From: Sphingomonadales bacterium
GTDB taxonomy: Bacteria; Pseudomonadota; Alphaproteobacteria; Sphingomonadales; Sphingomonadaceae
DNA length: 64,000 bases
Assembly: GCA_025351405.1 (NCBI GenBank)
Contig: JANXVZ010000019.1
Location: forward strand, 1-64,000
Direction: 5' to 3'
Shown: piece after piece, positions 1-64,000 of the stretch
Position numbering within the stretch: the stretch's first letter is position 1
Layout of the letters: each line of letters opens with the position of its first letter
Program-made: the position numbers and the translations under genes
Notes under the pieces: generated by a model
What the model saw: only the letters and a program-made list of their open reading frames with translations
Database searches by the model: none
Told to the model about the DNA's origin: nothing

Positions 1-1
1 C

Positions 2-586
<585 letters not shown>

Positions 587-697
587 TCGGCGCGGTCCCG
601 GGGGCGCGCTAGGGCCGTAAATCTCTGGCATTTCGAACCCGAACCGCCTATTCGTGACACATCCGCGACAGCCGGTTGAAGGCGCAGAAAAAACCCA

Positions 698-3391
698 ATG
701 GCATCAGTTATTTCGCCCCCACCCGAAGGGCCTTCGGGCGGCCCGGACATTCAGCCGATCTCGATCGTTACCGAGATGCGGACGAGCTTTCTCGATTATG
801 CCATGTCGGTCATCGTCGCCCGCGCGCTGCCCGATGTTCGCGACGGCCTGAAGCCGGTGCATCGCCGCATCCTCTGGGGCGCGCATGAAAGCGGGTTCGT
901 CGCCGGCAAGCCTTATCGCAAGTCGGCCCGCATCGTCGGCGACGTGATGGGTAAATACCATCCCCACGGCGACAGCTCGATCTACGACGCGCTGGCGCGG
1001 ATGACGCAGGACTGGTCGATGCGGCTGCCGCTGATCGACGGCCAGGGCAATTTCGGTTCGATGGATCCTGATGCGCCGGCGGCGATGCGCTACACCGAGG
1101 CGCGTCTGGCGCGCTCGGCCGATGCGCTGCTGGCGGACATCGACAAGGACACCGTCGACTTCATCGCCAATTACGACGGCTCGGAGCATGAGCCCGCCGT
1201 CCTGCCGGCGCGCTATCCCAATTTGCTCGTCAACGGCGCCGGCGGCATCGCGGTCGGCATGGCGACCAATATCCCGCCGCACAATCTCGGCGAAGTCATC
1301 GACGCGGTGCGCGCCTGGCTCGACGACCAGACGATCAGCATCGAAGACCTGATGAAGCACCTGCCGGCACCCGATTTCCCCACCGGCGCGCTCATCGTCG
1401 GCACATCGGGGTTGCGATCGGCGTACGAGACCGGGCGCGGCACCATCATCATGCGCTCGCGCTCGATCGTCGAGGAAGGCCGGGGCGAGAAACGCTCGCT
1501 GGTGCTGACCGAAATTCCGTTCCAGCAAGGCAAGAACGCGCTCGTTGAAAAGATCGCCGAGGCGGTCAAGGACAAGCGCGTCGAGGGCGTTTCGGACCTG
1601 CGCGACGAATCCAACCGCGAAGGCGTGCGGATCGTCATGGAACTGAAGCGCGACGCCACTCCCGAGGTCGTGCTCAACCAGGTCTATCGCCATACCCCGG
1701 CGCAGCAGACCTTCAGCATCAACATGCTCGCCATCCGCGGCGGCCGCCCCGAACTGATGGGCCTGCGCGACATCATCCAGGCCTTCGTCCAGTTCCGCGA
1801 GGAGGTCATCACCCGGCGCTCCAAGTTCGAGCTCGCCAAGGCACGCGACCGGGCGCATCTGTTGATCGGGCTGGTGATCGCGGTCAGCAACCTCGACGAG
1901 GTCGTGCGCATCATCCGCGGTTCGGCCAGCCCTGCCGATGCCCGCGAACAGTTGATGGCGCGCGATTGGGACGCCGCCGATATCCGCCCCTATCTGGCGC
2001 TGGTCGAAGCCGGCGAAGTCTCCGTGGATGCCGAGACCATCCGGCTCAGCGAAGCCCAGGTCCGCGCCATCCTCGAGCTGCGCCTGTCGAAGCTGACGGC
2101 GCTGGGCCGCGAGGAAATCGGCGACGAGCTCAAGGAGCTTGCCGGCGTAATCACCGCGCTGCTGGAAATCCTTGGTGACCGAGTCAAGCTGTTTGCCGTC
2201 CTGCGCGCCGAAATCGAAGCGGTCAGCGACCAGTTCTCGGCCAAGCGTCGCACCGAGCTGGTTGCCGGCGGTGACGATCTTGAGGACGAGGACCTCATCG
2301 AACGCGAAGACATGGTCGTAACGGTGACCATGGACGGCTGGATCAAGCGCGTCGCCTTGAGCGAGTACCGCGCCCAGCGCCGCGGCGGCAAGGGCCGGTC
2401 GGGAATGTCGACGAAGGACGAGGACGTCATCACGACGCTGTTCGTCACTTCGACCCATACGCCGGTGCTGTTCTTCTCCTCGGCCGGCAAGGTCTATCGG
2501 CAGAAGGTCTGGCGGCTTCCCGTGGGCTCCCCCCAGGCGCGGGGCCGGTCGCTCAACAACCTGTTGCCGCTCGCAGCCGGCGAAACGATCACGACGGTCC
2601 TGCCGCTTCCGGAAGACGAGGCGGAATGGAGCAAGCTCAACGTCATGTTCGCCACCGCGCACGGCAGCGTCCGGCGCAACGCCATGGACGCCTTCACCAA
2701 CGTGCCGACGGCGGGCAAGCTTGCCATCCGTTTTGAAGACGGCGACGACGATCGCCTGATCGCGGTGGCGCTGTGCGACGTGGCAGAGGATGTGTTCCTC
2801 GCAGCCCGCAGTGGCAAGGCGATCCGGTTCCCGGTCGATGACGTCCGCGAGTTCGTCAGTCGTACCTCCACCGGCGTTCGCGGCATGACCTTGGCCAAGG
2901 GAGACGAGGTCATCTCCATGTCGATCCTCAAGGCCTTTGCCGCCAGCCCCCAGGAACGCGAGGATTATCTCAAGGCCGCCGCGTGGAAGGCCGAACCCGG
3001 CGAGCGCATCCTGTCGGAAACCCGCATGGCCGAGTTTGCCGCCGGCGAGGAGTTCATCCTCACCGTGACGGCGAACGGCTATGGCAAGCGGTCGAGCGCC
3101 TTTGAATACAGGCGTTCCGGGCGCGGCGGGCAGGGCATCCGCAATATCGGCGAATCGGACCGCAACGGCGATGTCGTCGCCAGCTTCACGGCAAGGGACG
3201 GCGACCAGCTCATGCTCGTCACCGACCAGGCCAAGCTTATCCGCACCATGGTCGGCCAGGTGGGCATCAAGGGTCGGTCGACCCTCGGCGTGACGCTGTT
3301 CGATGTTGCCAAGGATGAGCATGTCGTGTCGGCAGCGCTCATTCCCGCCGAAGACGCGACCGGGGACGATATGGAGGCCGAACCGGCCTGA
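698..3391 (+). CDS. gyrA: DNA gyrase subunit A
   Basis: Breakage-reunion subunit of DNA gyrase, which with GyrB introduces negative supercoils. 897 residues. The catalytic tyrosine is Tyr132 in AAMRYTEARL, equivalent to E. coli Tyr122. The quinolone-determining stretch GDSSIYDALARM has Ser93 and Asp97 where E. coli has Ser83 and Asp87, so it is the sensitive-type sequence. The GyrA box QRRGGKG at residues 560-566 opens the C-terminal DNA-wrapping beta-pinwheel and separates this gene from parC, which lacks it. A short proline/glycine-rich N-terminal leader precedes the conserved core. ATG at 698 is chosen because it is the first start in frame; the ribosome site is weak. Confidence 0.97.
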   Translation: MASVISPPPEGPSGGPDIQPISIVTEMRTSFLDYAMSVIVARALPDVRDGLKPVHRRILWGAHESGFVAGKPYRKSARIVGDVMGKYHPHGDSSIYDALARMTQDWSMRLPLIDGQGNFGSMDPDAPAAMRYTEARLARSADALLADIDKDTVDFIANYDGSEHEPAVLPARYPNLLVNGAGGIAVGMATNIPPHNLGEVIDAVRAWLDDQTISIEDLMKHLPAPDFPTGALIVGTSGLRSAYETGRGTIIMRSRSIVEEGRGEKRSLVLTEIPFQQGKNALVEKIAEAVKDKRVEGVSDLRDESNREGVRIVMELKRDATPEVVLNQVYRHTPAQQTFSINMLAIRGGRPELMGLRDIIQAFVQFREEVITRRSKFELAKARDRAHLLIGLVIAVSNLDEVVRIIRGSASPADAREQLMARDWDAADIRPYLALVEAGEVSVDAETIRLSEAQVRAILELRLSKLTALGREEIGDELKELAGVITALLEILGDRVKLFAVLRAEIEAVSDQFSAKRRTELVAGGDDLEDEDLIEREDMVVTVTMDGWIKRVALSEYRAQRRGGKGRSGMSTKDEDVITTLFVTSTHTPVLFFSSAGKVYRQKVWRLPVGSPQARGRSLNNLLPLAAGETITTVLPLPEDEAEWSKLNVMFATAHGSVRRNAMDAFTNVPTAGKLAIRFEDGDDDRLIAVALCDVAEDVFLAARSGKAIRFPVDDVREFVSRTSTGVRGMTLAKGDEVISMSILKAFAASPQEREDYLKAAAWKAEPGERILSETRMAEFAAGEEFILTVTANGYGKRSSAFEYRRSGRGGQGIRNIGESDRNGDVVASFTARDGDQLMLVTDQAKLIRTMVGQVGIKGRSTLGVTLFDVAKDEHVVSAALIPAEDATGDDMEAEPA

Positions 3392-3407
3392 GGGTACTGC
3401 GCGGCGC

Positions 3408-4007
3408 TCAACCTGGCTTGAAAGTCACCAGTCGCCAAAGGTATGTCGCCACCACCAACCCGATGACGATGTTGGAGACCGGCCCCGCCCAGCCGGCCAC
3501 CACGGTATACCGGTCGCCGAGTAGATAGCCCGCCGTCATCAGCAGAGCGGTCCACAGCAAGCTGCCGATGCCTGAGAGGAGCAGGAATCGTCCGTTGTTC
3601 ATGTGCGCGATTCCGGCGGGTATCGAAACCACCGAGCGGATGCCCGGCACCATGCGGCCCAGCAAGACCATTGCCGAGCCATGGTGCGCGAACCAGCGGC
3701 TCGCCTTTTCGATGTCGCCGGGGTGCAGCGTCAACCAGCGGCCATGGCGGGCGGCGAGGGTGATCATGCGGTCAAGCCCGATTGCGCGCCCCAGGAGATA
3801 CCACAGCCACGCCCCCGCCAGCGAGCCGATGGTGCCTGCCGCGATGACGCCGGGCAGCGACAGCGTGCCCCGCGCTGCGACAAATCCGGCCATCGGCATG
3901 AACACTTCCGACGGGATGGGCGGAAAAATCGTCTCGATGAACGCCAGCAGCGCGATGCCGGCGTAACCGCCGCGTTCGATGAGATTGCCGAGAATCTGGA
4001 GCATCAA
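3408..4007 (-). CDS. DedA family membrane protein
   Basis: 199-residue inner-membrane protein of the DedA/SNARE-associated (VTT) family; members include undecaprenyl-phosphate and phospholipid translocases, but this one cannot be assigned a substrate from sequence. Seen: the family motif FIETIFPPIPSEVFMP near residues 23-38, the G-R-M-VPGIRSVVSIPAG segment around 117-132, and four or five hydrophobic stretches. Its ATG overlaps the stop of the upstream yhhN-like gene by four bases (ATGA), so the two are translationally coupled. It ends 16 bases from the convergent end of gyrA. Confidence 0.88.
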   Translation of the reverse strand: MMLQILGNLIERGGYAGIALLAFIETIFPPIPSEVFMPMAGFVAARGTLSLPGVIAAGTIGSLAGAWLWYLLGRAIGLDRMITLAARHGRWLTLHPGDIEKASRWFAHHGSAMVLLGRMVPGIRSVVSIPAGIAHMNNGRFLLLSGIGSLLWTALLMTAGYLLGDRYTVVAGWAGPVSNIVIGLVVATYLWRLVTFKPG

Positions 4008-4723
4008 TCGCGGGCCGGGCCGATGGCGACACCGATAAAGATGCCGACTTGGCCGAGGCTGTAACTCGACCAGACGAGTACGTCATGGACAGCCGCGCCG
4101 CCGGCCAGATGGCCGCCCAGGCGCATGATCAACAGCGAGTCGGAAGCCAGAAACGCGATGGCGCCAAGCCCCGTCCAGCACTTTGGGAAGCCGCTCAAAA
4201 GCGCCGTGGCAGCCATGCCGCTGACCAACAGTGCGTAAAGCGCCACCCCGGCAAAGCCAGGGGCACCGCCGCCAATCATCAGCCATGGCAGCGCCGCACC
4301 CCACGCCACAAGCGCCGCCACGCCGAGCCACAGCGATAGCCCGGCAGCGCGGCGATAGCGGCGGTAGAATGCGATTGCGAACAGGTGGCCGACAGCGAAT
4401 GACCCGCCACCCAGCAGGAACAGCCCTGGCACATCGAGCAGCATGTCACCCAGCGCGCCGGCCGCAAGGATCGCCGCCAGCCACCAGCCGCCGGTGATTT
4501 CGCGTCGAATCGCCAGGCGCGCGGCCGCAATCGCCAGGATACCGACAACACTGCCTTTGAGTGCAACATGCAGCCCGGGCGTGAGTCGATGCCCGACCAG
4601 CGCATATAATATTGCCGCCACCAGCGCCGCCGCAATTGGCACGCGGCTGTTGGCCAATGCTGGAGATTTTGGCGCAACTGCCCGAAAAATCTCGATTTCC
4701 GGCAGAATTTTCGGATCCGTCAT
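4004..4723 (-). CDS. YhhN/TMEM86 family membrane protein (putative lysoplasmalogenase)
   Basis: Integral membrane protein of the YhhN family, about 239 residues with roughly eight hydrophobic helices. Animal TMEM86B hydrolyses lysoplasmalogen; the bacterial substrate is unknown, so the activity is inferred only. Family-like segments include GDMLLDVP and FLASDSLLIMRL, which carry the conserved acidic residues. ATG at 4723 is preferred to a TTG 36 bases further upstream. It is the first gene of a two-gene unit with dedA. Its 5' end faces the lipoprotein gene, so a divergent promoter must lie between 4724 and 4825. Confidence 0.75.
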   Translation of the reverse strand: MTDPKILPEIEIFRAVAPKSPALANSRVPIAAALVAAILYALVGHRLTPGLHVALKGSVVGILAIAAARLAIRREITGGWWLAAILAAGALGDMLLDVPGLFLLGGGSFAVGHLFAIAFYRRYRRAAGLSLWLGVAALVAWGAALPWLMIGGGAPGFAGVALYALLVSGMAATALLSGFPKCWTGLGAIAFLASDSLLIMRLGGHLAGGAAVHDVLVWSSYSLGQVGIFIGVAIGPARD

Positions 4724-4825
4724 GGTTTCATCATGGGCCTGAATCTTAGTGCTTCGCAACGCAGGCTTTTGACTGTAAAGAGCGAAACGCGCGAGGACTG
4801 CGCGATGTCAACGGAGAATTCCTTT

Positions 4826-5182
4826 ATGAAGACTGCTCTTACCCTGGCGGCTGTGGCCAGCCTCGGCCTGCTGGCCGCTTGCGGCGAGAAGGCTGCCGAA
4901 ACCACCACGACGACGACGACGACCGAAGCTGCTGCTCCGGCCGCCACCGACGCGATGGCAACCACCACCACTGCACCGGCCGCTGCCGATGCCGCCGCCA
5001 CCGCTCCGGCTGCCGATGCCATGGCCGCTCCCGCCGCTGCTCCGGCTGCCGGCGACGCCGCTGCCGATGCCATGAAGGCCGGCGCCGACAAGGCTGCCGC
5101 AGCGACCAAGGAAGGCGCCGACAAGGCCGCCGATGCCATGAAGGCCGGTGCCGACAAGGCTGCGGACGCAATGAAGAAGTAA
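4826..5182 (+). CDS. small Ala/Lys-rich lipoprotein
   Basis: 118-residue predicted lipoprotein of unknown function. The start ATG at 4826 has GGAG ten bases upstream and opens a textbook lipoprotein signal peptide with lipobox LAAC and Cys19. After the cysteine comes a run of eight threonines written by a trinucleotide repeat (4901-4924), then an Ala/Pro/Met-rich linker, then an amphipathic tail of repeats of the type DAMKAGADKAA and EGADKAADAMK. The tail resembles LEA- or apolipoprotein-like helices. A longer frame starting at 4733 exists, but it would bury the signal peptide. A strong terminator follows at 5219. Confidence 0.82.
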   Translation: MKTALTLAAVASLGLLAACGEKAAETTTTTTTTEAAAPAATDAMATTTTAPAAADAAATAPAADAMAAPAAAPAAGDAAADAMKAGADKAAAATKEGADKAADAMKAGADKAADAMKK

Positions 5183-5218
5183 GCATCGCTTTTTTGCGAC
5201 GCTGAAATATCAGGGAAC

Positions 5219-5252
5219 AGGCCGGGTCCGCATCGCGGGTCCGGCCTTTTTC
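5219..5252 (+). terminator. intrinsic terminator after the lipoprotein gene
   Basis: A 13-base arm (5219-5231) and its partner (5234-5246) pair along their whole length, allowing two G-U pairs, and are followed directly by a T-rich run. It lies 37 bases after the lipoprotein stop codon. Confidence 0.85.
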
Positions 5253-5414
5253 TTGTCTTGCGCACGACCGGTCGTTCAATCGGCGTTCAGCGCTGAGGGG
5301 CCAGGGTCGCAGCGATATCGGGCGCCGTGGTGGTGATCGACGCGAACAACGCCGGCATTGACGACAGGCGCGGCTTTGGCCTAGCCCGGCGAACATGAAT
5401 TTGGGAGGATTTGA

Positions 5415-6647
5415 ATGAACGGGATCACTCGCACACTCGCCGCGGCACTGATCGCCGGCGCCGCAATGACAGCGCCGGCCATGGCCAAGGACGCCAAGGC
5501 CGCGCCGGCTGCCCCCGCGCCAAAGCTTTCAAAGCCTGTTGCCATCGCCTTGCAGGCCGCACAGAAGCTGATGGCCGCCGGCGACAACGCCGGTGCCCTT
5601 GAAAAGATCAAGGAGGCCGAGGCCGCGCCGAACCAGACGCCGGACGACATCTATTTCGAAGGCCAGCTTCGCCTCAATGCCGCCATTGCCCTAAAGGACA
5701 ATGCGATGATTGAATCGACGTTGAAGGCCTTGCTCGCCACGGGCCGCGTTTCGCCGGCGGATCAGCCCAAGTTCCTGCGCAACATCGGTGCCATGGCGCT
5801 GCAGCGCAAGGACTACAACGGCGCCACCCAGGCCTTTGAACAGCTCGTCAAGATTGCGCCGAACGACCCCGACGCCATCGTCGGGCTGGCGGAATTGTAC
5901 CAGGCGCAAAAGCAGACCGGCAAGGCCATCGACATGCTCGGCCAGGCGATCGCCGCCAGCAAGGCTGCGGGGCAGGTGCCGCCGGAAAACTGGTATCGCC
6001 GCCAGCTCGGCATCGCCTATGACGCCAAATTGACCGCACAGATCCAGCCAGCCGCGCAAGCGTTGGTCGCTGCCTATCCCAACGCCGTCAACTGGCGCGA
6101 CGCGCTGATCATCAGCCGGGACAGCTACAAGCTCGATGACGTGGGCTCGCTGGACTTCATGCGCCTGCAGGCCGCCACCGGATCGTTGAACGGTGAGCGT
6201 GATTTTGTCGAATATGCCGATACGGCGCTGGGCAAGGGTCTGCCGGGTGAAGCCAAGACCGCGCTGGAGGACGGCATCGCCAAGAAGATGCTGACACCGA
6301 CGAAGCCGATCGTCGTGGAATTGATGAAGAGCGCCACGGGCAAAATCCCGACCGACAAGGCCTCGCTCGCCGGGCTTGAAAAGGAATCGCGCAGCAATCC
6401 CAAGCTCGCGCTGGGGACCGGCGATGCCTATTACGGCTATGGCGATTATGCCAAGGCGGCGACGCTGTACAAATATGCCGTCGGTGTACCGACGATCGAC
6501 CAGTCGATTGCCAACTTGCGGCTTGGTGCGGCGCTGGCTCGCGCTGGCGACAAGGCCGGCGCCACCGCGGCGCTCAGCCTCGTCAAGGGCGGCGCCCGTG
6601 AAACGCTGGCAAAATACTGGATGATCTGGATCGGCCAGAAGGCCTGA
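5415..6647 (+). CDS. exported tetratricopeptide-repeat protein
   Basis: 410-residue protein with a Sec signal peptide (MNGITRTLAAALIAGAAM then TAPAMA-K, cleavage near residue 24) followed by helical repeats. TPR-like units are visible around LQRKDYNGATQAFEQLVKIAPNDP and the following GLAELYQAQKQTGKAIDML, and again near the C-terminus (YYGYGDYAKAATLYKYAV). It is probably periplasmic, acting as a scaffold; no catalytic motif is seen and I assign no function. GGGAGG sits eight bases before the ATG at 5415. A palindrome at 6652-6681 closes the unit before guaB. Confidence 0.8.
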   Translation: MNGITRTLAAALIAGAAMTAPAMAKDAKAAPAAPAPKLSKPVAIALQAAQKLMAAGDNAGALEKIKEAEAAPNQTPDDIYFEGQLRLNAAIALKDNAMIESTLKALLATGRVSPADQPKFLRNIGAMALQRKDYNGATQAFEQLVKIAPNDPDAIVGLAELYQAQKQTGKAIDMLGQAIAASKAAGQVPPENWYRRQLGIAYDAKLTAQIQPAAQALVAAYPNAVNWRDALIISRDSYKLDDVGSLDFMRLQAATGSLNGERDFVEYADTALGKGLPGEAKTALEDGIAKKMLTPTKPIVVELMKSATGKIPTDKASLAGLEKESRSNPKLALGTGDAYYGYGDYAKAATLYKYAVGVPTIDQSIANLRLGAALARAGDKAGATAALSLVKGGARETLAKYWMIWIGQKA

Positions 6648-6651
6648 CGAA

Positions 6652-6681
6652 ATTGTCCTCCCCTTTCGGGGGGAGGACAAT
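6652..6681. repeat. 30-base GC-rich palindrome, possible terminator or REP-like hairpin
   Basis: Two arms, ATTGTCCTCCCC and GGGGAGGACAAT (with two extra G), meet around a TTTCGG-type loop five bases after the TPR gene stop. There is no T tract, so it could be a factor-independent terminator of low efficiency or one member of the GC-rich hairpin repeats found elsewhere in the window (57885, 60820, 61218). Confidence 0.6.
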
Positions 6682-6715
6682 GGCTGCGCTTCCCTTATCG
6701 GCATCATCACCCTAA

Positions 6716-8227
<1,512 letters not shown>

Positions 8228-8230
8228 GCC

Positions 8231-9439
8231 TTGATACCAGCAGCACGCGTCCAGGCGGCAATCGAATGCCTCGACCAGATCATCGAGGCGGCCGCAAAGG
8301 GTGGCGCTGCGGCGGATACCATTGTCCAACGCTATTTCACCACGCGCCGTTATGCCGGATCAAAAGACCGCCGCGCCGTCCGTGACCTGGTGTTCGACGT
8401 CATCCGCGCCATCGGCAACCGTCCCGAAACGGGGCGCGCGGCGTTGATCGGCCATGCCCGTGCCAATGCCCCCGAATTGCTGGCGCTGTTCACCGGCACC
8501 AAGGAATCCGGCGGCCATGCCCCGGCCGCGCTGGTGCCGGGTGAGGCGGAAGCCACCGTTGCCGTTGCGCCGGGCTGGCTGCTCGATCAGCTGCGGGTGC
8601 GTTTCGGGGCGAGGATGCCGGCGGAAGCGGCGGCCTTGCTGTCCCGCGCGCCACTCGATTTGCGGGTCAACACGCTGATGGCCAGCCGCGATGCGGTGCT
8701 CGCAGCCTTGCCGGACCTTGAACCCACCGCGTTGGCACCCGATGGGCTGCGGGCGCCCCTGGGGCTCAATATCGATCAGGTTCCCGCCTATCACGCAGGC
8801 GAGATCGAGGTTCAGGACGAAGGATCACAGCTCGCGGCCCTCGCCGTGGGTGCCGAGCGGGGTGAGACCGTTGTCGACCTGTGCGCCGGCGCCGGCGGCA
8901 AAACGCTCGCGCTGGCCGCCGCGATGGGCAATCGCGGCAGGCTGATCGCCGCCGATACCGACCGTGGGCGTTTGTCCGCCATGCCGCAGCGCCTCGCACG
9001 CGCCGGGGTGACGATTGTGGAGGACCGGCTGCTCAATCCGGGCAAGGAATGGGAAAAGCTTGTCGATCTGGCGGGGACGGTCGATCGTGTCATGGTCGAT
9101 GCGCCGTGCTCGGGCAGCGGTACCTGGCGGCGCAATCCCGAAGCCCGCTGGCGCCTGACGCCTGAACGCCTGATGCGGCTGGAGGCCGAGCAATCGCGCC
9201 TGCTCGACCTCGCCGGCAAGCTGCTGCGTGTCGGCGGCAGCATTACCTATGTCGTTTGCTCGCTGTTGCCGGCGGAAGGCGAGGCCCGGGTCGCGGCATT
9301 CCTTGCGGGCAACGTGGATTTTCGTTCACAAGACTTCCACCTTCCAGGGCTGCCGGGTCCGGTATCGTCTCTCGTGCTCACGCCGGGAGAACAGGGGTGC
9401 GACGGATTCTTCATCGCAAGGCTGGAGCGGGTCTGCTAG
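8231..9439 (+). CDS. RsmB/NOP-family RNA (cytosine-5-)-methyltransferase
   Basis: SAM-dependent m5C methyltransferase of the RsmB/NOP2 class, most likely acting on 16S rRNA. 402 residues: an N-terminal NusB-like helical part (about 1-130), a short linker, then the Rossmann methyltransferase domain with VVDLCAGAGGKTLALA for SAM binding. Both cysteines of the two-cysteine mechanism are present: Cys293 in DAPCSGSGTWRRNPE and Cys343 in VVCSLLP. It starts at TTG (8231), three bases after the guaB stop, so it probably depends on guaB transcription. Which cytosine it modifies cannot be told from sequence. Confidence 0.9.
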   Translation: MIPAARVQAAIECLDQIIEAAAKGGAAADTIVQRYFTTRRYAGSKDRRAVRDLVFDVIRAIGNRPETGRAALIGHARANAPELLALFTGTKESGGHAPAALVPGEAEATVAVAPGWLLDQLRVRFGARMPAEAAALLSRAPLDLRVNTLMASRDAVLAALPDLEPTALAPDGLRAPLGLNIDQVPAYHAGEIEVQDEGSQLAALAVGAERGETVVDLCAGAGGKTLALAAAMGNRGRLIAADTDRGRLSAMPQRLARAGVTIVEDRLLNPGKEWEKLVDLAGTVDRVMVDAPCSGSGTWRRNPEARWRLTPERLMRLEAEQSRLLDLAGKLLRVGGSITYVVCSLLPAEGEARVAAFLAGNVDFRSQDFHLPGLPGPVSSLVLTPGEQGCDGFFIARLERVC

Positions 9440-9468
9440 AAAAGTGGCTCGAGACCGGAGTTAGCGAT

Positions 9469-9978
9469 ATGCGTGCCCAGACAATCATTCCCCTGCTTCT
9501 CATCCTCGCCGGTGGAACCGCGTCGATCGCGGTCGGCGCGACCAACGCTGCCGTGGGGGACGATGTCCTGAAGCCGGAATCGGTGCGCATGATGCAGGCC
9601 GGGCAGGCGGCGCTTGGCAAGGGCGATGCAAGTGTGGCCATCGACAATTTCGAAGCCGCGCTGGCCAGTGACCCCAAGAATGTCGGCGCCTTTGTTGGGA
9701 TCGCCCAATCCTATGAAAAGCTTGGCCTGCCCGGCAAATCGGTGAAATATTACCGCGAGGCGCTGGCGCTCAATCCGTCCGATCTCGGCGCCCTCGAAGG
9801 CCAGGGCAAGGTGCTGATCGCGCGCGGTGCGACGGCGCGTGCCCAGATCAACCTCGCGCGCATCAAGGCGCTGTGCAAGCTCGATTGCTCGGCCGCAACG
9901 CGTTTGCAGACGGCGTTGAACACGGCGGTCGCAGCGGCGGATGCGCCGGCAAAATCGCCTCCGGTCGTGAAGAACTAG
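9469..9978 (+). CDS. small exported TPR protein
   Basis: 169-residue protein with an N-terminal signal peptide (MRAQTIIPLLLILAGGTASI, cleavage near 24) and three TPR-like helical pairs, best seen in GDASVAIDNFEAALASDPKN and the following GKSVKYYREALALNP. ATG at 9469 is chosen because it begins the signal sequence and has GGAG eight bases upstream; a longer frame would run back into the methyltransferase gene. Probably periplasmic. Function not recognised. It is the last gene of the guaB run and ends two bases from the convergent transporter remnant. Confidence 0.78.
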   Translation: MRAQTIIPLLLILAGGTASIAVGATNAAVGDDVLKPESVRMMQAGQAALGKGDASVAIDNFEAALASDPKNVGAFVGIAQSYEKLGLPGKSVKYYREALALNPSDLGALEGQGKVLIARGATARAQINLARIKALCKLDCSAATRLQTALNTAVAAADAPAKSPPVVKN

Positions 9979-9980
9979 CG

Positions 9981-10580
9981 TCAGGGTCTGGCGTCGGCGC
10001 TCGCCAGGCGGTCACCATGAGCTGCCTGCCAGACCTGCCGGGCAGCATCGGCATTTAGCGCGGCAATGGCCAGGCCGACGACAAGATCGGGCCATGCCGA
10101 TTGCCACACCCAGGCGGTTACCAGGCCGGCCCCAATCATGGCGATATTGGCCAACGCATCGTTGCGGGCGGACAGGAATGCCGCGCGCGTCAAGCTGCCG
10201 CCATGACCGCGGACCTGTGCCAATAGAGCGGCGCAGAACAGGTTGATTGCGAGCGCTCCCAAAGCGGTCAGTGTCAGCGGGATCGCTTCGGGGTGAAGTC
10301 CCGCGTGCAAACTTCGCCATGCCGTTAGCAGTGTCGCAGCCGTCGGCACCAGCAACACCGCCGCCAACACAAAGCCAAGATTTGCCCGCCGCCGACTGCT
10401 TCAACGCATTCCGATGAGGATGAGCAAATTGACCGAGGCGTCCTCGAGGAAATCGATCGAATCGCTGAACAGCGAAACCGATCCAATGCGATTTGCCACG
10501 CCGAATTCGACGCCGAACCAGGCAAGGTTGAGGATCGCAACAATGGCGACGGTACGCGCCAGTTTTCGATCCGCCGTCAC
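9981..10580 (-). pseudogene. cation diffusion facilitator-like transporter interrupted by an in-frame TGA
   Basis: Read from GTG at 10580, the frame gives 59 residues including SLFSDSIDFLEDASVNLLI, a CDF-type acidic metal-site helix. It then meets TGA (10403-10401) and continues in the same frame for 140 codons of membrane helices to 9981, for example LLVPTAATLLTAW and AWVWQSAWPDLVVGLAI. No frameshift is needed to join the halves; the stop sits after IGMR, where I recall tryptophan (TGG) in relatives. The GTG overlaps the rsmA stop by four bases (GTGA), placing it as the last gene of the lptD operon. Either a real nonsense mutation or a sequence error. Confidence 0.75.
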
Positions 10581-11455
10581 CGCCGCTGCTCCAGCCGTGC
10601 GGCCGCCCTGGCGAATGCCGCCACGTCGACCGTCTCAGCGCGAGCTTCGGGGTTGACGCCTTCGGCGATCATCGCCTCCAATGCCCCCGGAAGCGATTTG
10701 AGGCTGGCGCGCAACATCTTGCGGCGCTGGCCGAATGCAGCGGCGGTCAACGCCGATAGCGCTGCGGGACGGGCAAGCGACAGTGGCGGCATCGGCACAA
10801 GGTGGACGACCGCCGATTCAACCTTCGGCGACGGCACAAATGCCCGCGGCGGCACGGTGAAGGCAATTTTTGCCGTGGTGCGCCATTGCGCCAGCACCGA
10901 CAGCCGGCCATAGGCACCGCCGCCTGGTGCCGCGACGAGGCGTTCAGCGACTTCCTTCTGGAACATCAGCGTCAGGCTCGCCCACCACGGCGGCCAGGCC
11001 TCGCCGCCCATCCAGCCGGTCAGCAGCGCCGTGCCGATGTTGTAGGGAAGATTGGCGACGATATGCGCGCCTTGTCCAGCGACGGCCTCCGCGTCGATGG
11101 CCATGGCATCGGCCGAAATCACCGTCAGCCGGCCCTCGGCGGCTTCGGCAAGCTCGGCCAGGGCCGGCAGGGTGCGGTCGTCACGCTCCACCGCGATCAC
11201 CCGGGCGCCGGCCCGCAGCAGCGCCCGGGTCAGGCCACCCGGCCCGGGGCCGACTTCATAGACAGTCTGCCCTGCCAGCGGTCCCGGCACCCGCGCGATG
11301 CGATCGAGCAGGTTGCCATCGAGCAGGAAATTCTGGCCGAGCGATTTCTTGGCGGCAAGGCCGTGGCGCGCGATGACTTCACGAAGTGGCGGCAGCCGCA
11401 ACAGCGATTGTGGCAGGTCTTCCGCGCTCAATTCGCCAGCCGCCGCGCCGCACAT
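10577..11455 (-). CDS. rsmA: 16S rRNA (adenine1518-N6/adenine1519-N6)-dimethyltransferase
   Basis: KsgA/RsmA dimethylates two adjacent adenines in the 3' hairpin of 16S rRNA late in 30S assembly. The core is clear: [11 protein letters not shown], the SAM motif [16 protein letters not shown], the catalytic NLPYNIGT, and the C-terminal helical domain ending in [21 protein letters not shown] at 11455 overlaps pdxA by 28 bases; a TTG at 11431 forms a TTGA overlap with the pdxA stop and would give 284 residues starting MSAEDLPQ, which fits the family length at least as well. Fourth gene of lptD-surA-pdxA-rsmA. Confidence 0.93.
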
Positions 11456-12429
11456 TCGCCGGCCATGCGGATCGCCTCGATCATGGCGCGCGGCGACGCG
11501 ATGCGCTGCCCGGCGATGCCGAAGGCCGTGCCATGATCGGGCGAGGTGCGGACGATCGGCAACCCCAGGGTGACATTGACCCCGTCTTCGAAGTGCAGCG
11601 TCTTCAGGGGGATCAGCGCCTGGTCGTGGTACATGCACATCGCCGCGTCATATTGGGCGCGGGCATCGGCATGGAACAGCGAATCGGCGGCCATGGGCCC
11701 GCGCGCGTCGATGCCTTCGGCGATGAGCTGTTCGACGGCAGGCCGGATGATGTCGATATCCTCGCGGCCCAGCGTCCCGCTTTCCCCCGCATGGGGGTTG
11801 AGCCCGGTGAAAACCAGCCGCGGGTTCTCGATCCCGAAGTCACGGATCAAGGCGCGCACCGTCACCCGCGCCTTCGACAGGATCAGCTCGGTCGTCAATT
11901 GCTGCGGCACATCTGCCAGCGCCGTGTGAACGGTAATCGGCACGGTGCGGAGCGTTGGCCCGGCGAGCATCATCACGGCGCGGGCGCTGGCGATGCCGCA
12001 GCGTTCGGCGATGAATTCGGTCTGCCCGGGGTGGGTGAAGCCGATGGCGTAAAGCTGTGCCTTGCTGACAGGTCCGGTGACGACGCCGCCGGCAAAGCCA
12101 TTGCGCGCCAGGCCCACGGCGATTTCAAGGCTGTCCAGCGCACAGCGCGCCCCTGCGAGGTTGGGATCGCCGGGAACGATATCGCCGGGGTCGTCAACCT
12201 GCACGAGGGGCAGCGCCGCATCGAATACGCCCGCCGCATCCCCAGGCGACCCGAGAACTTCGACCGGACCGTCCCAGACCGCCTGCACCGATCGGCGATC
12301 GCCGATGGCAAAGAACGGGGGCAGGCGTTCCTCGCGGCGCATCGCCCAGGCCCGCGCCACCACTTCGGGGCCGATGCCGGCGGGATCGCCGAGTGAAACC
12401 GCCAGTGGTGCGGCGGCATGTGTCGCCAT
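11428..12429 (-). CDS. pdxA: 4-hydroxythreonine-4-phosphate dehydrogenase
   Basis: NAD-dependent, metal-requiring enzyme of the DXP-dependent pyridoxal phosphate pathway. 333 residues from ATG 12429, which lies one base after the surA stop. Family features: the opening [15 protein letters not shown], the motif [14 protein letters not shown]-like at [12 protein letters not shown] with metal histidine, [16 protein letters not shown], and [13 protein letters not shown] with the third histidine region. A longer frame to 12453 would overlap surA. Coupled to surA upstream and rsmA downstream. Confidence 0.95.
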
Positions 12430-12430
12430 C

Positions 12431-13783
12431 TCAGCGATAATCGACGATGGCATCGCGGCGCAGATCGCGCAGGTAGCGCTGCGCCCGCATGTTGACGCGC
12501 TCTTCGTTCATCTGGGCGTAGATCGCCTGGAAATCCGGTGCCTTGGCCTGTGCGGCGGTGTCGTCGCGGCCACAAAGCACAAGGACGCGCAAGCCGTCCT
12601 TGGCAGAACCGAACGGCGGCGTCGCTTCGCCGATCGACATCTTGCCCATGATGTTGCGCAGCGCCGGCGGCAGGTCCTTCAACTTGAGGGCATCGTTGGT
12701 GGCAACTTCGGCGCCGAGTTGCTTGCCGATTTCCTCGGTCCGCCCGCAGCCGCCCATGTTTTGCGTCGCCGCCTGGAAGATCTTGACCTTTTCACGGGCC
12801 TGCGCCTCGGTGGTGTTGGGCGCCAGCGGCAACGACAATTGCTTGAGGCTGAGCACGGCGTCGTCGGGGTTGGCTTCGAGAACCTGGCGTTTTTCGGTCA
12901 GCGCCATGATGGCATAACCGCCCGGCACCTTGATCGGTTCGCTGACAGCGGTCGTCGGGTCACCGGGGATGAGCGTCGTGACCACCGGGGAGACAGCATC
13001 GTTGAGCTGTTCCGCGCGGACCCAGCCGAGATCGCCGCCGACACCCGCGCTCGACGCCTCCGAAAATTGCCGGGCATAGGCGACAAACGATGCGCCGCCA
13101 CGGATCTGGCCGACGATGCGCGCCGCGTCCTGCATGACCGTTGCATCGGTTTCCGGCGTCGACGAGATGAAGATTTCGCCGACGTGATATTCGGTCTTGC
13201 CCTTGGAGGCATTGAGCTTGGCAATGACAGCCTGCACTTCGTCGTCACCGACGTTGACCAATGGCTCGACCTTGCGGCGCAACACGCGGCTCCACGCCAA
13301 CTCGCCGCGGATCTGGGCCTTGATCGAGGCAGGCGAGGTGTTGTTGGCGCGCAAGAACTCCTCGAATGCCGCCGATGATCGCTTGAAGTTGGCGGCGACA
13401 CGGTCATAGGCGCGGTCGACTTCGGCATCTGGGATCTTGATGTCGTTGGCGGCAGCTTCCTGGACCTGCAGCTTTTCGTCGATGAGGTTGCGCAGCACCT
13501 GCAGGCGCAGGCGCGGACGCTCGTCGTCGGTGATCTTGCCGCCATTGGCCGCAACGACCAGGTTCAGGCGCTGGTCGATGTCGGTATCGGTGATGACGTC
13601 ACCGTTGACGATCGCCTGGGCCTTGCGAACCGTCGGATCGACATCGCCCATTACCTTCAATTCCGGCAGGTCGGTGGCGGAAAACAATGGCGACTTGTCA
13701 ATGGCGCCAAGCGCGGCCGGGGCAGCGGCAAAGGCGCCCAGGACCGTCAGCGCAACAAACGGCAACGAACGGGTAAAACGCAT
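12431..13783 (-). CDS. surA: SurA-type periplasmic chaperone / peptidyl-prolyl isomerase
   Basis: Escorts outer-membrane beta-barrel proteins, LptD among them, through the periplasm. 450 residues from ATG 13783, which has GGAG six bases upstream and opens a signal peptide (MRFTRSLPFVALTVLGAFAA). The chaperone N-domain covers about 45-190 (IVNGDVITDTDIDQRLNLV and VLRNLIDEKLQVQEA), followed by parvulin-type PPIase segments (SFVAYARQFSEASSAGVGGD then LGWVRAEQL). The second isomerase domain is less well conserved. It lies between lptD and pdxA, as in many proteobacteria. Confidence 0.92.
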   Translation of the reverse strand: MRFTRSLPFVALTVLGAFAAAPAALGAIDKSPLFSATDLPELKVMGDVDPTVRKAQAIVNGDVITDTDIDQRLNLVVAANGGKITDDERPRLRLQVLRNLIDEKLQVQEAAANDIKIPDAEVDRAYDRVAANFKRSSAAFEEFLRANNTSPASIKAQIRGELAWSRVLRRKVEPLVNVGDDEVQAVIAKLNASKGKTEYHVGEIFISSTPETDATVMQDAARIVGQIRGGASFVAYARQFSEASSAGVGGDLGWVRAEQLNDAVSPVVTTLIPGDPTTAVSEPIKVPGGYAIMALTEKRQVLEANPDDAVLSLKQLSLPLAPNTTEAQAREKVKIFQAATQNMGGCGRTEEIGKQLGAEVATNDALKLKDLPPALRNIMGKMSIGEATPPFGSAKDGLRVLVLCGRDDTAAQAKAPDFQAIYAQMNEERVNMRAQRYLRDLRRDAIVDYR

Positions 13784-14005
13784 TCCTGTCTCCGGACCGG
13801 GGAAAATCTGCCCGGCAAAGCCTGTGTTCGACATGACCGAAGCGTCATGGCCGTGTGGAAAAGCCTGTCGGTGGTGGTGCCACCGGGAGCCTGCCCCGCG
13901 TCTCTAGCGCAAGCACCGGGCCGGGGCAAAGCCCGTCTCGATGCAGCACATGAATGGATAGTGCCGGCCCAGCGGTTAACAGGGGCTGAAGCGGCACCGA
14001 ACGGT

Positions 14006-16312
14006 TTATTTGCCGAGCGTCTTGAAAGCGATACTGAGCTGGAAGGTGTTCCCGGCGCGAATATCGCGGTCGGTGATATAATCGCGCCGCCAGCTGACAC
14101 CAAAGCGGAAGCATTCGTCTTCATACTCGATTCCGGCGCGGTGGCGGATCGCCTGGAACCCGTTGCCGATGGCGGCCGGGTCGTCGCGCCTGGTCGTCAG
14201 GTCGATGATTGCCGTGCCATAGGCCGACCAGAAGCGCGCAAACGCCACGCGACCGCCGACATCGAGTTCTGCCCTGTCGGCAAGGTCTTCGAGCTGAATG
14301 TTGCGATTGAGCTTTAGGTAGCCCACGGTGAAATAGGTGGTCCGCGACCCCAGCGAAACGTCGAATTCGTTGCGCCGCACCGCCAGCGTGGCGCGGTCGA
14401 GGCGAAAGCGGTGGGTAACCTCGACGATGCTGCCGAACTTCAGGTTGGTGCGCCCGACAAAGTCGCTGAGCTGGCCGGAAAGCCCGGTCCCGGCGGGAAA
14501 ATCGAAGCCCTGGCCCTGCAGGCGCACCGATTGACCGATTTCGCTGCGCAGCGCCCAACCCGGGCGGTCCAGCTTGTACTGGACCCCATAGGTCAGCCGG
14601 GTGCCGCCTTCGAAACGGTCATAACCGGGGTAACGGTTGAGATCGAACAGGCTGGTGTCTTCCAGTTCGATGGCGCGGCTGTCTTCATTGGGAAGATCGT
14701 TGTTGAGGCCGGTGGGCGCCGCGACAAACTGCACACGCGGCGTGATCGTCTGGGTGCCACCGAGCATCGGCCCGGCCAGCGGCCATTCGGCGTCGATCGC
14801 CACCAGCGGGATGGCGCGGCCGCGCACACCATTCTGGCCGGCATAATCGGGGAAGGTCGCCTTGTCGGGCGACACGACGTTGTACAGGTCGCCGCGCAGC
14901 ATGCCGGTCGCGGTAAAGCGCTGGCCCCAACTGGTGATCAGGCTGCGGTCCCACCGCGCAAACGCCAGGGCGCGTTGCTCGCTCTGGCCGTTGGTGCGCT
15001 CGAGGACGAGGGTGTTGGCGCCAAAGCGCAGGCGCCCGCCCAGCACTGGCGCTTGCGGGCGCCAGTCATATTCGATCAGCGGCAGCACGAACGGGATCTC
15101 GCCGCCGCGATCGGTGGCACGCAGGCCCTGGAACGACCAGGCCGATATCGACAGGTAACTGTCGGGACGCAGCCGTTCGAGGGCGTAGGTCGAGCGCAGC
15201 GAATCGTCGTAATCGAGACTGTAGAGCCGGTTGAAGGTATCGTCGGTGGTCAGCCGCAGCGAAAACGTCGATCGCCATTCGGGGCTGTGCTGCAACTGGC
15301 CATGGATGCCGAAATAGCCGCGAAACCGGTCGCCGCGGTCGATGGGCGTGATCCCGTCGGCGGCATAATCGATGAATTTCGAATAGGTGAAGAACGCATC
15401 CGCCTGCACCGGCCCCTGGGCGAACAGCCGCCGCGTCATCAGCTTCAGCGCCGGGTTGGCGGCCGAATAGAGATAGGGCGTGATCGTGCTGTCGCGATCC
15501 GGCGCCTCGGCAAAATGGAACGGCAGCCCGATGCCCAGCCCGAGCTGGCGGCGCAACTGGATCTCGGGGAGCAGGATGCCGGTGACCTGCTTGGCTTCGC
15601 CATCGGGGTGCGAGAAGCTCGGCAGGTAGATGACGGGGACACCGAACATCTCAAGCCTGGCCTGGCGATAGCTCAGGCGGTGGCGGGCGCGGTTGTAGGT
15701 GACGCGAACCGCCTTGACCTGCCAGACCGGGGAATGCGGGCAGCCGTCGCTGTCGACGACGGCGCAGGGCGAATAGACCGCGCGGTTGAGCGTGATGACA
15801 TTGCCATGGCGGCTGCTGCTGGCCGCGGCCAGCCGGCCACCGTCGTTGAGCACGAACAGCACGTTGTCGATGGCGCCATCGCGGAGCGAATCGGTGAGTT
15901 CGACCTTGTCGCCAAAGGCCTGGTTGCCATCGGGATCGACACTGACGACATGGCCGGTGGCGAGGACCACGCCGGTCTTGCGATTATATTCGATCTGGTC
16001 GGCGCTGAGTTTATAGGCGTCCCGGGCCAGCCTGACATTGCCGGTGGCGGTGACGACGTCGCTGGTCTCGTCATAGCTCATGGTATCGGCGGCGAAATCG
16101 ATCATGTCGCCGGGTGCGATGACGTCGCCGCCATCGCGCGGCGCGACCATGTCGCCGTCCCGTGCGGGCGTTGCGACTTCGGGCGCCAGCGTATTCTCAG
16201 GCGGCTGCGCCAGCGTATTCTCAGGCGGCTGCGCCGCTGGGGCGGACCACGCGAGCGCGGGCACTGAACCGATCAGCATGGCCGTGGCAAGCAGGAGTGG
16301 ACGAAGGGGCAA
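14006..16312 (-). CDS. lptD: LPS-assembly protein LptD
   Basis: Outer-membrane beta-barrel that, plugged by LptE, inserts lipopolysaccharide into the outer leaflet. 768 residues: signal peptide (cleavage near Ala23), an OstA/beta-jellyroll periplasmic domain at about 65-200 (ADTMSYDETSDVVTATGNVR), then the barrel (about 230-768) with the LptD-conserved GVPVIYLPSFSHPD. Two cysteines in YSPCAVVDSDGCPHSP may serve in a disulfide. Just after the signal peptide the 8-residue unit AQPPENTL is present twice. First gene of the operon with surA, pdxA and rsmA. Confidence 0.95.
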   Translation of the reverse strand: MPLRPLLLATAMLIGSVPALAWSAPAAQPPENTLAQPPENTLAPEVATPARDGDMVAPRDGGDVIAPGDMIDFAADTMSYDETSDVVTATGNVRLARDAYKLSADQIEYNRKTGVVLATGHVVSVDPDGNQAFGDKVELTDSLRDGAIDNVLFVLNDGGRLAAASSSRHGNVITLNRAVYSPCAVVDSDGCPHSPVWQVKAVRVTYNRARHRLSYRQARLEMFGVPVIYLPSFSHPDGEAKQVTGILLPEIQLRRQLGLGIGLPFHFAEAPDRDSTITPYLYSAANPALKLMTRRLFAQGPVQADAFFTYSKFIDYAADGITPIDRGDRFRGYFGIHGQLQHSPEWRSTFSLRLTTDDTFNRLYSLDYDDSLRSTYALERLRPDSYLSISAWSFQGLRATDRGGEIPFVLPLIEYDWRPQAPVLGGRLRFGANTLVLERTNGQSEQRALAFARWDRSLITSWGQRFTATGMLRGDLYNVVSPDKATFPDYAGQNGVRGRAIPLVAIDAEWPLAGPMLGGTQTITPRVQFVAAPTGLNNDLPNEDSRAIELEDTSLFDLNRYPGYDRFEGGTRLTYGVQYKLDRPGWALRSEIGQSVRLQGQGFDFPAGTGLSGQLSDFVGRTNLKFGSIVEVTHRFRLDRATLAVRRNEFDVSLGSRTTYFTVGYLKLNRNIQLEDLADRAELDVGGRVAFARFWSAYGTAIIDLTTRRDDPAAIGNGFQAIRHRAGIEYEDECFRFGVSWRRDYITDRDIRAGNTFQLSIAFKTLGK
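16183..16235. repeat. 24-bp tandem repeat inside lptD
   Basis: Two identical 24-base units, 16183-16206 and 16207-16230, plus five bases of a third, encode the doubled octapeptide AQPPENTL in the flexible stretch after the LptD signal peptide. The repeat is in frame and the copies show no differences, so the duplication is recent. Confidence 0.9.
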
Positions 16313-16417
16313 GCAACGCTTTCAACAGCCAGGATTCGGTTGATGGGCTTAGCCGGGCCGTTCCGCCGCGTCCACTGGCGCTAGCACAACGTTGGTCAAG
16401 CCACCGCTTTCACCGGC

Positions 16418-16975
16418 TCATAGCCACGCTTCATACCGGCGCGACTCTGCATTGGGGTCCGCGTCAGTGCCGCGATGCACGACTCTCGGGCTTGCGACAC
16501 TGGCGACCGTCGTCAGGATCCGGCCGATCGTGGCGGCCTCGTTGCCGTCATGGGCATTCCAGTAGATCACGTCGGCACCCGGGTTACCGACGGCGATGTC
16601 GAGGACAATGCGCGGCACGAAAAACCCTTCGTTCCGTAGTGCCACCGCGACAGCGTCCGCAACCGCCTTTCGCGACGGCGACCGGTAATGCACGAACACG
16701 ATGGCCTTCGTGGCGGCATCATATTGCTGTTCGCCTTGATTTTTGTGGGCGGTGACGGTCGTCGGGAGCTGTGTGACTGGCTGCGACTTGTTGAATGCAA
16801 TCGGACTGAGGAATATCACCACCCCGAAAAATGCGACGACCAACCCGGTCGGACCCTCGATCTTCAGGCCCAGGAACTCGCCTTTGCCGTCGCCGGCAAT
16901 GCGGCGCACGATGAACACAAGCCCGATGACCATCAGGCCGATGCCAACCACGCTCGTCAACATCGACGCCCCCAT
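16418..16975 (-). CDS. membrane-anchored protein of unknown function
   Basis: 185 residues with two hydrophobic segments near the N-terminus (VVGIGLMVIGLVFIV and GLVVAFFGVVIFLSPIAF) and a soluble domain of about 115 residues. The domain has the pattern AIVFVHYRSPSRKAVADAVA then FVPRIVLD and DVIYWNAHDGNEAATIGRI. That alpha/beta layout with a late basic/aromatic patch recalls LytR C-terminal-like or SPOR-like periplasmic domains, but I do not recognise the family. ATG 16975 or 16963 could be the start. It is upstream of lptD on the same strand, about 105 bases away. Confidence 0.6.
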   Translation of the reverse strand: MGASMLTSVVGIGLMVIGLVFIVRRIAGDGKGEFLGLKIEGPTGLVVAFFGVVIFLSPIAFNKSQPVTQLPTTVTAHKNQGEQQYDAATKAIVFVHYRSPSRKAVADAVAVALRNEGFFVPRIVLDIAVGNPGADVIYWNAHDGNEAATIGRILTTVASVASPRVVHRGTDADPNAESRRYEAWL

Positions 16976-17170
16976 TGTTCAATCCGTGTTCGAATATTTC
17001 AACAATGACGGTAACGGGTCAACGCCCGCGTGTTCGCCTCGTTCATGCCACCCCGTCTCTGGAGGGCGGCGTTGACGGCGTGTCCGATTGACCCATCGCT
17101 GCCGGGCCGGTTTGCGTGGCGCCGGGTCGCGTTCTAGACGATGCACCTGATTCAAGATCGAGGACCATCG

Positions 17171-18658
17171 ATGATCATTGCCTTCCCGCCCGTTGCTGAT
17201 TCCGCCCCCCATGCCCAGGTCGTGCTTGTCGGGCCCGGCGGGGCGATGAGCCCCGCTGCCACCGCTGCCGACACCGCCACCGGTGGCCAGCTGCGGCGCG
17301 CCCTCACCGCCGCGCGCTTCGACGGCGAGGCCGCGGCGCTGGTCGAGGTGCTGGCTCCGGCCAACATGGCAGCGACCCGCCTCATCGCCATCGGCACCGG
17401 CAAGCTCGACGCCGCCGACGCGGCAGCCTTCGAAAAGATCGGCGGCGCCATCGCCGCGCGGTTGCTGGCCAGCGGCGAAACCCGCGCCAGCGTCGACCTG
17501 TCGGGCATCAGCGCCGCCGTGCCGATCGCCACCGCCGCGGCACACCTTGGCCATGGCGCCGTCCTGCGCGGCTATCGCTTCGACAAATACCGCACCACGA
17601 TGAAGGACAAGGCCAAGCCGACGCTGGCACATCTCGACATCTTGGGGGCCGCCGACGCCGAAGCCGCCTTTGCGCCGCTTGCCGGCATTGCGGCGGGCGT
17701 GTTCCGCACCCGCGACCTCGTCAGCGAGCCCGCCAACATCATCTATCCCGAAAGCTTTGTCGCCAGTGCGGCGGATCTCGCCGATCTCGGCATCGAGCTG
17801 ACCATCCTCGATCAGCCGGCAATGGAGAAACTCGGCATGGGCGCGCTGCTCGGCGTGTCGCAGGGCTCGGTGCGGGCACCGCGGATCATGGCGATGCGCT
17901 GGAACGGCACCGGCGACGCCAATTCCAGGCCGGTGGTCTTTGTCGGCAAGGGCGTCACCTTCGATACCGGCGGTATCTCGCTCAAGCCGCCGGCCGGCAT
18001 GGAAGACATGAAGTGGGACATGGGCGGGGCAGGCGCCGTCACCGGGGCGATGCACGCGCTCGCGGCACGCAAGGCGAAGGCGCACGTCGTCGGCGTCGTC
18101 GGGCTGGTCGAAAACATGCCCGATGGCAATGCCCAGCGCCCCGGCGACGTCGTCACCAGCATGAACGGCCAGACCATCGAGGTGATCAATACCGATGCCG
18201 AAGGCCGCCTCGTGCTGTGCGATGCGATCTGGTGGGCGCAGGAAACCTATGATCCCGAAGTCGTCGTCGACCTGGCGACGCTAACGGGCGCGATCATCAT
18301 CAGCCTCGGCCATGAATATGCCGGCATCTTCGCCAACGATGATGGCCTTGCCGCGCAGTTGATCGCGGCGGGGGATGCCAGCGGCGACAAGCTGTGGCGG
18401 ATGCCGCTGGCCGACAGCTTCGACAAGCTGATCGATTCGCCGATCGCCGACATCAAGAACGTCGGTCCGCGCGAAGGCGGCTCCATCACCGCGGCGCAAT
18501 TCATCAAGCGCTTCGTCAAGCCGGGGGTGAAATGGGCACACCTCGATATCGCCGGCATGGCATGGTCGTCAAAGGCCGGGCCGTTGTTCGACAAGGGCGC
18601 AACGGGCTATGGCGTGCGCCTGCTCGACCGCTTCATCGCCGCAAATTTCGAGGGGTGA
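17171..18658 (+). CDS. pepA: leucyl aminopeptidase (M17)
   Basis: Cytosolic di-metal aminopeptidase that releases N-terminal leucine and other residues; in E. coli it also binds DNA. 495 residues. Metal and catalytic residues of the family are present: Lys260 and Asp265 in VGKGVTFDTGGISLKPP, and Asp342, Glu344 and Arg346 in NTDAEGRLVL. ATG 17171 is preferred over 17141 because GAGG lies eight bases before it and the sequence after it starts the PepA N-domain. holC follows, a pepA-holC pairing common in proteobacteria, here separated by an inverted repeat. Confidence 0.95.
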   Translation: MIIAFPPVADSAPHAQVVLVGPGGAMSPAATAADTATGGQLRRALTAARFDGEAAALVEVLAPANMAATRLIAIGTGKLDAADAAAFEKIGGAIAARLLASGETRASVDLSGISAAVPIATAAAHLGHGAVLRGYRFDKYRTTMKDKAKPTLAHLDILGAADAEAAFAPLAGIAAGVFRTRDLVSEPANIIYPESFVASAADLADLGIELTILDQPAMEKLGMGALLGVSQGSVRAPRIMAMRWNGTGDANSRPVVFVGKGVTFDTGGISLKPPAGMEDMKWDMGGAGAVTGAMHALAARKAKAHVVGVVGLVENMPDGNAQRPGDVVTSMNGQTIEVINTDAEGRLVLCDAIWWAQETYDPEVVVDLATLTGAIIISLGHEYAGIFANDDGLAAQLIAAGDASGDKLWRMPLADSFDKLIDSPIADIKNVGPREGGSITAAQFIKRFVKPGVKWAHLDIAGMAWSSKAGPLFDKGATGYGVRLLDRFIAANFEG

Positions 18659-18681
18659 ACGCCGCACGCTTGTCGCCGTCC

Positions 18682-18767
18682 TGCCAGCGCAGGCTGGCAT
18701 CCAGCCCGGGCGCAGGACGATGCACATCAACGCGCGTTCGAAACCTCGATGCCAGCCTGCGCTGGCA
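18682..18767. repeat. inverted repeat pair (BIME-like) between pepA and holC
   Basis: TGCCAGCGCAGGCTGGCAT at 18682-18700 and its exact reverse complement at 18749-18767 (19 of 19) flank a 48-base loop. Each arm is itself nearly palindromic (TGCCAGC...GCTGGCA). Paired, opposite-facing short palindromes of this kind are the hallmark of dispersed REP/BIME elements. It fills almost the whole gap before the TTG of holC. Confidence 0.85.
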
Positions 18768-18785
18768 TGACAGGGTCGTGCGGCA

Positions 18786-19277
18786 TTGATCGACATCGGC
18801 TTCTACCAGCTCGGCGCCCGCACGGCCGATGCCGTGCTGCCGCAACTCGTGGCCAAGGCGCTGGCGGCCGGGCACCGCATCATCGTGCGGGCGCCGGACG
18901 CGGCGATGCTGGGCAAGCTCGACCTGGCGCTTTGGGCGCAACCGGCCGATGGCTTTGTGCCGCACGGCATCGACAGCGACGTCGGGCCGGACCGCGCGGC
19001 GAGCCAGCCCGTCCTGCTCAGCCTGGCGCCGCTGCCAGTCGGCAACGGTTCCGGCAACAGGGCCGGCAACAGGGCTGCCAATGGTGCAGATTGCCTGGCG
19101 CAAGTGGGGGATGATTTGCCCGATAGCCTCGACGGCCTGACCCGCGTGCTGTTCCTGTTCGATGCGGATGGAGTCGATGTCGCCCGTGCCCGCTGGCGCG
19201 CATTGGCGCGTCAGGATGGCGTCAAGCCGGTATACTGGCGCGAAGGCGAGGGCGGTCGCTTCGAAAAGGCCGGTTGA
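18786..19277 (+). CDS. holC: DNA polymerase III chi subunit
   Basis: Chi links the clamp loader to SSB-coated DNA. 163 residues, matching chi by the opening [44 protein letters not shown] and QPVLLSL. A stretch of about 16 residues (GNGSGNRAGNRAANGA) is inserted where chi has a short loop; it is written by 12-base repeats (19041-19088). Start TTG 18786 is chosen because chi begins within a few residues of FYxL and no ATG is available. pepA upstream supports the identification. Confidence 0.85.
   Translation: MIDIGFYQLGARTADAVLPQLVAKALAAGHRIIVRAPDAAMLGKLDLALWAQPADGFVPHGIDSDVGPDRAASQPVLLSLAPLPVGNGSGNRAGNRAANGADCLAQVGDDLPDSLDGLTRVLFLFDADGVDVARARWRALARQDGVKPVYWREGEGGRFEKAG
19041..19088. repeat. 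12-bp tandem repeat inside holC
   Basis: Four consecutive 12-base units (starts 19041, 19053, 19065, 19077), the middle two differing at one base, encode Gly-Asn-Gly-Ser, Gly-Asn-Arg-Ala, Gly-Asn-Arg-Ala and Ala-Asn-Gly-Ala. In frame, located in a predicted surface loop. Confidence 0.8.
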
Positions 19278-19352
19278 CCTTGCCTTTCAGGCCGCACCGC
19301 ACTAGACGCGCCGCGACCAAACCCCTCCAATATTCATTGAAACGGACAGCCC

Positions 19353-19775
19353 ATGGCCGCCACGCGCACCTTCTCGATTCTCAAGCCCGACGCCACCCGC
19401 CGCAACCTGACCGGCGCCATCAACGCCATGATCGAGGCCGCCGGCCTGCGCATCGTCGCGCAAAAGCGCATCCACCTGACCAAGGACCAGGCCGAAGGCT
19501 TTTACGCCGTCCACCGCGAGCGCGGTTTCTTTGGTGAACTGGTGTCGTTCATGATTTCGGGGCCCGTTGTGGTCCAGGTCCTTGAAGGCGAAAACGCCGT
19601 GCCGCGTTATCGCGACATCATGGGCGCCACCAACCCCGCCAACGCCGACGCCGGCACCATCCGCAAGGTCCATGCCGAATCGATCGAGGCCAACAGCGTC
19701 CACGGATCGGATTCGGACGAGAATGCCGCGATCGAGATCGCCTATTTCTTCAAGCCGGAAGAGATTGTCGGATAG
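19353..19775 (+). CDS. ndk: nucleoside diphosphate kinase
   Basis: Transfers the gamma-phosphate from ATP to other (d)NDPs through a phosphohistidine. 140 residues, the standard length. Active-site His117 lies in NSVHGSDS, preceded by the substrate-binding [20 protein letters not shown]. The N-terminal [14 protein letters not shown] contains the conserved lysine. A clean terminator at 19878 follows. Confidence 0.97.
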
Positions 19776-19877
19776 TCGCAGCGCCGCGAGCGCGCAGGGC
19801 ACAGCCAAGCGCGCCGACAGGCGCAAGACCGGCCGGCGGGGCGGCGGGGCCTTCCCCCGCCGAACCCGTCCAACGAC

Positions 19878-19905
19878 AGCACGGGCTTTGCCCGTGCTTT
19901 TTTTC
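19878..19905 (+). terminator. intrinsic terminator downstream of ndk
   Basis: A perfect 9-bp stem, AGCACGGGC / GCCCGTGCT, with a TTT loop, is followed directly by six more T. It is about 100 bases after the ndk stop. The bases between 19776 and 19877 hold another GC-rich hairpin (around 19833-19858) but no gene. Confidence 0.88.
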
Positions 19906-19999
19906 TGCGGTGTCGGTCGGCATTTGTTTTCGATCGGCGATGTGCTGGGCCTCGCTGCTGTCCTACATTGTCAGGTCCCGCTATAATTAGAGGCTACCG

Positions 20000-20130
20000 C
20001 TCTTTCTCATAACCGGTCCACAAACGCGCTGACTCCAAAGGTCAGCCAAATCGAAAGGTCAGGAAAACGCCTCCCGGGGCTGACCTTCCGAGCGAATATC
20101 CAATTAAAACAACCATCCCGAAAGGTCAGT
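20000..20130. repeat. dispersed repeat, copy A, between convergent ndk and purN
   Basis: The segment from 20000 to 20091 aligns with 62828-62922. Shared blocks are TCTTTCTCAT, AACCGG, several AAAGGTCA direct copies, and GGGGCTGACCTT near the end. A further AAAGGTCAG occurs at 20121. GAAAGGTCAG and CTGACCTTCC face each other and can form a hairpin. The rest of the 416-base ndk-purN gap (19906-19999 and 20131-20190) shows nothing I recognise and is richer in A and T than its surroundings. Confidence 0.75.
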
Positions 20131-20190
20131 GTTTGCTGCAGTGTCAGGCCTTGAGCGGCCGACCGACCGCATCTGGCCGAACTCGTCACT

Positions 20191-21135
20191 CTAGAACGGC
20201 AGCATCGCCAGCCGCTTGGGCGCACTCGCCCGCCAGCTACGGGTCAGCCAGTCATCGATGTGCGACCAGTCGTTGTCGCCGGTGTCGAGGCGGATGCCGA
20301 TCCAGCCCGACGGGCCGAAATAGGCGGGACGATAGTAGAGATTTGAGTCGTTTTCGATGAGTTGCGCCTGTTCCTCCAGGCCGTCGGCCTTGACCAGCAG
20401 CGCGGTGATGCCGTCGCCATGTTGGTCGCGAATGAAATAGGCGAAGAATTTGCCGCCGCGGACGAAAAAGCCGTTCATGCCGTGGGACAGCTTTTCCTCG
20501 GCCTCGGGCAGCGCCAGCGCGAGGTTGCGGATGCGGCCCAGCAACGCCTCGGGGCCGGTTTCGGCGCGGACCAGCCCGGCCAGCACGCGGGGGTAAAGCT
20601 GGTGTTCGGCATAGTGCACCCGGGTCGCCAGGCTATCGGGCGTGTCACCGGGCAGCACCGCCACCCGCGTCTGGCCAAGGATGGGGCCGCCGTCGAGTTC
20701 AGGCGTGACCAGGTGGACCGTACAGCCAGTTACGGTTTCGCCCGCCGCCAGCACCGCTTCATGGACATCGAGGCCCTTGTGCGCCGGCAGCAGCGATGGG
20801 TGGATGTTGAGGCAGCGGCCCTGCCAGCGGGCGACGAAGCCGCCCGACAACAGCCGCATATAGCCGGCAAGCGCAACATATTCGACGCCATGGCGTGCCA
20901 GTTCAGCCTCGATCAATGCGTCGAATTCGGCACGCTTGAGACCCTGGTGCGGTTGGGCAAAGGTGGGAATACCCTCGGCAGCGGCCAGCGCCAGCCCCGG
21001 CGCGGCGGGATCATTGGCGGCAACAAGCACGATCTCATAGGGGCAATCATCGGCGCGGCTGGCATAAATCAGCGCCGCCATGTTGGAACCGCGGCCGGAG
21101 ATGAGGACGCCGACGCGGGCCTTTTCAGGCATCAT
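20191..21135 (-). CDS. purN: phosphoribosylglycinamide formyltransferase fused to an MmcQ/YjbR-like domain
   Basis: Residues 1 to about 192 are PurN, which formylates GAR with 10-formyl-THF in purine synthesis: [14 protein letters not shown], catalytic Asn110 and His112 in [14 protein letters not shown], and Asp148 in [11 protein letters not shown]. Residues about 198-314 are a second domain with the MmcQ/YjbR pattern [42 protein letters not shown] and [15 protein letters not shown]. There is no stop or frameshift between the two. PurN alone is normally about 190-220 residues. The ATG overlaps the purM stop by about ten bases, so the genes are coupled. What the added domain does is unknown. 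Confidence 0.9.
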
Positions 21136-22231
21136 GGCTCGCTGTCCATGGTGTTGGCGAACCCCAGCTTGCGGCGGCTCCCGAAACGTCGCAACCGCGC
21201 ACCCCGGCTTCGATGCGGCCGATGCGGCTGGCGCTTTCGCCGGCGGTGGTAAGTGCGGCGATTACGGCTGTGGCAGCGTCGGCGCTCGTCACCACCACCA
21301 TGCCGATGCCGCAGTTGAAGGTCCGCGCCAGTTCCCCCGCCGCAATGCCGCCCTCGGCGCGCAGCCAGTCGAACAGCGGCGGCAGCGGCGGTGCATCGAC
21401 GATGGCGCGAGCACCCTTTGGCAGCACCCGCGGGATGTTCTCCAGCAGGCCGCCACCGGTGATATGCGCCAACGCCTTGATCCCGACGCCGCCACGCAGG
21501 ACCGGCAGCAGCGCCTTCACATAAATCCGGGTCGGCACCAGCAGCGCCTCGCCCAGCGTCATCCCGGGCGCAAACGCGGCTGCGGCCGCCAGCGCATGAC
21601 CGCGATCGGCAATGATGCGGCGGATGAGGGAAAAGCCGTTCGAATGGGCACCCGACGAGGCAATGCCGATCAGCACATCACCCGCCGCCACGTTTTTGCC
21701 GGTCAATTGTTCGCCGCGCTCGACGGCGCCGACCGAAAAGCCGGCAAGGTCATAATCGCCCGCCGCATACATTCCCGGCATTTCGGCCGTTTCACCGCCG
21801 ATAAGGGCGCAGCCGGCCTGGCGGCACCCTTCGGCAATGCCGGCGACGACGCGCTCGGCAGTGGCGATATCGAGCTTGGCGGACGCAAAATAATCGAGGA
21901 AGAACAGCGGCTCGGCGCCCTGGACGATGAGGTCGTTGACGCACATGGCGACCAGATCGATGCCGACGCCATCATGGTTGCCGGTCTCGATTGCGAGCTT
22001 CAGCTTGGTGCCGACACCGTCATTGGCGGCAACCAGCAACGGGTCCCGGTACCCCGCCGCACGCGGATCGAAAAAGCCGCCGAAGCCCCCCAGTTCCGCA
22101 TCGGCACCGGGGCGGGCGGTGGCGCGGGCCAGTGGCGCGATGCGCTTGACCAGCGCATTGCCCGCCTCGATCGAGACGCCGGCATCGGCATAGGTCAGGG
22201 GCGCTGGGGTGATGGGTTTCATGTCCGACAT
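21125..22231 (-). CDS. purM: phosphoribosylformylglycinamidine cyclo-ligase (AIR synthetase)
   Basis: ATP-dependent ring closure of FGAM to AIR, the fifth step of purine synthesis. 368 residues with family motifs [40 protein letters not shown] (ATP/phosphate binding) and [11 protein letters not shown]. Start ATG 22231 (MSDMKP) or 22222. It is transcribed towards purN, with which it overlaps, and away from the DUF2066 gene. Confidence 0.96.
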
Positions 22232-22322
22232 TGCCCATCCCTAGCGGGCGCAAGCGACGCCGCCAACTGGTGCAGGCAACAAGTGCGCTTGGCATTCGCC
22301 ACATCGCCGTTAGAAGTGCGCG

Positions 22323-23870
22323 GTGCCTGTTGTGCTTGCCCCCACCCGCCGCCCGTTTCCGATGTTGCTTGCTGCCGTCGTGGCGCTCGCTGGCGCCGCA
22401 CCGGTGCCAAAGGCCGAGCCGCCGGCACCCTCCACCGAAATCGCCGGTGGCGCCTATGCCATCGGCGGCATCGCGGTCGATGTTTCGGCAACGACACCCG
22501 AGGATGCGCGCATGGCGGGGTATCGCATCGCCCAGCGCAAGGCATGGCCGCTGCTGTGGGCGCGGCTTACCGGGCAGGGCGAGGCAAGCGCGCCGCACCT
22601 GTCCGACAGCCAGCTCGATTCGATCGTCGCCGGCATCGAAAGCGAAGGCGAACGCTTTTCGATGACGCGCTATATCGCCAAACTTGGCGTCGTGTTCGAC
22701 CGGGCGCGCGCCAGCGACTATTTCGGCGGGATTGCCGGCACCCTGCAATCACCGCCGATGCTGCTGCTGGTGGTAACGAATGACGGCGGGGCGCGAACGC
22801 TTTACCAGTCGAAAACGCCGTGGCGATCGGCCTGGCAACGCTTTGGCGGCAGCGCTTCGACGATCGATTATGTCGTGCCGTCGGGGTCGGCGGCGGACAA
22901 TATCCAGTTGACCGCATGGCAGGTCAGCCGGCCGGACCGCCCGACGTGGCGCAATATTCTCAACCGCTTCGACGCGGTCGATGTATTGACGGCCGAAGTT
23001 CGGTTGACGCGGAGCTGGCCCGGTGGGCCGGTGACGGCGCTGTTCATCGCCCGCCACGGGCCGGATGGTACTGAGCTTGGCCGGTTCAGCCTGTCGAGCG
23101 CCGACGAAGCCGGGCTGGACGCCATGCTCGATACCGGCGTGCGGGACATGGACACCGTGTTCGCCACGGCCCTGCGCGATGGTCGGCTGCGCGCCGAAGC
23201 CGATTTGAGCGTCGATCTGAACGCCGCCGTGGCGCCGCCACCCATGATAGGCGCGGTGTTCGAAGGGGCGGGCGATGTCGAGGGCGGCGACGCGGCTGCG
23301 GCTGCGGCGAGCGTCGAGATCAGCATGGCGACTCCCGATGTCGCCACTGCCACCCAGCTTGAAAATGCCCTGCGCGGCACGCCCGGGGTTACCGGGGTGA
23401 CGATTACCAGCCTGTCGCTGGGCGGCACGACACGCGCCCTCGTCAGCTACGCCGGCAGCCGCGAAGCATTGGCGCTGGCGCTCGATTCCCGCGGCCTCCG
23501 ATTGTTGACCGAAAACGGTATCGCCATCTTGCGCCGCCGGCGGGAGGGCGAAGCAGCGCTGCCCCGCCCCGAAGTGCTGCGTCCCGAAGGGAAGGGCGAG
23601 AGGCCGGCGGGTGATTCGTCATTGCCTGCCACCGCGGCGCCTGAAAACCTGCTGCCCGAGCCTGTGCCATCGACGCGGAAATCGCGCGCTGACCTGCGTA
23701 TCGAACCACGAGCCGAGCCGCGCGCCGAGCCGCGCGTCGAACCGCGAACAGAATCGGCAGGCAAAGGTCGTGGCCCTGTCGACTTGCTGCCGGATCCGGC
23801 TGAACCGCCAGCCGCGAAGCCGGCCGCAAAACCGCCCGCAAAGCTGCCGGCGAGGCCGGGTGCGCTGTGA
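22323..23870 (+). CDS. DUF2066-like exported protein
   Basis: 515 residues with an N-terminal hydrophobic leader (MLLAAVVALAGAA) and an extended proline-rich C-terminus. The central part (GYRIAQRKAWPLLWARLTG, SQLDSIVAGIESEGERFS, TRYIAKLGVVFD) fits the DUF2066 family, whose genes stand next to purM and hda in gammaproteobacteria, as here. Residues about 415-500 are low complexity, including four EPRA/EPRT units made by 12-base repeats at 23700-23747. The start is GTG at 22323; ATG at 22362 would still keep the signal peptide. Function unknown. The stop is eight bases before hda. Confidence 0.7.
   Translation: MPVVLAPTRRPFPMLLAAVVALAGAAPVPKAEPPAPSTEIAGGAYAIGGIAVDVSATTPEDARMAGYRIAQRKAWPLLWARLTGQGEASAPHLSDSQLDSIVAGIESEGERFSMTRYIAKLGVVFDRARASDYFGGIAGTLQSPPMLLLVVTNDGGARTLYQSKTPWRSAWQRFGGSASTIDYVVPSGSAADNIQLTAWQVSRPDRPTWRNILNRFDAVDVLTAEVRLTRSWPGGPVTALFIARHGPDGTELGRFSLSSADEAGLDAMLDTGVRDMDTVFATALRDGRLRAEADLSVDLNAAVAPPPMIGAVFEGAGDVEGGDAAAAAASVEISMATPDVATATQLENALRGTPGVTGVTITSLSLGGTTRALVSYAGSREALALALDSRGLRLLTENGIAILRRRREGEAALPRPEVLRPEGKGERPAGDSSLPATAAPENLLPEPVPSTRKSRADLRIEPRAEPRAEPRVEPRTESAGKGRGPVDLLPDPAEPPAAKPAAKPPAKLPARPGAL
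23700..23747. repeat. 12-bp tandem repeat in the DUF2066 gene
   Basis: Four adjoining 12-base units; the second (23712-23723) and third (23724-23735) are identical, the outer two are diverged. They encode repeats of Glu-Pro-Arg-Ala/Val/Thr in the proline-rich tail. Confidence 0.85.
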
Positions 23871-23877
23871 TGCGCCG

Positions 23878-24498
23878 ATGATGGCCGAGCGGCACGACCA
23901 ACCGCCGCTGCCGCTCGACTATCGCCAGCATTTCGGCGAGGGCGATTTCTGTGTCACCGACACCAACCGCGACGCAGTGGAATGGCTGGCGCAACCCGAC
24001 CGCTGGCCGCTGCCGGTTACGCTGCTGATCGGCCCCGCTGCATCGGGAAAGAGCCATCTGGCACGCATGTTCGCGGAACGTCATGCGGCGCGCGTCATCG
24101 ACGATGCCGACATGATCGCCGAGGGGGAGCCGCTTTTCCACGCCTGGAACGCAGCGACGCCGCAACGGCCGTTGCTGTTCGTCGCGCGCCGCAACCCGCG
24201 CGACTGGTCCCACGGCCTCGCCGATCTCGGCTCCCGCCTCGCTGCGTCGCCGCTGGTGCGGCTTGGCGACCCCGATGATGCGCTGTTGGCGGCGCTGTTC
24301 GCCAAGCACCTCGCCGACCGCGGCTTGCGGGTGCATGACGATGTTCGCGATTATCTGCTGGCGCGGCTCGAGCGTAGCGCCGCAGCGGTGGCAAATGCCG
24401 TCGCGGCGCTCGATATCCTGTCGCTTGCCGAGCGGCGCGACATTACCGTACCCTTGGCGCGTGCGCTGCTGGAGACCCAGTTCCGGCTGGATTTATAG
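23878..24498 (+). CDS. hda: DnaA-related regulatory inactivator (Hda/HdaA-like ATPase)
   Basis: AAA+ protein related to DnaA domain III; HdaA with the clamp stimulates ATP hydrolysis by DnaA and so limits re-initiation. 206 residues: QPPLPLDYRQHFGEGDFCVT (N-terminal QLPL-like clamp motif), Walker A-like LIGPAASGKSHLAR, ARVIDDADM in place of Walker B, and a C-terminal helical lid with AVANAVAALDILS. Starts at ATG 23878 or 23881, eight bases after the preceding stop, so it is probably co-transcribed with the DUF2066 gene. Confidence 0.87.
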   Translation: MMAERHDQPPLPLDYRQHFGEGDFCVTDTNRDAVEWLAQPDRWPLPVTLLIGPAASGKSHLARMFAERHAARVIDDADMIAEGEPLFHAWNAATPQRPLLFVARRNPRDWSHGLADLGSRLAASPLVRLGDPDDALLAALFAKHLADRGLRVHDDVRDYLLARLERSAAAVANAVAALDILSLAERRDITVPLARALLETQFRLDL

Positions 24499-24527
24499 CC
24501 GGGGTTTCACGGGCGTGTGCAAATTTC

Positions 24528-24545
24528 CTGTCATCGACCTGTCAT
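24528..24545 (+). promoter_or_regulatory. PHO box upstream of ppk1
   Basis: CTGTCATCGACCTGTCAT consists of two perfect CTGTCAT heptamers separated by four bases, the PhoB operator consensus. TAGACT at 24557-24562, 11 bases downstream, is placed as a -10 element would be at a PhoB-dependent promoter, pointing to transcription start near 24569. Phosphate-starvation control of ppk1-ppx is inferred from this site. Confidence 0.85.
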
Positions 24546-24567
24546 CCATGCTGGGCTAGACTGCGGC

Positions 24568-26742
24568 ATGGCTACAGCACCCGCAACGACGACGCCTGCC
24601 ACCTTGCAAGCGCCGATGACCGACGCCGACCGCTATTTCAACCGCGAGATTTCCTGGCTGGCCTTCAACGACCGCGTGCTGGAGGAGGCGACCAACCGGG
24701 CCCATCCCCTGCTCGAGCGGCTGCGTTTCCTGTCGATATCGGGCAACAATCTCGACGAATTCTACATGGTGCGTGTTGCCGGGCTGCGGGGCCAGGTGCG
24801 CGCCGGCATCGAGACGCTTTCGCCGGAAGGCACGACGCCGGCGCAGCAGCTCGCCGCAATCGCCGCGCGCGCCGACCGGCTGATGGAAGCCCAGCAAACG
24901 GTCTGGGGGCACCTGGTTTCGGAACTGGCGCGTGCCGACTTCCACGTCATCACCAGCGACAAGCTGACGGCGACCGAACGCAAATGGCTCGAACGGCATT
25001 TCCTCGAACAGATTTTTCCGGTGCTGACCCCGCAGGCAATCGACCCGGCGCACCCGTTTCCGTTCATCCCCAACAAGGGCTTCAGCCTTATCCTGGAGTT
25101 GCGCCGCCAGTCGGATGACGAACTGCTGCGCGCGCTGCTGATGCTGCCGTCGATGCTGCCACGCTTCATCCGGCTACCGGGTGCCCAAATTCGCTACATC
25201 AGCCTTGAAAATACCATCCGTACCTTTTTCGGCCAGTTGTTCCCCGGTTACGACCTTATCGGCGACGGCGCCTTTCGCGTTATCCGCGATTCGGACATCG
25301 AGGTTGAGGAGGAGGCCGAGGATCTGGTGCGTTTTTACCAGACCGCGTTGAAGCGGCGCCGGCGCGGCGAAGTCATCCGCCTGAAGATCGAGGCCGCGAC
25401 TCCACACGATCTCTATGAACTGGTGCAGAAAGCCCTGAATGTCGGGGAGCGTGATACGACCAGCGTCACCGGCGTCCTCGGCGTTGCCGACCTGGCGCTG
25501 CTGGTCGACGAGGACCGACCCGACCTCAAGTTCGAGCCTTACAGCCCAAGGTTCCCCGAGCGCATCCGGGAGCATGGCGGCGATTGCTTTGCCGCCATCC
25601 GCGCCAAGGACCTTGTGGTCCACCATCCTTACGAAAGTTTCGAGGTGGTGCTCGCTTTCCTCAAGCAGGCCGCGGCCGACCCCGATGTCATCGCCATCAA
25701 GCAGACGCTGTACCGCGCCGGCAAGAACTCGCCGATCGTGCGCACCCTCATCGACGCTGCCGAGGCGGGGAAGTCGGTCACCGCCGTCGTTGAACTGAAG
25801 GCACGCTTCGACGAGGAACAGAATCTCGTCTGGGCGGCGGCGCTGGAGCGTGCCGGCGTCCAGGTCGTCTATGGCTTCATGGAATGGAAAACCCACGCCA
25901 AGCTGTCGATGGTCGTCCGGCGCGAGGGTGGCGACATCCGCACCTATGTGCATTTCGGCACCGGCAACTACCATCCGGCGACGGCGCGGATTTATACGGA
26001 CCTGTCGTTTTTCACCGCCGATCCGGTGCTGGCGCGCGATGCGGCGCAGGTGCTCAACTACATCACCGGCTATGTCCAGCCGACCCGGCTCGAAAAGCTC
26101 GGCATGGCGCCGCTGACCATGCGCGGCAAGATCTACGGCCTCATCGATGCCGAGATCGCCAACGCCCGCGCCGGCAAGCCCGCCGCTATCTGGGTCAAGC
26201 TCAACAGCCTTGTCGATACCGGCATTATCGACAAGCTGTACGAAGCCAGCGGGGCCGGCGTCGAGATCGAACTCGTCATTCGCGGCATATGCTGCCTGCG
26301 GCCCGGCGTCGCTGGACTGTCGGAGAACATCCATGTCCGTTCGGTCGTCGGACGCTTCCTGGAGCACAGCCGGATCTTTGCCTTTGCCAATGGCAAGGAC
26401 CTGCCATCGCGCGCCGCCAAGCTGTACATCTCCTCCGCCGACTGGATGCCGCGCAACCTCGACCGGCGCGTCGAGGTGATGGTGCCGATCGAAAATCCGA
26501 CCGTGCACGCGCAGGTGCTCGACCAGGTCATGGTCGCCAACCTGAAGGATACCGAGCAAAGCTGGCAGCTTCGCGCCGATGGCAGCTACAAGCGCCTGAA
26601 GGGGCATGAGCCGCCGTTCAACCTGCATCGCTATTTCATGACCAATCCATCGCTTTCCGGGCGTGGTGCGGCGTTGAAAGACCCCGGCACGGTGCCAAGG
26701 CTGGTGCTGGATGACGACGAGGATGACGTCGTGGCGGGATAG
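24568..26742 (+). CDS. ppk1: polyphosphate kinase 1
   Basis: Reversibly polymerises the gamma-phosphate of ATP into polyphosphate at the membrane. 724 residues: N-domain ([20 protein letters not shown]), head domain, and two C-domains. The phosphorylated histidine is His462 in [17 protein letters not shown], and the basic motif [10 protein letters not shown] is near the C-terminus. ATG 24568 would lie at about +1 of the predicted Pho promoter, implying a leaderless message; ATG 24616 ([11 protein letters not shown]) is the alternative and begins right at the conserved domain. ppx follows. Confidence 0.95.
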
Positions 26743-26844
26743 AGGCTTTGTGCTTTGCCCGGCTTGCTTCATAAGCGTTGCGGACAAGCGATGCCGAAAA
26801 TCGCGGTGCAGACGAGGTCGATCCCGAACGTGGCCAGCCTATCG

Positions 26845-28359
26845 ATGATCACCCAGCCGGCGCTGCTTGCCGGCCTGCCTGCGCCGTTGCGGGGCCTCAA
26901 TGCCATAATCGATATCGGCTCGAACTCGGTTCGGCTTGTGGTTTACCAGGGATTGTCAAGGACTTCGCCAACCCTCTTCAATGAAAAGGTCATGGCTGGT
27001 CTTGGCCGCGGCCTCGCCAGCAGTGGCAGACTTGGCAAGGGATCGATGGAAATCGCCATTGGTGCCCTGGCGCGCTTTGCCGCCCTTGCCGATGCCATGG
27101 GCGTTGAAACCATGCGCACTGTCGCAACCGCTGCGGTCCGCGAGGCGCACAATTCCGGTGAATTCATCGCCCGCGTGGAGCGCGAGTGCGGCCTTTCCAT
27201 CGAGATCATCAGCGGCGAGGCAGAGGCGCGCGGCGCCGCGCTTGGTGTCATCGCCGGAATTCCCGATGCCGATGGCATCGTCGGCGATCTCGGCGGTGGC
27301 AGTCTCGAACTGATCCGCGTCGCTGGTGGCGAGGCGTTCGAACGCATTTCCCTGCCCATCGGTTCGCTGCGGCTCGATGCCGTCCGGAAACGCGATCGCC
27401 GTTCGCTGGCGCCGTTCATCAAAAGGGCGCTCGATCTTGTCGACTGGGCGGAAGCGGGTCGTGGCAAGCCCTTCTACATGGTCGGCGGGTCGTGGCGAGC
27501 GCTGGCGCAGGTCCATATCTACGACAGTGGCCACCCGTTGCCGATCGTCCACCAGTATGAAATGCCTGCAACCGCGCCGGCGTCGCTGGTACGGATGCTC
27601 AGCCAGATCGAGATATCGTCGCTGAAGGCGGTGCCGAATGTCTCCACCTCGCGGCTGCCGTCGCTGCCCGGTGCAGCGATGCTGCTTGCTGCAACGGTCA
27701 AGCGCCTTGGCAGTTCGTCGGTGATAGCGTCGGGCTTCGGCTTGCGCGAGGGCCTACTGTTCGCCCAGCTATCCGCCGAACAGCAACGTTTGGACCCGCT
27801 GATCGAGGCCGCACGCGGTGAGGGTGCCCGGCAGGGTCGTTTCGCCGAACATGGCGATTTGCTGTTCACTTGGATGAATCCGCTGTTCGCTGCCAATGGC
27901 GAGCCCCCCGCGGAACGTCGCCTGCGCCTCGCCGCTTGCCTGTTGTCGGATATCGCCTGGCGCGCGCACCCGGACTTTCGGGCGGAACGCGGCGTCGACA
28001 CGGCATTGCACGGCAACTGGGTGGCAATCACCTCTGCCGAGCGCGGCGCGCTGGCGATGGCGCTGCACTATACCTTCGGCGGCGCAGCCGACGCGCCGGT
28101 GCTGGCATTGCTTGCCAAGCTGGCTCCGCCGCAATTGCTGGCACAGGCACGCGCCTGGGGGCTGGCTTTGCGCCTGGGGCAGCGGCTGTCGGGCGGAACG
28201 GCGGCGGCATTGATGGCCAGCCATCTGGCGCGTGTCGGGGACGCCATCGAACTGCGCCTCGACGCAGGCTCGGCCAGCCTGTTCGGCGATGCGGTCGGGC
28301 GGCGGCTGAAGCTGCTTGGTACGGCCTTGGGGCTCGAAACGCGGGTGGCGGCGCCTTAG
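26845..28359 (+). CDS. ppx: exopolyphosphatase / guanosine pentaphosphatase family
   Basis: Ppx/GppA phosphatase of the ASKHA fold that removes terminal phosphate from polyphosphate (or pppGpp). About 504 residues. The N-terminal motif NAIIDIGSNSVRLVVY, RTVATAAVREAHNS, catalytic SGEAEARGAALGV and VGDLGGGSLELI are all present, followed by a helical HD-like C-terminal region. ATG 26845 leaves 18 residues before the first strand; ATG 26791 is also possible. It follows ppk1 by about 100 bases, so the same Pho promoter may serve both. Confidence 0.92.
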   Translation: MITQPALLAGLPAPLRGLNAIIDIGSNSVRLVVYQGLSRTSPTLFNEKVMAGLGRGLASSGRLGKGSMEIAIGALARFAALADAMGVETMRTVATAAVREAHNSGEFIARVERECGLSIEIISGEAEARGAALGVIAGIPDADGIVGDLGGGSLELIRVAGGEAFERISLPIGSLRLDAVRKRDRRSLAPFIKRALDLVDWAEAGRGKPFYMVGGSWRALAQVHIYDSGHPLPIVHQYEMPATAPASLVRMLSQIEISSLKAVPNVSTSRLPSLPGAAMLLAATVKRLGSSSVIASGFGLREGLLFAQLSAEQQRLDPLIEAARGEGARQGRFAEHGDLLFTWMNPLFAANGEPPAERRLRLAACLLSDIAWRAHPDFRAERGVDTALHGNWVAITSAERGALAMALHYTFGGAADAPVLALLAKLAPPQLLAQARAWGLALRLGQRLSGGTAAALMASHLARVGDAIELRLDAGSASLFGDAVGRRLKLLGTALGLETRVAAP

Positions 28360-28376
28360 CCCGATGGCCGTATCGT

Positions 28377-29543
28377 TCAGTCGCTGATCCGGCTCATCGT
28401 CAGCTTGCCGTCCTTGACCGCAAAGCCCAGCCGCCCTTCGACCAGTGCCAGCGCATCATTGCCAAAGGCATCGCGCCGCCACCCGTCGAGAACGGGCAGG
28501 CCATCGCGAACGCCGGCCGCCAACGCATCGAGGTCGTCGCCCCGAACGATGAGGCGCGGCGCCACGCCGGTCTCCTTCGATCGGATTTTCAAGAGCAGCT
28601 TCAACAGGTCGGCAATCAGCGCGCCCTCGCTCGAAAGCCCCGGGCGCTGTGCTTCCCGCGCCGGCATTTCGTCGGCCGGCAAGGGCCCCGCCTGTTCGAG
28701 CGCCGCAATCAAGCGCTCGCCGATGTTGTTGGTGGCCCAGGCCGCCGACAGCCCGCGCACCTTCGCCAGTTCGGCTTGCGTGCGCGGCGGCGTGGCGGCC
28801 AGATCGCCGAGGGTTTCATCCTTGACGATACGGCCACGTGGCACGTCCTTGTCCTGCGCCTCCAGCTCGCGCCACCGTGCCAGTGCCTTCATGCGCCCAA
28901 GAACCTCGGGCTTGCGATTGGGCAACCGCAGGCGCGTCCACGCCTTTTCGGGGTCATTGGCATATGTCGCCGGGTCGGACGCCTTGGCCATTTCGTCGTC
29001 CAGCCATTCGCCGCGGCCGGTGCGACGCAGTTTCTCGACCATCTTGGGAAACAGCTTGGCCAGATGGGTGACGTCACCAATGGCATAATCGAGCTGGCGC
29101 TCGTTGAGCGGCCGACGGCCCCAATCGGTAAAACGTGCACCTTTGTCGACCTGAACACCCGAATAGGCCGCGACCAAATTGGTATAACCGATCTGTTCGC
29201 CCAACCCGAGGGCCATGGCCGCAATCTGGGTGTCGAACAACGGCGACGGCGTCTTGCCGGTCAGGTTGTAGATGATCTCGAGATCCTGGCCGCCGGCATG
29301 GAAAACCTTGAGAACGTCATCTTCGACCAGCAGCTTGAGCAGGGGGGCGAGGTCGATCCCCGCCGCCTTGGGGTCGATGGCCGCGGCTTCCTCGCTGCTC
29401 GCGACCTGCGCCAGGCACAAATCCGGGTAATAAGTGCTTTCCCGCATGAATTCGGTATCGACGCAGACAAAGTCTGCATCGGCGAGACGATCACAAAGCG
29501 CGGCGAGGGTTTTGGTGTCGGTGACCAATGGATGTATGAGCAT
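28377..29543 (-). CDS. rnd: ribonuclease D
   Basis: 3'-5' exoribonuclease that trims tRNA precursors. 388 residues: DEDD-type exonuclease domain with FVCVDTEFMRESTYYP (Exo I), KVFHAGGQDLEIIYN (Exo II) and LDYAIGDVTHL (Exo III with Tyr), then one HRDC domain (about 200-290, LPNRKPEVLGRMKALARWRE) and a degenerate second one. ATG 29543 gives the canonical MLIHPLVTD start; an upstream frame extension is ignored. Divergent from aspS across about 100 bases. Confidence 0.95.
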   Translation of the reverse strand: MLIHPLVTDTKTLAALCDRLADADFVCVDTEFMRESTYYPDLCLAQVASSEEAAAIDPKAAGIDLAPLLKLLVEDDVLKVFHAGGQDLEIIYNLTGKTPSPLFDTQIAAMALGLGEQIGYTNLVAAYSGVQVDKGARFTDWGRRPLNERQLDYAIGDVTHLAKLFPKMVEKLRRTGRGEWLDDEMAKASDPATYANDPEKAWTRLRLPNRKPEVLGRMKALARWRELEAQDKDVPRGRIVKDETLGDLAATPPRTQAELAKVRGLSAAWATNNIGERLIAALEQAGPLPADEMPAREAQRPGLSSEGALIADLLKLLLKIRSKETGVAPRLIVRGDDLDALAAGVRDGLPVLDGWRRDAFGNDALALVEGRLGFAVKDGKLTMSRISD

Positions 29544-29644
29544 GGGATGCCATAGCGCACCCGCAGCGCTTGACAAAGCGCCAAGCGGCGTGTGTCACCC
29601 GCCGTATTCCCTGCTTCTTTGTCTGATTATCCGGAACGCTTCAC

Positions 29645-31426
29645 ATGCACGCTTATCGCACTCACAACTGCGCTGCCCTTCGCGCCTCCGACACCGGCTG
29701 CATGGTGCGGCTGTCGGGCTGGATCCACCGCAAGCGTGACCATGGCGGCGTGTTGTTCATCGATCTGCGCGATCATTTCGGCCTGACCCAGATCGTCGTC
29801 GGGCCTGGCGCGCCGGCGTTCGACACGCTGGACAGGGCACGGCTCGAATCGGTGGTGACAATCACCGGCGAAGTCGTGGCGCGCGGGGCGGGGGCCGCAA
29901 ACGCCAATCTTGCCACAGGCGAAATCGAGGTTCGCGCCGCGGACGTGGTCGTTCAGTCTGCAGCGACCGAGCTGCCGTTGCCGGTCGCCGGCGACGCCGA
30001 ATACCCCGAGGAGATCCGGCTGAAATACCGCTTCCTCGACCTGCGCCGCGATCGCCTGCACGCCAACATGATGCTGCGTTCAGGGGTCATCGCGTCCTTG
30101 CGCCAACGCATGATCGCGCAAGGCTTTACCGAATTCCAGACGCCGATCCTCACCGCCTCCTCGCCGGAAGGTGCGCGCGACTATCTGGTGCCGAGCCGCG
30201 TGCACCCGGGCAAATTCTATGCCCTTCCGCAAGCGCCGCAGATGTTCAAGCAGCTGCTGATGGTGGCCGGCTTCGATCGCTATTTCCAGATCGCACCATG
30301 TTTTCGTGATGAAGATGCCCGCGCGGATCGCAGCCCCGGTGAATTTTACCAGCTCGACTTCGAAATGAGCTTTGTCACCCAAGACGATGTTTTTGCTGCC
30401 ATCGAACCGGTGTTGGCGGGCGTGTTCGAACAGTTTGCCGGCTTTGGCGGACGCGCGCCCTGGGCGGTGACGCAAGGGGCCTTTCCACGCATTCCCTATG
30501 CGGAATCAATGCTGAAATACGGCAACGACAAGCCCGACCTGCGCAACCCGATCATCATCCAGGATGTCACCGAACAATTCCGTGGTTCAGGCTTCGGCCT
30601 GTTTGCCAAGATGGTGGAAAGCGGCAATGTCGTGCGTGCCATCGCAGCGCCCAATACAGCGGAAAAGAGCCGCAAGTTCTTCGACGACATGAACGAATGG
30701 GCCCGCGGTGAAGGCTATGCCGGGCTTGGCTATGTAACGCGCAAGGCCGGCGAGTTCGGGGGACCGGTCGCCAAGAATCACGGCGAGCCGGGCATGCAGG
30801 CGGTTTACGACCAGCTGGGCCTTGGCCCGGACGATGGCTGCTTTTTCGCCGCCGGGAAACTCAGCGAGGCGGCGAAACTGGCCGGACTTGCGCGCACCCG
30901 CGTCGGACAGAATCTGGGCCTGATCGAGCAGAACACCTTCAAATTCTGCTGGATTGTCGATTTCCCGATGTTCGAATATGACGAGGACGCCAAAAAGGTC
31001 GACTTCAGCCACAATCCCTTCTCGATGCCGCAGGGCGAACTCGCGGCGCTTGAAACCATGAACCCGCTCGATATCCTTGCCTATCAATATGATATCGTCT
31101 GCAACGGCGTCGAACTTTCATCTGGCGCCATCCGCAACCACCGCCCGGAAATCATGTACAAGGCCTTCGAGATCGCCGGCTACAGCCGGGACGACGTCGA
31201 CCGCGATTTCGCCGGCATGATCAATGCCTTCAAGTTCGGCGCGCCGCCGCACGGCGGTTCGGCGCCGGGTGTTGACCGTATCGTCATGCTGATCGCCGAT
31301 GAGCCCAACATTCGCGAGGTCGTGGTCTTCCCGATGAACCAGAAGGCGGAAGATCTGATGATGAACGCGCCGAACGTCGCCACCGCCAAGCAACTGCGCG
31401 AGCTGCATATCCGTGTTGTCGAATAA
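29645..31426 (+). CDS. aspS: aspartyl-tRNA synthetase
   Basis: Class II synthetase charging tRNA-Asp (possibly also tRNA-Asn). 593 residues of the bacterial type: OB-fold anticodon domain ([19 protein letters not shown]), class II motif 2 ([16 protein letters not shown]), a GAD-type insertion (about 290-430), and motif 3 ([23 protein letters not shown]). ATG 29645 is the only reasonable start. The acetyltransferase gene begins one base after its stop. Confidence 0.97.
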
Positions 31427-31427
31427 C

Positions 31428-31916
31428 ATGTTGAATATACGGGCTGCATTGCCGGCCGATACCGCCACCATCCTGCAACTCGTCCGCGATCTTGCCGCCT
31501 ATGAGCGCGAGCCGGATGCTGTGATGGCCACCATCGCCGACTTCGACGCGGCGTTGTTCGGTCCGAAGCCCGTCGCCGAGGCGGTTATCGCCGAACAGCA
31601 TGGTGAAGCCGTGGGCATGGCGCTGTTCTTCACCACTTATTCGACCTGGACGGGCAAGCCCGGGCTTTACCTTGAAGACCTGTTCGTCAGGCCACAGGCG
31701 CGCGGGGCAGGCGCCGGCAAGGCGCTGCTCGTCCATCTTGCCAGCATTGCATTGGCCCGCGGCTATAGCCGCTTCGACTGGGCAGTGCTCGACTGGAACA
31801 CGCCGGCGATCGGGTTCTACAAAGCGCTGGGCGCCCGCATGCTGGATGAATGGACAACCATGCGCGTCGACGGCACTGCGCTGGCTGCCTTGGCGGGTAC
31901 GCCACCCCGGCCTTGA
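31428..31916 (+). CDS. GNAT acetyltransferase, diamine/thialysine acetyltransferase-like
   Basis: 162-residue N-acetyltransferase similar to the spermidine/thialysine acetyltransferase group. It has the acetyl-CoA loop in VRPQARGAGAGKALLVHLA, preceded by TYSTWTGKPGLYLEDLF, and followed by YSRFDWAVLDWNTPAIGFYKALGA. The substrate is inferred by resemblance only: a polyamine, small amine or lysine analogue. ATG 31428 is next to the aspS stop; a GTG inside aspS (31413) is possible but less likely. Confidence 0.83.
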   Translation: MLNIRAALPADTATILQLVRDLAAYEREPDAVMATIADFDAALFGPKPVAEAVIAEQHGEAVGMALFFTTYSTWTGKPGLYLEDLFVRPQARGAGAGKALLVHLASIALARGYSRFDWAVLDWNTPAIGFYKALGARMLDEWTTMRVDGTALAALAGTPPRP

Positions 31917-31961
31917 TCGGGACGTCGCCGCAAGCAACGCCCCGGTCAACCGCAGCCTGTC

Positions 31962-32546
31962 TCAGCCGCGTGGAGCGCCGGGATGTTCGCGCGGGGTCGG
32001 CACTTCGGCACCGCTTTCCGCCAGATTATAGCGTTCGATCGATTCGAGGATCAGCCGTTCGGCGGTCGCCCGGTCACGCCAGCCGTCGAAGCGGGTCCAT
32101 TTGCCCGGCTCCAGATCCTTGTAGTGCGTGAAGAAATGTTCGATCTGCTGGAGAAGAATATCCGGCAAGTCCTTGTATTCCTTCACATCGTCGTAATAGG
32201 GATGGACGCTGTTGACCGACACGCACAACAGCTTGGCATCGCCGCCCTTGTCGTCTTCCATCATCATGACGCCGACGGGCCGTACCCGGCTGATGCAGCC
32301 CGGAATGAAGGGCGTGCGTGCCACCACCAGCGCGTCGATGGGATCGCCATCTTCGGCCAGGGTGTGCGGGATGAAACCATAGTTCGTCGGATAACGCATC
32401 GCGGTATGGAGGATGCGATCGACGAACAGCGCGCCGGACGCCTTGTCGAGCTCGTACTTCACGGGCTCGCCGCCAAGCGGACATTCGATTACGACATTGA
32501 CGTCGTGGGGCGGGTTGACCCCGATCGGAATTTGATCGATCCGCAT
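31962..32546 (-). CDS. ppa: inorganic pyrophosphatase (family I)
   Basis: Soluble Mg-dependent enzyme hydrolysing PPi to drive biosynthesis. 194 residues with VNVVIECPLGGEPVKYELDK, the signature EDGDPIDALVV, and KDLEPGKWTRFDGW near the C-terminus. ATG 32546 has AGGAG ten bases upstream; longer in-frame versions lack that site. Divergent from the SMR exporter gene. Confidence 0.96.
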   Translation of the reverse strand: MRIDQIPIGVNPPHDVNVVIECPLGGEPVKYELDKASGALFVDRILHTAMRYPTNYGFIPHTLAEDGDPIDALVVARTPFIPGCISRVRPVGVMMMEDDKGGDAKLLCVSVNSVHPYYDDVKEYKDLPDILLQQIEHFFTHYKDLEPGKWTRFDGWRDRATAERLILESIERYNLAESGAEVPTPREHPGAPRG

Positions 32547-32614
32547 CTTGCTCTCCTGATGATGCGCTGCCGCGTAAGGGCTGCAGGGCGATTCGTCCAC
32601 TGCAAGGGAATGAA

Positions 32615-32932
32615 ATGGCTTGGCTGGCACTGATCGTTGGCGGGCTGTTCGAAGTCGGTTTCACCACTTCGCTGCGCCACGTCGATGGTTTTCGCAACCT
32701 GCCCTGGGTGCTTGCCTTCCTCGCCTCCGTGGCGCTCAGCATGGGCCTGCTCGAATATGCTTCGCGCAGCATTCCGCTTGGTACCGCGTACGCGATCTGG
32801 GCCGGCATCGGTGCCACGGGAACGGTACTGGTCGGGATCGCGCTTTATGGTGAAGTGGCCAGCGCGCCACGTCTGTTGCTCATCGCAGCGCTGATCGGTT
32901 GCATCGTCGGGCTGAAGTTGCTGAAGGCCTGA
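32615..32932 (+). CDS. SMR-family exporter, guanidinium (Gdx/SugE) type
   Basis: 105-residue small multidrug resistance protein with four transmembrane helices. The essential glutamate is in GGLFEVGFTTSLRHVDGF, and the third helix has GTAYAIWAGIGATGTVLVG, a pattern closer to Gdx/SugE than to EmrE. Likely an antiporter of guanidinium or small quaternary amines. It starts 68 bases from ppa on the opposite strand; I see no guanidine riboswitch in that gap. Confidence 0.85.
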   Translation: MAWLALIVGGLFEVGFTTSLRHVDGFRNLPWVLAFLASVALSMGLLEYASRSIPLGTAYAIWAGIGATGTVLVGIALYGEVASAPRLLLIAALIGCIVGLKLLKA

Positions 32933-32966
32933 TTGATAAAGGCCAGAATTTTCGGCGGGTCGGACG

Positions 32967-34889
32967 TTATTGCGGCATCAGCAGCCGGTCGAGCGCGCCA
33001 TCGCCCTTGCCGGTCTTTTCAAACCGGGGAAAGCGCAGCCCTTCATTCCACGCCATGTCGATGCCGTGAACCCGGTCGCCGGTTTTTACCATCAGTCGGA
33101 TCGGAACCTTGCCGCCCTTTGCCGCGATGATCGCCGCTTTCAGGAAATCGTCGGAATAGGGCAGTTCGTTGACCGCGATCAGCTGGTCGCCGACGGTGAG
33201 ACCGGCAGCAAAGGCAGCGCTGTCCCATGCGACCTGTTCGACCTTGGCGTCCTTGCCGACCACGAGACCGCCGGAATAGCTGAGGTTGAGCACCTTGCCG
33301 GCTTTCATGCCATCGGCGAACGCAAGGGTGGGAGTGTCGGTATAGACCAGCCTGTAGCCGGACATGGTGAAACCGTTGAGCGGCGCGCCTGTGGATTTTT
33401 CGGTCAGCCGCTTCTGCAGGAAGCCCGACCAATCGTAGGGCACGACGCTGTCGAGGGTCTTGACGACATCGTCGAATGTGTAGGTCAGCGTCCCCCAATC
33501 GCCATCGTTGACCCCAAAGAATGCCTTGGCAAAATCGTCGAGGCCCTTGCTGCCCTTGGTTTCGCGTCGAATGATGGCGTCGGCCTCCATCCAGATCAGC
33601 AGGCCTTCGTTGTAGTAATCCTCGCTGCGCTGGTAGCTGACCCAGCCCTTGGGGGCGCGGCGGCTGATCACCGGGTCGTTGGTGGTGTCGTCGAGCGACC
33701 GCCATTGCCGGGCGGGCCGATTGTCGAGGCTGGCGGCGATGGCGGCGAGCGAATCGAGCGTTTCCTGCTTGGTCGCCAGGCCGGACCGCGCGCCCAGCAC
33801 ATAACCCCAGAATTGGGTCTGCCCCTCATAGACCCATAGCAGGCTGTCGCGCATCGGAACGCTGTAGTCGGCGGTGAACAAATCGGCGCCGCGGCGGTAC
33901 TTGCCGTCCCAGCTATGGGTGAATTCATGCGGCAAAAGGTTGCGCCGGCCGGGGCCTTTGCTCGTCTTGGTGTCCCAATCGGTGAAATAGTCGGTGGTGA
34001 CACCATCCTCGCTGCTGCGATGGTGTTCGAGCCCGATGCCCCCCATCGTCTCGGACAGCGACACCAGGAAGTCATAATGGTCGAAATGGCGGGCACCGAA
34101 CAGCTTGACCGCCTGGTCCACCAATCGCTTGTGGGCATCGATCTGTGCCGCCGACGCGACGAGGAAGCGCGGTGCATCGGCGACGACGTCGAGTGTCACA
34201 TCGTGGCCAAGGTCCCATTTCTGGAAATACCGCCCGGCGATGAACGGCGAATCGACCAGCGTTTCATAGTCGGTGGTTTCATAGGTGATGATGTCGCCAT
34301 TCGTGGCAGTCGGCCGCAGTGCCCCGGCCGCCTTCCAGCCTGCCGGCCAGGTCACGCGGGTTTCGATGGGGATGTTGCGGGTGAAATAGCCGGCCGGATA
34401 CAGCGAAACGCTGTTCGGCTGCAGGCTCATCATGTCGGTGGTCACCACGATGCGCCCCTGGTTGGCGTTCGTGGCGGAAGCAAAGGCAAATTGCACGTCG
34501 AGCGCCTTGGCCCCAGCGGGCACATCGACGGTGATGGCATAGACATCGACCTGGTCGCGTTTCCACAGCAGTTCCCTGCCGCCGGCGCGGATGACGAGGC
34601 CGACAAGCTTTTCAAGCTGGCCGGTCGGGCTGTGGTTGCCCGGCAGCCATTTGGGGAACAGCAGCGTCATCGGGCCAGCGGCGGCAACGGGAATGGTTTC
34701 CTGGACCTTGAAGATGCCGCGGGTGATATCGGTGGCGTCGACCTTCAACTGGATCGTGCCCGGAAAGGCGATGTCGCGCGCCGCGGGAATGGTGTTTTCA
34801 AACGGCAGCGGCTGTGGCTTGCTGTTGGGCACGGCGGCGATGGCGCTGGTGGCGAGCAGTGCCGCAATGGCGGACAGGACGATACGCAT
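32967..34889 (-). CDS. M61-family glycyl aminopeptidase, exported
   Basis: 640-residue metallopeptidase with a signal peptide (MRIVLSAIAALLATSAIAA). Zinc ligands and catalytic Glu lie in HEFTHSWDGKYRR (321-325), with the family motif GGIGLEHH just before (283-290). The region 510-600 is a PDZ domain (VEQVAWDSAAFAAGLTVGDQ). Related M61 enzymes release N-terminal glycine or alanine in the periplasm. Monocistronic; its promoter shares about 118 bases with divergent hisS. Confidence 0.9.
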   Translation of the reverse strand: MRIVLSAIAALLATSAIAAVPNSKPQPLPFENTIPAARDIAFPGTIQLKVDATDITRGIFKVQETIPVAAAGPMTLLFPKWLPGNHSPTGQLEKLVGLVIRAGGRELLWKRDQVDVYAITVDVPAGAKALDVQFAFASATNANQGRIVVTTDMMSLQPNSVSLYPAGYFTRNIPIETRVTWPAGWKAAGALRPTATNGDIITYETTDYETLVDSPFIAGRYFQKWDLGHDVTLDVVADAPRFLVASAAQIDAHKRLVDQAVKLFGARHFDHYDFLVSLSETMGGIGLEHHRSSEDGVTTDYFTDWDTKTSKGPGRRNLLPHEFTHSWDGKYRRGADLFTADYSVPMRDSLLWVYEGQTQFWGYVLGARSGLATKQETLDSLAAIAASLDNRPARQWRSLDDTTNDPVISRRAPKGWVSYQRSEDYYNEGLLIWMEADAIIRRETKGSKGLDDFAKAFFGVNDGDWGTLTYTFDDVVKTLDSVVPYDWSGFLQKRLTEKSTGAPLNGFTMSGYRLVYTDTPTLAFADGMKAGKVLNLSYSGGLVVGKDAKVEQVAWDSAAFAAGLTVGDQLIAVNELPYSDDFLKAAIIAAKGGKVPIRLMVKTGDRVHGIDMAWNEGLRFPRFEKTGKGDGALDRLLMPQ

Positions 34890-35006
34890 ATGTATTGATT
34901 ACCCCTTGATGGCACAGGCTAATCGGGGAAGCAGGCGGCTGTCCAGTGATGCAGCGACGATGGCGAGGATGACAATCGCGCGCGTCTCGCCTATCCCGCG
35001 CCGACC

Positions 35007-36281
35007 ATGAGCAAGCAACAACGCCCGCAACAGCGCCCGCAGCAACGCCCGCGCGGTACCCAGGACATGATCGGCGAGCAGGCAGCGCGCTTCGACCATG
35101 TCATCGAAACCTTCAACCGCGTGCGCAAGCTTTACGGATTTGGGCGCGTCGAGGTGCCGGTTTTCGAGGCGACTTCGGTGTTTTCGCGGTCGCTCGGCGA
35201 AACCACCGATGTTGTGTCGAAGGAGATGTATTCGTTCGAGGATCGCGGCGGTGATTCGCTCACCCTGCGTCCGGAATTCACCGCCGGGATTGCCCGCGCC
35301 TATATCGAGAACGGCTGGCAGATGCACAGCCCGCTCAAGCTGGCGACCTGGGGGCCGTTGTTTCGTTACGAGCGCCCGCAAAAGGGCCGTTTCCGGCAGT
35401 TTCACCAGTTGGACGCCGAAGTGTTGGGCGCGGCGGAGCCCGCTGCCGATGTCGAGGTGATCGCGCTGGCGCAGCAGGTCCTCGACGAGCTGGGTGTTTC
35501 CGGCGATGTCACGCTGCAACTGAACACCATGGGCGATCCTGAAACCCGTGCCGCGTGGAGCACGGCGACCGCAGCGCATTTCGCTGCCAACGCCGATGCT
35601 TTGGGTGAGGAGAGCCGGCGGCGGCTGCTCACCAATCCGCTGCGCATTCTCGACAGCAAGGATGCTACCGACCATGCGCTGGTGGCCGCCGCGCCCAAGA
35701 TCGACGCTTATATGACGTCGGACGCGGGGGCCTTTTTCGAAGCGCTGCAAAAGGGCTTGCAGGCATCGGGGATTGCCTGGGTCGCCAACGCACGGTTGGT
35801 GCGCGGGCTGGACTATTATCGGCACACGGTGTTCGAATTCGTAACCGAGGCGCTGGGTGCGCAGGGGACTGTGATCGGCGGCGGGCGTTATGACGGACTG
35901 GTTGGCACGATGGGCGGGCCGGAGACGCCTGCGGTGGGCTGGGCAGGGGGGATCGAGCGGCTAGCGATGCTAGTGGCGGAGCCGCGAACAACAGCTACCA
36001 TTGCTGTCGTCGCTGACTCTCCCGAACAAGACGAGTTAGCGCGCAAATATCTGCTTTTGCTGCGTCGGGGTAATGTCCCTTCCGAGATAGCTTATCGAGG
36101 TAACACGAAACGCCAAGTAGAGATCGCCAAAAAGCGGGGTTCTAGAGCAGTTCTGATTGTACGCGGCGCAGATACTGAACGTCCCTTGCATATACAGCAC
36201 CTCGAAACTGACGACGATGATCGCCACGCTACTCAGCAAGAGATTGTGGCTGCGATTGGCGTTGCAGTAACTGGCAACTGA
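35007..36281 (+). CDS. hisS: histidyl-tRNA synthetase
   Basis: Charges tRNA-His. 424 residues: class II catalytic core with [41 protein letters not shown], the histidine-A motif [15 protein letters not shown] and GGGRYDGLV, then an anticodon-binding domain. Right after the start codon are three QQRP-like units made by 12-base repeats. From about base 35960 the composition falls to about 52% G+C (125 of 240 bases at 36001-36240), with codons such as TTA and CTA that are rare in the neighbours. prfA begins one base after the stop. Confidence 0.95.
35016..35051. repeat. 12-bp tandem repeat at the hisS start
   Basis: Three 12-base units (35016, 35028, 35040) differing at one or two third positions encode [12 protein letters not shown] directly ahead of the conserved RGTQDM. 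Confidence 0.85.
35960..36281 (+). other. AT-richer block forming the hisS anticodon-binding domain
   Basis: G+C is 125 of 240 bases (52%) for 36001-36240; in the next gene 36301-36360 has 44 of 60. The change begins near the catalytic/anticodon domain junction and stops at the gene end. The encoded segment ([40 protein letters not shown]) still looks like a HisRS anticodon domain. Replacement by recombination with a distant donor is inferred. Confidence 0.65.
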
Positions 36282-36282
36282 A

Positions 36283-37347
36283 ATGATCATCTCCCCCGAG
36301 CGCATAGCCCAGATCGAGCGCCGCCACGCCGACCTCGCCGCCCAGATGGGCAACCCGTCGCTTGCTGCCGACAAGTTCGTGCAATTGTCGAAGGACTATG
36401 CCGAACTCACCCCCGTCGTCGAAGCGGCCGCCGCGTTGCGGGCGCTGCGCGAGGAGGCCGCCAGCCTCAAATCCATCGCGGCCAACGACGAAATGTATGA
36501 GATGGCGCAGGAGGAGCTTGTCGCCATCGAAGAACAGCTTCCCGCCGCCGAACGCGCCATGGCACTGAAATTGCTGCCAAAGGACAGCGCCGACAGCAAG
36601 CCGGCGATGCTCGAAATTCGCGCAGGCACTGGCGGTGACGAAGCCGCGCTGTTCGCCGGAGACCTTTATCGCATGTACGAGCGCTATGCCGCGACCCGGA
36701 ACTGGCGGATCGAGCTGATGTCGGCGTCGGCCGGGGAGATGGGCGGCTTCAAGGAAATCATCGCCAGCGTCACCGGCGACAGCGTTTTCGCCCGGCTGAA
36801 GTTCGAAAGCGGCGTCCACCGCGTCCAGCGCGTGCCGGCGACCGAAACCCAGGGCCGTATCCACACCAGTGCGGCAACGGTCGCGGTGCTGCCCGAAGCT
36901 GAAGAGGTCGATATCGATATCCAGGACAAGGATTTGCGCATCGATGTCTTCCGGTCGTCGGGACCGGGTGGCCAATCGGTCAACACCACCGACAGCGCGG
37001 TGCGCATCACCCATCTGCCCTCGGGGCTGGTGGTGCAGCAGCAGGATGAGAAATCCCAGCACAAGAACAAGGCCAAGGCCATGAAAGTGCTGCGCTCACG
37101 GCTTTATGACCTGGAACGCAGCAAGGTCGATTCGGCGCGCTCGGCGGATCGCAAGGCCATGGTCGGATCGGGCGACCGGTCGGAGCGGATCCGCACCTAT
37201 AATTACCCGCAGGGGCGGGTTACCGACCATCGCATCAACCTGACGCTGCACCGGCTGTCCGAAATCCTCGAAGGCCCGGGGCTGGAGGAGATGATCGCGG
37301 CGCTGATCTCGGAGGATGAAGCGGCGCGGCTGGCGGAACTGGGGTGA
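36283..37347 (+). CDS. prfA: peptide chain release factor 1
   Basis: Recognises UAA/UAG and triggers peptide release. 354 residues. The catalytic GGQ is in [20 protein letters not shown], preceded by [27 protein letters not shown] and the PxT-type recognition domain around residues 180-190. ATG 36283 follows the hisS stop by one base. hisS-prfA-prmC is a common alphaproteobacterial order, and PrmC methylates this GGQ glutamine. Confidence 0.97.
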
Positions 37348-37456
37348 GCGTCGCCGCCGCCCGCCACGGCAATCTGGCCGGCAACCGGGAACCCAGGGCC
37401 GATTGCGCTGTGCACCAACCGCAGGACCAGGGCCACACCGGCGCCGGCATGGCATC

Positions 37457-38257
37457 GTGACGACGACAGCGATGGCGCTCGCTGCGGCGGCGCGCGAGAT
37501 TGACCGGCTTGATGCCGAAGTCCTGCTCGCGCACCTGCTCGGCATCGACCGCATGGCGCTGTTGCTCAATCCGGACCGCAGCATCGACGCGCAAGGCTAT
37601 GAAATGCTAGTCCAGCGCCGTGTGACCGGCGAACCCGTCGCCTATATAATCGGGCACCGGGAATTCTGGTCCCTCGACCTGCGCGTTACCCCGGACGTGC
37701 TGATTCCGCGGCCCGATTCAGAGACATTGATCGATGTCGCCATTGCGTCCTGCGCCGTGCCGCCCGCACGAATCCTCGACCTGGGCACCGGCAGCGGCGC
37801 GCTGTTGCTCGCGGCGTTGCAGCACTGGCCGGCAGCATCCGGCGTCGGTGTCGATATCTCCCCGCGAGCATTGGCGGTCGCTCGCGGCAATGCCGGACGG
37901 CTGGGTCTTGATGGCCGCAGCACGTTCCGCATCGGGGACTGGGGCCACGACCTTTCCGAACGGTTCGACCTTGTCCTCGCCAACCCGCCCTATGTCGAAA
38001 CCGATGCCGAACTGGCGCGCGATGTCCGCGACCATGAACCGGCAAGGGCACTGTTCGCCGGGCCGGACGGGCTCAGGGAATACCGCAGGCTTGTCCCGCA
38101 ACTGCCTGGATTGTTGGGGGTCGGCGCCACCGCGATTGTCGAGATCGGATCGACCCAGGCCGCGGCGGTGCAGGCCATGGTGGCGGCAGCAGGCCTGCAG
38201 AGTAGCGTCCACAGGGATATTTCGGGGCATGACCGCTGCGTCGCGATGTGCGCCTAA
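37457..38257 (+). CDS. prmC: release factor glutamine N5-methyltransferase
   Basis: Methylates the GGQ glutamine of release factors. 266 residues from GTG 37457 (or ATG 37472). It has the helical N-domain (DAEVLLAHLLGIDRMALLL), REFWSLDLRVTPDVLIPRPDSE, the SAM motif ILDLGTGSGALLLA and the catalytic LANPPYVE. An in-frame extension back into prfA is rich in Arg/Pro and looks non-coding. It overlaps the end of the convergent serine hydrolase gene by four bases. Confidence 0.92.
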   Translation: MTTTAMALAAAAREIDRLDAEVLLAHLLGIDRMALLLNPDRSIDAQGYEMLVQRRVTGEPVAYIIGHREFWSLDLRVTPDVLIPRPDSETLIDVAIASCAVPPARILDLGTGSGALLLAALQHWPAASGVGVDISPRALAVARGNAGRLGLDGRSTFRIGDWGHDLSERFDLVLANPPYVETDAELARDVRDHEPARALFAGPDGLREYRRLVPQLPGLLGVGATAIVEIGSTQAAAVQAMVAAAGLQSSVHRDISGHDRCVAMCA

Positions 38258-39900
38258 TCGTCGCGGCGCTCCAGCACCCGGCCCGAAGCGATCAGCAGTT
38301 GCGGGCGGCCATCGACGAAGCCGGCAAAACGCACCCGTTCGGGGTCCCAGTCGCTTGCCGCGGATCGCCAGGTATCGCTGCCGATATCGACCAGCGGATC
38401 GGTGCCATCGGCGAACAGTGTATCGCCGCGCGCCACCAGTGTAATGCCGCCGACCCAGGGGTCGTCGGTCTGGTATCGCCCGGCACGCGCCGCGATGTGC
38501 GGCGGCACCGGCGGCAGCGCCGGCACCGTCCTGCCGTCGCGGACATGGCGCGCGCTGCCCCAGGCCAGGCTGGTCACGGCCCCCGCCTCACGGTTGAACA
38601 GCAGGGGAAGATCGTCGATCTGGCTGATGAACATATCGGGACCGATAGGTTCTAGCGCGGAGGACTTGCCGAAGGCGACGATCTGCAAGTCCGGCCGGAT
38701 CGTCACAGGGCCAAAGCTGCCGGCAAAATCCGCGGCCTTTACCGGGGGTCGCCCCAGATCGGTCGGCGTCGGCAGTGGCAATCCCGCCCCGGCGCAGCGC
38801 ATCGCCTCGACCGCGAACATCGTCAGCAGGCGCGGGCGATAGCCGGTACCGCCGACGGCGCAGCTCGCAAACGCCCCGGTGCCTGCCGCCGGGTCGACGT
38901 GAAACGACGATGAAAAGCACACCATGCCCCCGGTATGGTGCAACAGCGCGCGGCCGTTGGCGAGGCGATGCATCAGCCCCATGCCGTAAGTCTCTGCAGG
39001 GATTGCCGGAACCTGCACGACCGGCTTGGCCAGCCACAGCCTAGCCATCGCGTCCGGCACCACCGGCCCGCCATGGCCATTGCCCACCCCGATCATGAAG
39101 CGCAGGTATTTCGCCATATCGGGCAGGGTGGAGGCAACCGAGCCGGCGCCGAGCGCGGCATCCCCCCAAGGCGCCGGAGCCAGAGCGACGCGATCGCCGC
39201 CGCGGCGGTCGGGCCGCAGCGGGCTATAGCTTGCGGGAAATCGCGTGCGGTCCCGCCATGGGATGATGCCGTGCGTCGCGGCCATCCCCAAGCGCGCGCA
39301 CACCCGCGTTTCGATGCTGCGCGCCAACGGCACGCCCTCGATGCGCGCAATCATGGTCCCGAGCAGATCATAGCCGGTGTTGCTGTACGACCAGTGCGAA
39401 CCAGCCGCAAAACCACGCCAGAGCTTGCCGCCATCAGGCTGAAATTGCGGGGCAAAGTCCGGCAACCCGGTGGTATGATCGAGCAAGCCGCGGATGGTGA
39501 AGGCGCCGTCATCGGGCAGCGGTGCCTCTGGCAGGACGCTGCGGATGTCGGCTTCCAGGTCGATCTTGTGCTCCGAAGCCAATTGCAGGCAGATCGCCGC
39601 GACAAAGGATTTGCTGATCGAACCGATCTGCCACAGGTCATCGGGCCGCAGGGGCTCGGTCCTTTCGAAGTTGCGGTGGCCGGAATGGATGAGTGCCGTG
39701 AACCCGCCATCGACAACGACCATGCCCATTGCCGGCAGGCCGAAGTGGCGGCGATGATCCTCCAGATACCCGGCGATGGCTGTCAGCGCCGATCGCTGCG
39801 CCGGCGTCGCACCTGCGGCGATGATGCTGGCCCTGGCAATTCCCGGGCCGACCAATGCCGCAGCGCCACCACCAAGGAACAGGCGTCGGTCGATCGGCAT
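38254..39900 (-). CDS. exported serine hydrolase of the beta-lactamase/class C family
   Basis: 548 residues. Twin-arginine-like leader MPIDRRLFLGGGAAALVG from ATG 39900, then a serine beta-lactamase/DD-peptidase-type domain (about 40-370) with the S-x-x-K nucleophile Ser94-Ile-Ser-Lys97 in QIGSISKSF, Tyr172-Ser-Asn174 in WSYSNTGYDLL, and HHTGGM as the KTG equivalent. The C-terminal 180 residues form a separate beta-rich domain. Probably an esterase or peptidase of the periplasm rather than an antibiotic-hydrolysing enzyme; the natural substrate is not visible. Confidence 0.83.
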   Translation of the reverse strand: MPIDRRLFLGGGAAALVGPGIARASIIAAGATPAQRSALTAIAGYLEDHRRHFGLPAMGMVVVDGGFTALIHSGHRNFERTEPLRPDDLWQIGSISKSFVAAICLQLASEHKIDLEADIRSVLPEAPLPDDGAFTIRGLLDHTTGLPDFAPQFQPDGGKLWRGFAAGSHWSYSNTGYDLLGTMIARIEGVPLARSIETRVCARLGMAATHGIIPWRDRTRFPASYSPLRPDRRGGDRVALAPAPWGDAALGAGSVASTLPDMAKYLRFMIGVGNGHGGPVVPDAMARLWLAKPVVQVPAIPAETYGMGLMHRLANGRALLHHTGGMVCFSSSFHVDPAAGTGAFASCAVGGTGYRPRLLTMFAVEAMRCAGAGLPLPTPTDLGRPPVKAADFAGSFGPVTIRPDLQIVAFGKSSALEPIGPDMFISQIDDLPLLFNREAGAVTSLAWGSARHVRDGRTVPALPPVPPHIAARAGRYQTDDPWVGGITLVARGDTLFADGTDPLVDIGSDTWRSAASDWDPERVRFAGFVDGRPQLLIASGRVLERRDD

Positions 39901-39983
39901 GGCATCCCCCAATTGCGGCCCATTGGCACCGCACCGCATCAGCGTGTGCGGGAAGCCTCGGCCCGTCAACCGTGCCGCAAGGA

Positions 39984-40937
39984 TCAGGCTTTTGCCAGCA
40001 TCCTGCGCCGGCGAAGCACTGCGCCGGTCAGCCCGAAGCCGGCGATCAGCATGGCCCAGCTGGCTGGTTCGGGCACGGTGCCGACACCGGTGATATGCGC
40101 CACCTGGCGAAAAATGGCGGCCTGGATCGGTGCGATCGGGTGGACGCCATCGACAGAGAAATAGCCGCTGCAGTCGATCGAATGGGTGATGGGGTCGGGC
40201 GTGCGGTGGTCAAAGCAATTGCCCGCCTGGGTGAAAGGCGCGACACCATATTGCGCCGGATTGGCAACAAGGCCCCTGAAGAAGTCGAGATAGCTGAAGC
40301 GCAGCAGGTCGGTGCCCGGGGCCAGCACGGCGCCGTCGAGCGCAGTCTGCAACTGGGCATCCAAGCCCGGATAGGCCGGCGAGACATTGGGGATGCCGGT
40401 GACGAGGATATGCTCGGCGCCAAGTGCACTCAGCGTTTGGACGGCGCCAACAAAGGTGCCGATGATGTTGGCGGCATAGGCCGATGCGCTGGGGAAGCCG
40501 CTGTAGTCGCCCGCATTCAGTGCAAATACGTCGTTGCCGCCGAAATTGAGGACATACAGCCCGTTCGGATCGACGGCGTGCCCCGCGAGATAGCCGCCGA
40601 GCTGGATCGTCAGGTCAGGGACAAGGCCGCCCGGCTGTGCCGCACGGGCGCCGCCAAAGGCATAGTTGCTGCCGCCCGCAAGCGACGGCGTCGTCAGCGT
40701 GCCATACAGGCGCTGGCTCAGCAGATCGGTGTAATCGGGTCCGTTGGTGAAGCGACCCATGAAATAACCGGCCGAGGGCGGATTGTAGATGCCGCCGGTG
40801 GCAAGGAATATGTTGCCGGCATCGACCAGACTATCGCCGAATATGTACAGCGCCGATGGCCGGTAGCCTGCGGCCTGTGCAGGTGCCATGGCCATCAGAC
40901 CGGCAGCGACACATGACAGTAACAATGCCTGGCGCAT
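39984..40937 (-). CDS. SGNH/GDSL hydrolase with PEP-CTERM sorting signal
   Basis: 317-residue secreted esterase/lipase. Signal peptide (MRQALLLSCVAAGLMAMAPAQA), nucleophile Ser36 in IFGDSLVDAGN, Gly/Asn blocks (NYAFGGARA, NFGGNDVF) and the Asp-x-x-His pair in SVDGVHP. It ends in VPEPASWAMLIAGFGLTGAV followed by RRRR, a PEP-CTERM tail recognised by an exosortase. The export route and surface placement follow from that tail. No exosortase gene is in this window. Confidence 0.9.
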   Translation of the reverse strand: MRQALLLSCVAAGLMAMAPAQAAGYRPSALYIFGDSLVDAGNIFLATGGIYNPPSAGYFMGRFTNGPDYTDLLSQRLYGTLTTPSLAGGSNYAFGGARAAQPGGLVPDLTIQLGGYLAGHAVDPNGLYVLNFGGNDVFALNAGDYSGFPSASAYAANIIGTFVGAVQTLSALGAEHILVTGIPNVSPAYPGLDAQLQTALDGAVLAPGTDLLRFSYLDFFRGLVANPAQYGVAPFTQAGNCFDHRTPDPITHSIDCSGYFSVDGVHPIAPIQAAIFRQVAHITGVGTVPEPASWAMLIAGFGLTGAVLRRRRMLAKA

Positions 40938-41111
40938 GGATCATTTCCCCATCTTCGACTTGCTTGTTGGGACTATACTTGCCGATTTGCCTGTGTGCCA
41001 GCCGGTTTCGGGCGGGCCCGGGAAAACCGCCGCCCATACCGATCAGACCCCTTCGACAAGACCGATGCGGCAGCGTAAACAGCGGCCAAATCTGAAAGAG
41101 TGTGGAAGATC

Positions 41112-42443
41112 ATGGCAGGCAGGTATTTCGGCACCGATGGTATTCGCGGCCTGACCAACACCCCCCCGATGACGGCGGCGATGGCGATGAAGGTGGGCCA
41201 GGCGGCGGGAACACGCTTCCTGCGGGGTGGGCACCAGCACAGGGTCGTTGTCGCCAAGGACACCCGGCTGTCGGGCTACATGATGGAATCGGCGCTGACG
41301 GCGGGCTTCACCTCGGTCGGCATGGATGTCATCCAGATCGGCCCGATCCCGACGCCGGCGGTGGCCATGCTGACACGGTCGCTGCGCGCCGACCTGGGGG
41401 TGATGATCTCTGCCAGCCACAACCCGTTTCATGACAATGGCATCAAGCTGTTCGGGCCCGATGGCTATAAGCTGTCGGACGAGGATGAGGCCGAAATCGA
41501 GAGGCTGATCGATGCCGAAATCCCGCTTGCCGAGCCGCGCGCCATCGGCCGGGCGCGCCGCATCGAGGATGCCCGCGGACGCTACATCCACTTCGCCAAA
41601 TCGACCTTCCCCGAAAAATCACGGCTCGATGGCCTGAAGGTCGTCGTCGATTGCGCCCATGGCGCTGCCTATGCGGTCGCCCCGGAGGCGCTGTGGGAAC
41701 TGGGCGCCGAAGTCGATGCCATCGGCGTTTCGCCCAACGGTTTCAACATCAACGACCAGATGGGCAGCACCCATCCCCGGGCCTTGCAGATGCGCGTGCT
41801 CGAAACCGGCGCCGATATCGGCATCGCGCTGGATGGCGACGCCGACCGGCTGATTGTCGTCGACGAAAAGGGCCAGGTTGTCGACGGTGACCAGCTGATG
41901 GCGCTGATCACCCTGCGCGCCGCCGCCGACGGCACGTTGAAGGGCGGCGGCCTGGTGGCGACGGTGATGTCGAACCTGGGGCTGGAGCGCCTGCTGGACC
42001 GACAGGGCCTGACCTTGCACCGTGCGGCGGTGGGCGACCGCAACGTGCTGGAGATGATGCGCGCCGGCGGCTTCAACATCGGTGGCGAGCAATCGGGGCA
42101 TCTCATCCTCGCCGATCATTCGACGACCGGCGACGGACTGGTGGCGGCGTTGCAGGTGCTGGCGGCGCTGGTCGCCACCGGCAAGCCGGCGAGCGAAGTG
42201 CTGCACCTGTTCGACCCGCTGCCGCAATTGCTGAAAAGCGTGCGCTTTACCGGCAAGCCGCTCGACAGCGACAAGGTCAAGGCGGTGATCGCCGATGGCG
42301 AGGCGCGGTTGAACGGCCGCGGCCGGCTGCTGATCCGCAAATCGGGCACCGAACCGGTGATAAGGGTGATGGCGGAGGGTGACGACAAGGCTTTGGTCAA
42401 GGCCGTCGTCGAGGACATTTGCGCGGCGGTGGTTGCGGGGTGA
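41112..42443 (+). CDS. glmM: phosphoglucosamine mutase
   Basis: Converts glucosamine-6-P to glucosamine-1-P for UDP-GlcNAc, the precursor of peptidoglycan and LPS. 443 residues. The phosphoserine is Ser102 in [15 protein letters not shown], the metal loop is [13 protein letters not shown], and GGEQSGHLI and the C-terminal [15 protein letters not shown] phosphate loop are present. ATG 41112 has GGAAG four bases upstream of it and starts the family sequence [13 protein letters not shown]. The stop overlaps the GTG of thiD. Confidence 0.96.
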
Positions 42444-43231
42444 TTTCGGCACAACCGCGCATCCTTGTCATCGCCGGGTCCGACAGCGGTGGCGGAGCCG
42501 GCATCCAGGCCGATATCAAGACGGTGACGTGTCTTGGCGGTTACGCGATGACCGCCGTTACCGCCGTGACCGTGCAGAATACCCTGGGGGTCAGCGGCAT
42601 CCACGCCATTCCGGCGGCGATTGTCGCGGCCCAGATCCGGGCTTGCATCGACGACATCGGCATCGATGCCGTCAAGATCGGCATGATCGGGTCGGCGGAG
42701 ACGGTGGCGGCGGTCGCCGATGCACTGGCAGATATCAGGGTACCGGTCGTCCTCGACCCGGTGATGGTGGCGAAGGGCGGCGCGAGTCTGCTGGGCGACG
42801 AGGCGGCGGCGATGCTTTTCGAACGATTGCTGCCGATGGCGACAGTCGTGACGCCGAACACGCCCGAACTGGCGGCGCTGACCCATACCGATATCGAGGA
42901 TGCCGCCGACGCATTGCTGGCAGCACAGGAACTGCTGTTGCGCGGACCAAGGGCAGTGCTTGCCAAGGGCGGCCATCTGCCCGGCGAGCTGCTCACCGAC
43001 TGGCTGGTGACGCGCGGCGGGCATCGCGCGTTCACCGGTCCGCGTATCGAGACGCGACATACCCATGGCACCGGCTGCACGCTGGCGAGCGCCTTGGCCT
43101 GCGGCCTTGGTGCGGGGATGGCGCTGGAGGACGCGGTGGCGCAGGCCCGGGCGTTCGTTGCGCAAGGCATTGCACGCGCCCCGGGCTTTGGCGGCGGGCA
43201 CGGGCCATTGGGCTTCTGGCCGCTGGCGTGA
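42440..43231 (+). CDS. thiD: hydroxymethylpyrimidine/phosphomethylpyrimidine kinase
   Basis: Phosphorylates HMP and HMP-P for thiamine synthesis. 263 residues with [47 protein letters not shown] and [16 protein letters not shown], the ribokinase-fold signatures. GTG 42440 overlaps the glmM TGA (GTGA), and its own TGA overlaps the GTG of rnhB the same way, so the three genes form one coupled run. Confidence 0.94.
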
Positions 43232-43836
43232 GCGGGCCGGGCGACTTTGCGTGGGAGCAGCGATTCCCCGGCCGCATCGCCGGAGTCGACGAAGCGGGCC
43301 GTGGGCCGTGGGCAGGGCCAGTGGTCGCGGCGGCGGTCGTGCTCGATCGCAGCTGCTGCCCGGCGGGGCTCGATGACAGCAAGAAGCTCAGCGCAGGCTC
43401 GCGTGAACGGCTGCACGGCGAACTGCTGGGCTGCGCGGTTATCGGCATCGGCATGGCCAGCGTCACCGAAATTGACGGCCTCAACATCCACTGGGCGACG
43501 ATGCTGGCAATGGAGCGCGCGGTGGCGGGGCTCGGCTGCGCGATCGATCATGTGCTGGTCGATGGCAACCGGCTGCCGCGCTGGTCACACCCCGCCACCG
43601 CCATTGTCGGCGGCGATGCCTTGTGCTGGTCGATTTCGGCGGCCTCGATCATTGCCAAGGTGACGCGCGACCGGATGATGTCGGCGCTGGATGCGGAATG
43701 TCCCGGCTATGGCTGGGGGCGCAACAAGGGCTATGGCACCGCCGTCCATGCTGCGGCGCTGGCCGCGCTTGGGGTTACCCACCACCACAGGCGCTCGTTC
43801 GCACCCGTCGCGAGGCGGCTTGTCGAGGCTGGCTGA
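43228..43836 (+). CDS. rnhB: ribonuclease HII
   Basis: Endonuclease removing RNA, including single ribonucleotides, from RNA:DNA hybrids. 202 residues. Catalytic acidic residues are in IAGVDEAGRGPWAGPVV, DHVLVDG and SIIAKVTRDRMM; the C-terminal YGWGRNKGYGT is the substrate-contacting loop. GTG 43228 overlaps the thiD stop. Confidence 0.95.
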   Translation: MSGPGDFAWEQRFPGRIAGVDEAGRGPWAGPVVAAAVVLDRSCCPAGLDDSKKLSAGSRERLHGELLGCAVIGIGMASVTEIDGLNIHWATMLAMERAVAGLGCAIDHVLVDGNRLPRWSHPATAIVGGDALCWSISAASIIAKVTRDRMMSALDAECPGYGWGRNKGYGTAVHAAALAALGVTHHHRRSFAPVARRLVEAG

Positions 43837-43899
43837 GGAAAGTGCGCCGACAGAGTCTTTTGGGCAACACGCCACCCATGGGGGCAGGGCGCCCGCCAA

Positions 43900-45171
<1,272 letters not shown>

Positions 45172-45264
45172 CGCAAGCCGGCCAGGCCAGGCAATGTCAT
45201 AATTCCGTTGGCAGCGACCGTGTTGACCAGCTAAAGCACCTCCATCCCGCAATGGAGCATGCAT

Positions 45265-47343
45265 ATGTATCGGTCCTTTCTCCTCGGCGCTTCGGCGCTC
45301 GCTCTCGTCGCCGCCCCGGTTTCCGCAAAGCGCGTTTCCAAGGCTGCCGCGTCCCACCCCGTCGCCAAGGCCGCCAACGCACCGACCTATGGCACGTTCG
45401 GCTATGACGAAGCCGGCATGAACCGCAGCGTGCTGCCCGGCAATGATTTCGTGGAATACGCCAACGGCACCTATCTCAAGACCCTCGAAATTCCTGCCGA
45501 CCGATCGAACTATGGCATGTTCACCAAGCTGCGTGACCTCAGCCAGGAGCGTACACGCACCATCATCGAGGCAGCGGCCGCCCAAAAGGACGCGCCCAAG
45601 GGTAGCGAGACCCAGAAGGTCGGCGATTTTTATGCCAGCTACATGGATGAAGCCGGCATCGAGGCCAAGGGCCTGGCCCCGCTGGCGCCCGCCTTCGCCG
45701 AAATCACCGCGATCAACGACCGGGTTGCACTGGCAAGGGTGATGGGCGAGGCGGCGCGCAAGGGCATCGACATGCCGATCGGCATGGGCCCGCAGTCGGA
45801 TCTGAAGAACCCCGATGCCATGGCGGTCTATGTCGGCCAGGGCGGGCTTGGCCTGCCGGACCGCGATTACTACCTCGACGAGAAGAACCCCAAGTTCGCC
45901 GAAGTCCGCACCAAATACGTCGCGCACATCGAAAAGATGCTGACGCTGGCCGGCGTCGCCGACGCCGCCGCCAAGGCCAAGGCGATCTATGACCTCGAAC
46001 ACAAGATCGCGACAGTCCACTGGAGCCAGGTCGAACAGCGCCAGGTTGAAAAGCTGTACAATCCGGTCGCCCGCGACGCCATCGATGCCGGTTATCCCGG
46101 TCTCGACTGGACCGCGATGCTGACCGCGTCGGGCGTCGCCAGCCAGCCACAGTTGATCATCACCCAGCCCAGCGCCATCAGCGGCACCGCCAAGCTGATC
46201 GCCAGCGAACCGCTCGATACCTGGAAGGCGTATCTGACCTTCCGAACCCTGGAGAGTGCAGCGCCGCTGCTGCCCAAGGTCTTTGTCGACGAGAATTTTG
46301 CGTTCAACGGTACGGTCCTCAACGGCCAACCGCAGATCCAGCCGCGTTGGAAGCGCGCCGTCGATGCCACGTCGGAGAACCTGGGTGAAGCTGCCGGCAA
46401 GCTGTATGTCGCCAAATACTTCCCGCCGGCGGCAAAGGCCAAGGCCGATGAACTGGTTCACAACATCATCGCCGCAATGGACAACCGCCTTGCAAACCTG
46501 ACGTGGATGGACCCGAAGACCAAGGTGGAGGCGCGTGCCAAGCTGGCCGCGTTTACCCCCAAGATCGGCTACCCGGACAAATGGCGGGACTATTCGAAGC
46601 TCGAGGTCGTTCGCGGCGATGCGCTGGGCAATCAACTGCGCGCTACCGAGTTCGAGTACCAGCGCAACCTCGACAAGATCGGCAAGCCGATCGATCGCAG
46701 CGAGTGGGGCATGACCCCGATGACGGTCAACGCCTATGCCAACCCGCTGTGGAACGAGATCGTCTTCCCCGCCGCGATCCTGCAGCCACCGTTCTTTGAT
46801 CCCAACGCCGACGCAGCGGTCAATTACGGCGGCATCGGCCTCGTCATCGGCCATGAAATCAGCCATCATTTCGACGATCAGGGCCGCAAGTTCGATAAGT
46901 TCGGCAAGCTGGCGGATTGGTGGACCGCGCAGGACATCGCCCGTTTCAAGGTGCTGACGGACAAGGTCGTCAAGCAGTATGCCGCTTATGAACCCTTGAA
47001 GGGCAGCCATGTGAACGGCGAACTGACGCTGGGGGAAAACATGGCCGACCTCGCCGGGGTCAATGTTGCCTATGACGCCTACCACAAGGCGCTCGGCGGC
47101 AAGACGGCCCCTGTCATCGACGGCTTTACCGGTGACCAGCGCTTCTTCCTCGGCTTTGCCCAGGTCTGGCGGCAGAAGTATCGTGATCCGGCGCTGCTGC
47201 GTGGCCTGACCACCGATCCGCACACGCCCGGGCATTACCGCCCGTATGTGTCGCGCAACCTCGATGCCTGGTACACGGCGTTCAACGTCAAGCCTGGCGA
47301 AAGCCTGTACCTGGCACCGGCTGACCGGGTGAAGGTCTGGTAG
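45265..47343 (+). CDS. M13-family zinc metallopeptidase (neprilysin/PepO-like), exported
   Basis: About 692 residues. Signal peptide MYRSFLLGASALALVAAPVSA, then the M13 N-terminal helical domain and a catalytic domain with His530-Glu-Ile-Ser-His534 in GHEISHHFDDQG and Glu591 in ENMADLAG as the third ligand. Ends in VW, as in neprilysin relatives. Degrades peptides of limited size in the periplasm. ATG 45265 is preferred over 45259 because GGAG (45254-45257) lies seven bases before the former and only one before the latter. Confidence 0.93.
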   Translation: MYRSFLLGASALALVAAPVSAKRVSKAAASHPVAKAANAPTYGTFGYDEAGMNRSVLPGNDFVEYANGTYLKTLEIPADRSNYGMFTKLRDLSQERTRTIIEAAAAQKDAPKGSETQKVGDFYASYMDEAGIEAKGLAPLAPAFAEITAINDRVALARVMGEAARKGIDMPIGMGPQSDLKNPDAMAVYVGQGGLGLPDRDYYLDEKNPKFAEVRTKYVAHIEKMLTLAGVADAAAKAKAIYDLEHKIATVHWSQVEQRQVEKLYNPVARDAIDAGYPGLDWTAMLTASGVASQPQLIITQPSAISGTAKLIASEPLDTWKAYLTFRTLESAAPLLPKVFVDENFAFNGTVLNGQPQIQPRWKRAVDATSENLGEAAGKLYVAKYFPPAAKAKADELVHNIIAAMDNRLANLTWMDPKTKVEARAKLAAFTPKIGYPDKWRDYSKLEVVRGDALGNQLRATEFEYQRNLDKIGKPIDRSEWGMTPMTVNAYANPLWNEIVFPAAILQPPFFDPNADAAVNYGGIGLVIGHEISHHFDDQGRKFDKFGKLADWWTAQDIARFKVLTDKVVKQYAAYEPLKGSHVNGELTLGENMADLAGVNVAYDAYHKALGGKTAPVIDGFTGDQRFFLGFAQVWRQKYRDPALLRGLTTDPHTPGHYRPYVSRNLDAWYTAFNVKPGESLYLAPADRVKVW

Positions 47344-47438
47344 CCCATCGCGTCTATTATCGACCTGTCGGGCTCGGTTGCGGCCCGGGTTGCGGGTCAC
47401 CCCTTGCGGGTGGCCCGCAGCGTTTTGCCCTGGTCGAG

Positions 47439-48395
47439 GTGCTGCAACGCGGCCAGCCATCGCGCGTGGTGGCAACCGACAGCATCGATCCCGCCATCCT
47501 TGCGACGCTGACGGCACCCCGGCCACAGATTGCCGGCTTGCCGCGGGATCGCACCGCGGTGATGGGAATTCTGAACGTCACCCCGGACAGTTTTTCCGAT
47601 GGTGGCCGCCATGCTGCGCCGGATGTAGCGGTCGCGGCGGCGCAGGCCATGGCGGCGGCGGGGGCGGACATCATCGATGTCGGCGCCGAATCGACCCGGC
47701 CGCGTGCACCGCATGTCGATACCGCCACGGAGGCTTCGCGGCTGTCGGCAGTGATGCCGGGGCTGGCGGGGCTCAACTGGTCGATCGACACCCGCAAGGC
47801 CGCAATCATGGCGTTGGCGGTCGATGCAGGGGCGGCGCTGGTCAACGAAGTTTCGGCGCTCGGCCATGATGCCGATGCACTGGCGCTGGTGGCGGCGCGC
47901 GGCACGCCCGTGGTGCTGATGCACGCGCAGGGGACGCCCGACACCATGCAGGACGCGCCGCGCTATGGCGACGCACTGCTCGATGTCTATGACTGGCTGG
48001 AGGCACGCATCGCCACGTGCATCGCCGCCGGCATCGATCGCACCCGCATCATCGCCGATCCCGGCATCGGCTTTGGCAAGGACGTGTCGCACAACCTGGC
48101 GTTGCTGCGCGGTTTGACGCTGTTTCACGGGCTGGGGGTGCCGCTTTTGCTGGGGGCGAGCCGCAAGCAGTTGATCGCGCGCCTCGCGGCAGGCGTGGCG
48201 CCGGATCAGCGCCTCGGGGCAGGAGTGCAGCCGAACCGACGCCCGGCGGCAGACGTGCCGCCGGATCAAAGACTGCCCGGCAGCATCGCGCTGGCGCTTC
48301 ACGCCGCAAACTGCGGGGTGCAGTTGGTCCGTGTCCATGACGTGCCTGAGACGGTTCAGGCGCTCGCGGTGTGGCGGCAGGCGAATACCGGATGA
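47439..48395 (+). CDS. folP: dihydropteroate synthase
   Basis: Condenses p-aminobenzoate with pterin diphosphate in folate synthesis; the sulfonamide target. 318 residues from GTG 47439 with VMGILNVTPDSFSDGG, IIDVGAESTRP, NWSIDTRKAA, VVLMHAQGTP, IADPGIGFGKD and LLGASRKQLIARL. Immediately after SRKQLIARL are three 10-residue units (48187-48276) where relatives have one. Codons upstream of the GTG, in frame back to 47343, read AHRVYYRPVGLG and FALVEVLQRG, which look like the real N-terminus, but contain no ATG, GTG or TTG; CTG 47337 is the nearest alternative. Confidence 0.88.
   Translation: MLQRGQPSRVVATDSIDPAILATLTAPRPQIAGLPRDRTAVMGILNVTPDSFSDGGRHAAPDVAVAAAQAMAAAGADIIDVGAESTRPRAPHVDTATEASRLSAVMPGLAGLNWSIDTRKAAIMALAVDAGAALVNEVSALGHDADALALVAARGTPVVLMHAQGTPDTMQDAPRYGDALLDVYDWLEARIATCIAAGIDRTRIIADPGIGFGKDVSHNLALLRGLTLFHGLGVPLLLGASRKQLIARLAAGVAPDQRLGAGVQPNRRPAADVPPDQRLPGSIALALHAANCGVQLVRVHDVPETVQALAVWRQANTG
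48187..48276. repeat. three 30-bp tandem units inside folP
   Basis: Units begin at 48187, 48217 and 48247, each opening GGCAG and carrying a diverged copy of the same 30 bases; the first and third share GCCGGATCA. They translate as variants of AGVAPDQRLG. Located just after the substrate-binding Ser-Arg-Lys of dihydropteroate synthase, in frame. Confidence 0.82.
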
Positions 48396-48491
48396 CAGCA
48401 AAGGCGTGACATCTTCACAGCCATGCTGCATCTGCTATCAAGTCGCTCCGCCGGGCAATGATTGCCGTCGGGGCGGGACTGACGCAACAAT

Positions 48492-48644
48492 ATGGCAACG
48501 GAAACCATGATGGCCAACGACGGCACCAAAAAGGGCGGATCCACCGACCACCGCGCCACCTATGACCGCTTCATGTCGGTTACCAAGTGGAGCATCATCG
48601 CAGTCGCGATCGTCCTGATCATGATGGCGCTGTTTCTCGCCTGA
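48492..48644 (+). CDS. aa3-type cytochrome c oxidase subunit IV
   Basis: 50-residue single-helix membrane protein: a short soluble head ending DHRATYDRFMSVTKW, then the membrane segment SIIAVAIVLIMMALFLA. This is the pattern of the bacterial aa3 oxidase subunit IV family, whose gene stands next to pntAA in many alphaproteobacteria, as here (24 bases away). Its role in the oxidase is unclear in general. ATG 48492. Confidence 0.8.
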   Translation: MATETMMANDGTKKGGSTDHRATYDRFMSVTKWSIIAVAIVLIMMALFLA

Positions 48645-48668
48645 CCTAAACGTCCTTGGGGGACAGAC

Positions 48669-49799
48669 ATGAAGATCGCCATATTGCGTGAAACCGCCGA
48701 TGCAGAGCCACGCGTCGCCGCGACGCCGGAAACCGTCAAGAAACTCATTGCACTCGGCGCCACCGTTGCAGTGGAAAGCGGCGCCGGCGCAGGTGCCAAC
48801 ATCTCCGATGCCGCCTATGGCGATGCGGGTGCAACCGTGGGCGACCGCGGCGCGACGATCGCCGACGCCGGCCTGATCCTGGCGGTGCAGGGGCCGGCCG
48901 CTGCCGACCTGCCCGGCGTCAAGCCCGGTGCGATGCTTGCCGCCATCCTGTCGCCGTTCGCCGACCGGGCGCGCATCGACGGCTATGCCGCTGCCGGGCT
49001 GACGACGATGGCGATGGAATTGATGCCGCGCATCACCCGGGCGCAATCGATGGACGTGCTGTCGTCGCAATCCAACCTCGCGGGCTACAAATCGGTGATC
49101 GACGCGGCCGAGGCCTATGGTCGTGCTTTTCCGATGATGATGACCGCTGCGGGCACGATTTCGGCGGCGCGCGTGTTCGTCATGGGGGTCGGCGTTGCCG
49201 GCCTGCAGGCGATTGCCACGGCGCGGCGCCTCGGCGCGCTGGTTTCGGCGACCGATGTGCGCGCCGCGACCAAGGAACAGATTGAATCGCTGGGTGCCAA
49301 GGCGATCTTCGTCGAGGCCGTCAAGGGCATCGAGGGCGAGGGCAGCGGTGGTTATGCCAGCGAGATGTCGGACGAATACAAGGCGGCGCAGGCCGAGCTG
49401 GTGTCCGCGCATATCGCCAAGCAGGATATCGTCATCACCACGGCGCTCATCCCCGGCCGGCCGGCACCGCGACTGGTGTCGGACGCCCAGATCGCAACGA
49501 TGCGGCCGGGCTCGATCCTCGTCGATCTGGCGGTCGAAAGTGGCGGCAACGTCGAAGGCTCGCGCCCCGGCGAAATCGTCGAGGTTCACGGTGTCAAGAT
49601 CATCGGCCATCGCAACGCCGCCGGGCGCCTGGCGGCGGACGCGTCGGCGCTATATTCGCGAAACCTGTATAACTTTATCAATGCCTTCTGGGACAAGGAA
49701 GCGAAGACCGCAGCCTTTGCGCCCGACGACGACATCGTCAAGGGTGTCAAGCTAACCGAGGGCGGCAAGGTCGTCCATGAACGCCTGACGGCCGCCTGA
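48669..49799 (+). CDS. pntAA: NAD(P) transhydrogenase, subunit alpha part 1
   Basis: NAD(H)-binding dI component of the proton-pumping transhydrogenase. 376 residues with KIAILRETADAEPRVAATPE, LSSQSNLAGYKSVIDAAEAY, the Rossmann motif VFVMGVGVAGLQAIATARRLG and DIVITTALIPGRPAP. It lacks the membrane part, which is encoded by the next gene. GGGGGAC lies just upstream of ATG 48669. First of pntAA-pntAB-pntB. Confidence 0.95.
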   Translation: MKIAILRETADAEPRVAATPETVKKLIALGATVAVESGAGAGANISDAAYGDAGATVGDRGATIADAGLILAVQGPAAADLPGVKPGAMLAAILSPFADRARIDGYAAAGLTTMAMELMPRITRAQSMDVLSSQSNLAGYKSVIDAAEAYGRAFPMMMTAAGTISAARVFVMGVGVAGLQAIATARRLGALVSATDVRAATKEQIESLGAKAIFVEAVKGIEGEGSGGYASEMSDEYKAAQAELVSAHIAKQDIVITTALIPGRPAPRLVSDAQIATMRPGSILVDLAVESGGNVEGSRPGEIVEVHGVKIIGHRNAAGRLAADASALYSRNLYNFINAFWDKEAKTAAFAPDDDIVKGVKLTEGGKVVHERLTAA

Positions 49800-49810
49800 G
49801 GAGAGACACC

Positions 49811-50116
49811 ATGGAATTCCTTTCGATCCTCTCCATCTTCGTGATGGCCTGCTTCGTCGGCTATTATGTCGTCTGGTCGGTCACCCCGGCGCTGCACACG
49901 CCGCTGATGGCGGTGACCAATGCCATTTCGAGCGTCATTATCGTTGGCGCGCTGATTGCATCTTCGGCGGCGGCGGGTGGTTCTGAAACCTCCAAGTGGC
50001 TGGGGCTGCTGGCGGTGGTCCTGGCCAGCGTCAACATCTTCGGGGGCTTTGCCGTCACCCGGCGGATGCTCGCGATGTACAAGAAAAAAGACAAAAAGCC
50101 GGCGGCTGCAAAGTAA
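49811..50116 (+). CDS. pntAB: NAD(P) transhydrogenase, subunit alpha part 2
   Basis: 101-residue membrane piece (part of dII) with three or four helices: FLSILSIFVMACFVGYYVVW, TPLMAVTNAISSVIIVGALI and LGLLAVVLASVNIFGGFAVT. A lysine-rich C-terminus follows. The split of alpha into two genes is typical of alphaproteobacteria. Starts 11 bases after pntAA with GGAG in the gap. Confidence 0.94.
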   Translation: MEFLSILSIFVMACFVGYYVVWSVTPALHTPLMAVTNAISSVIIVGALIASSAAAGGSETSKWLGLLAVVLASVNIFGGFAVTRRMLAMYKKKDKKPAAAK

Positions 50117-50141
50117 GCACGCGGGATAGGGGCACGATATC

Positions 50142-51566
50142 ATGACAGCCGAAGCCGTTACCGCCACGCCCGCCTGGGCCATGCTCGCCTATCTTGTCGC
50201 GGGCGTGTTGTTCATCCTGTCGCTGCGCGGACTTTCATCGCCGGAATCGAGCCAGCGCGGCAACCGCAACGGCATGATCGGCATGGCCATCGCGGTCATC
50301 ACGACGCTGGTCCTGCACGGTGTCGGCCTGCCGCTCATCCTCGGCGCCATCGCCATCGGCGGTTCGATCGGCTGGTTCATCGCCCAGAAGATCAAGATGA
50401 CCGCGATGCCCGAACTTGTGGCGGGCTTCCACAGCCTTGTCGGCATGGCCGCCGTGCTGGTCGGCTGTGCGGCCTATCTCAACCCGGCGGCATTCGGCAT
50501 CCTCGACGCCGCCACCGGAGAAATCCATGCGGTCAGCCGTATCGAGATGGGGCTTGGCGTCGCCATCGGTGCAATCACCTTCTCGGGTTCGGTCATCGCC
50601 TTTCTCAAGCTTTCGGGGCGGATGGGCGGCAACCCGATCATGCTCCCCGGTCGCCACATCATCAACCTGGGGCTTCTGGTCGGCATCCTCGGCCTCGTCG
50701 GCTATTTCGTCACCGACCAGAGCCCCTGGGTGTTCTTCACCATCACCGGGTTGAGCTTCATCATCGGCTTTCTGCTGATCATCCCGATCGGCGGGGCGGA
50801 CATGCCGGTCGTCATCTCGATGCTCAACAGCTATTCGGGCTGGGCCGCCGCGGCGATGGGTTTCACCCTGCAGAACACCGCGATGATCATCACCGGGGCC
50901 CTTGTCGGCTCATCGGGCGCGATTCTCAGCTACATCATGTGCAAGGCGATGAACCGCAGCTTCATCAGCGTCATCGCCGGCGGCTTCGGCGCGGCGCCGG
51001 AAGCGGCGGGCGGCAAGGGCGGCGGCGTCCAGAAGGCCTACAAGGCCGGGTCGGCCGAAGATGCTGCCTTCATCATGCAAAACGCCGAAAGCGTCATCAT
51101 CGTGCCAGGCTATGGCATGGCCGTCAGCCAGGCGCAGCACGCGCTGCGTGAAATGGGCGACCTGCTCAAGAAGGAAGGCGTCAAGGTCAGCTATGCCATC
51201 CACCCCGTCGCCGGGCGGATGCCGGGCCACATGAACGTCCTGCTCGCCGAAGCCAACGTACCATATGACGAGGTCTTCGAACTCGAGGACATCAACAGCG
51301 ACTTTGCCCAGGCCGACGTCGCCTTTGTCATCGGCGCCAACGATGTCACCAATCCCGCCGCCAAGACCGACAAGACGTCACCCATCTACGGCATGCCGGT
51401 TCTCGACGTCGAAAAGGCCAAGACCGTGTTGTTCATCAAGCGCTCGATGGGCGGGGTGGGTTATGCCGGCGTCGACAACGAGGTGTTCTACATGGATAAC
51501 ACCATGATGCTGCTGGCCGATGCAAAGAAGATGGTCGAAACCATCGTCAAGGCGCTGGGGCACTAG
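50142..51566 (+). CDS. pntB: NAD(P) transhydrogenase subunit beta
   Basis: 474 residues: membrane domain (dII) of about nine helices followed by the soluble NADP(H)-binding dIII with VIIVPGYGMAVSQAQHAL, HPVAGRMPGHMNVLLAEANV, VIGANDVTNPAA and VLFIKRSMGGVGYAGVDN. Together with pntAA/AB it makes NADPH from NADH at the expense of the proton gradient. Ends in a convergent region with msrA, where a short hairpin (51581-51604) lies. Confidence 0.96.
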   Translation: MTAEAVTATPAWAMLAYLVAGVLFILSLRGLSSPESSQRGNRNGMIGMAIAVITTLVLHGVGLPLILGAIAIGGSIGWFIAQKIKMTAMPELVAGFHSLVGMAAVLVGCAAYLNPAAFGILDAATGEIHAVSRIEMGLGVAIGAITFSGSVIAFLKLSGRMGGNPIMLPGRHIINLGLLVGILGLVGYFVTDQSPWVFFTITGLSFIIGFLLIIPIGGADMPVVISMLNSYSGWAAAAMGFTLQNTAMIITGALVGSSGAILSYIMCKAMNRSFISVIAGGFGAAPEAAGGKGGGVQKAYKAGSAEDAAFIMQNAESVIIVPGYGMAVSQAQHALREMGDLLKKEGVKVSYAIHPVAGRMPGHMNVLLAEANVPYDEVFELEDINSDFAQADVAFVIGANDVTNPAAKTDKTSPIYGMPVLDVEKAKTVLFIKRSMGGVGYAGVDNEVFYMDNTMMLLADAKKMVETIVKALGH

Positions 51567-51580
51567 ACCCCGTTGCGCCG

Positions 51581-51604
51581 AGGGCGGTTTCAGCCGACCG
51601 CCTT
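51581..51604. terminator. possible shared terminator hairpin between pntB and msrA
   Basis: AGGGCGGT (51581-51588) and ACCGCCTT (51597-51604) can form a 7-8 bp stem over an 8-base loop. It is 14 bases after the pntB stop and overlaps the last codons of msrA on the other strand. No long T run, so only a tentative call. Confidence 0.35.
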
Positions 51605-52267
51605 CTCGCTCCACAGCTTAGGCAACCGCGCCTTGAACGCCACCAGCTTGGGCGCATCGTTTATGACGATGTACGGGTAGTCCGGGTTCAGTTTCAGAAA
51701 ATTCTGGTGATAGGCTTCTGCGGGATAGAAGGTCTTTCCAGCCTCGATGGTGGTGACGATCTTGCCCGGCCAGACCTTTGCGGCGCCGAGCTGCGCGATA
51801 TAGGCCCGCGCCAGTTTCGCCTGCTCCGGAGTCTGCGCGAAGATCGTGCTCCGGTACTGGCTGCCGCTGTCGGGGCCCTGGTGATTCAGCTCGGTCGGAT
51901 TGTGCGCAACCGAGAAGAACACCCGCAGCAACGTGCCATAGCTGACCATGGCCGGGTCATATTTGACCTCGACCGATTCCGCATGGCCCGTCAGGCCACT
52001 GCCGACGACTTCATAATGTGCCGTAATCGCCGCGCCGCCGGCATAGCCCGAGCGCACCGAGCGCACCCCGGCAACATGTTCAAACACCGCTTCGACGCCC
52101 CAGAAACAGCCGCCGGCGAACACCGCCGTCTGCAGCGGGCCGGTCTTCAACTGTGCGTCGGTGGCGGCAACCGGCGCAACGACGGTCGGCTCCGCCGCGG
52201 TGGCAAGGTTGGTGAGTGCAGCGCCGGCCAGCAACGCACCGGCGGCAAGAAGATACACGGGTTTCAC
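51590..52267 (-). CDS. msrA: peptide methionine (S)-S-oxide reductase, exported
   Basis: Repairs S-sulfoxide methionine. 225 residues: Sec signal peptide (MKPVYLLAAGALLAGAALTN, cleavage near Ala24-Ala25), then MsrA with catalytic Cys54 in AVFAGGCFWGVEAVFEHVAGV, and GYAGG, NHQGPDSGSQYRS and YHQNFL. Cys54 is the only cysteine in the protein, so there is no resolving cysteine and an outside thiol must regenerate it. It follows msrB by four bases on the same strand, making a periplasmic repair pair. Confidence 0.94.
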   Translation of the reverse strand: MKPVYLLAAGALLAGAALTNLATAAEPTVVAPVAATDAQLKTGPLQTAVFAGGCFWGVEAVFEHVAGVRSVRSGYAGGAAITAHYEVVGSGLTGHAESVEVKYDPAMVSYGTLLRVFFSVAHNPTELNHQGPDSGSQYRSTIFAQTPEQAKLARAYIAQLGAAKVWPGKIVTTIEAGKTFYPAEAYHQNFLKLNPDYPYIVINDAPKLVAFKARLPKLWSEKAVG

Positions 52268-52271
52268 CGGA

Positions 52272-52769
52272 TCAGGCCTTGCTGGGAGTGAAGGTCATGG
52301 CGACACCGTTCATGCAATAGCGCAGGCCTGTCGGCCTCGGCCCGTCATCGAAGACATGGCCGAGATGGCCGCCGCAGCGCGCGCAATGGACTTCGGTGCG
52401 CGCCATCAGGAAGCTGGTGTCGGTAGTGGCGCCGATGGCATTGGGCAGCGGTGCCCAAAAGCTCGGCCAGCCGGTGCCGCTGTCGAACTTGGTTTTCGAT
52501 GCAAACAGCGGCAAAGCGCAGCCCTTGCAGGCAAACGTGCCGGCACGGTGCTCCTCGTTAAGCGGGGAGGTGAAGGCCCGTTCGGTGCCTTCCTCCCGCA
52601 GAACGGCATAGGCGGCTGGCGAAAGCTTCGCCCGCCATTGCGCTTCGGTGAGCACATAGGAGAATTTTTTCGTGGCCGCCGCCAGCGCCGGCTGTTCGGT
52701 GAAACGCAGGAAGGGCAAGGCGGCAACGCCCCCGAGCCCGGCGACGACGAAGGTGCGGCGACTGATCAT
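52272..52769 (-). CDS. msrB: peptide methionine (R)-S-oxide reductase, Tat-type leader
   Basis: 165 residues. A twin-arginine leader, [20 protein letters not shown], precedes the MsrB domain. The zinc cysteines are CKGC and CARC; catalytic Cys152 is in GLRYCMNG (RYCINS-like in relatives). [10 protein letters not shown] and [15 protein letters not shown] are typical. With msrA it forms a two-gene unit in which both products leave the cytoplasm. Confidence 0.94.
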
Positions 52770-52819
52770 GCCTTCCTATACGCGGGCCGCGGCCAAAAGG
52801 TTACGATGCGCCGCGGGAC

Positions 52820-53983
52820 TCAGCGACGCATCGCCAGCCATGCCTTGCCCTGCGTTCCGGCCAGCGCAACAAGATCGCCGAGCGTTTCGTTGACATCGAT
52901 CAGGTGCAAGCCCCAGCTTTCGACGATCTTGCCATCATAGACGACATCGCCGCCGATCCTGTCGGTACGTGGGTCTGTGGCATCGGCTTCGGTGCGCACG
53001 GCGAGCACATGGGCGCCGCCGGGCGCCAGGCATTCGGCGGACAGCAAGCCGGGCAGGGCGACGAACGGGGTCTTCACCACGGCACCCCTGGCCCATTCCA
53101 CCGGCGGCGCGGCGTTGTCGACGATGGCAGCCCCGTTCGGCAACATGGCACGAAGCGTCGCCCGGCCCCCTCCGAGTGCCGCCGGATTGGTGCATGCCAC
53201 CTCCATGCCCGGCACTGCCGTTCGGCCAAAGCGGCTGTCTGCCGGCGGTATCATCCCGTCGCGAAACGATACCCAGGCCAGCACACATCCCGTCTGGCTG
53301 GCGGCGTGGCAGAGCGGCGTCGATTTCAGGTCACCGCCGACGTCCTTGCCGATCGGCACCAGGACATTGTTGCCCGGCAGATATGCGGAAATCACCTGTG
53401 CAGCGACCGGCCGTCCTTCGATGGCGTTTTGCAGCAGCGCCTTCAGCAGCCCGCTGCCCTGGCTGTGACCGATCAGGATGACACCCCGGCCCTTGTTGTC
53501 GCGGGCGAGATAATCGGCCCAGGCGGCGGCGACATCGCGATAGGCCATGACACGGTCCGCCGTCGTGGCGCGCCCGGCGAGAACGTCGCGCAACGCCTTC
53601 AGCGTGACCTGGCGATACATCGGCGCAAAGGTCCGGCAGACGCTGCGGAAGGCGGCGAACTGGACCTTTGCGACGTTGGTTTCGGCGGCATGGGCAATCA
53701 TGTCGCTATTGTCGGTCTGGTCGGTCGAGACGGTGGGATAGACATAGAAACAGTCGATGCCCGGGCCAGTGCGGGGCACCGCCCCCGGTTCCACCTGTGT
53801 TTTGCCATTGGCGGCGACGCTGGTGACGGCGGTGTCGCCGCCGCATGCATCGGCGCGGCCGGGACGACACAGCCAGTTTGCGTCCTGCGTATAATCCGGT
53901 GCGCCATAGGCCGCTGGGGCCTGGGCAACGACCGGCGCCGACAGCAGCGCGGCGACCATTGCGACGACGTGCGTCAAACGCAT
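52820..53983 (-). CDS. DUF3089-type alpha/beta hydrolase, exported
   Basis: 387 residues from ATG 53983, opening with a signal peptide (MRLTHVVAMVAALLSAPVVA). DUF3089-like features are DCFYVYPTVSTD, the nucleophile elbow LIGHSQGSGLLKALL and LPGNNVLVPIGKDVGG. An esterase or lipase-like role is likely but unproven. A longer frame running back into the fadJ-type gene is ignored: the ATG sits one base after that gene's stop, with GGTAGG as ribosome site. An eight-cysteine content suggests disulfides. Confidence 0.8.
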   Translation of the reverse strand: MRLTHVVAMVAALLSAPVVAQAPAAYGAPDYTQDANWLCRPGRADACGGDTAVTSVAANGKTQVEPGAVPRTGPGIDCFYVYPTVSTDQTDNSDMIAHAAETNVAKVQFAAFRSVCRTFAPMYRQVTLKALRDVLAGRATTADRVMAYRDVAAAWADYLARDNKGRGVILIGHSQGSGLLKALLQNAIEGRPVAAQVISAYLPGNNVLVPIGKDVGGDLKSTPLCHAASQTGCVLAWVSFRDGMIPPADSRFGRTAVPGMEVACTNPAALGGGRATLRAMLPNGAAIVDNAAPPVEWARGAVVKTPFVALPGLLSAECLAPGGAHVLAVRTEADATDPRTDRIGGDVVYDGKIVESWGLHLIDVNETLGDLVALAGTQGKAWLAMRR

Positions 53984-53984
53984 C

Positions 53985-56033
<2,049 letters not shown>

Positions 56034-56161
56034 TCTGCTCTCCCCAGAGGCACGACTGAAAGCGTGATTTGTCCCGTTCATAGCAGGCCCGGCGGCAGAG
56101 GCGAGGCCCGAAACAGGCTTTGCGGCTTGCCCGTCGAATCCGCCTCGGCTATCGCTTGGGG

Positions 56162-56479
56162 ATGCAGACGCGCACCGCCATCAAGGGCCTGTTCTACCGC
56201 GCCGTGCCGCCGGCGTTGTGCATCCTGCTGATCGGATATTTCGTCTTCCACGCCGTCGGCGGGCCAAATGGCATCGTCGCCTGGAAAGGTTACCGCGCCG
56301 AGCGGACACAGCTCGCGGCGAAGGTATCCGCCAGCGCGGAGGCGAAGGCGGCGCTCGAGCGCGAGGTAAAGCTGCTCGACCCGCGCAAGGTCGACCCCGA
56401 TCTTGCCGACGAACTGGTCCGCAAGAACCTCAATGTGGTCAAGCCGGACGAGGTCATCGTCCCGCTCGACCAGAAATAG
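56162..56479 (+). CDS. FtsB/DivIC-like septum formation initiator
   Basis: 105-residue single-pass protein: membrane segment [15 protein letters not shown], then a coiled coil ([21 protein letters not shown] and on through [10 protein letters not shown]) and a short C-terminus. This fits the FtsB part of the FtsBLQ divisome complex. ATG 56162. It stands just upstream of pdhA; ftsB-like genes are frequently found next to the pyruvate dehydrogenase genes in alphaproteobacteria. Confidence 0.83.
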
Positions 56480-56554
56480 TCCCGCATCTAAGGGCTTGAA
56501 GCGGCGGCCAGCAGGCTCCTATACGGGGGCTGAAATACCCGAAAGGCCGGCATC

Positions 56555-57616
56555 TTGGCTCGTTCCGCACCCGCAAAAACGCCTGCAAAGGTTGCGACCG
56601 TTCCGGAGACGCCCGGCTGGCCACGCCCTGCCGAACCGAAACGGTACAAGGCCGATGGTCCGGAACTGCTGGCGATGTATCGCGAGATGCTGTTGATCCG
56701 CCGCTTCGAGGAGCGCGCCGGCCAGCTTTACGGCATGGGAATGATTGGCGGTTTCTGCCATCTCTATATCGGCCAGGAAGCCGTTGTCACCGGGATGCAG
56801 GGCGCGTTGCGGGCAACCGATTCGGTTATTACCGGCTATCGTGATCACGGCCACATGATAGCGGCGGGGATCGACCCAAAGGTGGTCATGGCGGAGCTTA
56901 CTGGGCGCGCTGCCGGCATTTCCAAGGGCAAGGGCGGCTCGATGCACATGTTCTCGGTCGAGCATGGTTTCTACGGCGGCCATGGCATCGTCGCGGCGCA
57001 GGTGCCGCTCGGCACCGGCCTGGGATTTGCCCATAAATACAAGGGCGATGGCGGCATTGCCGTGACATATTTCGGCGATGGCGCATCGAACCAGGGCCAG
57101 GTGTATGAAAGCTTCAACATGGCCGAGCTGTGGAAGTTGCCGGTCATTTATGTCATTGAAAACAATCAATATGCGATGGGCACCAGCGTCAATCGCTCGT
57201 CGTCGGAGGACCAGCTTTACCGCCGCGGCGAAAGCTTCCGGGTGCCGGGGTTGCAGGTCGATGGCATGGACGTTCTGGCCGTGCGCGGCGCGGCAGACGC
57301 TGCCGTTGCCTGGGTGCGCGCCGGCAAGGGGCCGTTGCTGCTTGAAATGAAGACCTATCGTTATCGCGGCCATTCGATGTCCGACCCGGCAAAATACCGG
57401 TCACGCGAGGAAGTGCAGGCGATGCGCGACAAGTCCGACCCGATCGAGCACGCCAAGAAGGAATTGATCGAAATGGGCGCGGCGACCGAGGCGTCGTTGA
57501 AAGAGCTTGAAAAGGACATCCGTGCCATCGTCGCCGAGGCCGCGGATTTCGCCGAACAGACCCCTGAGCCCGATGCGGCCGAACTTTATACCGATGTGCT
57601 GGTGGGGAAATACTGA
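56555..57616 (+). CDS. pdhA: pyruvate dehydrogenase E1 component, alpha subunit
   Basis: ThDP-dependent decarboxylase half of E1. 353 residues with [30 protein letters not shown], the ThDP motif [20 protein letters not shown] followed by NNQYAMGTS, and [19 protein letters not shown] (phosphorylation-loop region in eukaryotes). It starts at TTG 56555 with AAGG about ten bases upstream; residues before the core are Pro/Ala rich. Overlaps pdhB by one base (TGATG). Confidence 0.96.
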
Positions 57617-58995
57617 TGCCCGAAATCAAGCTCCCCGCGATGTCGCCGACGATGGAAGAAGGCACGCTGGCCAAATGGCTGGTCAAGGAAGGCGACACCG
57701 TCAAGCCAGGCGACGTCCTTGCCGAGATCGAGACCGACAAGGCGACGATGGAACTGGAAGCCGATGAGGGCGGGGTGGTGTCGAAGCTTCACGTCGCCGC
57801 GGGGTCGGAAGGCGTCAAGGTCGGGACGCTGATCGCGACGATTGCGGGGGAAGGCGAGGAGGCTGCCGCTCCTGCTGCTCCTCTCCCGCTCGCGGAAGGG
57901 GCCGGGGGTGGGAAGTCTCCCCCGCCAGCACCGGCCGCCCCGGCAGAAGCGCCCAAGCCGGCGCCTGTCGCCAAGGATTCCCCACCCCCAGCCCCTCCCG
58001 CGAGCGGGGCAGAAACGATGCACCGCCAGACCGTCCGCGAGGCCCTGCGCGACGCCATGGCCGAGGAAATGCGCACCACGCCCGAAGTCTTCGTGATGGG
58101 CGAGGAGGTTGCCGAATACCAGGGCGCCTACAAGGTCACGCAAGGGTTGCTGGAGGAATTCGGCGCCACCCGGGTCGTCGATACGCCGATCACCGAATAT
58201 GGTTTCGCCGGGCTCGGCACCGGCGCGGCGATGGGCGGGCTGCGGCCAATCGTCGAGTTCATGACCTTCAATTTCGCCATGCAGGCGATCGACCACATCA
58301 TCAATTCGGCAGCCAAGACCAATTACATGAGCGGCGGCCAGATGCGCTGCCCGATCGTGTTTCGCGGTCCCAACGGCGCCGCCTCGCGGGTGGCGGCGCA
58401 GCACAGCCAGAACTACGGGCCCTGGTATGCCAGCGTGCCGGGGTTGGTGGTGATCGCGCCCTACAGCGCCGCTGATGCGAAGGGCTTGCTGAAAAGCGCC
58501 ATCCGGTCCCCCGACCCGGTGGTGTTCCTCGAAAACGAACTGCTCTACGGTCAGAGCTTCGACGTGCCTGAAGGCGATATCGCGGTGCCGATCGGCAAGG
58601 CATCGGTGGTGCGGTCCGGCAAGGACGTGACGGTGGTGAGCTATTCGATCGGCGTAGGCGTGGCGCTGGAGGCAGCCAAGATCCTCGCCGAACAGGGCAT
58701 CGACGCCGAAATCGTCGATTTGCGCACGCTGCGGCCATTGGATAGCGCGACGGTGCTGGCATCGCTGAAAAAGACCAACCGCATGGTCGTCGTGGAGGAA
58801 GGCTGGCCAACTTGCTCGATCGCGTCGGAGATCATCGCCATCGCAATGGAGCAGGGCTTCGACGACCTAGACGCGCCGGTGCTGCGGGTGACCAATGTCG
58901 ATGTGCCGCTGCCCTATGCGGCGAATCTGGAGAAGTTGGCGCTGTTGAAGGTCGAGGATGTGGTGACGGCGGCGAAGAAGGTTTGCTACCGGTGA
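57616..58995 (+). CDS. pdhB: pyruvate dehydrogenase E1 component, beta subunit with N-terminal lipoyl domain
   Basis: 459 residues. Residues 1-80 are a lipoyl domain with Lys42 in [17 protein letters not shown]; from about 135 onwards is E1 beta ([48 protein letters not shown]). Such fusions are usual in alphaproteobacteria. The linker (about 85-135) is Pro/Ala/Gly rich and contains both arms of a GC-rich inverted repeat (57885-57913 and 57980-58008) read in frame. The TGA overlaps the GTG of the next gene. Confidence 0.95.
57885..58008. repeat. GC-rich inverted repeat inserted in frame in the pdhB linker
   Basis: The 29 bases at 57885-57913 match the reverse complement of 57980-58008 at about 26 positions (core CCCGCTCGCGG...GGGGGTGGG). 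The 66 bases between them are coding, translating to Pro/Ala-rich linker. Similar motifs (CCGCTCGCG next to CCCCTC) occur in the repeats around the DUF559 gene 3 kb away. Confidence 0.8.
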
Positions 58996-59423
58996 GGCTG
59001 GCTCCGTTTTTTTCCACGCCGTTCGCGTCGGGCGATTTGTGCACAAATCGCGTTGTTCTGGCAGTGCTAGCAGCTGCGATTGTGGCACCGATAGTGTTTT
59101 ATTTTACGGTATCTCCCTCAACTGTTCTACACTTTCCTCCAGTGTTGTTATTCGCGCTTATTTACGGGTTTCCGATTTCGCTGGTGGCTACCGTAATAGC
59201 CCTACCCGTCGTTCTTTATGTCGGAAGAATTTTAGGTTTTAGTCCTGCTCTGGCTGTTTTCTCAGACGCGCTTGGCGGACCTGGAGTTGGTCTCATCGTT
59301 GTTGGTTGGACGGGAAAGCCGAAAGACATTGCCGTAGTGTTTGCCGCGATTTTGGCTGGTCTCTTTGCCGGCTCGGTTGCTGGGCTGATTGGCATAGATA
59401 CAAAGAAATTGGGGAGCCGTTAA
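58992..59423 (+). CDS. AT-rich small membrane protein inserted between pdhB and pdhC
   Basis: 143 residues with three hydrophobic stretches ([60 protein letters not shown]); no family recognised. GTG 58992 overlaps the pdhB TGA. G+C is 149 of 300 bases (50%) for 59101-59400, far below its neighbours. A perfect 20-base palindrome lies near its 5' end (59032-59051). GGGGAG, the ribosome site for pdhC, lies at its very end, so pdhC expression is preserved. It looks like a recent foreign insertion. That it is translated is likely but not shown. Confidence 0.6.
59032..59051. repeat. perfect 20-bp palindrome at the left edge of the AT-rich insert
   Basis: GCGATTTGTGCACAAATCGC equals its own reverse complement with no loop. 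It lies where the composition drops. It could be an operator or a trace of insertion; nothing matching it is seen at the right edge. Confidence 0.7.
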
Positions 59424-59425
59424 TC

Positions 59426-60802
59426 GTGCCCATCGACATTACCATGCCTGCGCTCTCCCCGACGATGGAGACCGGCACGCTTTCCAAATGGCTGGTCAAG
59501 GTCGGCGATACCGTCAAGTCGGGCGATGTGCTTGCCGAGATCGAGACCGACAAGGCGACGATGGAGGTCGAGAGCATCGACGAAGGCACTGTTACCGAAC
59601 TCGTCGTCGCGGCGGGGACGGAGGGCGTGCCGGTCGGGCAGGTGATCATGCGGTTGAGCGAGGAAGGCGAGGCGGCTGCACCCGCGAAGCAAAACGTCGA
59701 TGAAGCATTCGTGCGGCGCTTGCCCAATGTGGTGGCGGAGCCGTTGCCGACCGAAGCCGACCGCAAGGCGCTGTGGGAAAAGACCGCGCCCGCAGTGGCA
59801 TCGGCCCCTTCCCAACCCGCCGTTCAACCCGCAGCGCCGCAAGCCGACGCCGCACGCATCGCCGTGTCGCCCCTGGCGCGCCGCATTGCCGAAGCGCAGG
59901 GTCTCGATCTCGCCGCCGTGAAGGGCAGCGGTCCCAACGGGCGGATCGTGCGTGCGGATGTCGAAGCGGCGGCGGGCGCGGGGGCGGGAAAGGCACCGGT
60001 TGCTGCGGCCGCCGCGGCACCCCCAGCTGCGACCACGAGCCCATCCGCAACGCCGCCTGCTGCGGCCGAGGAAAAGAAGGCGGCCGCGACGCCGGCGCCG
60101 GCCGTCTCCGATATTCCGCACACGGTCGCCAGGCTCGGTGCGGTGCGCAAGATCATCGCCCGGCGCCTGACCGAGGCCAAGCAGACCATTCCGCACATCT
60201 ACCTCACCGTCGATGTCCGGCTGGATGCGCTGTTGAAGCTGCGCGGCGAACTCAACGCGGCGCTGGAGCCGCGCGGCATCAAGCTTTCGGTCAACGACAT
60301 GATCATCAAGGCGCTGGCGCTGGCGTTGATCGAGGTGCCGAAATGCAATGTCAGCTTCGCCGGTGACAATCTGATCAGCTACACCCGCGCCGATATCTCG
60401 GTGGCGGTGGCGGCGCCGTCCGGGCTGATCACGCCGATCATCGTTGGCGCCGATGGCAAGGCGATGTCGACGATAGCCACCGAAATGAAGGCGCTGGCGG
60501 ACAAGGCCCGCGCCGGCAAGTTGCAACCGCATGAATACCAGGGCGGCACGGCGTCGCTCAGCAACCTCGGCATGTTCGGCATCAAGCAGTTCGATGCCGT
60601 GATCAACCCGCCCCAGGCGATGATCCTCGCCGTCGGCGCCGGCGAAAAGCGGGCGGTCGTGATCGACAATGCGCTCGCCATCGCCACGGTGATGAGCGTC
60701 ACCGGCAGCTTCGACCACCGCGCCATCGACGGCGCCGATGGCGCGGCGCTGATGGGCGCGTTCAAGGCGCTGGTCGAGGCGCCGCTGGGGTTGGTGGCGT
60801 GA
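59426..60802 (+). CDS. pdhC: pyruvate dehydrogenase E2, dihydrolipoyl acetyltransferase
   Basis: 458 residues: lipoyl domain with Lys43 in [16 protein letters not shown], an E3/E1-binding domain (about 142-178, AVSPLARRIAEAQGLDLAAV then GSGPNGRIVRADV), Ala/Pro linkers, and the catalytic domain with GMFGIKQFDAVINPPQAMIL and His431/Asp435 in FDHRAIDGADG. Start GTG 59426 with GGGGAG (59411-59416) upstream; the frame extension into the preceding gene is ignored. Its stop overlaps the first GTG of the DUF559 reading frame. Confidence 0.95.
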   Translation: MPIDITMPALSPTMETGTLSKWLVKVGDTVKSGDVLAEIETDKATMEVESIDEGTVTELVVAAGTEGVPVGQVIMRLSEEGEAAAPAKQNVDEAFVRRLPNVVAEPLPTEADRKALWEKTAPAVASAPSQPAVQPAAPQADAARIAVSPLARRIAEAQGLDLAAVKGSGPNGRIVRADVEAAAGAGAGKAPVAAAAAAPPAATTSPSATPPAAAEEKKAAATPAPAVSDIPHTVARLGAVRKIIARRLTEAKQTIPHIYLTVDVRLDALLKLRGELNAALEPRGIKLSVNDMIIKALALALIEVPKCNVSFAGDNLISYTRADISVAVAAPSGLITPIIVGADGKAMSTIATEMKALADKARAGKLQPHEYQGGTASLSNLGMFGIKQFDAVINPPQAMILAVGAGEKRAVVIDNALAIATVMSVTGSFDHRAIDGADGAALMGAFKALVEAPLGLVA

Positions 60803-61293
60803 CTCTTCCTGCGCCTTTGCCCTCTCCCCTTGAGGGAGAGGGCAACTCGGCGCCCTTGCGCCGAGCGGGGAGAGGGGTTTCCTCCTGCGCACACTTGACG
60901 CTCGACCGCGCCAAACAACTTCGCGTCGACATGACGGACGCTGAAACCAAGCTGTGGCGCATCCTGCGTGCAAAACGGCTCAACGCCTTCAAGCTCAGGC
61001 GCCAGCAGCCGATCGGCCCATTCATTGCCGATTTTGTTTGCCACTCGGTTTGCCTGATCGTTGAGGCAGATGGCTCGCAGCACGCCGACAGCGAAGGCGA
61101 CGCCCGCAGGACAGACTGGCTGCAAGAATGCGACTATCGAGTGTTGCGCTTCTGGAATGCCGACATTCTGCTGCATCCCGATGATGTCGCGCAGGCCATC
61201 CATGCCGCTCTAACCGACCCCTCTCCCCGCTCGCGCAAGACCGCGAGTCGCCCTCTCCCTCAAGGGGAGAGGGAAGAAAGTAGCGCTCCATGA
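60799..61293 (+). CDS. DUF559 (Vsr-like PD-(D/E)XK fold) protein between pdhC and lpdA
   Basis: Core (about 61-144 if started at GTG 60799) reads KQLRVDMTDAETKLWRILRA, FKLRRQQPIGPFIADFV, LIVEADGSQHADSEGDARRT and YRVLRFWNADILLHPDDV. The Asp in IADF and Glu/Asp/His in VEADGSQH are the presumed nuclease residues. GTG 60799 overlaps the pdhC stop, and the frame runs through both flanking repeats; a TTG at 60895 or ATG 60931 would start after the left repeat and may be the true start. The stop overlaps the lpdA ATG. Function unknown. Confidence 0.72.
   Translation: MTLPAPLPSPLEGEGNSAPLRRAGRGVSSCAHLTLDRAKQLRVDMTDAETKLWRILRAKRLNAFKLRRQQPIGPFIADFVCHSVCLIVEADGSQHADSEGDARRTDWLQECDYRVLRFWNADILLHPDDVAQAIHAALTDPSPRSRKTASRPLPQGEREESSAP
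60820..60877. repeat. left double-hairpin repeat flanking the DUF559 gene
   Basis: Two palindromes in a row: CCCTCTCCC/GGGAGAGGG (9 bp, loop CTTGA) then CTCGGCGC/GCGCCGAG (8 bp, loop CCTT), ending GGGGAGAGGGG. It is the inverted partner of 61218-61273. Confidence 0.9.
61218..61273. repeat. right double-hairpin repeat flanking the DUF559 gene
   Basis: Reverse complement of the left repeat at about 50 of 57 positions. The outer hairpin is kept exactly; the inner stem is CTCGCG/CGCGAG here instead of CTCGGCGC/GCGCCGAG, so both sides of the stem changed together and pairing was preserved. It ends 16 bases before the lpdA ATG. Confidence 0.9.
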
Positions 61294-62687
61294 CCGCTGA
61301 ATCCTTCGATCTCGTCATCCTCGGCTCCGGCCCCGGCGGTTATGTCGCCGCCATCCGCGCCGCGCAGCTTGGCCAGAAGGTCGCGATTGTCGAGCGCGAG
61401 CGCCTCGGCGGAATCTGCCTCAACTGGGGCTGCATCCCGACGAAAGCCCTGCTGCGCACCAGCGAGATCTACCATTACATGCAGCACGCCGCCGATTATG
61501 GCCTCAGCGCCACCGGCATCGGCTTCGATCTCGCCAAGGTGACCGAACGCAGCCGCAAGGTCGCGGGGCAGCTCAATTCCGGCGTCAAGTCGTTGATGAA
61601 GAAGAACAAGATCACCGTGGTCGAAGGATCCGGCACGCTCACCGGGGCCACGCAGGTCACCGTCACCACCGGCGACCAGACGCGGGTTCTCGACGCCAAA
61701 AACCTCATCATCGCCACCGGCGCCCGGGCCCGCGACCTGCCCGGCGTGCCCGCAGATGGCCAGCGCATCTGGACCTATCGCCACGCCATGGTCCCGCCCG
61801 AAATGCCGACAAAGCTGCTGGTCATCGGATCAGGGGCAATCGGTATCGAATTTGCCAGTTTCTACAACGACATGGGTGCCGAAGTTACCGTTGTCGAAAT
61901 GCTCGACCGGGTTTTGCCGGTGGAGGACGAGGAGGTTTCCGCCTTCATGGCCAAGACGTTGGCCAAGCAAGGCATGCGCATCCTCACCGGCGCCAAGGTG
62001 TCCGACGTCAAGCCGGGTGCCGATGCGGTCAGCGCGGTGATCACCACCGCCGATGGCAAGGCGACGACCGAAAGCTTCAGCCATGTCATCGTCGCCATCG
62101 GCATCGTCCCCAATACCGAGAACATCGGGCTGGAGGCGCTCGGCATCACCACCGATCGGGGCCACATCGTCACCGATGGCTTTGGCCGCACCGGCATCGA
62201 CGGCGTATGGGCGATCGGCGATGTCACCGGCGCGCCATGGCTGGCGCACAAGGCCAGCCACGAAGGCATCATCGCCGTCGAGACGATGGCGGGCCTCCAC
62301 ACCCACCCGATCGACAAGGGCAACATACCCGGCTGCACCTATTCGCGCCCGCAGGTGGCGAGCGTCGGCATGACCGAGGTGAAAGCCAGGGCGGCCGGGC
62401 ACGAAGTAAAGGTCGGCAAGTTCCCGTTCATCGGCAACGGCAAGGCGATCGCGCTGGGCGAGGCGGAGGGCTTTGTGAAGACGGTGTTCGATGCCGCCAC
62501 CGGCGAGCTGCTCGGCGCGCACATGGTGGGTGCCGAAGTTACCGAGCTGATCCAGGGTTATGTCATCGCCCGGCAACTGGAAACCACCGAGCAGGACCTG
62601 ATCCACACCGTTTTCGCGCATCCGACGCTGAGCGAGATGATGCACGAAAGCGTGCTGGGCGCCTATGGACGGGCGATCCACTTCTAG
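61290..62687 (+). CDS. lpdA: dihydrolipoyl dehydrogenase
   Basis: E3 flavoprotein reoxidising the lipoyl arm with NAD+. 465 residues with the FAD motif DLVILGSGPGGYVAAI, redox disulfide GGICLNWGCIPTKALL, NAD motif LLVIGSGAIGIEFAS, DVTGAPWLAHKASHEG, and active-site His-x-x-x-x-Glu in FAHPTLSEMMHESV. ATG 61290 overlaps the DUF559 stop by four bases. The ribosome site GGGAAGAAAG follows the right repeat directly. Confidence 0.97.
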   Translation: MTAESFDLVILGSGPGGYVAAIRAAQLGQKVAIVERERLGGICLNWGCIPTKALLRTSEIYHYMQHAADYGLSATGIGFDLAKVTERSRKVAGQLNSGVKSLMKKNKITVVEGSGTLTGATQVTVTTGDQTRVLDAKNLIIATGARARDLPGVPADGQRIWTYRHAMVPPEMPTKLLVIGSGAIGIEFASFYNDMGAEVTVVEMLDRVLPVEDEEVSAFMAKTLAKQGMRILTGAKVSDVKPGADAVSAVITTADGKATTESFSHVIVAIGIVPNTENIGLEALGITTDRGHIVTDGFGRTGIDGVWAIGDVTGAPWLAHKASHEGIIAVETMAGLHTHPIDKGNIPGCTYSRPQVASVGMTEVKARAAGHEVKVGKFPFIGNGKAIALGEAEGFVKTVFDAATGELLGAHMVGAEVTELIQGYVIARQLETTEQDLIHTVFAHPTLSEMMHESVLGAYGRAIHF

Positions 62688-62827
62688 CATCGTCGCGGCG
62701 AAAGGTTCTGGAGGCCGACAATGCGGACCCGGCCGATTGCGGTGGACACCGGCGGTGCCGCCGCAAGGTCGGCGGCGGCGATGCGGCGGCTGTCCTACGA
62801 CACACGAAAACGGTACGGGAGCGACGT

Positions 62828-62922
62828 TCTTTCTCATCGCAAACCGGCCGATTGACCGAAAGGTTTGAAAGGTCAAAACATCTGGAAGGTCAGTGAAATG
62901 CCTTCCGGGGCTGACCTTTCGA
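62828..62922. repeat. dispersed repeat, copy B, between convergent lpdA and carbonic anhydrase
   Basis: Aligns with 20000-20091 in the same orientation: TCTTTCTCAT, AACCGG, three AAGGT(C/T) direct copies, and GGGGCTGACCTTTCG. AAGGTCAG (62886) faces CTGACCTT (62911), giving a stem of eight or more pairs. The opposite strand of both copies reads KVSPGR-F-DL followed by LTF, but I do not regard this as a gene. Bases 62688-62827 contain nothing else I recognise. Confidence 0.75.
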
Positions 62923-62943
62923 TTTGGCAGCACGCCTTAGGCC

Positions 62944-63615
62944 TCAGGCGCCTGCCGACAATAACCCATTCAGGTCAATGACTTCGAACCGGTCTGTAGC
63001 CGGGTCGAGGACACGCAGCGTGCCATCGGCGATGCCGAAGTGGGCACCCCGCAACGTCAGCGTGCCGGCATCGACGCGCGCCGCGACGAACGGAAAGCTG
63101 CGCAGGTTATCGAGGCTCAGCCGGATCGCCGCCAGTTCGAGCACCTCCTGGGCGTCGATATCCGGGTGTGCGGCGGCGGCGGCCACGGCGGCCTCGCGGG
63201 CCGGGCCGATCATGTCCATCCAGTGATCGATAAAGCCGCCTTCACCGTGCTTGGCGCCGCCGAACTTGCCGGTAAGCGAGGCCGTGATGCCACCGCATTG
63301 GGCATGGCCCATGACGATCAGCTCGCTGACTTCGATCTGGGTGACGGCGAATTCGATGGCCGCCGATGCGCCATGGTAACCGCGATCGGTCTCGTATGGC
63401 GGGACCAGATTGGCGACATTGCGGACGACGAAGAGCGCCCCGGGGCCAGTATCGAAAATCCGGGTCGGATCGACGCGGCTGTCCGAACAGGCGATGATCA
63501 TGGTGCGCGGGCTCTGCCCTTCGTTGGCGAGTGCATCGTAGCGCTGGCGCTGTTCAACATAGGGTCCGGCACGGAAGCGACGATAGCCATCTAGAAGCGC
63601 GCTGAATTCGGACAT
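62944..63615 (-). CDS. beta-class carbonic anhydrase
   Basis: Interconverts CO2 and bicarbonate in the cytoplasm, supplying bicarbonate for carboxylations. 223 residues. Zinc ligands are Cys43 in [10 protein letters not shown] (with the Asp45-Arg47 dyad), His104 and Cys107 in [21 protein letters not shown] and [10 protein letters not shown] are the usual flanking motifs. ATG 63615. Divergent from lipA; stands between lpdA and lipA. Confidence 0.95.
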
Positions 63616-63704
63616 GGCGGGTGGTTAGCAGAGACACCATGGTGCGTCATCCCCGACTTTCGCGACAGGTTGGCAGCAGCCCCGCCAATCGCTATCTGGG
63701 GCGC

Positions 63705-64000
63705 ATGAGTGAAACCCCCGCCGTCCTGCTTCGCGCCCGCAAACCTGATTGGTTGCGCGTGCGGGCGCCGACCTCGACGGCGTTTGCCGAAACCCGGGCA
63801 CTGATGCGCCGGCTGAAGCTGAATACGGTCTGCGAGGAAGCCGCCTGCCCGAACATCGGCGAATGCTGGAGCCAGAAGCACGCCACGGTGATGATTCTGG
63901 GTGATACCTGCACCAGGGCCTGCGCCTTTTGCAACGTCAAGACCGGGATGCCGGGGCCGGTCGACCTGCTGGAACCGGCGCATGTCGCCGAAGCGGCGGG
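63705..64000 (+). CDS. lipA: lipoyl synthase, N-terminal part (3' end outside window)
   Basis: Radical-SAM enzyme inserting two sulfurs into octanoyl groups to make the lipoyl arms needed by PdhB and PdhC upstream. The first 98 codons are present, starting ATG 63705. The auxiliary cluster ligands [12 protein letters not shown] and the radical-SAM cysteines in CTRACAFC are visible, with [19 protein letters not shown] before them. It runs off the right edge with the frame open. Confidence 0.95.

Follow-up and report, generated by a model that had tools for sequence, protein, structure and literature searches.

A DUF559 nuclease gene bracketed by inverted BoxC/PIT-type arms between pdhC and lpdA, and a candidate two-part repeat-and-nuclease system

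BoxC/PIT repeats have been known from Escherichia coli since the 1990s. Strain MG1655 has 23 copies of the motif and five inverted A/B pairs, and the motif is recorded in more than 260 genomes and tied to genome instability, as described by Holder et al. 2015 (PMC4666352) in a study of BoxC/PIT/TM repeats that cites Hoyne et al. 2000. According to the same authors, activities providing mobility have never been found around motif sites; the words "endonuclease" and "vsr" are absent from the main text of that paper. No paper making a link between DUF559 and BoxC/PIT was found in the literature searched, most subscription papers lying outside its scope.

Three other systems are close to the locus described here. 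In REP/REPIN-RAYT systems, palindromes are scattered through the genome, some as inverted pairs, and a dedicated gene lies between two repeat copies in opposite orientation. Mobile nucleases are also known from the EDxHD family of homing enzymes (PMC3943268). YcjD of E. coli has been assigned to the PD-(D/E)XK superfamily, with the mismatch nuclease Vsr among the YcjD profile matches (PMC1189080); the protein of our locus shares this superfamily. Caulobacter VsrA, a DUF559 protein, is reported to be responsible for an SOS response in cells lacking a cytosine methylase, and a role in mismatch repair is predicted for it (PMC12907096). Proteins of this family can thus be tied to cellular DNA damage; neither "palindrom" nor "inverted repeat" appears in the main text of that report.

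The gene and its two arms

The window, a 64,000-nucleotide stretch of a Sphingomonadales genome, contains a DUF559 open reading frame of 164 amino acids with a GTG start (60799-61293, + strand), between the end of pdhC, the E2 gene, at 60802 and the start of lpdA at 61290. A Pfam profile search matches it to PF04480 with an E value of 3.9e-36 and 123.7 bits, against a curated cut-off of 20.6. Residue conservation was read from an alignment of 61 DUF559 sequences, and the nuclease domain (60904-61212, +) keeps the residues R12, E19, E59, D61, G62, H65, D71, and R74, which are invariant in alignment A1 (A1 numbering). Among solved structures, the DUF559 alignment profile matches the endonuclease-like protein 3hrl (E 1.1e-38) and the "mobile intron protein" 3r3p (E 6.7e-6), which we take to be the EDxHD homing endonuclease I-Bth0305I. 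The nuclease domain is related to the latter by this match; unlike that enzyme, the window protein lacks a long DNA-binding extension, an intron, or an intein, and its gene is bracketed by PIT-type arms. Vsr (PF03852) is absent among the Pfam matches of the protein, and neither Vsr nor Y1_Tnp (PF01797) has a match at 1e-10 in a profile search of the window's own genome. The second DUF559 match of this genome scores 29 bits and has no arms of the window type. A reading of the gene as part of a defense system was rejected, as PADLOC gives no match at E values up to 1.

The reading frame spans two arms, each a double hairpin of PIT type, as evidenced by both inverted-repeat alignment and folding. 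The left arm (60820-60877, +) consists of an outer hairpin formed by a pyrimidine and a purine strand (60820-60842), an inner hairpin with an 8-bp stem (60846-60865), and a third strand, GGGGAGAGGGG (60867-60877). The right arm (61218-61273, - strand) is inverted relative to the left, with its outer hairpin at 61251-61273, an inner hairpin with a 6-bp stem at 61230-61247, and a third strand, the complement of GGGGAGAGGGG, at 61218-61228. Complementarity between the two arms is 97% over the outer 30 nucleotides and 100% over the inner 17, and folding of the arms gives z-scores of -5.7 and -2.7. The preliminary description of this DNA, which had placed a DUF559 gene inside two inverted double-hairpin repeats, with identical outer hairpins and inner hairpins that differ yet pair, is thus borne out by the profile match, the arm alignment, and the folding: the 23-nucleotide outer hairpin is the same in both arms, and the inner hairpins are unlike in sequence and both paired.

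In addition to these hairpins, the third strand of each arm is a G-rich repeat of the purine strand of the outer hairpin, a feature absent from the preliminary description. Each arm is therefore made of three matching strands, CCCTCTCCC, GGGAGAGGG, and GGGGAGAGGGG, and has a core in common with the E. coli motif CCCTCTCCC..GGGAGAGGG..GGGTGAGGG. The order of pyrimidine strand, purine strand, and third purine strand, which defines the class II intrastrand triplex motif of PIT/TM repeats, is present in both arms. By strand order and shared core the arms resemble the known BoxC/PIT/TM "triplex" repeats, which also occur as single copies and inverted pairs and are absent or altered in some strains (PMC4666352); the hairpins are computed and the triplex form is predicted. 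Unlike the 1-6-nucleotide loops of the ITxF search rule (PMC4666352), the second loop of the window arms is about 25 nucleotides long and carries the variable hairpin. Short second loops are present in other DUF559 arms, for example at locus L106. The arms also differ from REP palindromes, which carry a GTAG/CGTC tag at the palindrome foot: neither word is found on either strand of the two window arms. GTAG does stand just outside the right arm, and other copies at this site are without it. A further difference from RAYT is the protein itself, a PD-(D/E)XK-type DUF559 protein rather than a Y1 tyrosine transposase.

The pattern of the outer palindrome occurs at five places in the 3.02-Mb genome of the window, two of which are the window arms, and the backward control finds none. 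Only one further full unit, which stands alone (L003), was seen in this genome.

Conservation of arm structure extends to the wider family. After exclusion of four duplicate loci, and with some elements being orthologous copies, the inner stem measures at least 5 bp in 81 of 124 arms (72 elements), against a shuffled mean of 15.7 and a maximum of 21, and these arms contain 36 distinct inner stem sequences. The outer hairpin is the same left and right in 28 of the 52 elements with both arms parsed, compared with 271 of 2652 between-element comparisons, and the inner segment is the same in only 5 of 52. The outer hairpin is therefore kept alike within an element, and the inner one varies yet pairs, which fits the earlier proposal that structure is under selection.

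DUF559 loci and dispersed repeats in other genomes

Bracketing of DUF559 genes by inverted PIT-type arms is a well supported general architecture. Among the best-scoring loci found by profile, pyrimidine/purine hairpins lie on both sides of the gene in 26 of 29 loci of relatives, four of which are copies at the pdhC-lpdA site and not independent, and in 17 of 30 loci phylum-wide. At least one flanking hairpin is present in all 59, and control windows have hairpins on both sides in 0 of 275 cases and on any side in 16. The REP/RAYT-like arrangement around a nuclease that was first described from the window alone is thus both real and general. When one flank is aligned to the reverse-complemented opposite flank, 89 of 109 loci score higher than the 99th percentile for 274 control windows. 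This set is partly biased, because some loci were found via words translated from the arms, and the profile-found loci are therefore the fair test; the 80 loci found partly by such words were kept out of the main hairpin rate. From the arm-word-derived set, 77 of the 79 loci entered were long enough for the hairpin flank test. L039 has no flank, leaving 109 of 110 loci in the alignment, and L078, a match at a contig end, is in no flank test. Some loci are the same place or orthologous copies (e.g. L100 = L011, L104 = L009, and L192 = L014), so locus counts are not counts of independent events.

The presence of arms follows the DUF559 score. In a sample of 60 stretches (61 genes) hand-picked over the score range from outside the earlier loci, at least one hairpin accompanies 31 of 32 genes with 100 bits or more (16 on both sides), 7 of 10 between 80 and 100 bits, 2 of 10 between 60 and 80 bits, and 0 of 9 below 60 bits. 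Repeats thus flank the best-scoring DUF559 genes on at least one side but not every member of the family; those without arms, which the preliminary description had named as evidence against a mobile unit, do exist but are mostly low-scoring and divergent. A quick, midpoint-rooted tree was built from 191 distinct domains, 195 of 202 being long enough. Of its rows, 22 lack a hairpin, most of them each other's nearest neighbors, and the hairpin state changes six times on the tree. For this count E. coli ycjD was set to "PIT" by hand, as the strict hairpin test would class it as "no arm" on account of a G in the pyrimidine strand of its motif. Arm-like inverted repeats also occur at DUF559 loci in Prevotella and in a Gastranaerophilales genome, the latter with 59 matches to a motif that shares the E. 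coli motif core.

Most pairs of DUF559 genes with more than 85% identity are at orthologous sites. Unlike a classical transposon, the 109 elements show no consistent fixed-offset repeat as a target-site duplication (offsets 0-8, lengths 3-9; five loci left out of the search). Outside the arms, the longest word that the two sides have in common measures 4.54 against 4.22 (sd 0.09), a slight rise that is not read as duplication.

Repeats also occur alone, a point that the preliminary description had proposed to check, both as solitary units and as gene-less inverted pairs. Matches to the whole-unit pattern number 65 in genome G019, many of them solitary, 26 in G017, including several close inverted pairs too tight to hold a gene, 29 in G050, 8 in G077, where several are composites of two palindromes, and 9 in G002, which has no DUF559 match; controls give none. 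The DUF559-positive genomes of the phylum contain 2758 PIT sites and 194 DUF559 matches, so most PIT sites are dispersed.

DUF559 predicts the presence of PIT across 299 genomes of the phylum. With DUF559 called at E values up to 1e-10 and PIT by the three-strand pattern, 64 genomes have both, 16 DUF559 only, 20 PIT only, and 199 neither (Fisher odds ratio 39.8, p 4.5e-32). The odds ratio is still 15.7 when only genomes with more than two PIT sites per DUF559 match are counted. The association holds within families (Mantel-Haenszel, observed 35 vs expected 18.8, p 9.6e-13), the table by family being 23/3/8/36, and the outer palindrome pattern in the 98 nearest genomes gives a table of 46/17/5/30 (p 1.7e-8). 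Y1 transposases and Vsr add little: the joint-model odds ratios for PIT are 37.8 for DUF559, 1.07 for Y1_Tnp, and 1.82 for Vsr. Taken alone, Y1_Tnp has an odds ratio of 0.58 (p 0.052), with a weak within-family signal for at least 10 PIT sites (p 0.031), and Vsr one of 2.71 (p 0.0009; within families p 0.45). As control families in the joint model, RAYT and Vsr are unsupported as movers of the repeats.

Exceptions are found among the same 299 genomes. Eight have at least 10 PIT sites, and one of them 132, with no DUF559 match at 1e-10; at E values up to 0.01, three of the eight have weak partial matches and five have none. Ten of the 20 PIT-only genomes were rechecked at 0.01; 4 of them yield weak partial DUF559 matches, and the other 6 yield no match. 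In genomes G236 (132 sites), G151, G129, and G358, PIT sites number 30-132 and a DUF559 match is lacking at E 0.01.

The E. coli chromosome offers a parallel case. In MG1655, one motif lies between ycjD and fabI together with a degraded copy, both on the 3' side of ycjD as judged by eye. The 1051-base ycjD region is present at 80% cover or more in 3333 of 5426 E. coli genomes. No clean empty ycjD site was found in the two strains examined that lack the gene at fabI (L169 and L170), both carrying another island there, with a TetR regulator and an RND pump. Gene-less PIT pairs exist in E. coli, and BoxC pairs are present or absent between strains at hrpB-mrcB (K-12 vs NU14 and AR_0015), with no obvious duplication at these sites in the three strains.

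The pdhC-lpdA site within the genus

The unit fits closely into the operon. The pdhC stop and the DUF559 start overlap in GTGA (60799-60802, +), and the DUF559 stop and the lpdA start in ATGA (61290-61293, +). Of 24 genomes of the genus, counting that of the window, 21 yielded LpdA, and the DUF559 gene with both arms occupies the junction in seven of these. In one of the seven, G007, most of the gene is gone and both arms remain. The junction is empty in six, which gives the preliminary description the vacant site that it had proposed to look for; here pdhC and lpdA overlap each other directly where GTGA stands in the window, through RTGA in five genomes and through GTGA or TGATG in L135. One further genome has a spacer of about 30 nucleotides, and seven have other inserts. 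No arm words are found at the junction in any of the 14 genomes without DUF559, including the seven with other inserts. Gene order had been expected to be conserved in all relatives if the gene were an old resident; it is shared, but by seven of 21 genomes rather than by all. DUF559 also stands between pdhC and lpdA in three further loci from named contigs (L009, L013, and L030).

Translational linkage of the operon is largely, but not wholly, upheld. In all seven filled genomes, one of which has a decayed gene, a frame opens at a codon that shares bases with the pdhC stop and continues across both arms. The lpdA start is overlapped by the DUF559 frame in six of the seven, by 4 to 11 nucleotides at the most likely start, whereas in L127 the frame stops 2 nucleotides short of it.

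The history of the site was read from the topology of the 191-domain tree alone. In it, the nine site copies that are intact group together as a clade with no other member; L083/L125, the decayed copy, falls below the length needed for inclusion. The unit therefore most likely entered pdhC-lpdA once, probably long ago, in an ancestor within the genus, then kept the operon frame, and was subsequently lost or decayed in several lineages. Two readings, repeated independent insertion at this site and recent mobility of the window copy, are rejected on the basis of this clade. The proposal of a mobile unit does not hold in the sense of a copy that has moved recently, as the close pairs elsewhere are likewise mostly orthologous. 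Pairwise dN/dS among site copies is 0.06-0.55 where dS is estimable, with dS near saturation, which suggests that the copies are under purifying selection. RTGA flanks the unit on both sides at pdhC-lpdA and might be a target-site duplication, but stop and start codons equally demand it.

A proposed two-part system and its alternatives

We favor, with a probability of about 0.6, the reading that a selfish system of two parts, DUF559 nuclease and PIT arms, works like REP/RAYT and has one resident copy at this locus. Its autonomous unit would be the nuclease gene together with the inverted PIT/BoxC-type arm on either side, and the dependent units would be arms of the same type, scattered singly or as short inverted pairs. 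The arms may fold into a hairpin/triplex shape when single-stranded, for example at a replication fork. The Vsr-like nuclease would then recognize the shape of the arm and nick at or near it, and repair or replication would put a copy of the arm, of the arm pair, or of the entire gene unit into another intergenic region; it is in this manner that the nuclease may move the repeats. Of this account, the arrangement of gene and arms, the conserved shape of the arms, the co-occurrence across genomes, and the presence or absence at pdhC-lpdA are observed, whereas recognition, nicking, and copying are inferred. The structure matches to 3hrl and 3r3p, the retained invariant residues, and the dN/dS values of the site copies also speak for it. 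The lack of a fixed duplication and the orthologous places of the closest copies indicate that such movement is rare, old, or mostly of arms alone.

Several observations count against a two-part system. Among the phylum genomes, 16 are positive for DUF559 and lack PIT, and 20 are positive for PIT and lack DUF559. The Vsr and Y1_Tnp controls are not fully flat, and the PIT copies at ycjD are on the 3' side only. The absence of a consistent duplication and the orthologous close pairs also weigh on this side.

The best surviving alternative is a homing-type guest, in which a free-standing DUF559 endonuclease cuts PIT pairs and its gene is copied in, the repeats themselves spreading by other means. 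The profile match to 3r3p and the mobility of the EDxHD family (PMC3943268) lend it some weight, and the gene-less PIT pairs of relatives and of E. coli could serve as targets. We nevertheless consider it unlikely: a PIT pair without a gene or remnant is found at pdhC-lpdA in 0 of 14 genomes without DUF559, and the presence of repeats tracks that of DUF559, which a mere guest need not cause.

Next in order, and also improbable, is a housekeeping role in which DUF559 is a structure-specific repair nuclease needed by PIT-rich genomes, the PITs close to it being regulatory elements or chance neighbors. The purifying selection suggested for the site copies would agree with such a role, as would the SOS link and predicted mismatch-repair function of Caulobacter VsrA (PMC12907096). 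This explanation leaves unexplained, however, why inverted arms bracket the gene itself, and genomes such as G236, with its 132 PIT sites, do without a DUF559 match.

Coincidence at hairpin hotspots, with PITs and small accessory genes both gathering in intergenic gaps, is very improbable, since the pdhC-lpdA junction does take other inserts (7/21) but these carry no arm words, control windows never have hairpins on both sides, the association persists within families at p 1e-12, and Y1_Tnp and Vsr have no comparable link to PIT.

Beyond the two-part reading of this locus lies the broader proposal that moving BoxC/PIT triplex repeats is the dedicated role of DUF559 (YcjD-type) nucleases across all bacteria, and that they read shape and not sequence. 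We advance it tentatively, at somewhat less than even odds. The recurrent pairing of nuclease and arms suggests that DUF559 nucleases are the missing partner of BoxC/PIT repeats, E. coli included. With a gene family that is bracketed by these repeats and predicts them, the question becomes testable in E. coli K-12, where ycjD adjoins a BoxC copy. If the proposal is true, the orphan BoxC repeats of E. coli would gain their missing enzyme, and the DUF559 units would represent a new element class whose PD-(D/E)XK nuclease responds to a hairpin/triplex shape and propagates the arms around its own gene. A restriction-type nuclease fold would then be the basis of a repeat-and-enzyme system.

An insertion slot between pdhC and lpdA

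The junction between pdhC and lpdA, which holds the DUF559 nuclease gene in the window, is a slot that takes different inserts. Inserts other than DUF559 occupy it in seven of the 21 genomes of the genus (loci L123, L124, L126, L129, L131, L132, and L134). The GTG start of the inserted reading frame overlaps the pdhC stop in L123, L124, and L129, as it does with DUF559. The L124 insert carries two open reading frames that we take to be a putative antitoxin/PIN toxin pair.

PIT-rich genomes without a DUF559 match, and other repeat arrangements

Several genomes are rich in PIT (BoxC) repeats, scored as matches to the three-strand pattern: G236 (132 sites), G151 (56), G129 (45), and G358 (30). 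A profile search of these four genomes found nothing matching DUF559, even with the cut-off relaxed to E 0.01. Candidate causes are loss of the gene, an incomplete assembly (that of G236 is 87% complete), and a different mover.

Genome G064 has pairs of unlike palindromes whose spacing hardly varies (42-43 bases), at 23466 and 23509 on contig C10, 28996 and 29039 on C15, and 143580 and 143622 on C32. These pairs are a composite unit, different in make from the others. The Gastranaerophilales genome G399, source of locus L046, contains 59 matches to a motif sharing its core with Escherichia coli BoxC, several of them clustered with roughly 130-320 bases between copies.

BoxC sites in E. coli

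A single site, alx-sstT (L263, L275, L276), is in a different state in each of three strains. K-12 has a BoxC pair there, in UTI89 the pair is collapsed, and BL21 has no BoxC but carries an unrelated insert several hundred bases long. At lldD-trmL (L264, L270), the BoxC pair of strain AR_0369 (L270) is split by a short inverted sequence resembling a Tn5 end scar. This interrupted pair suggests that BoxC hairpins might attract or trap insertions.
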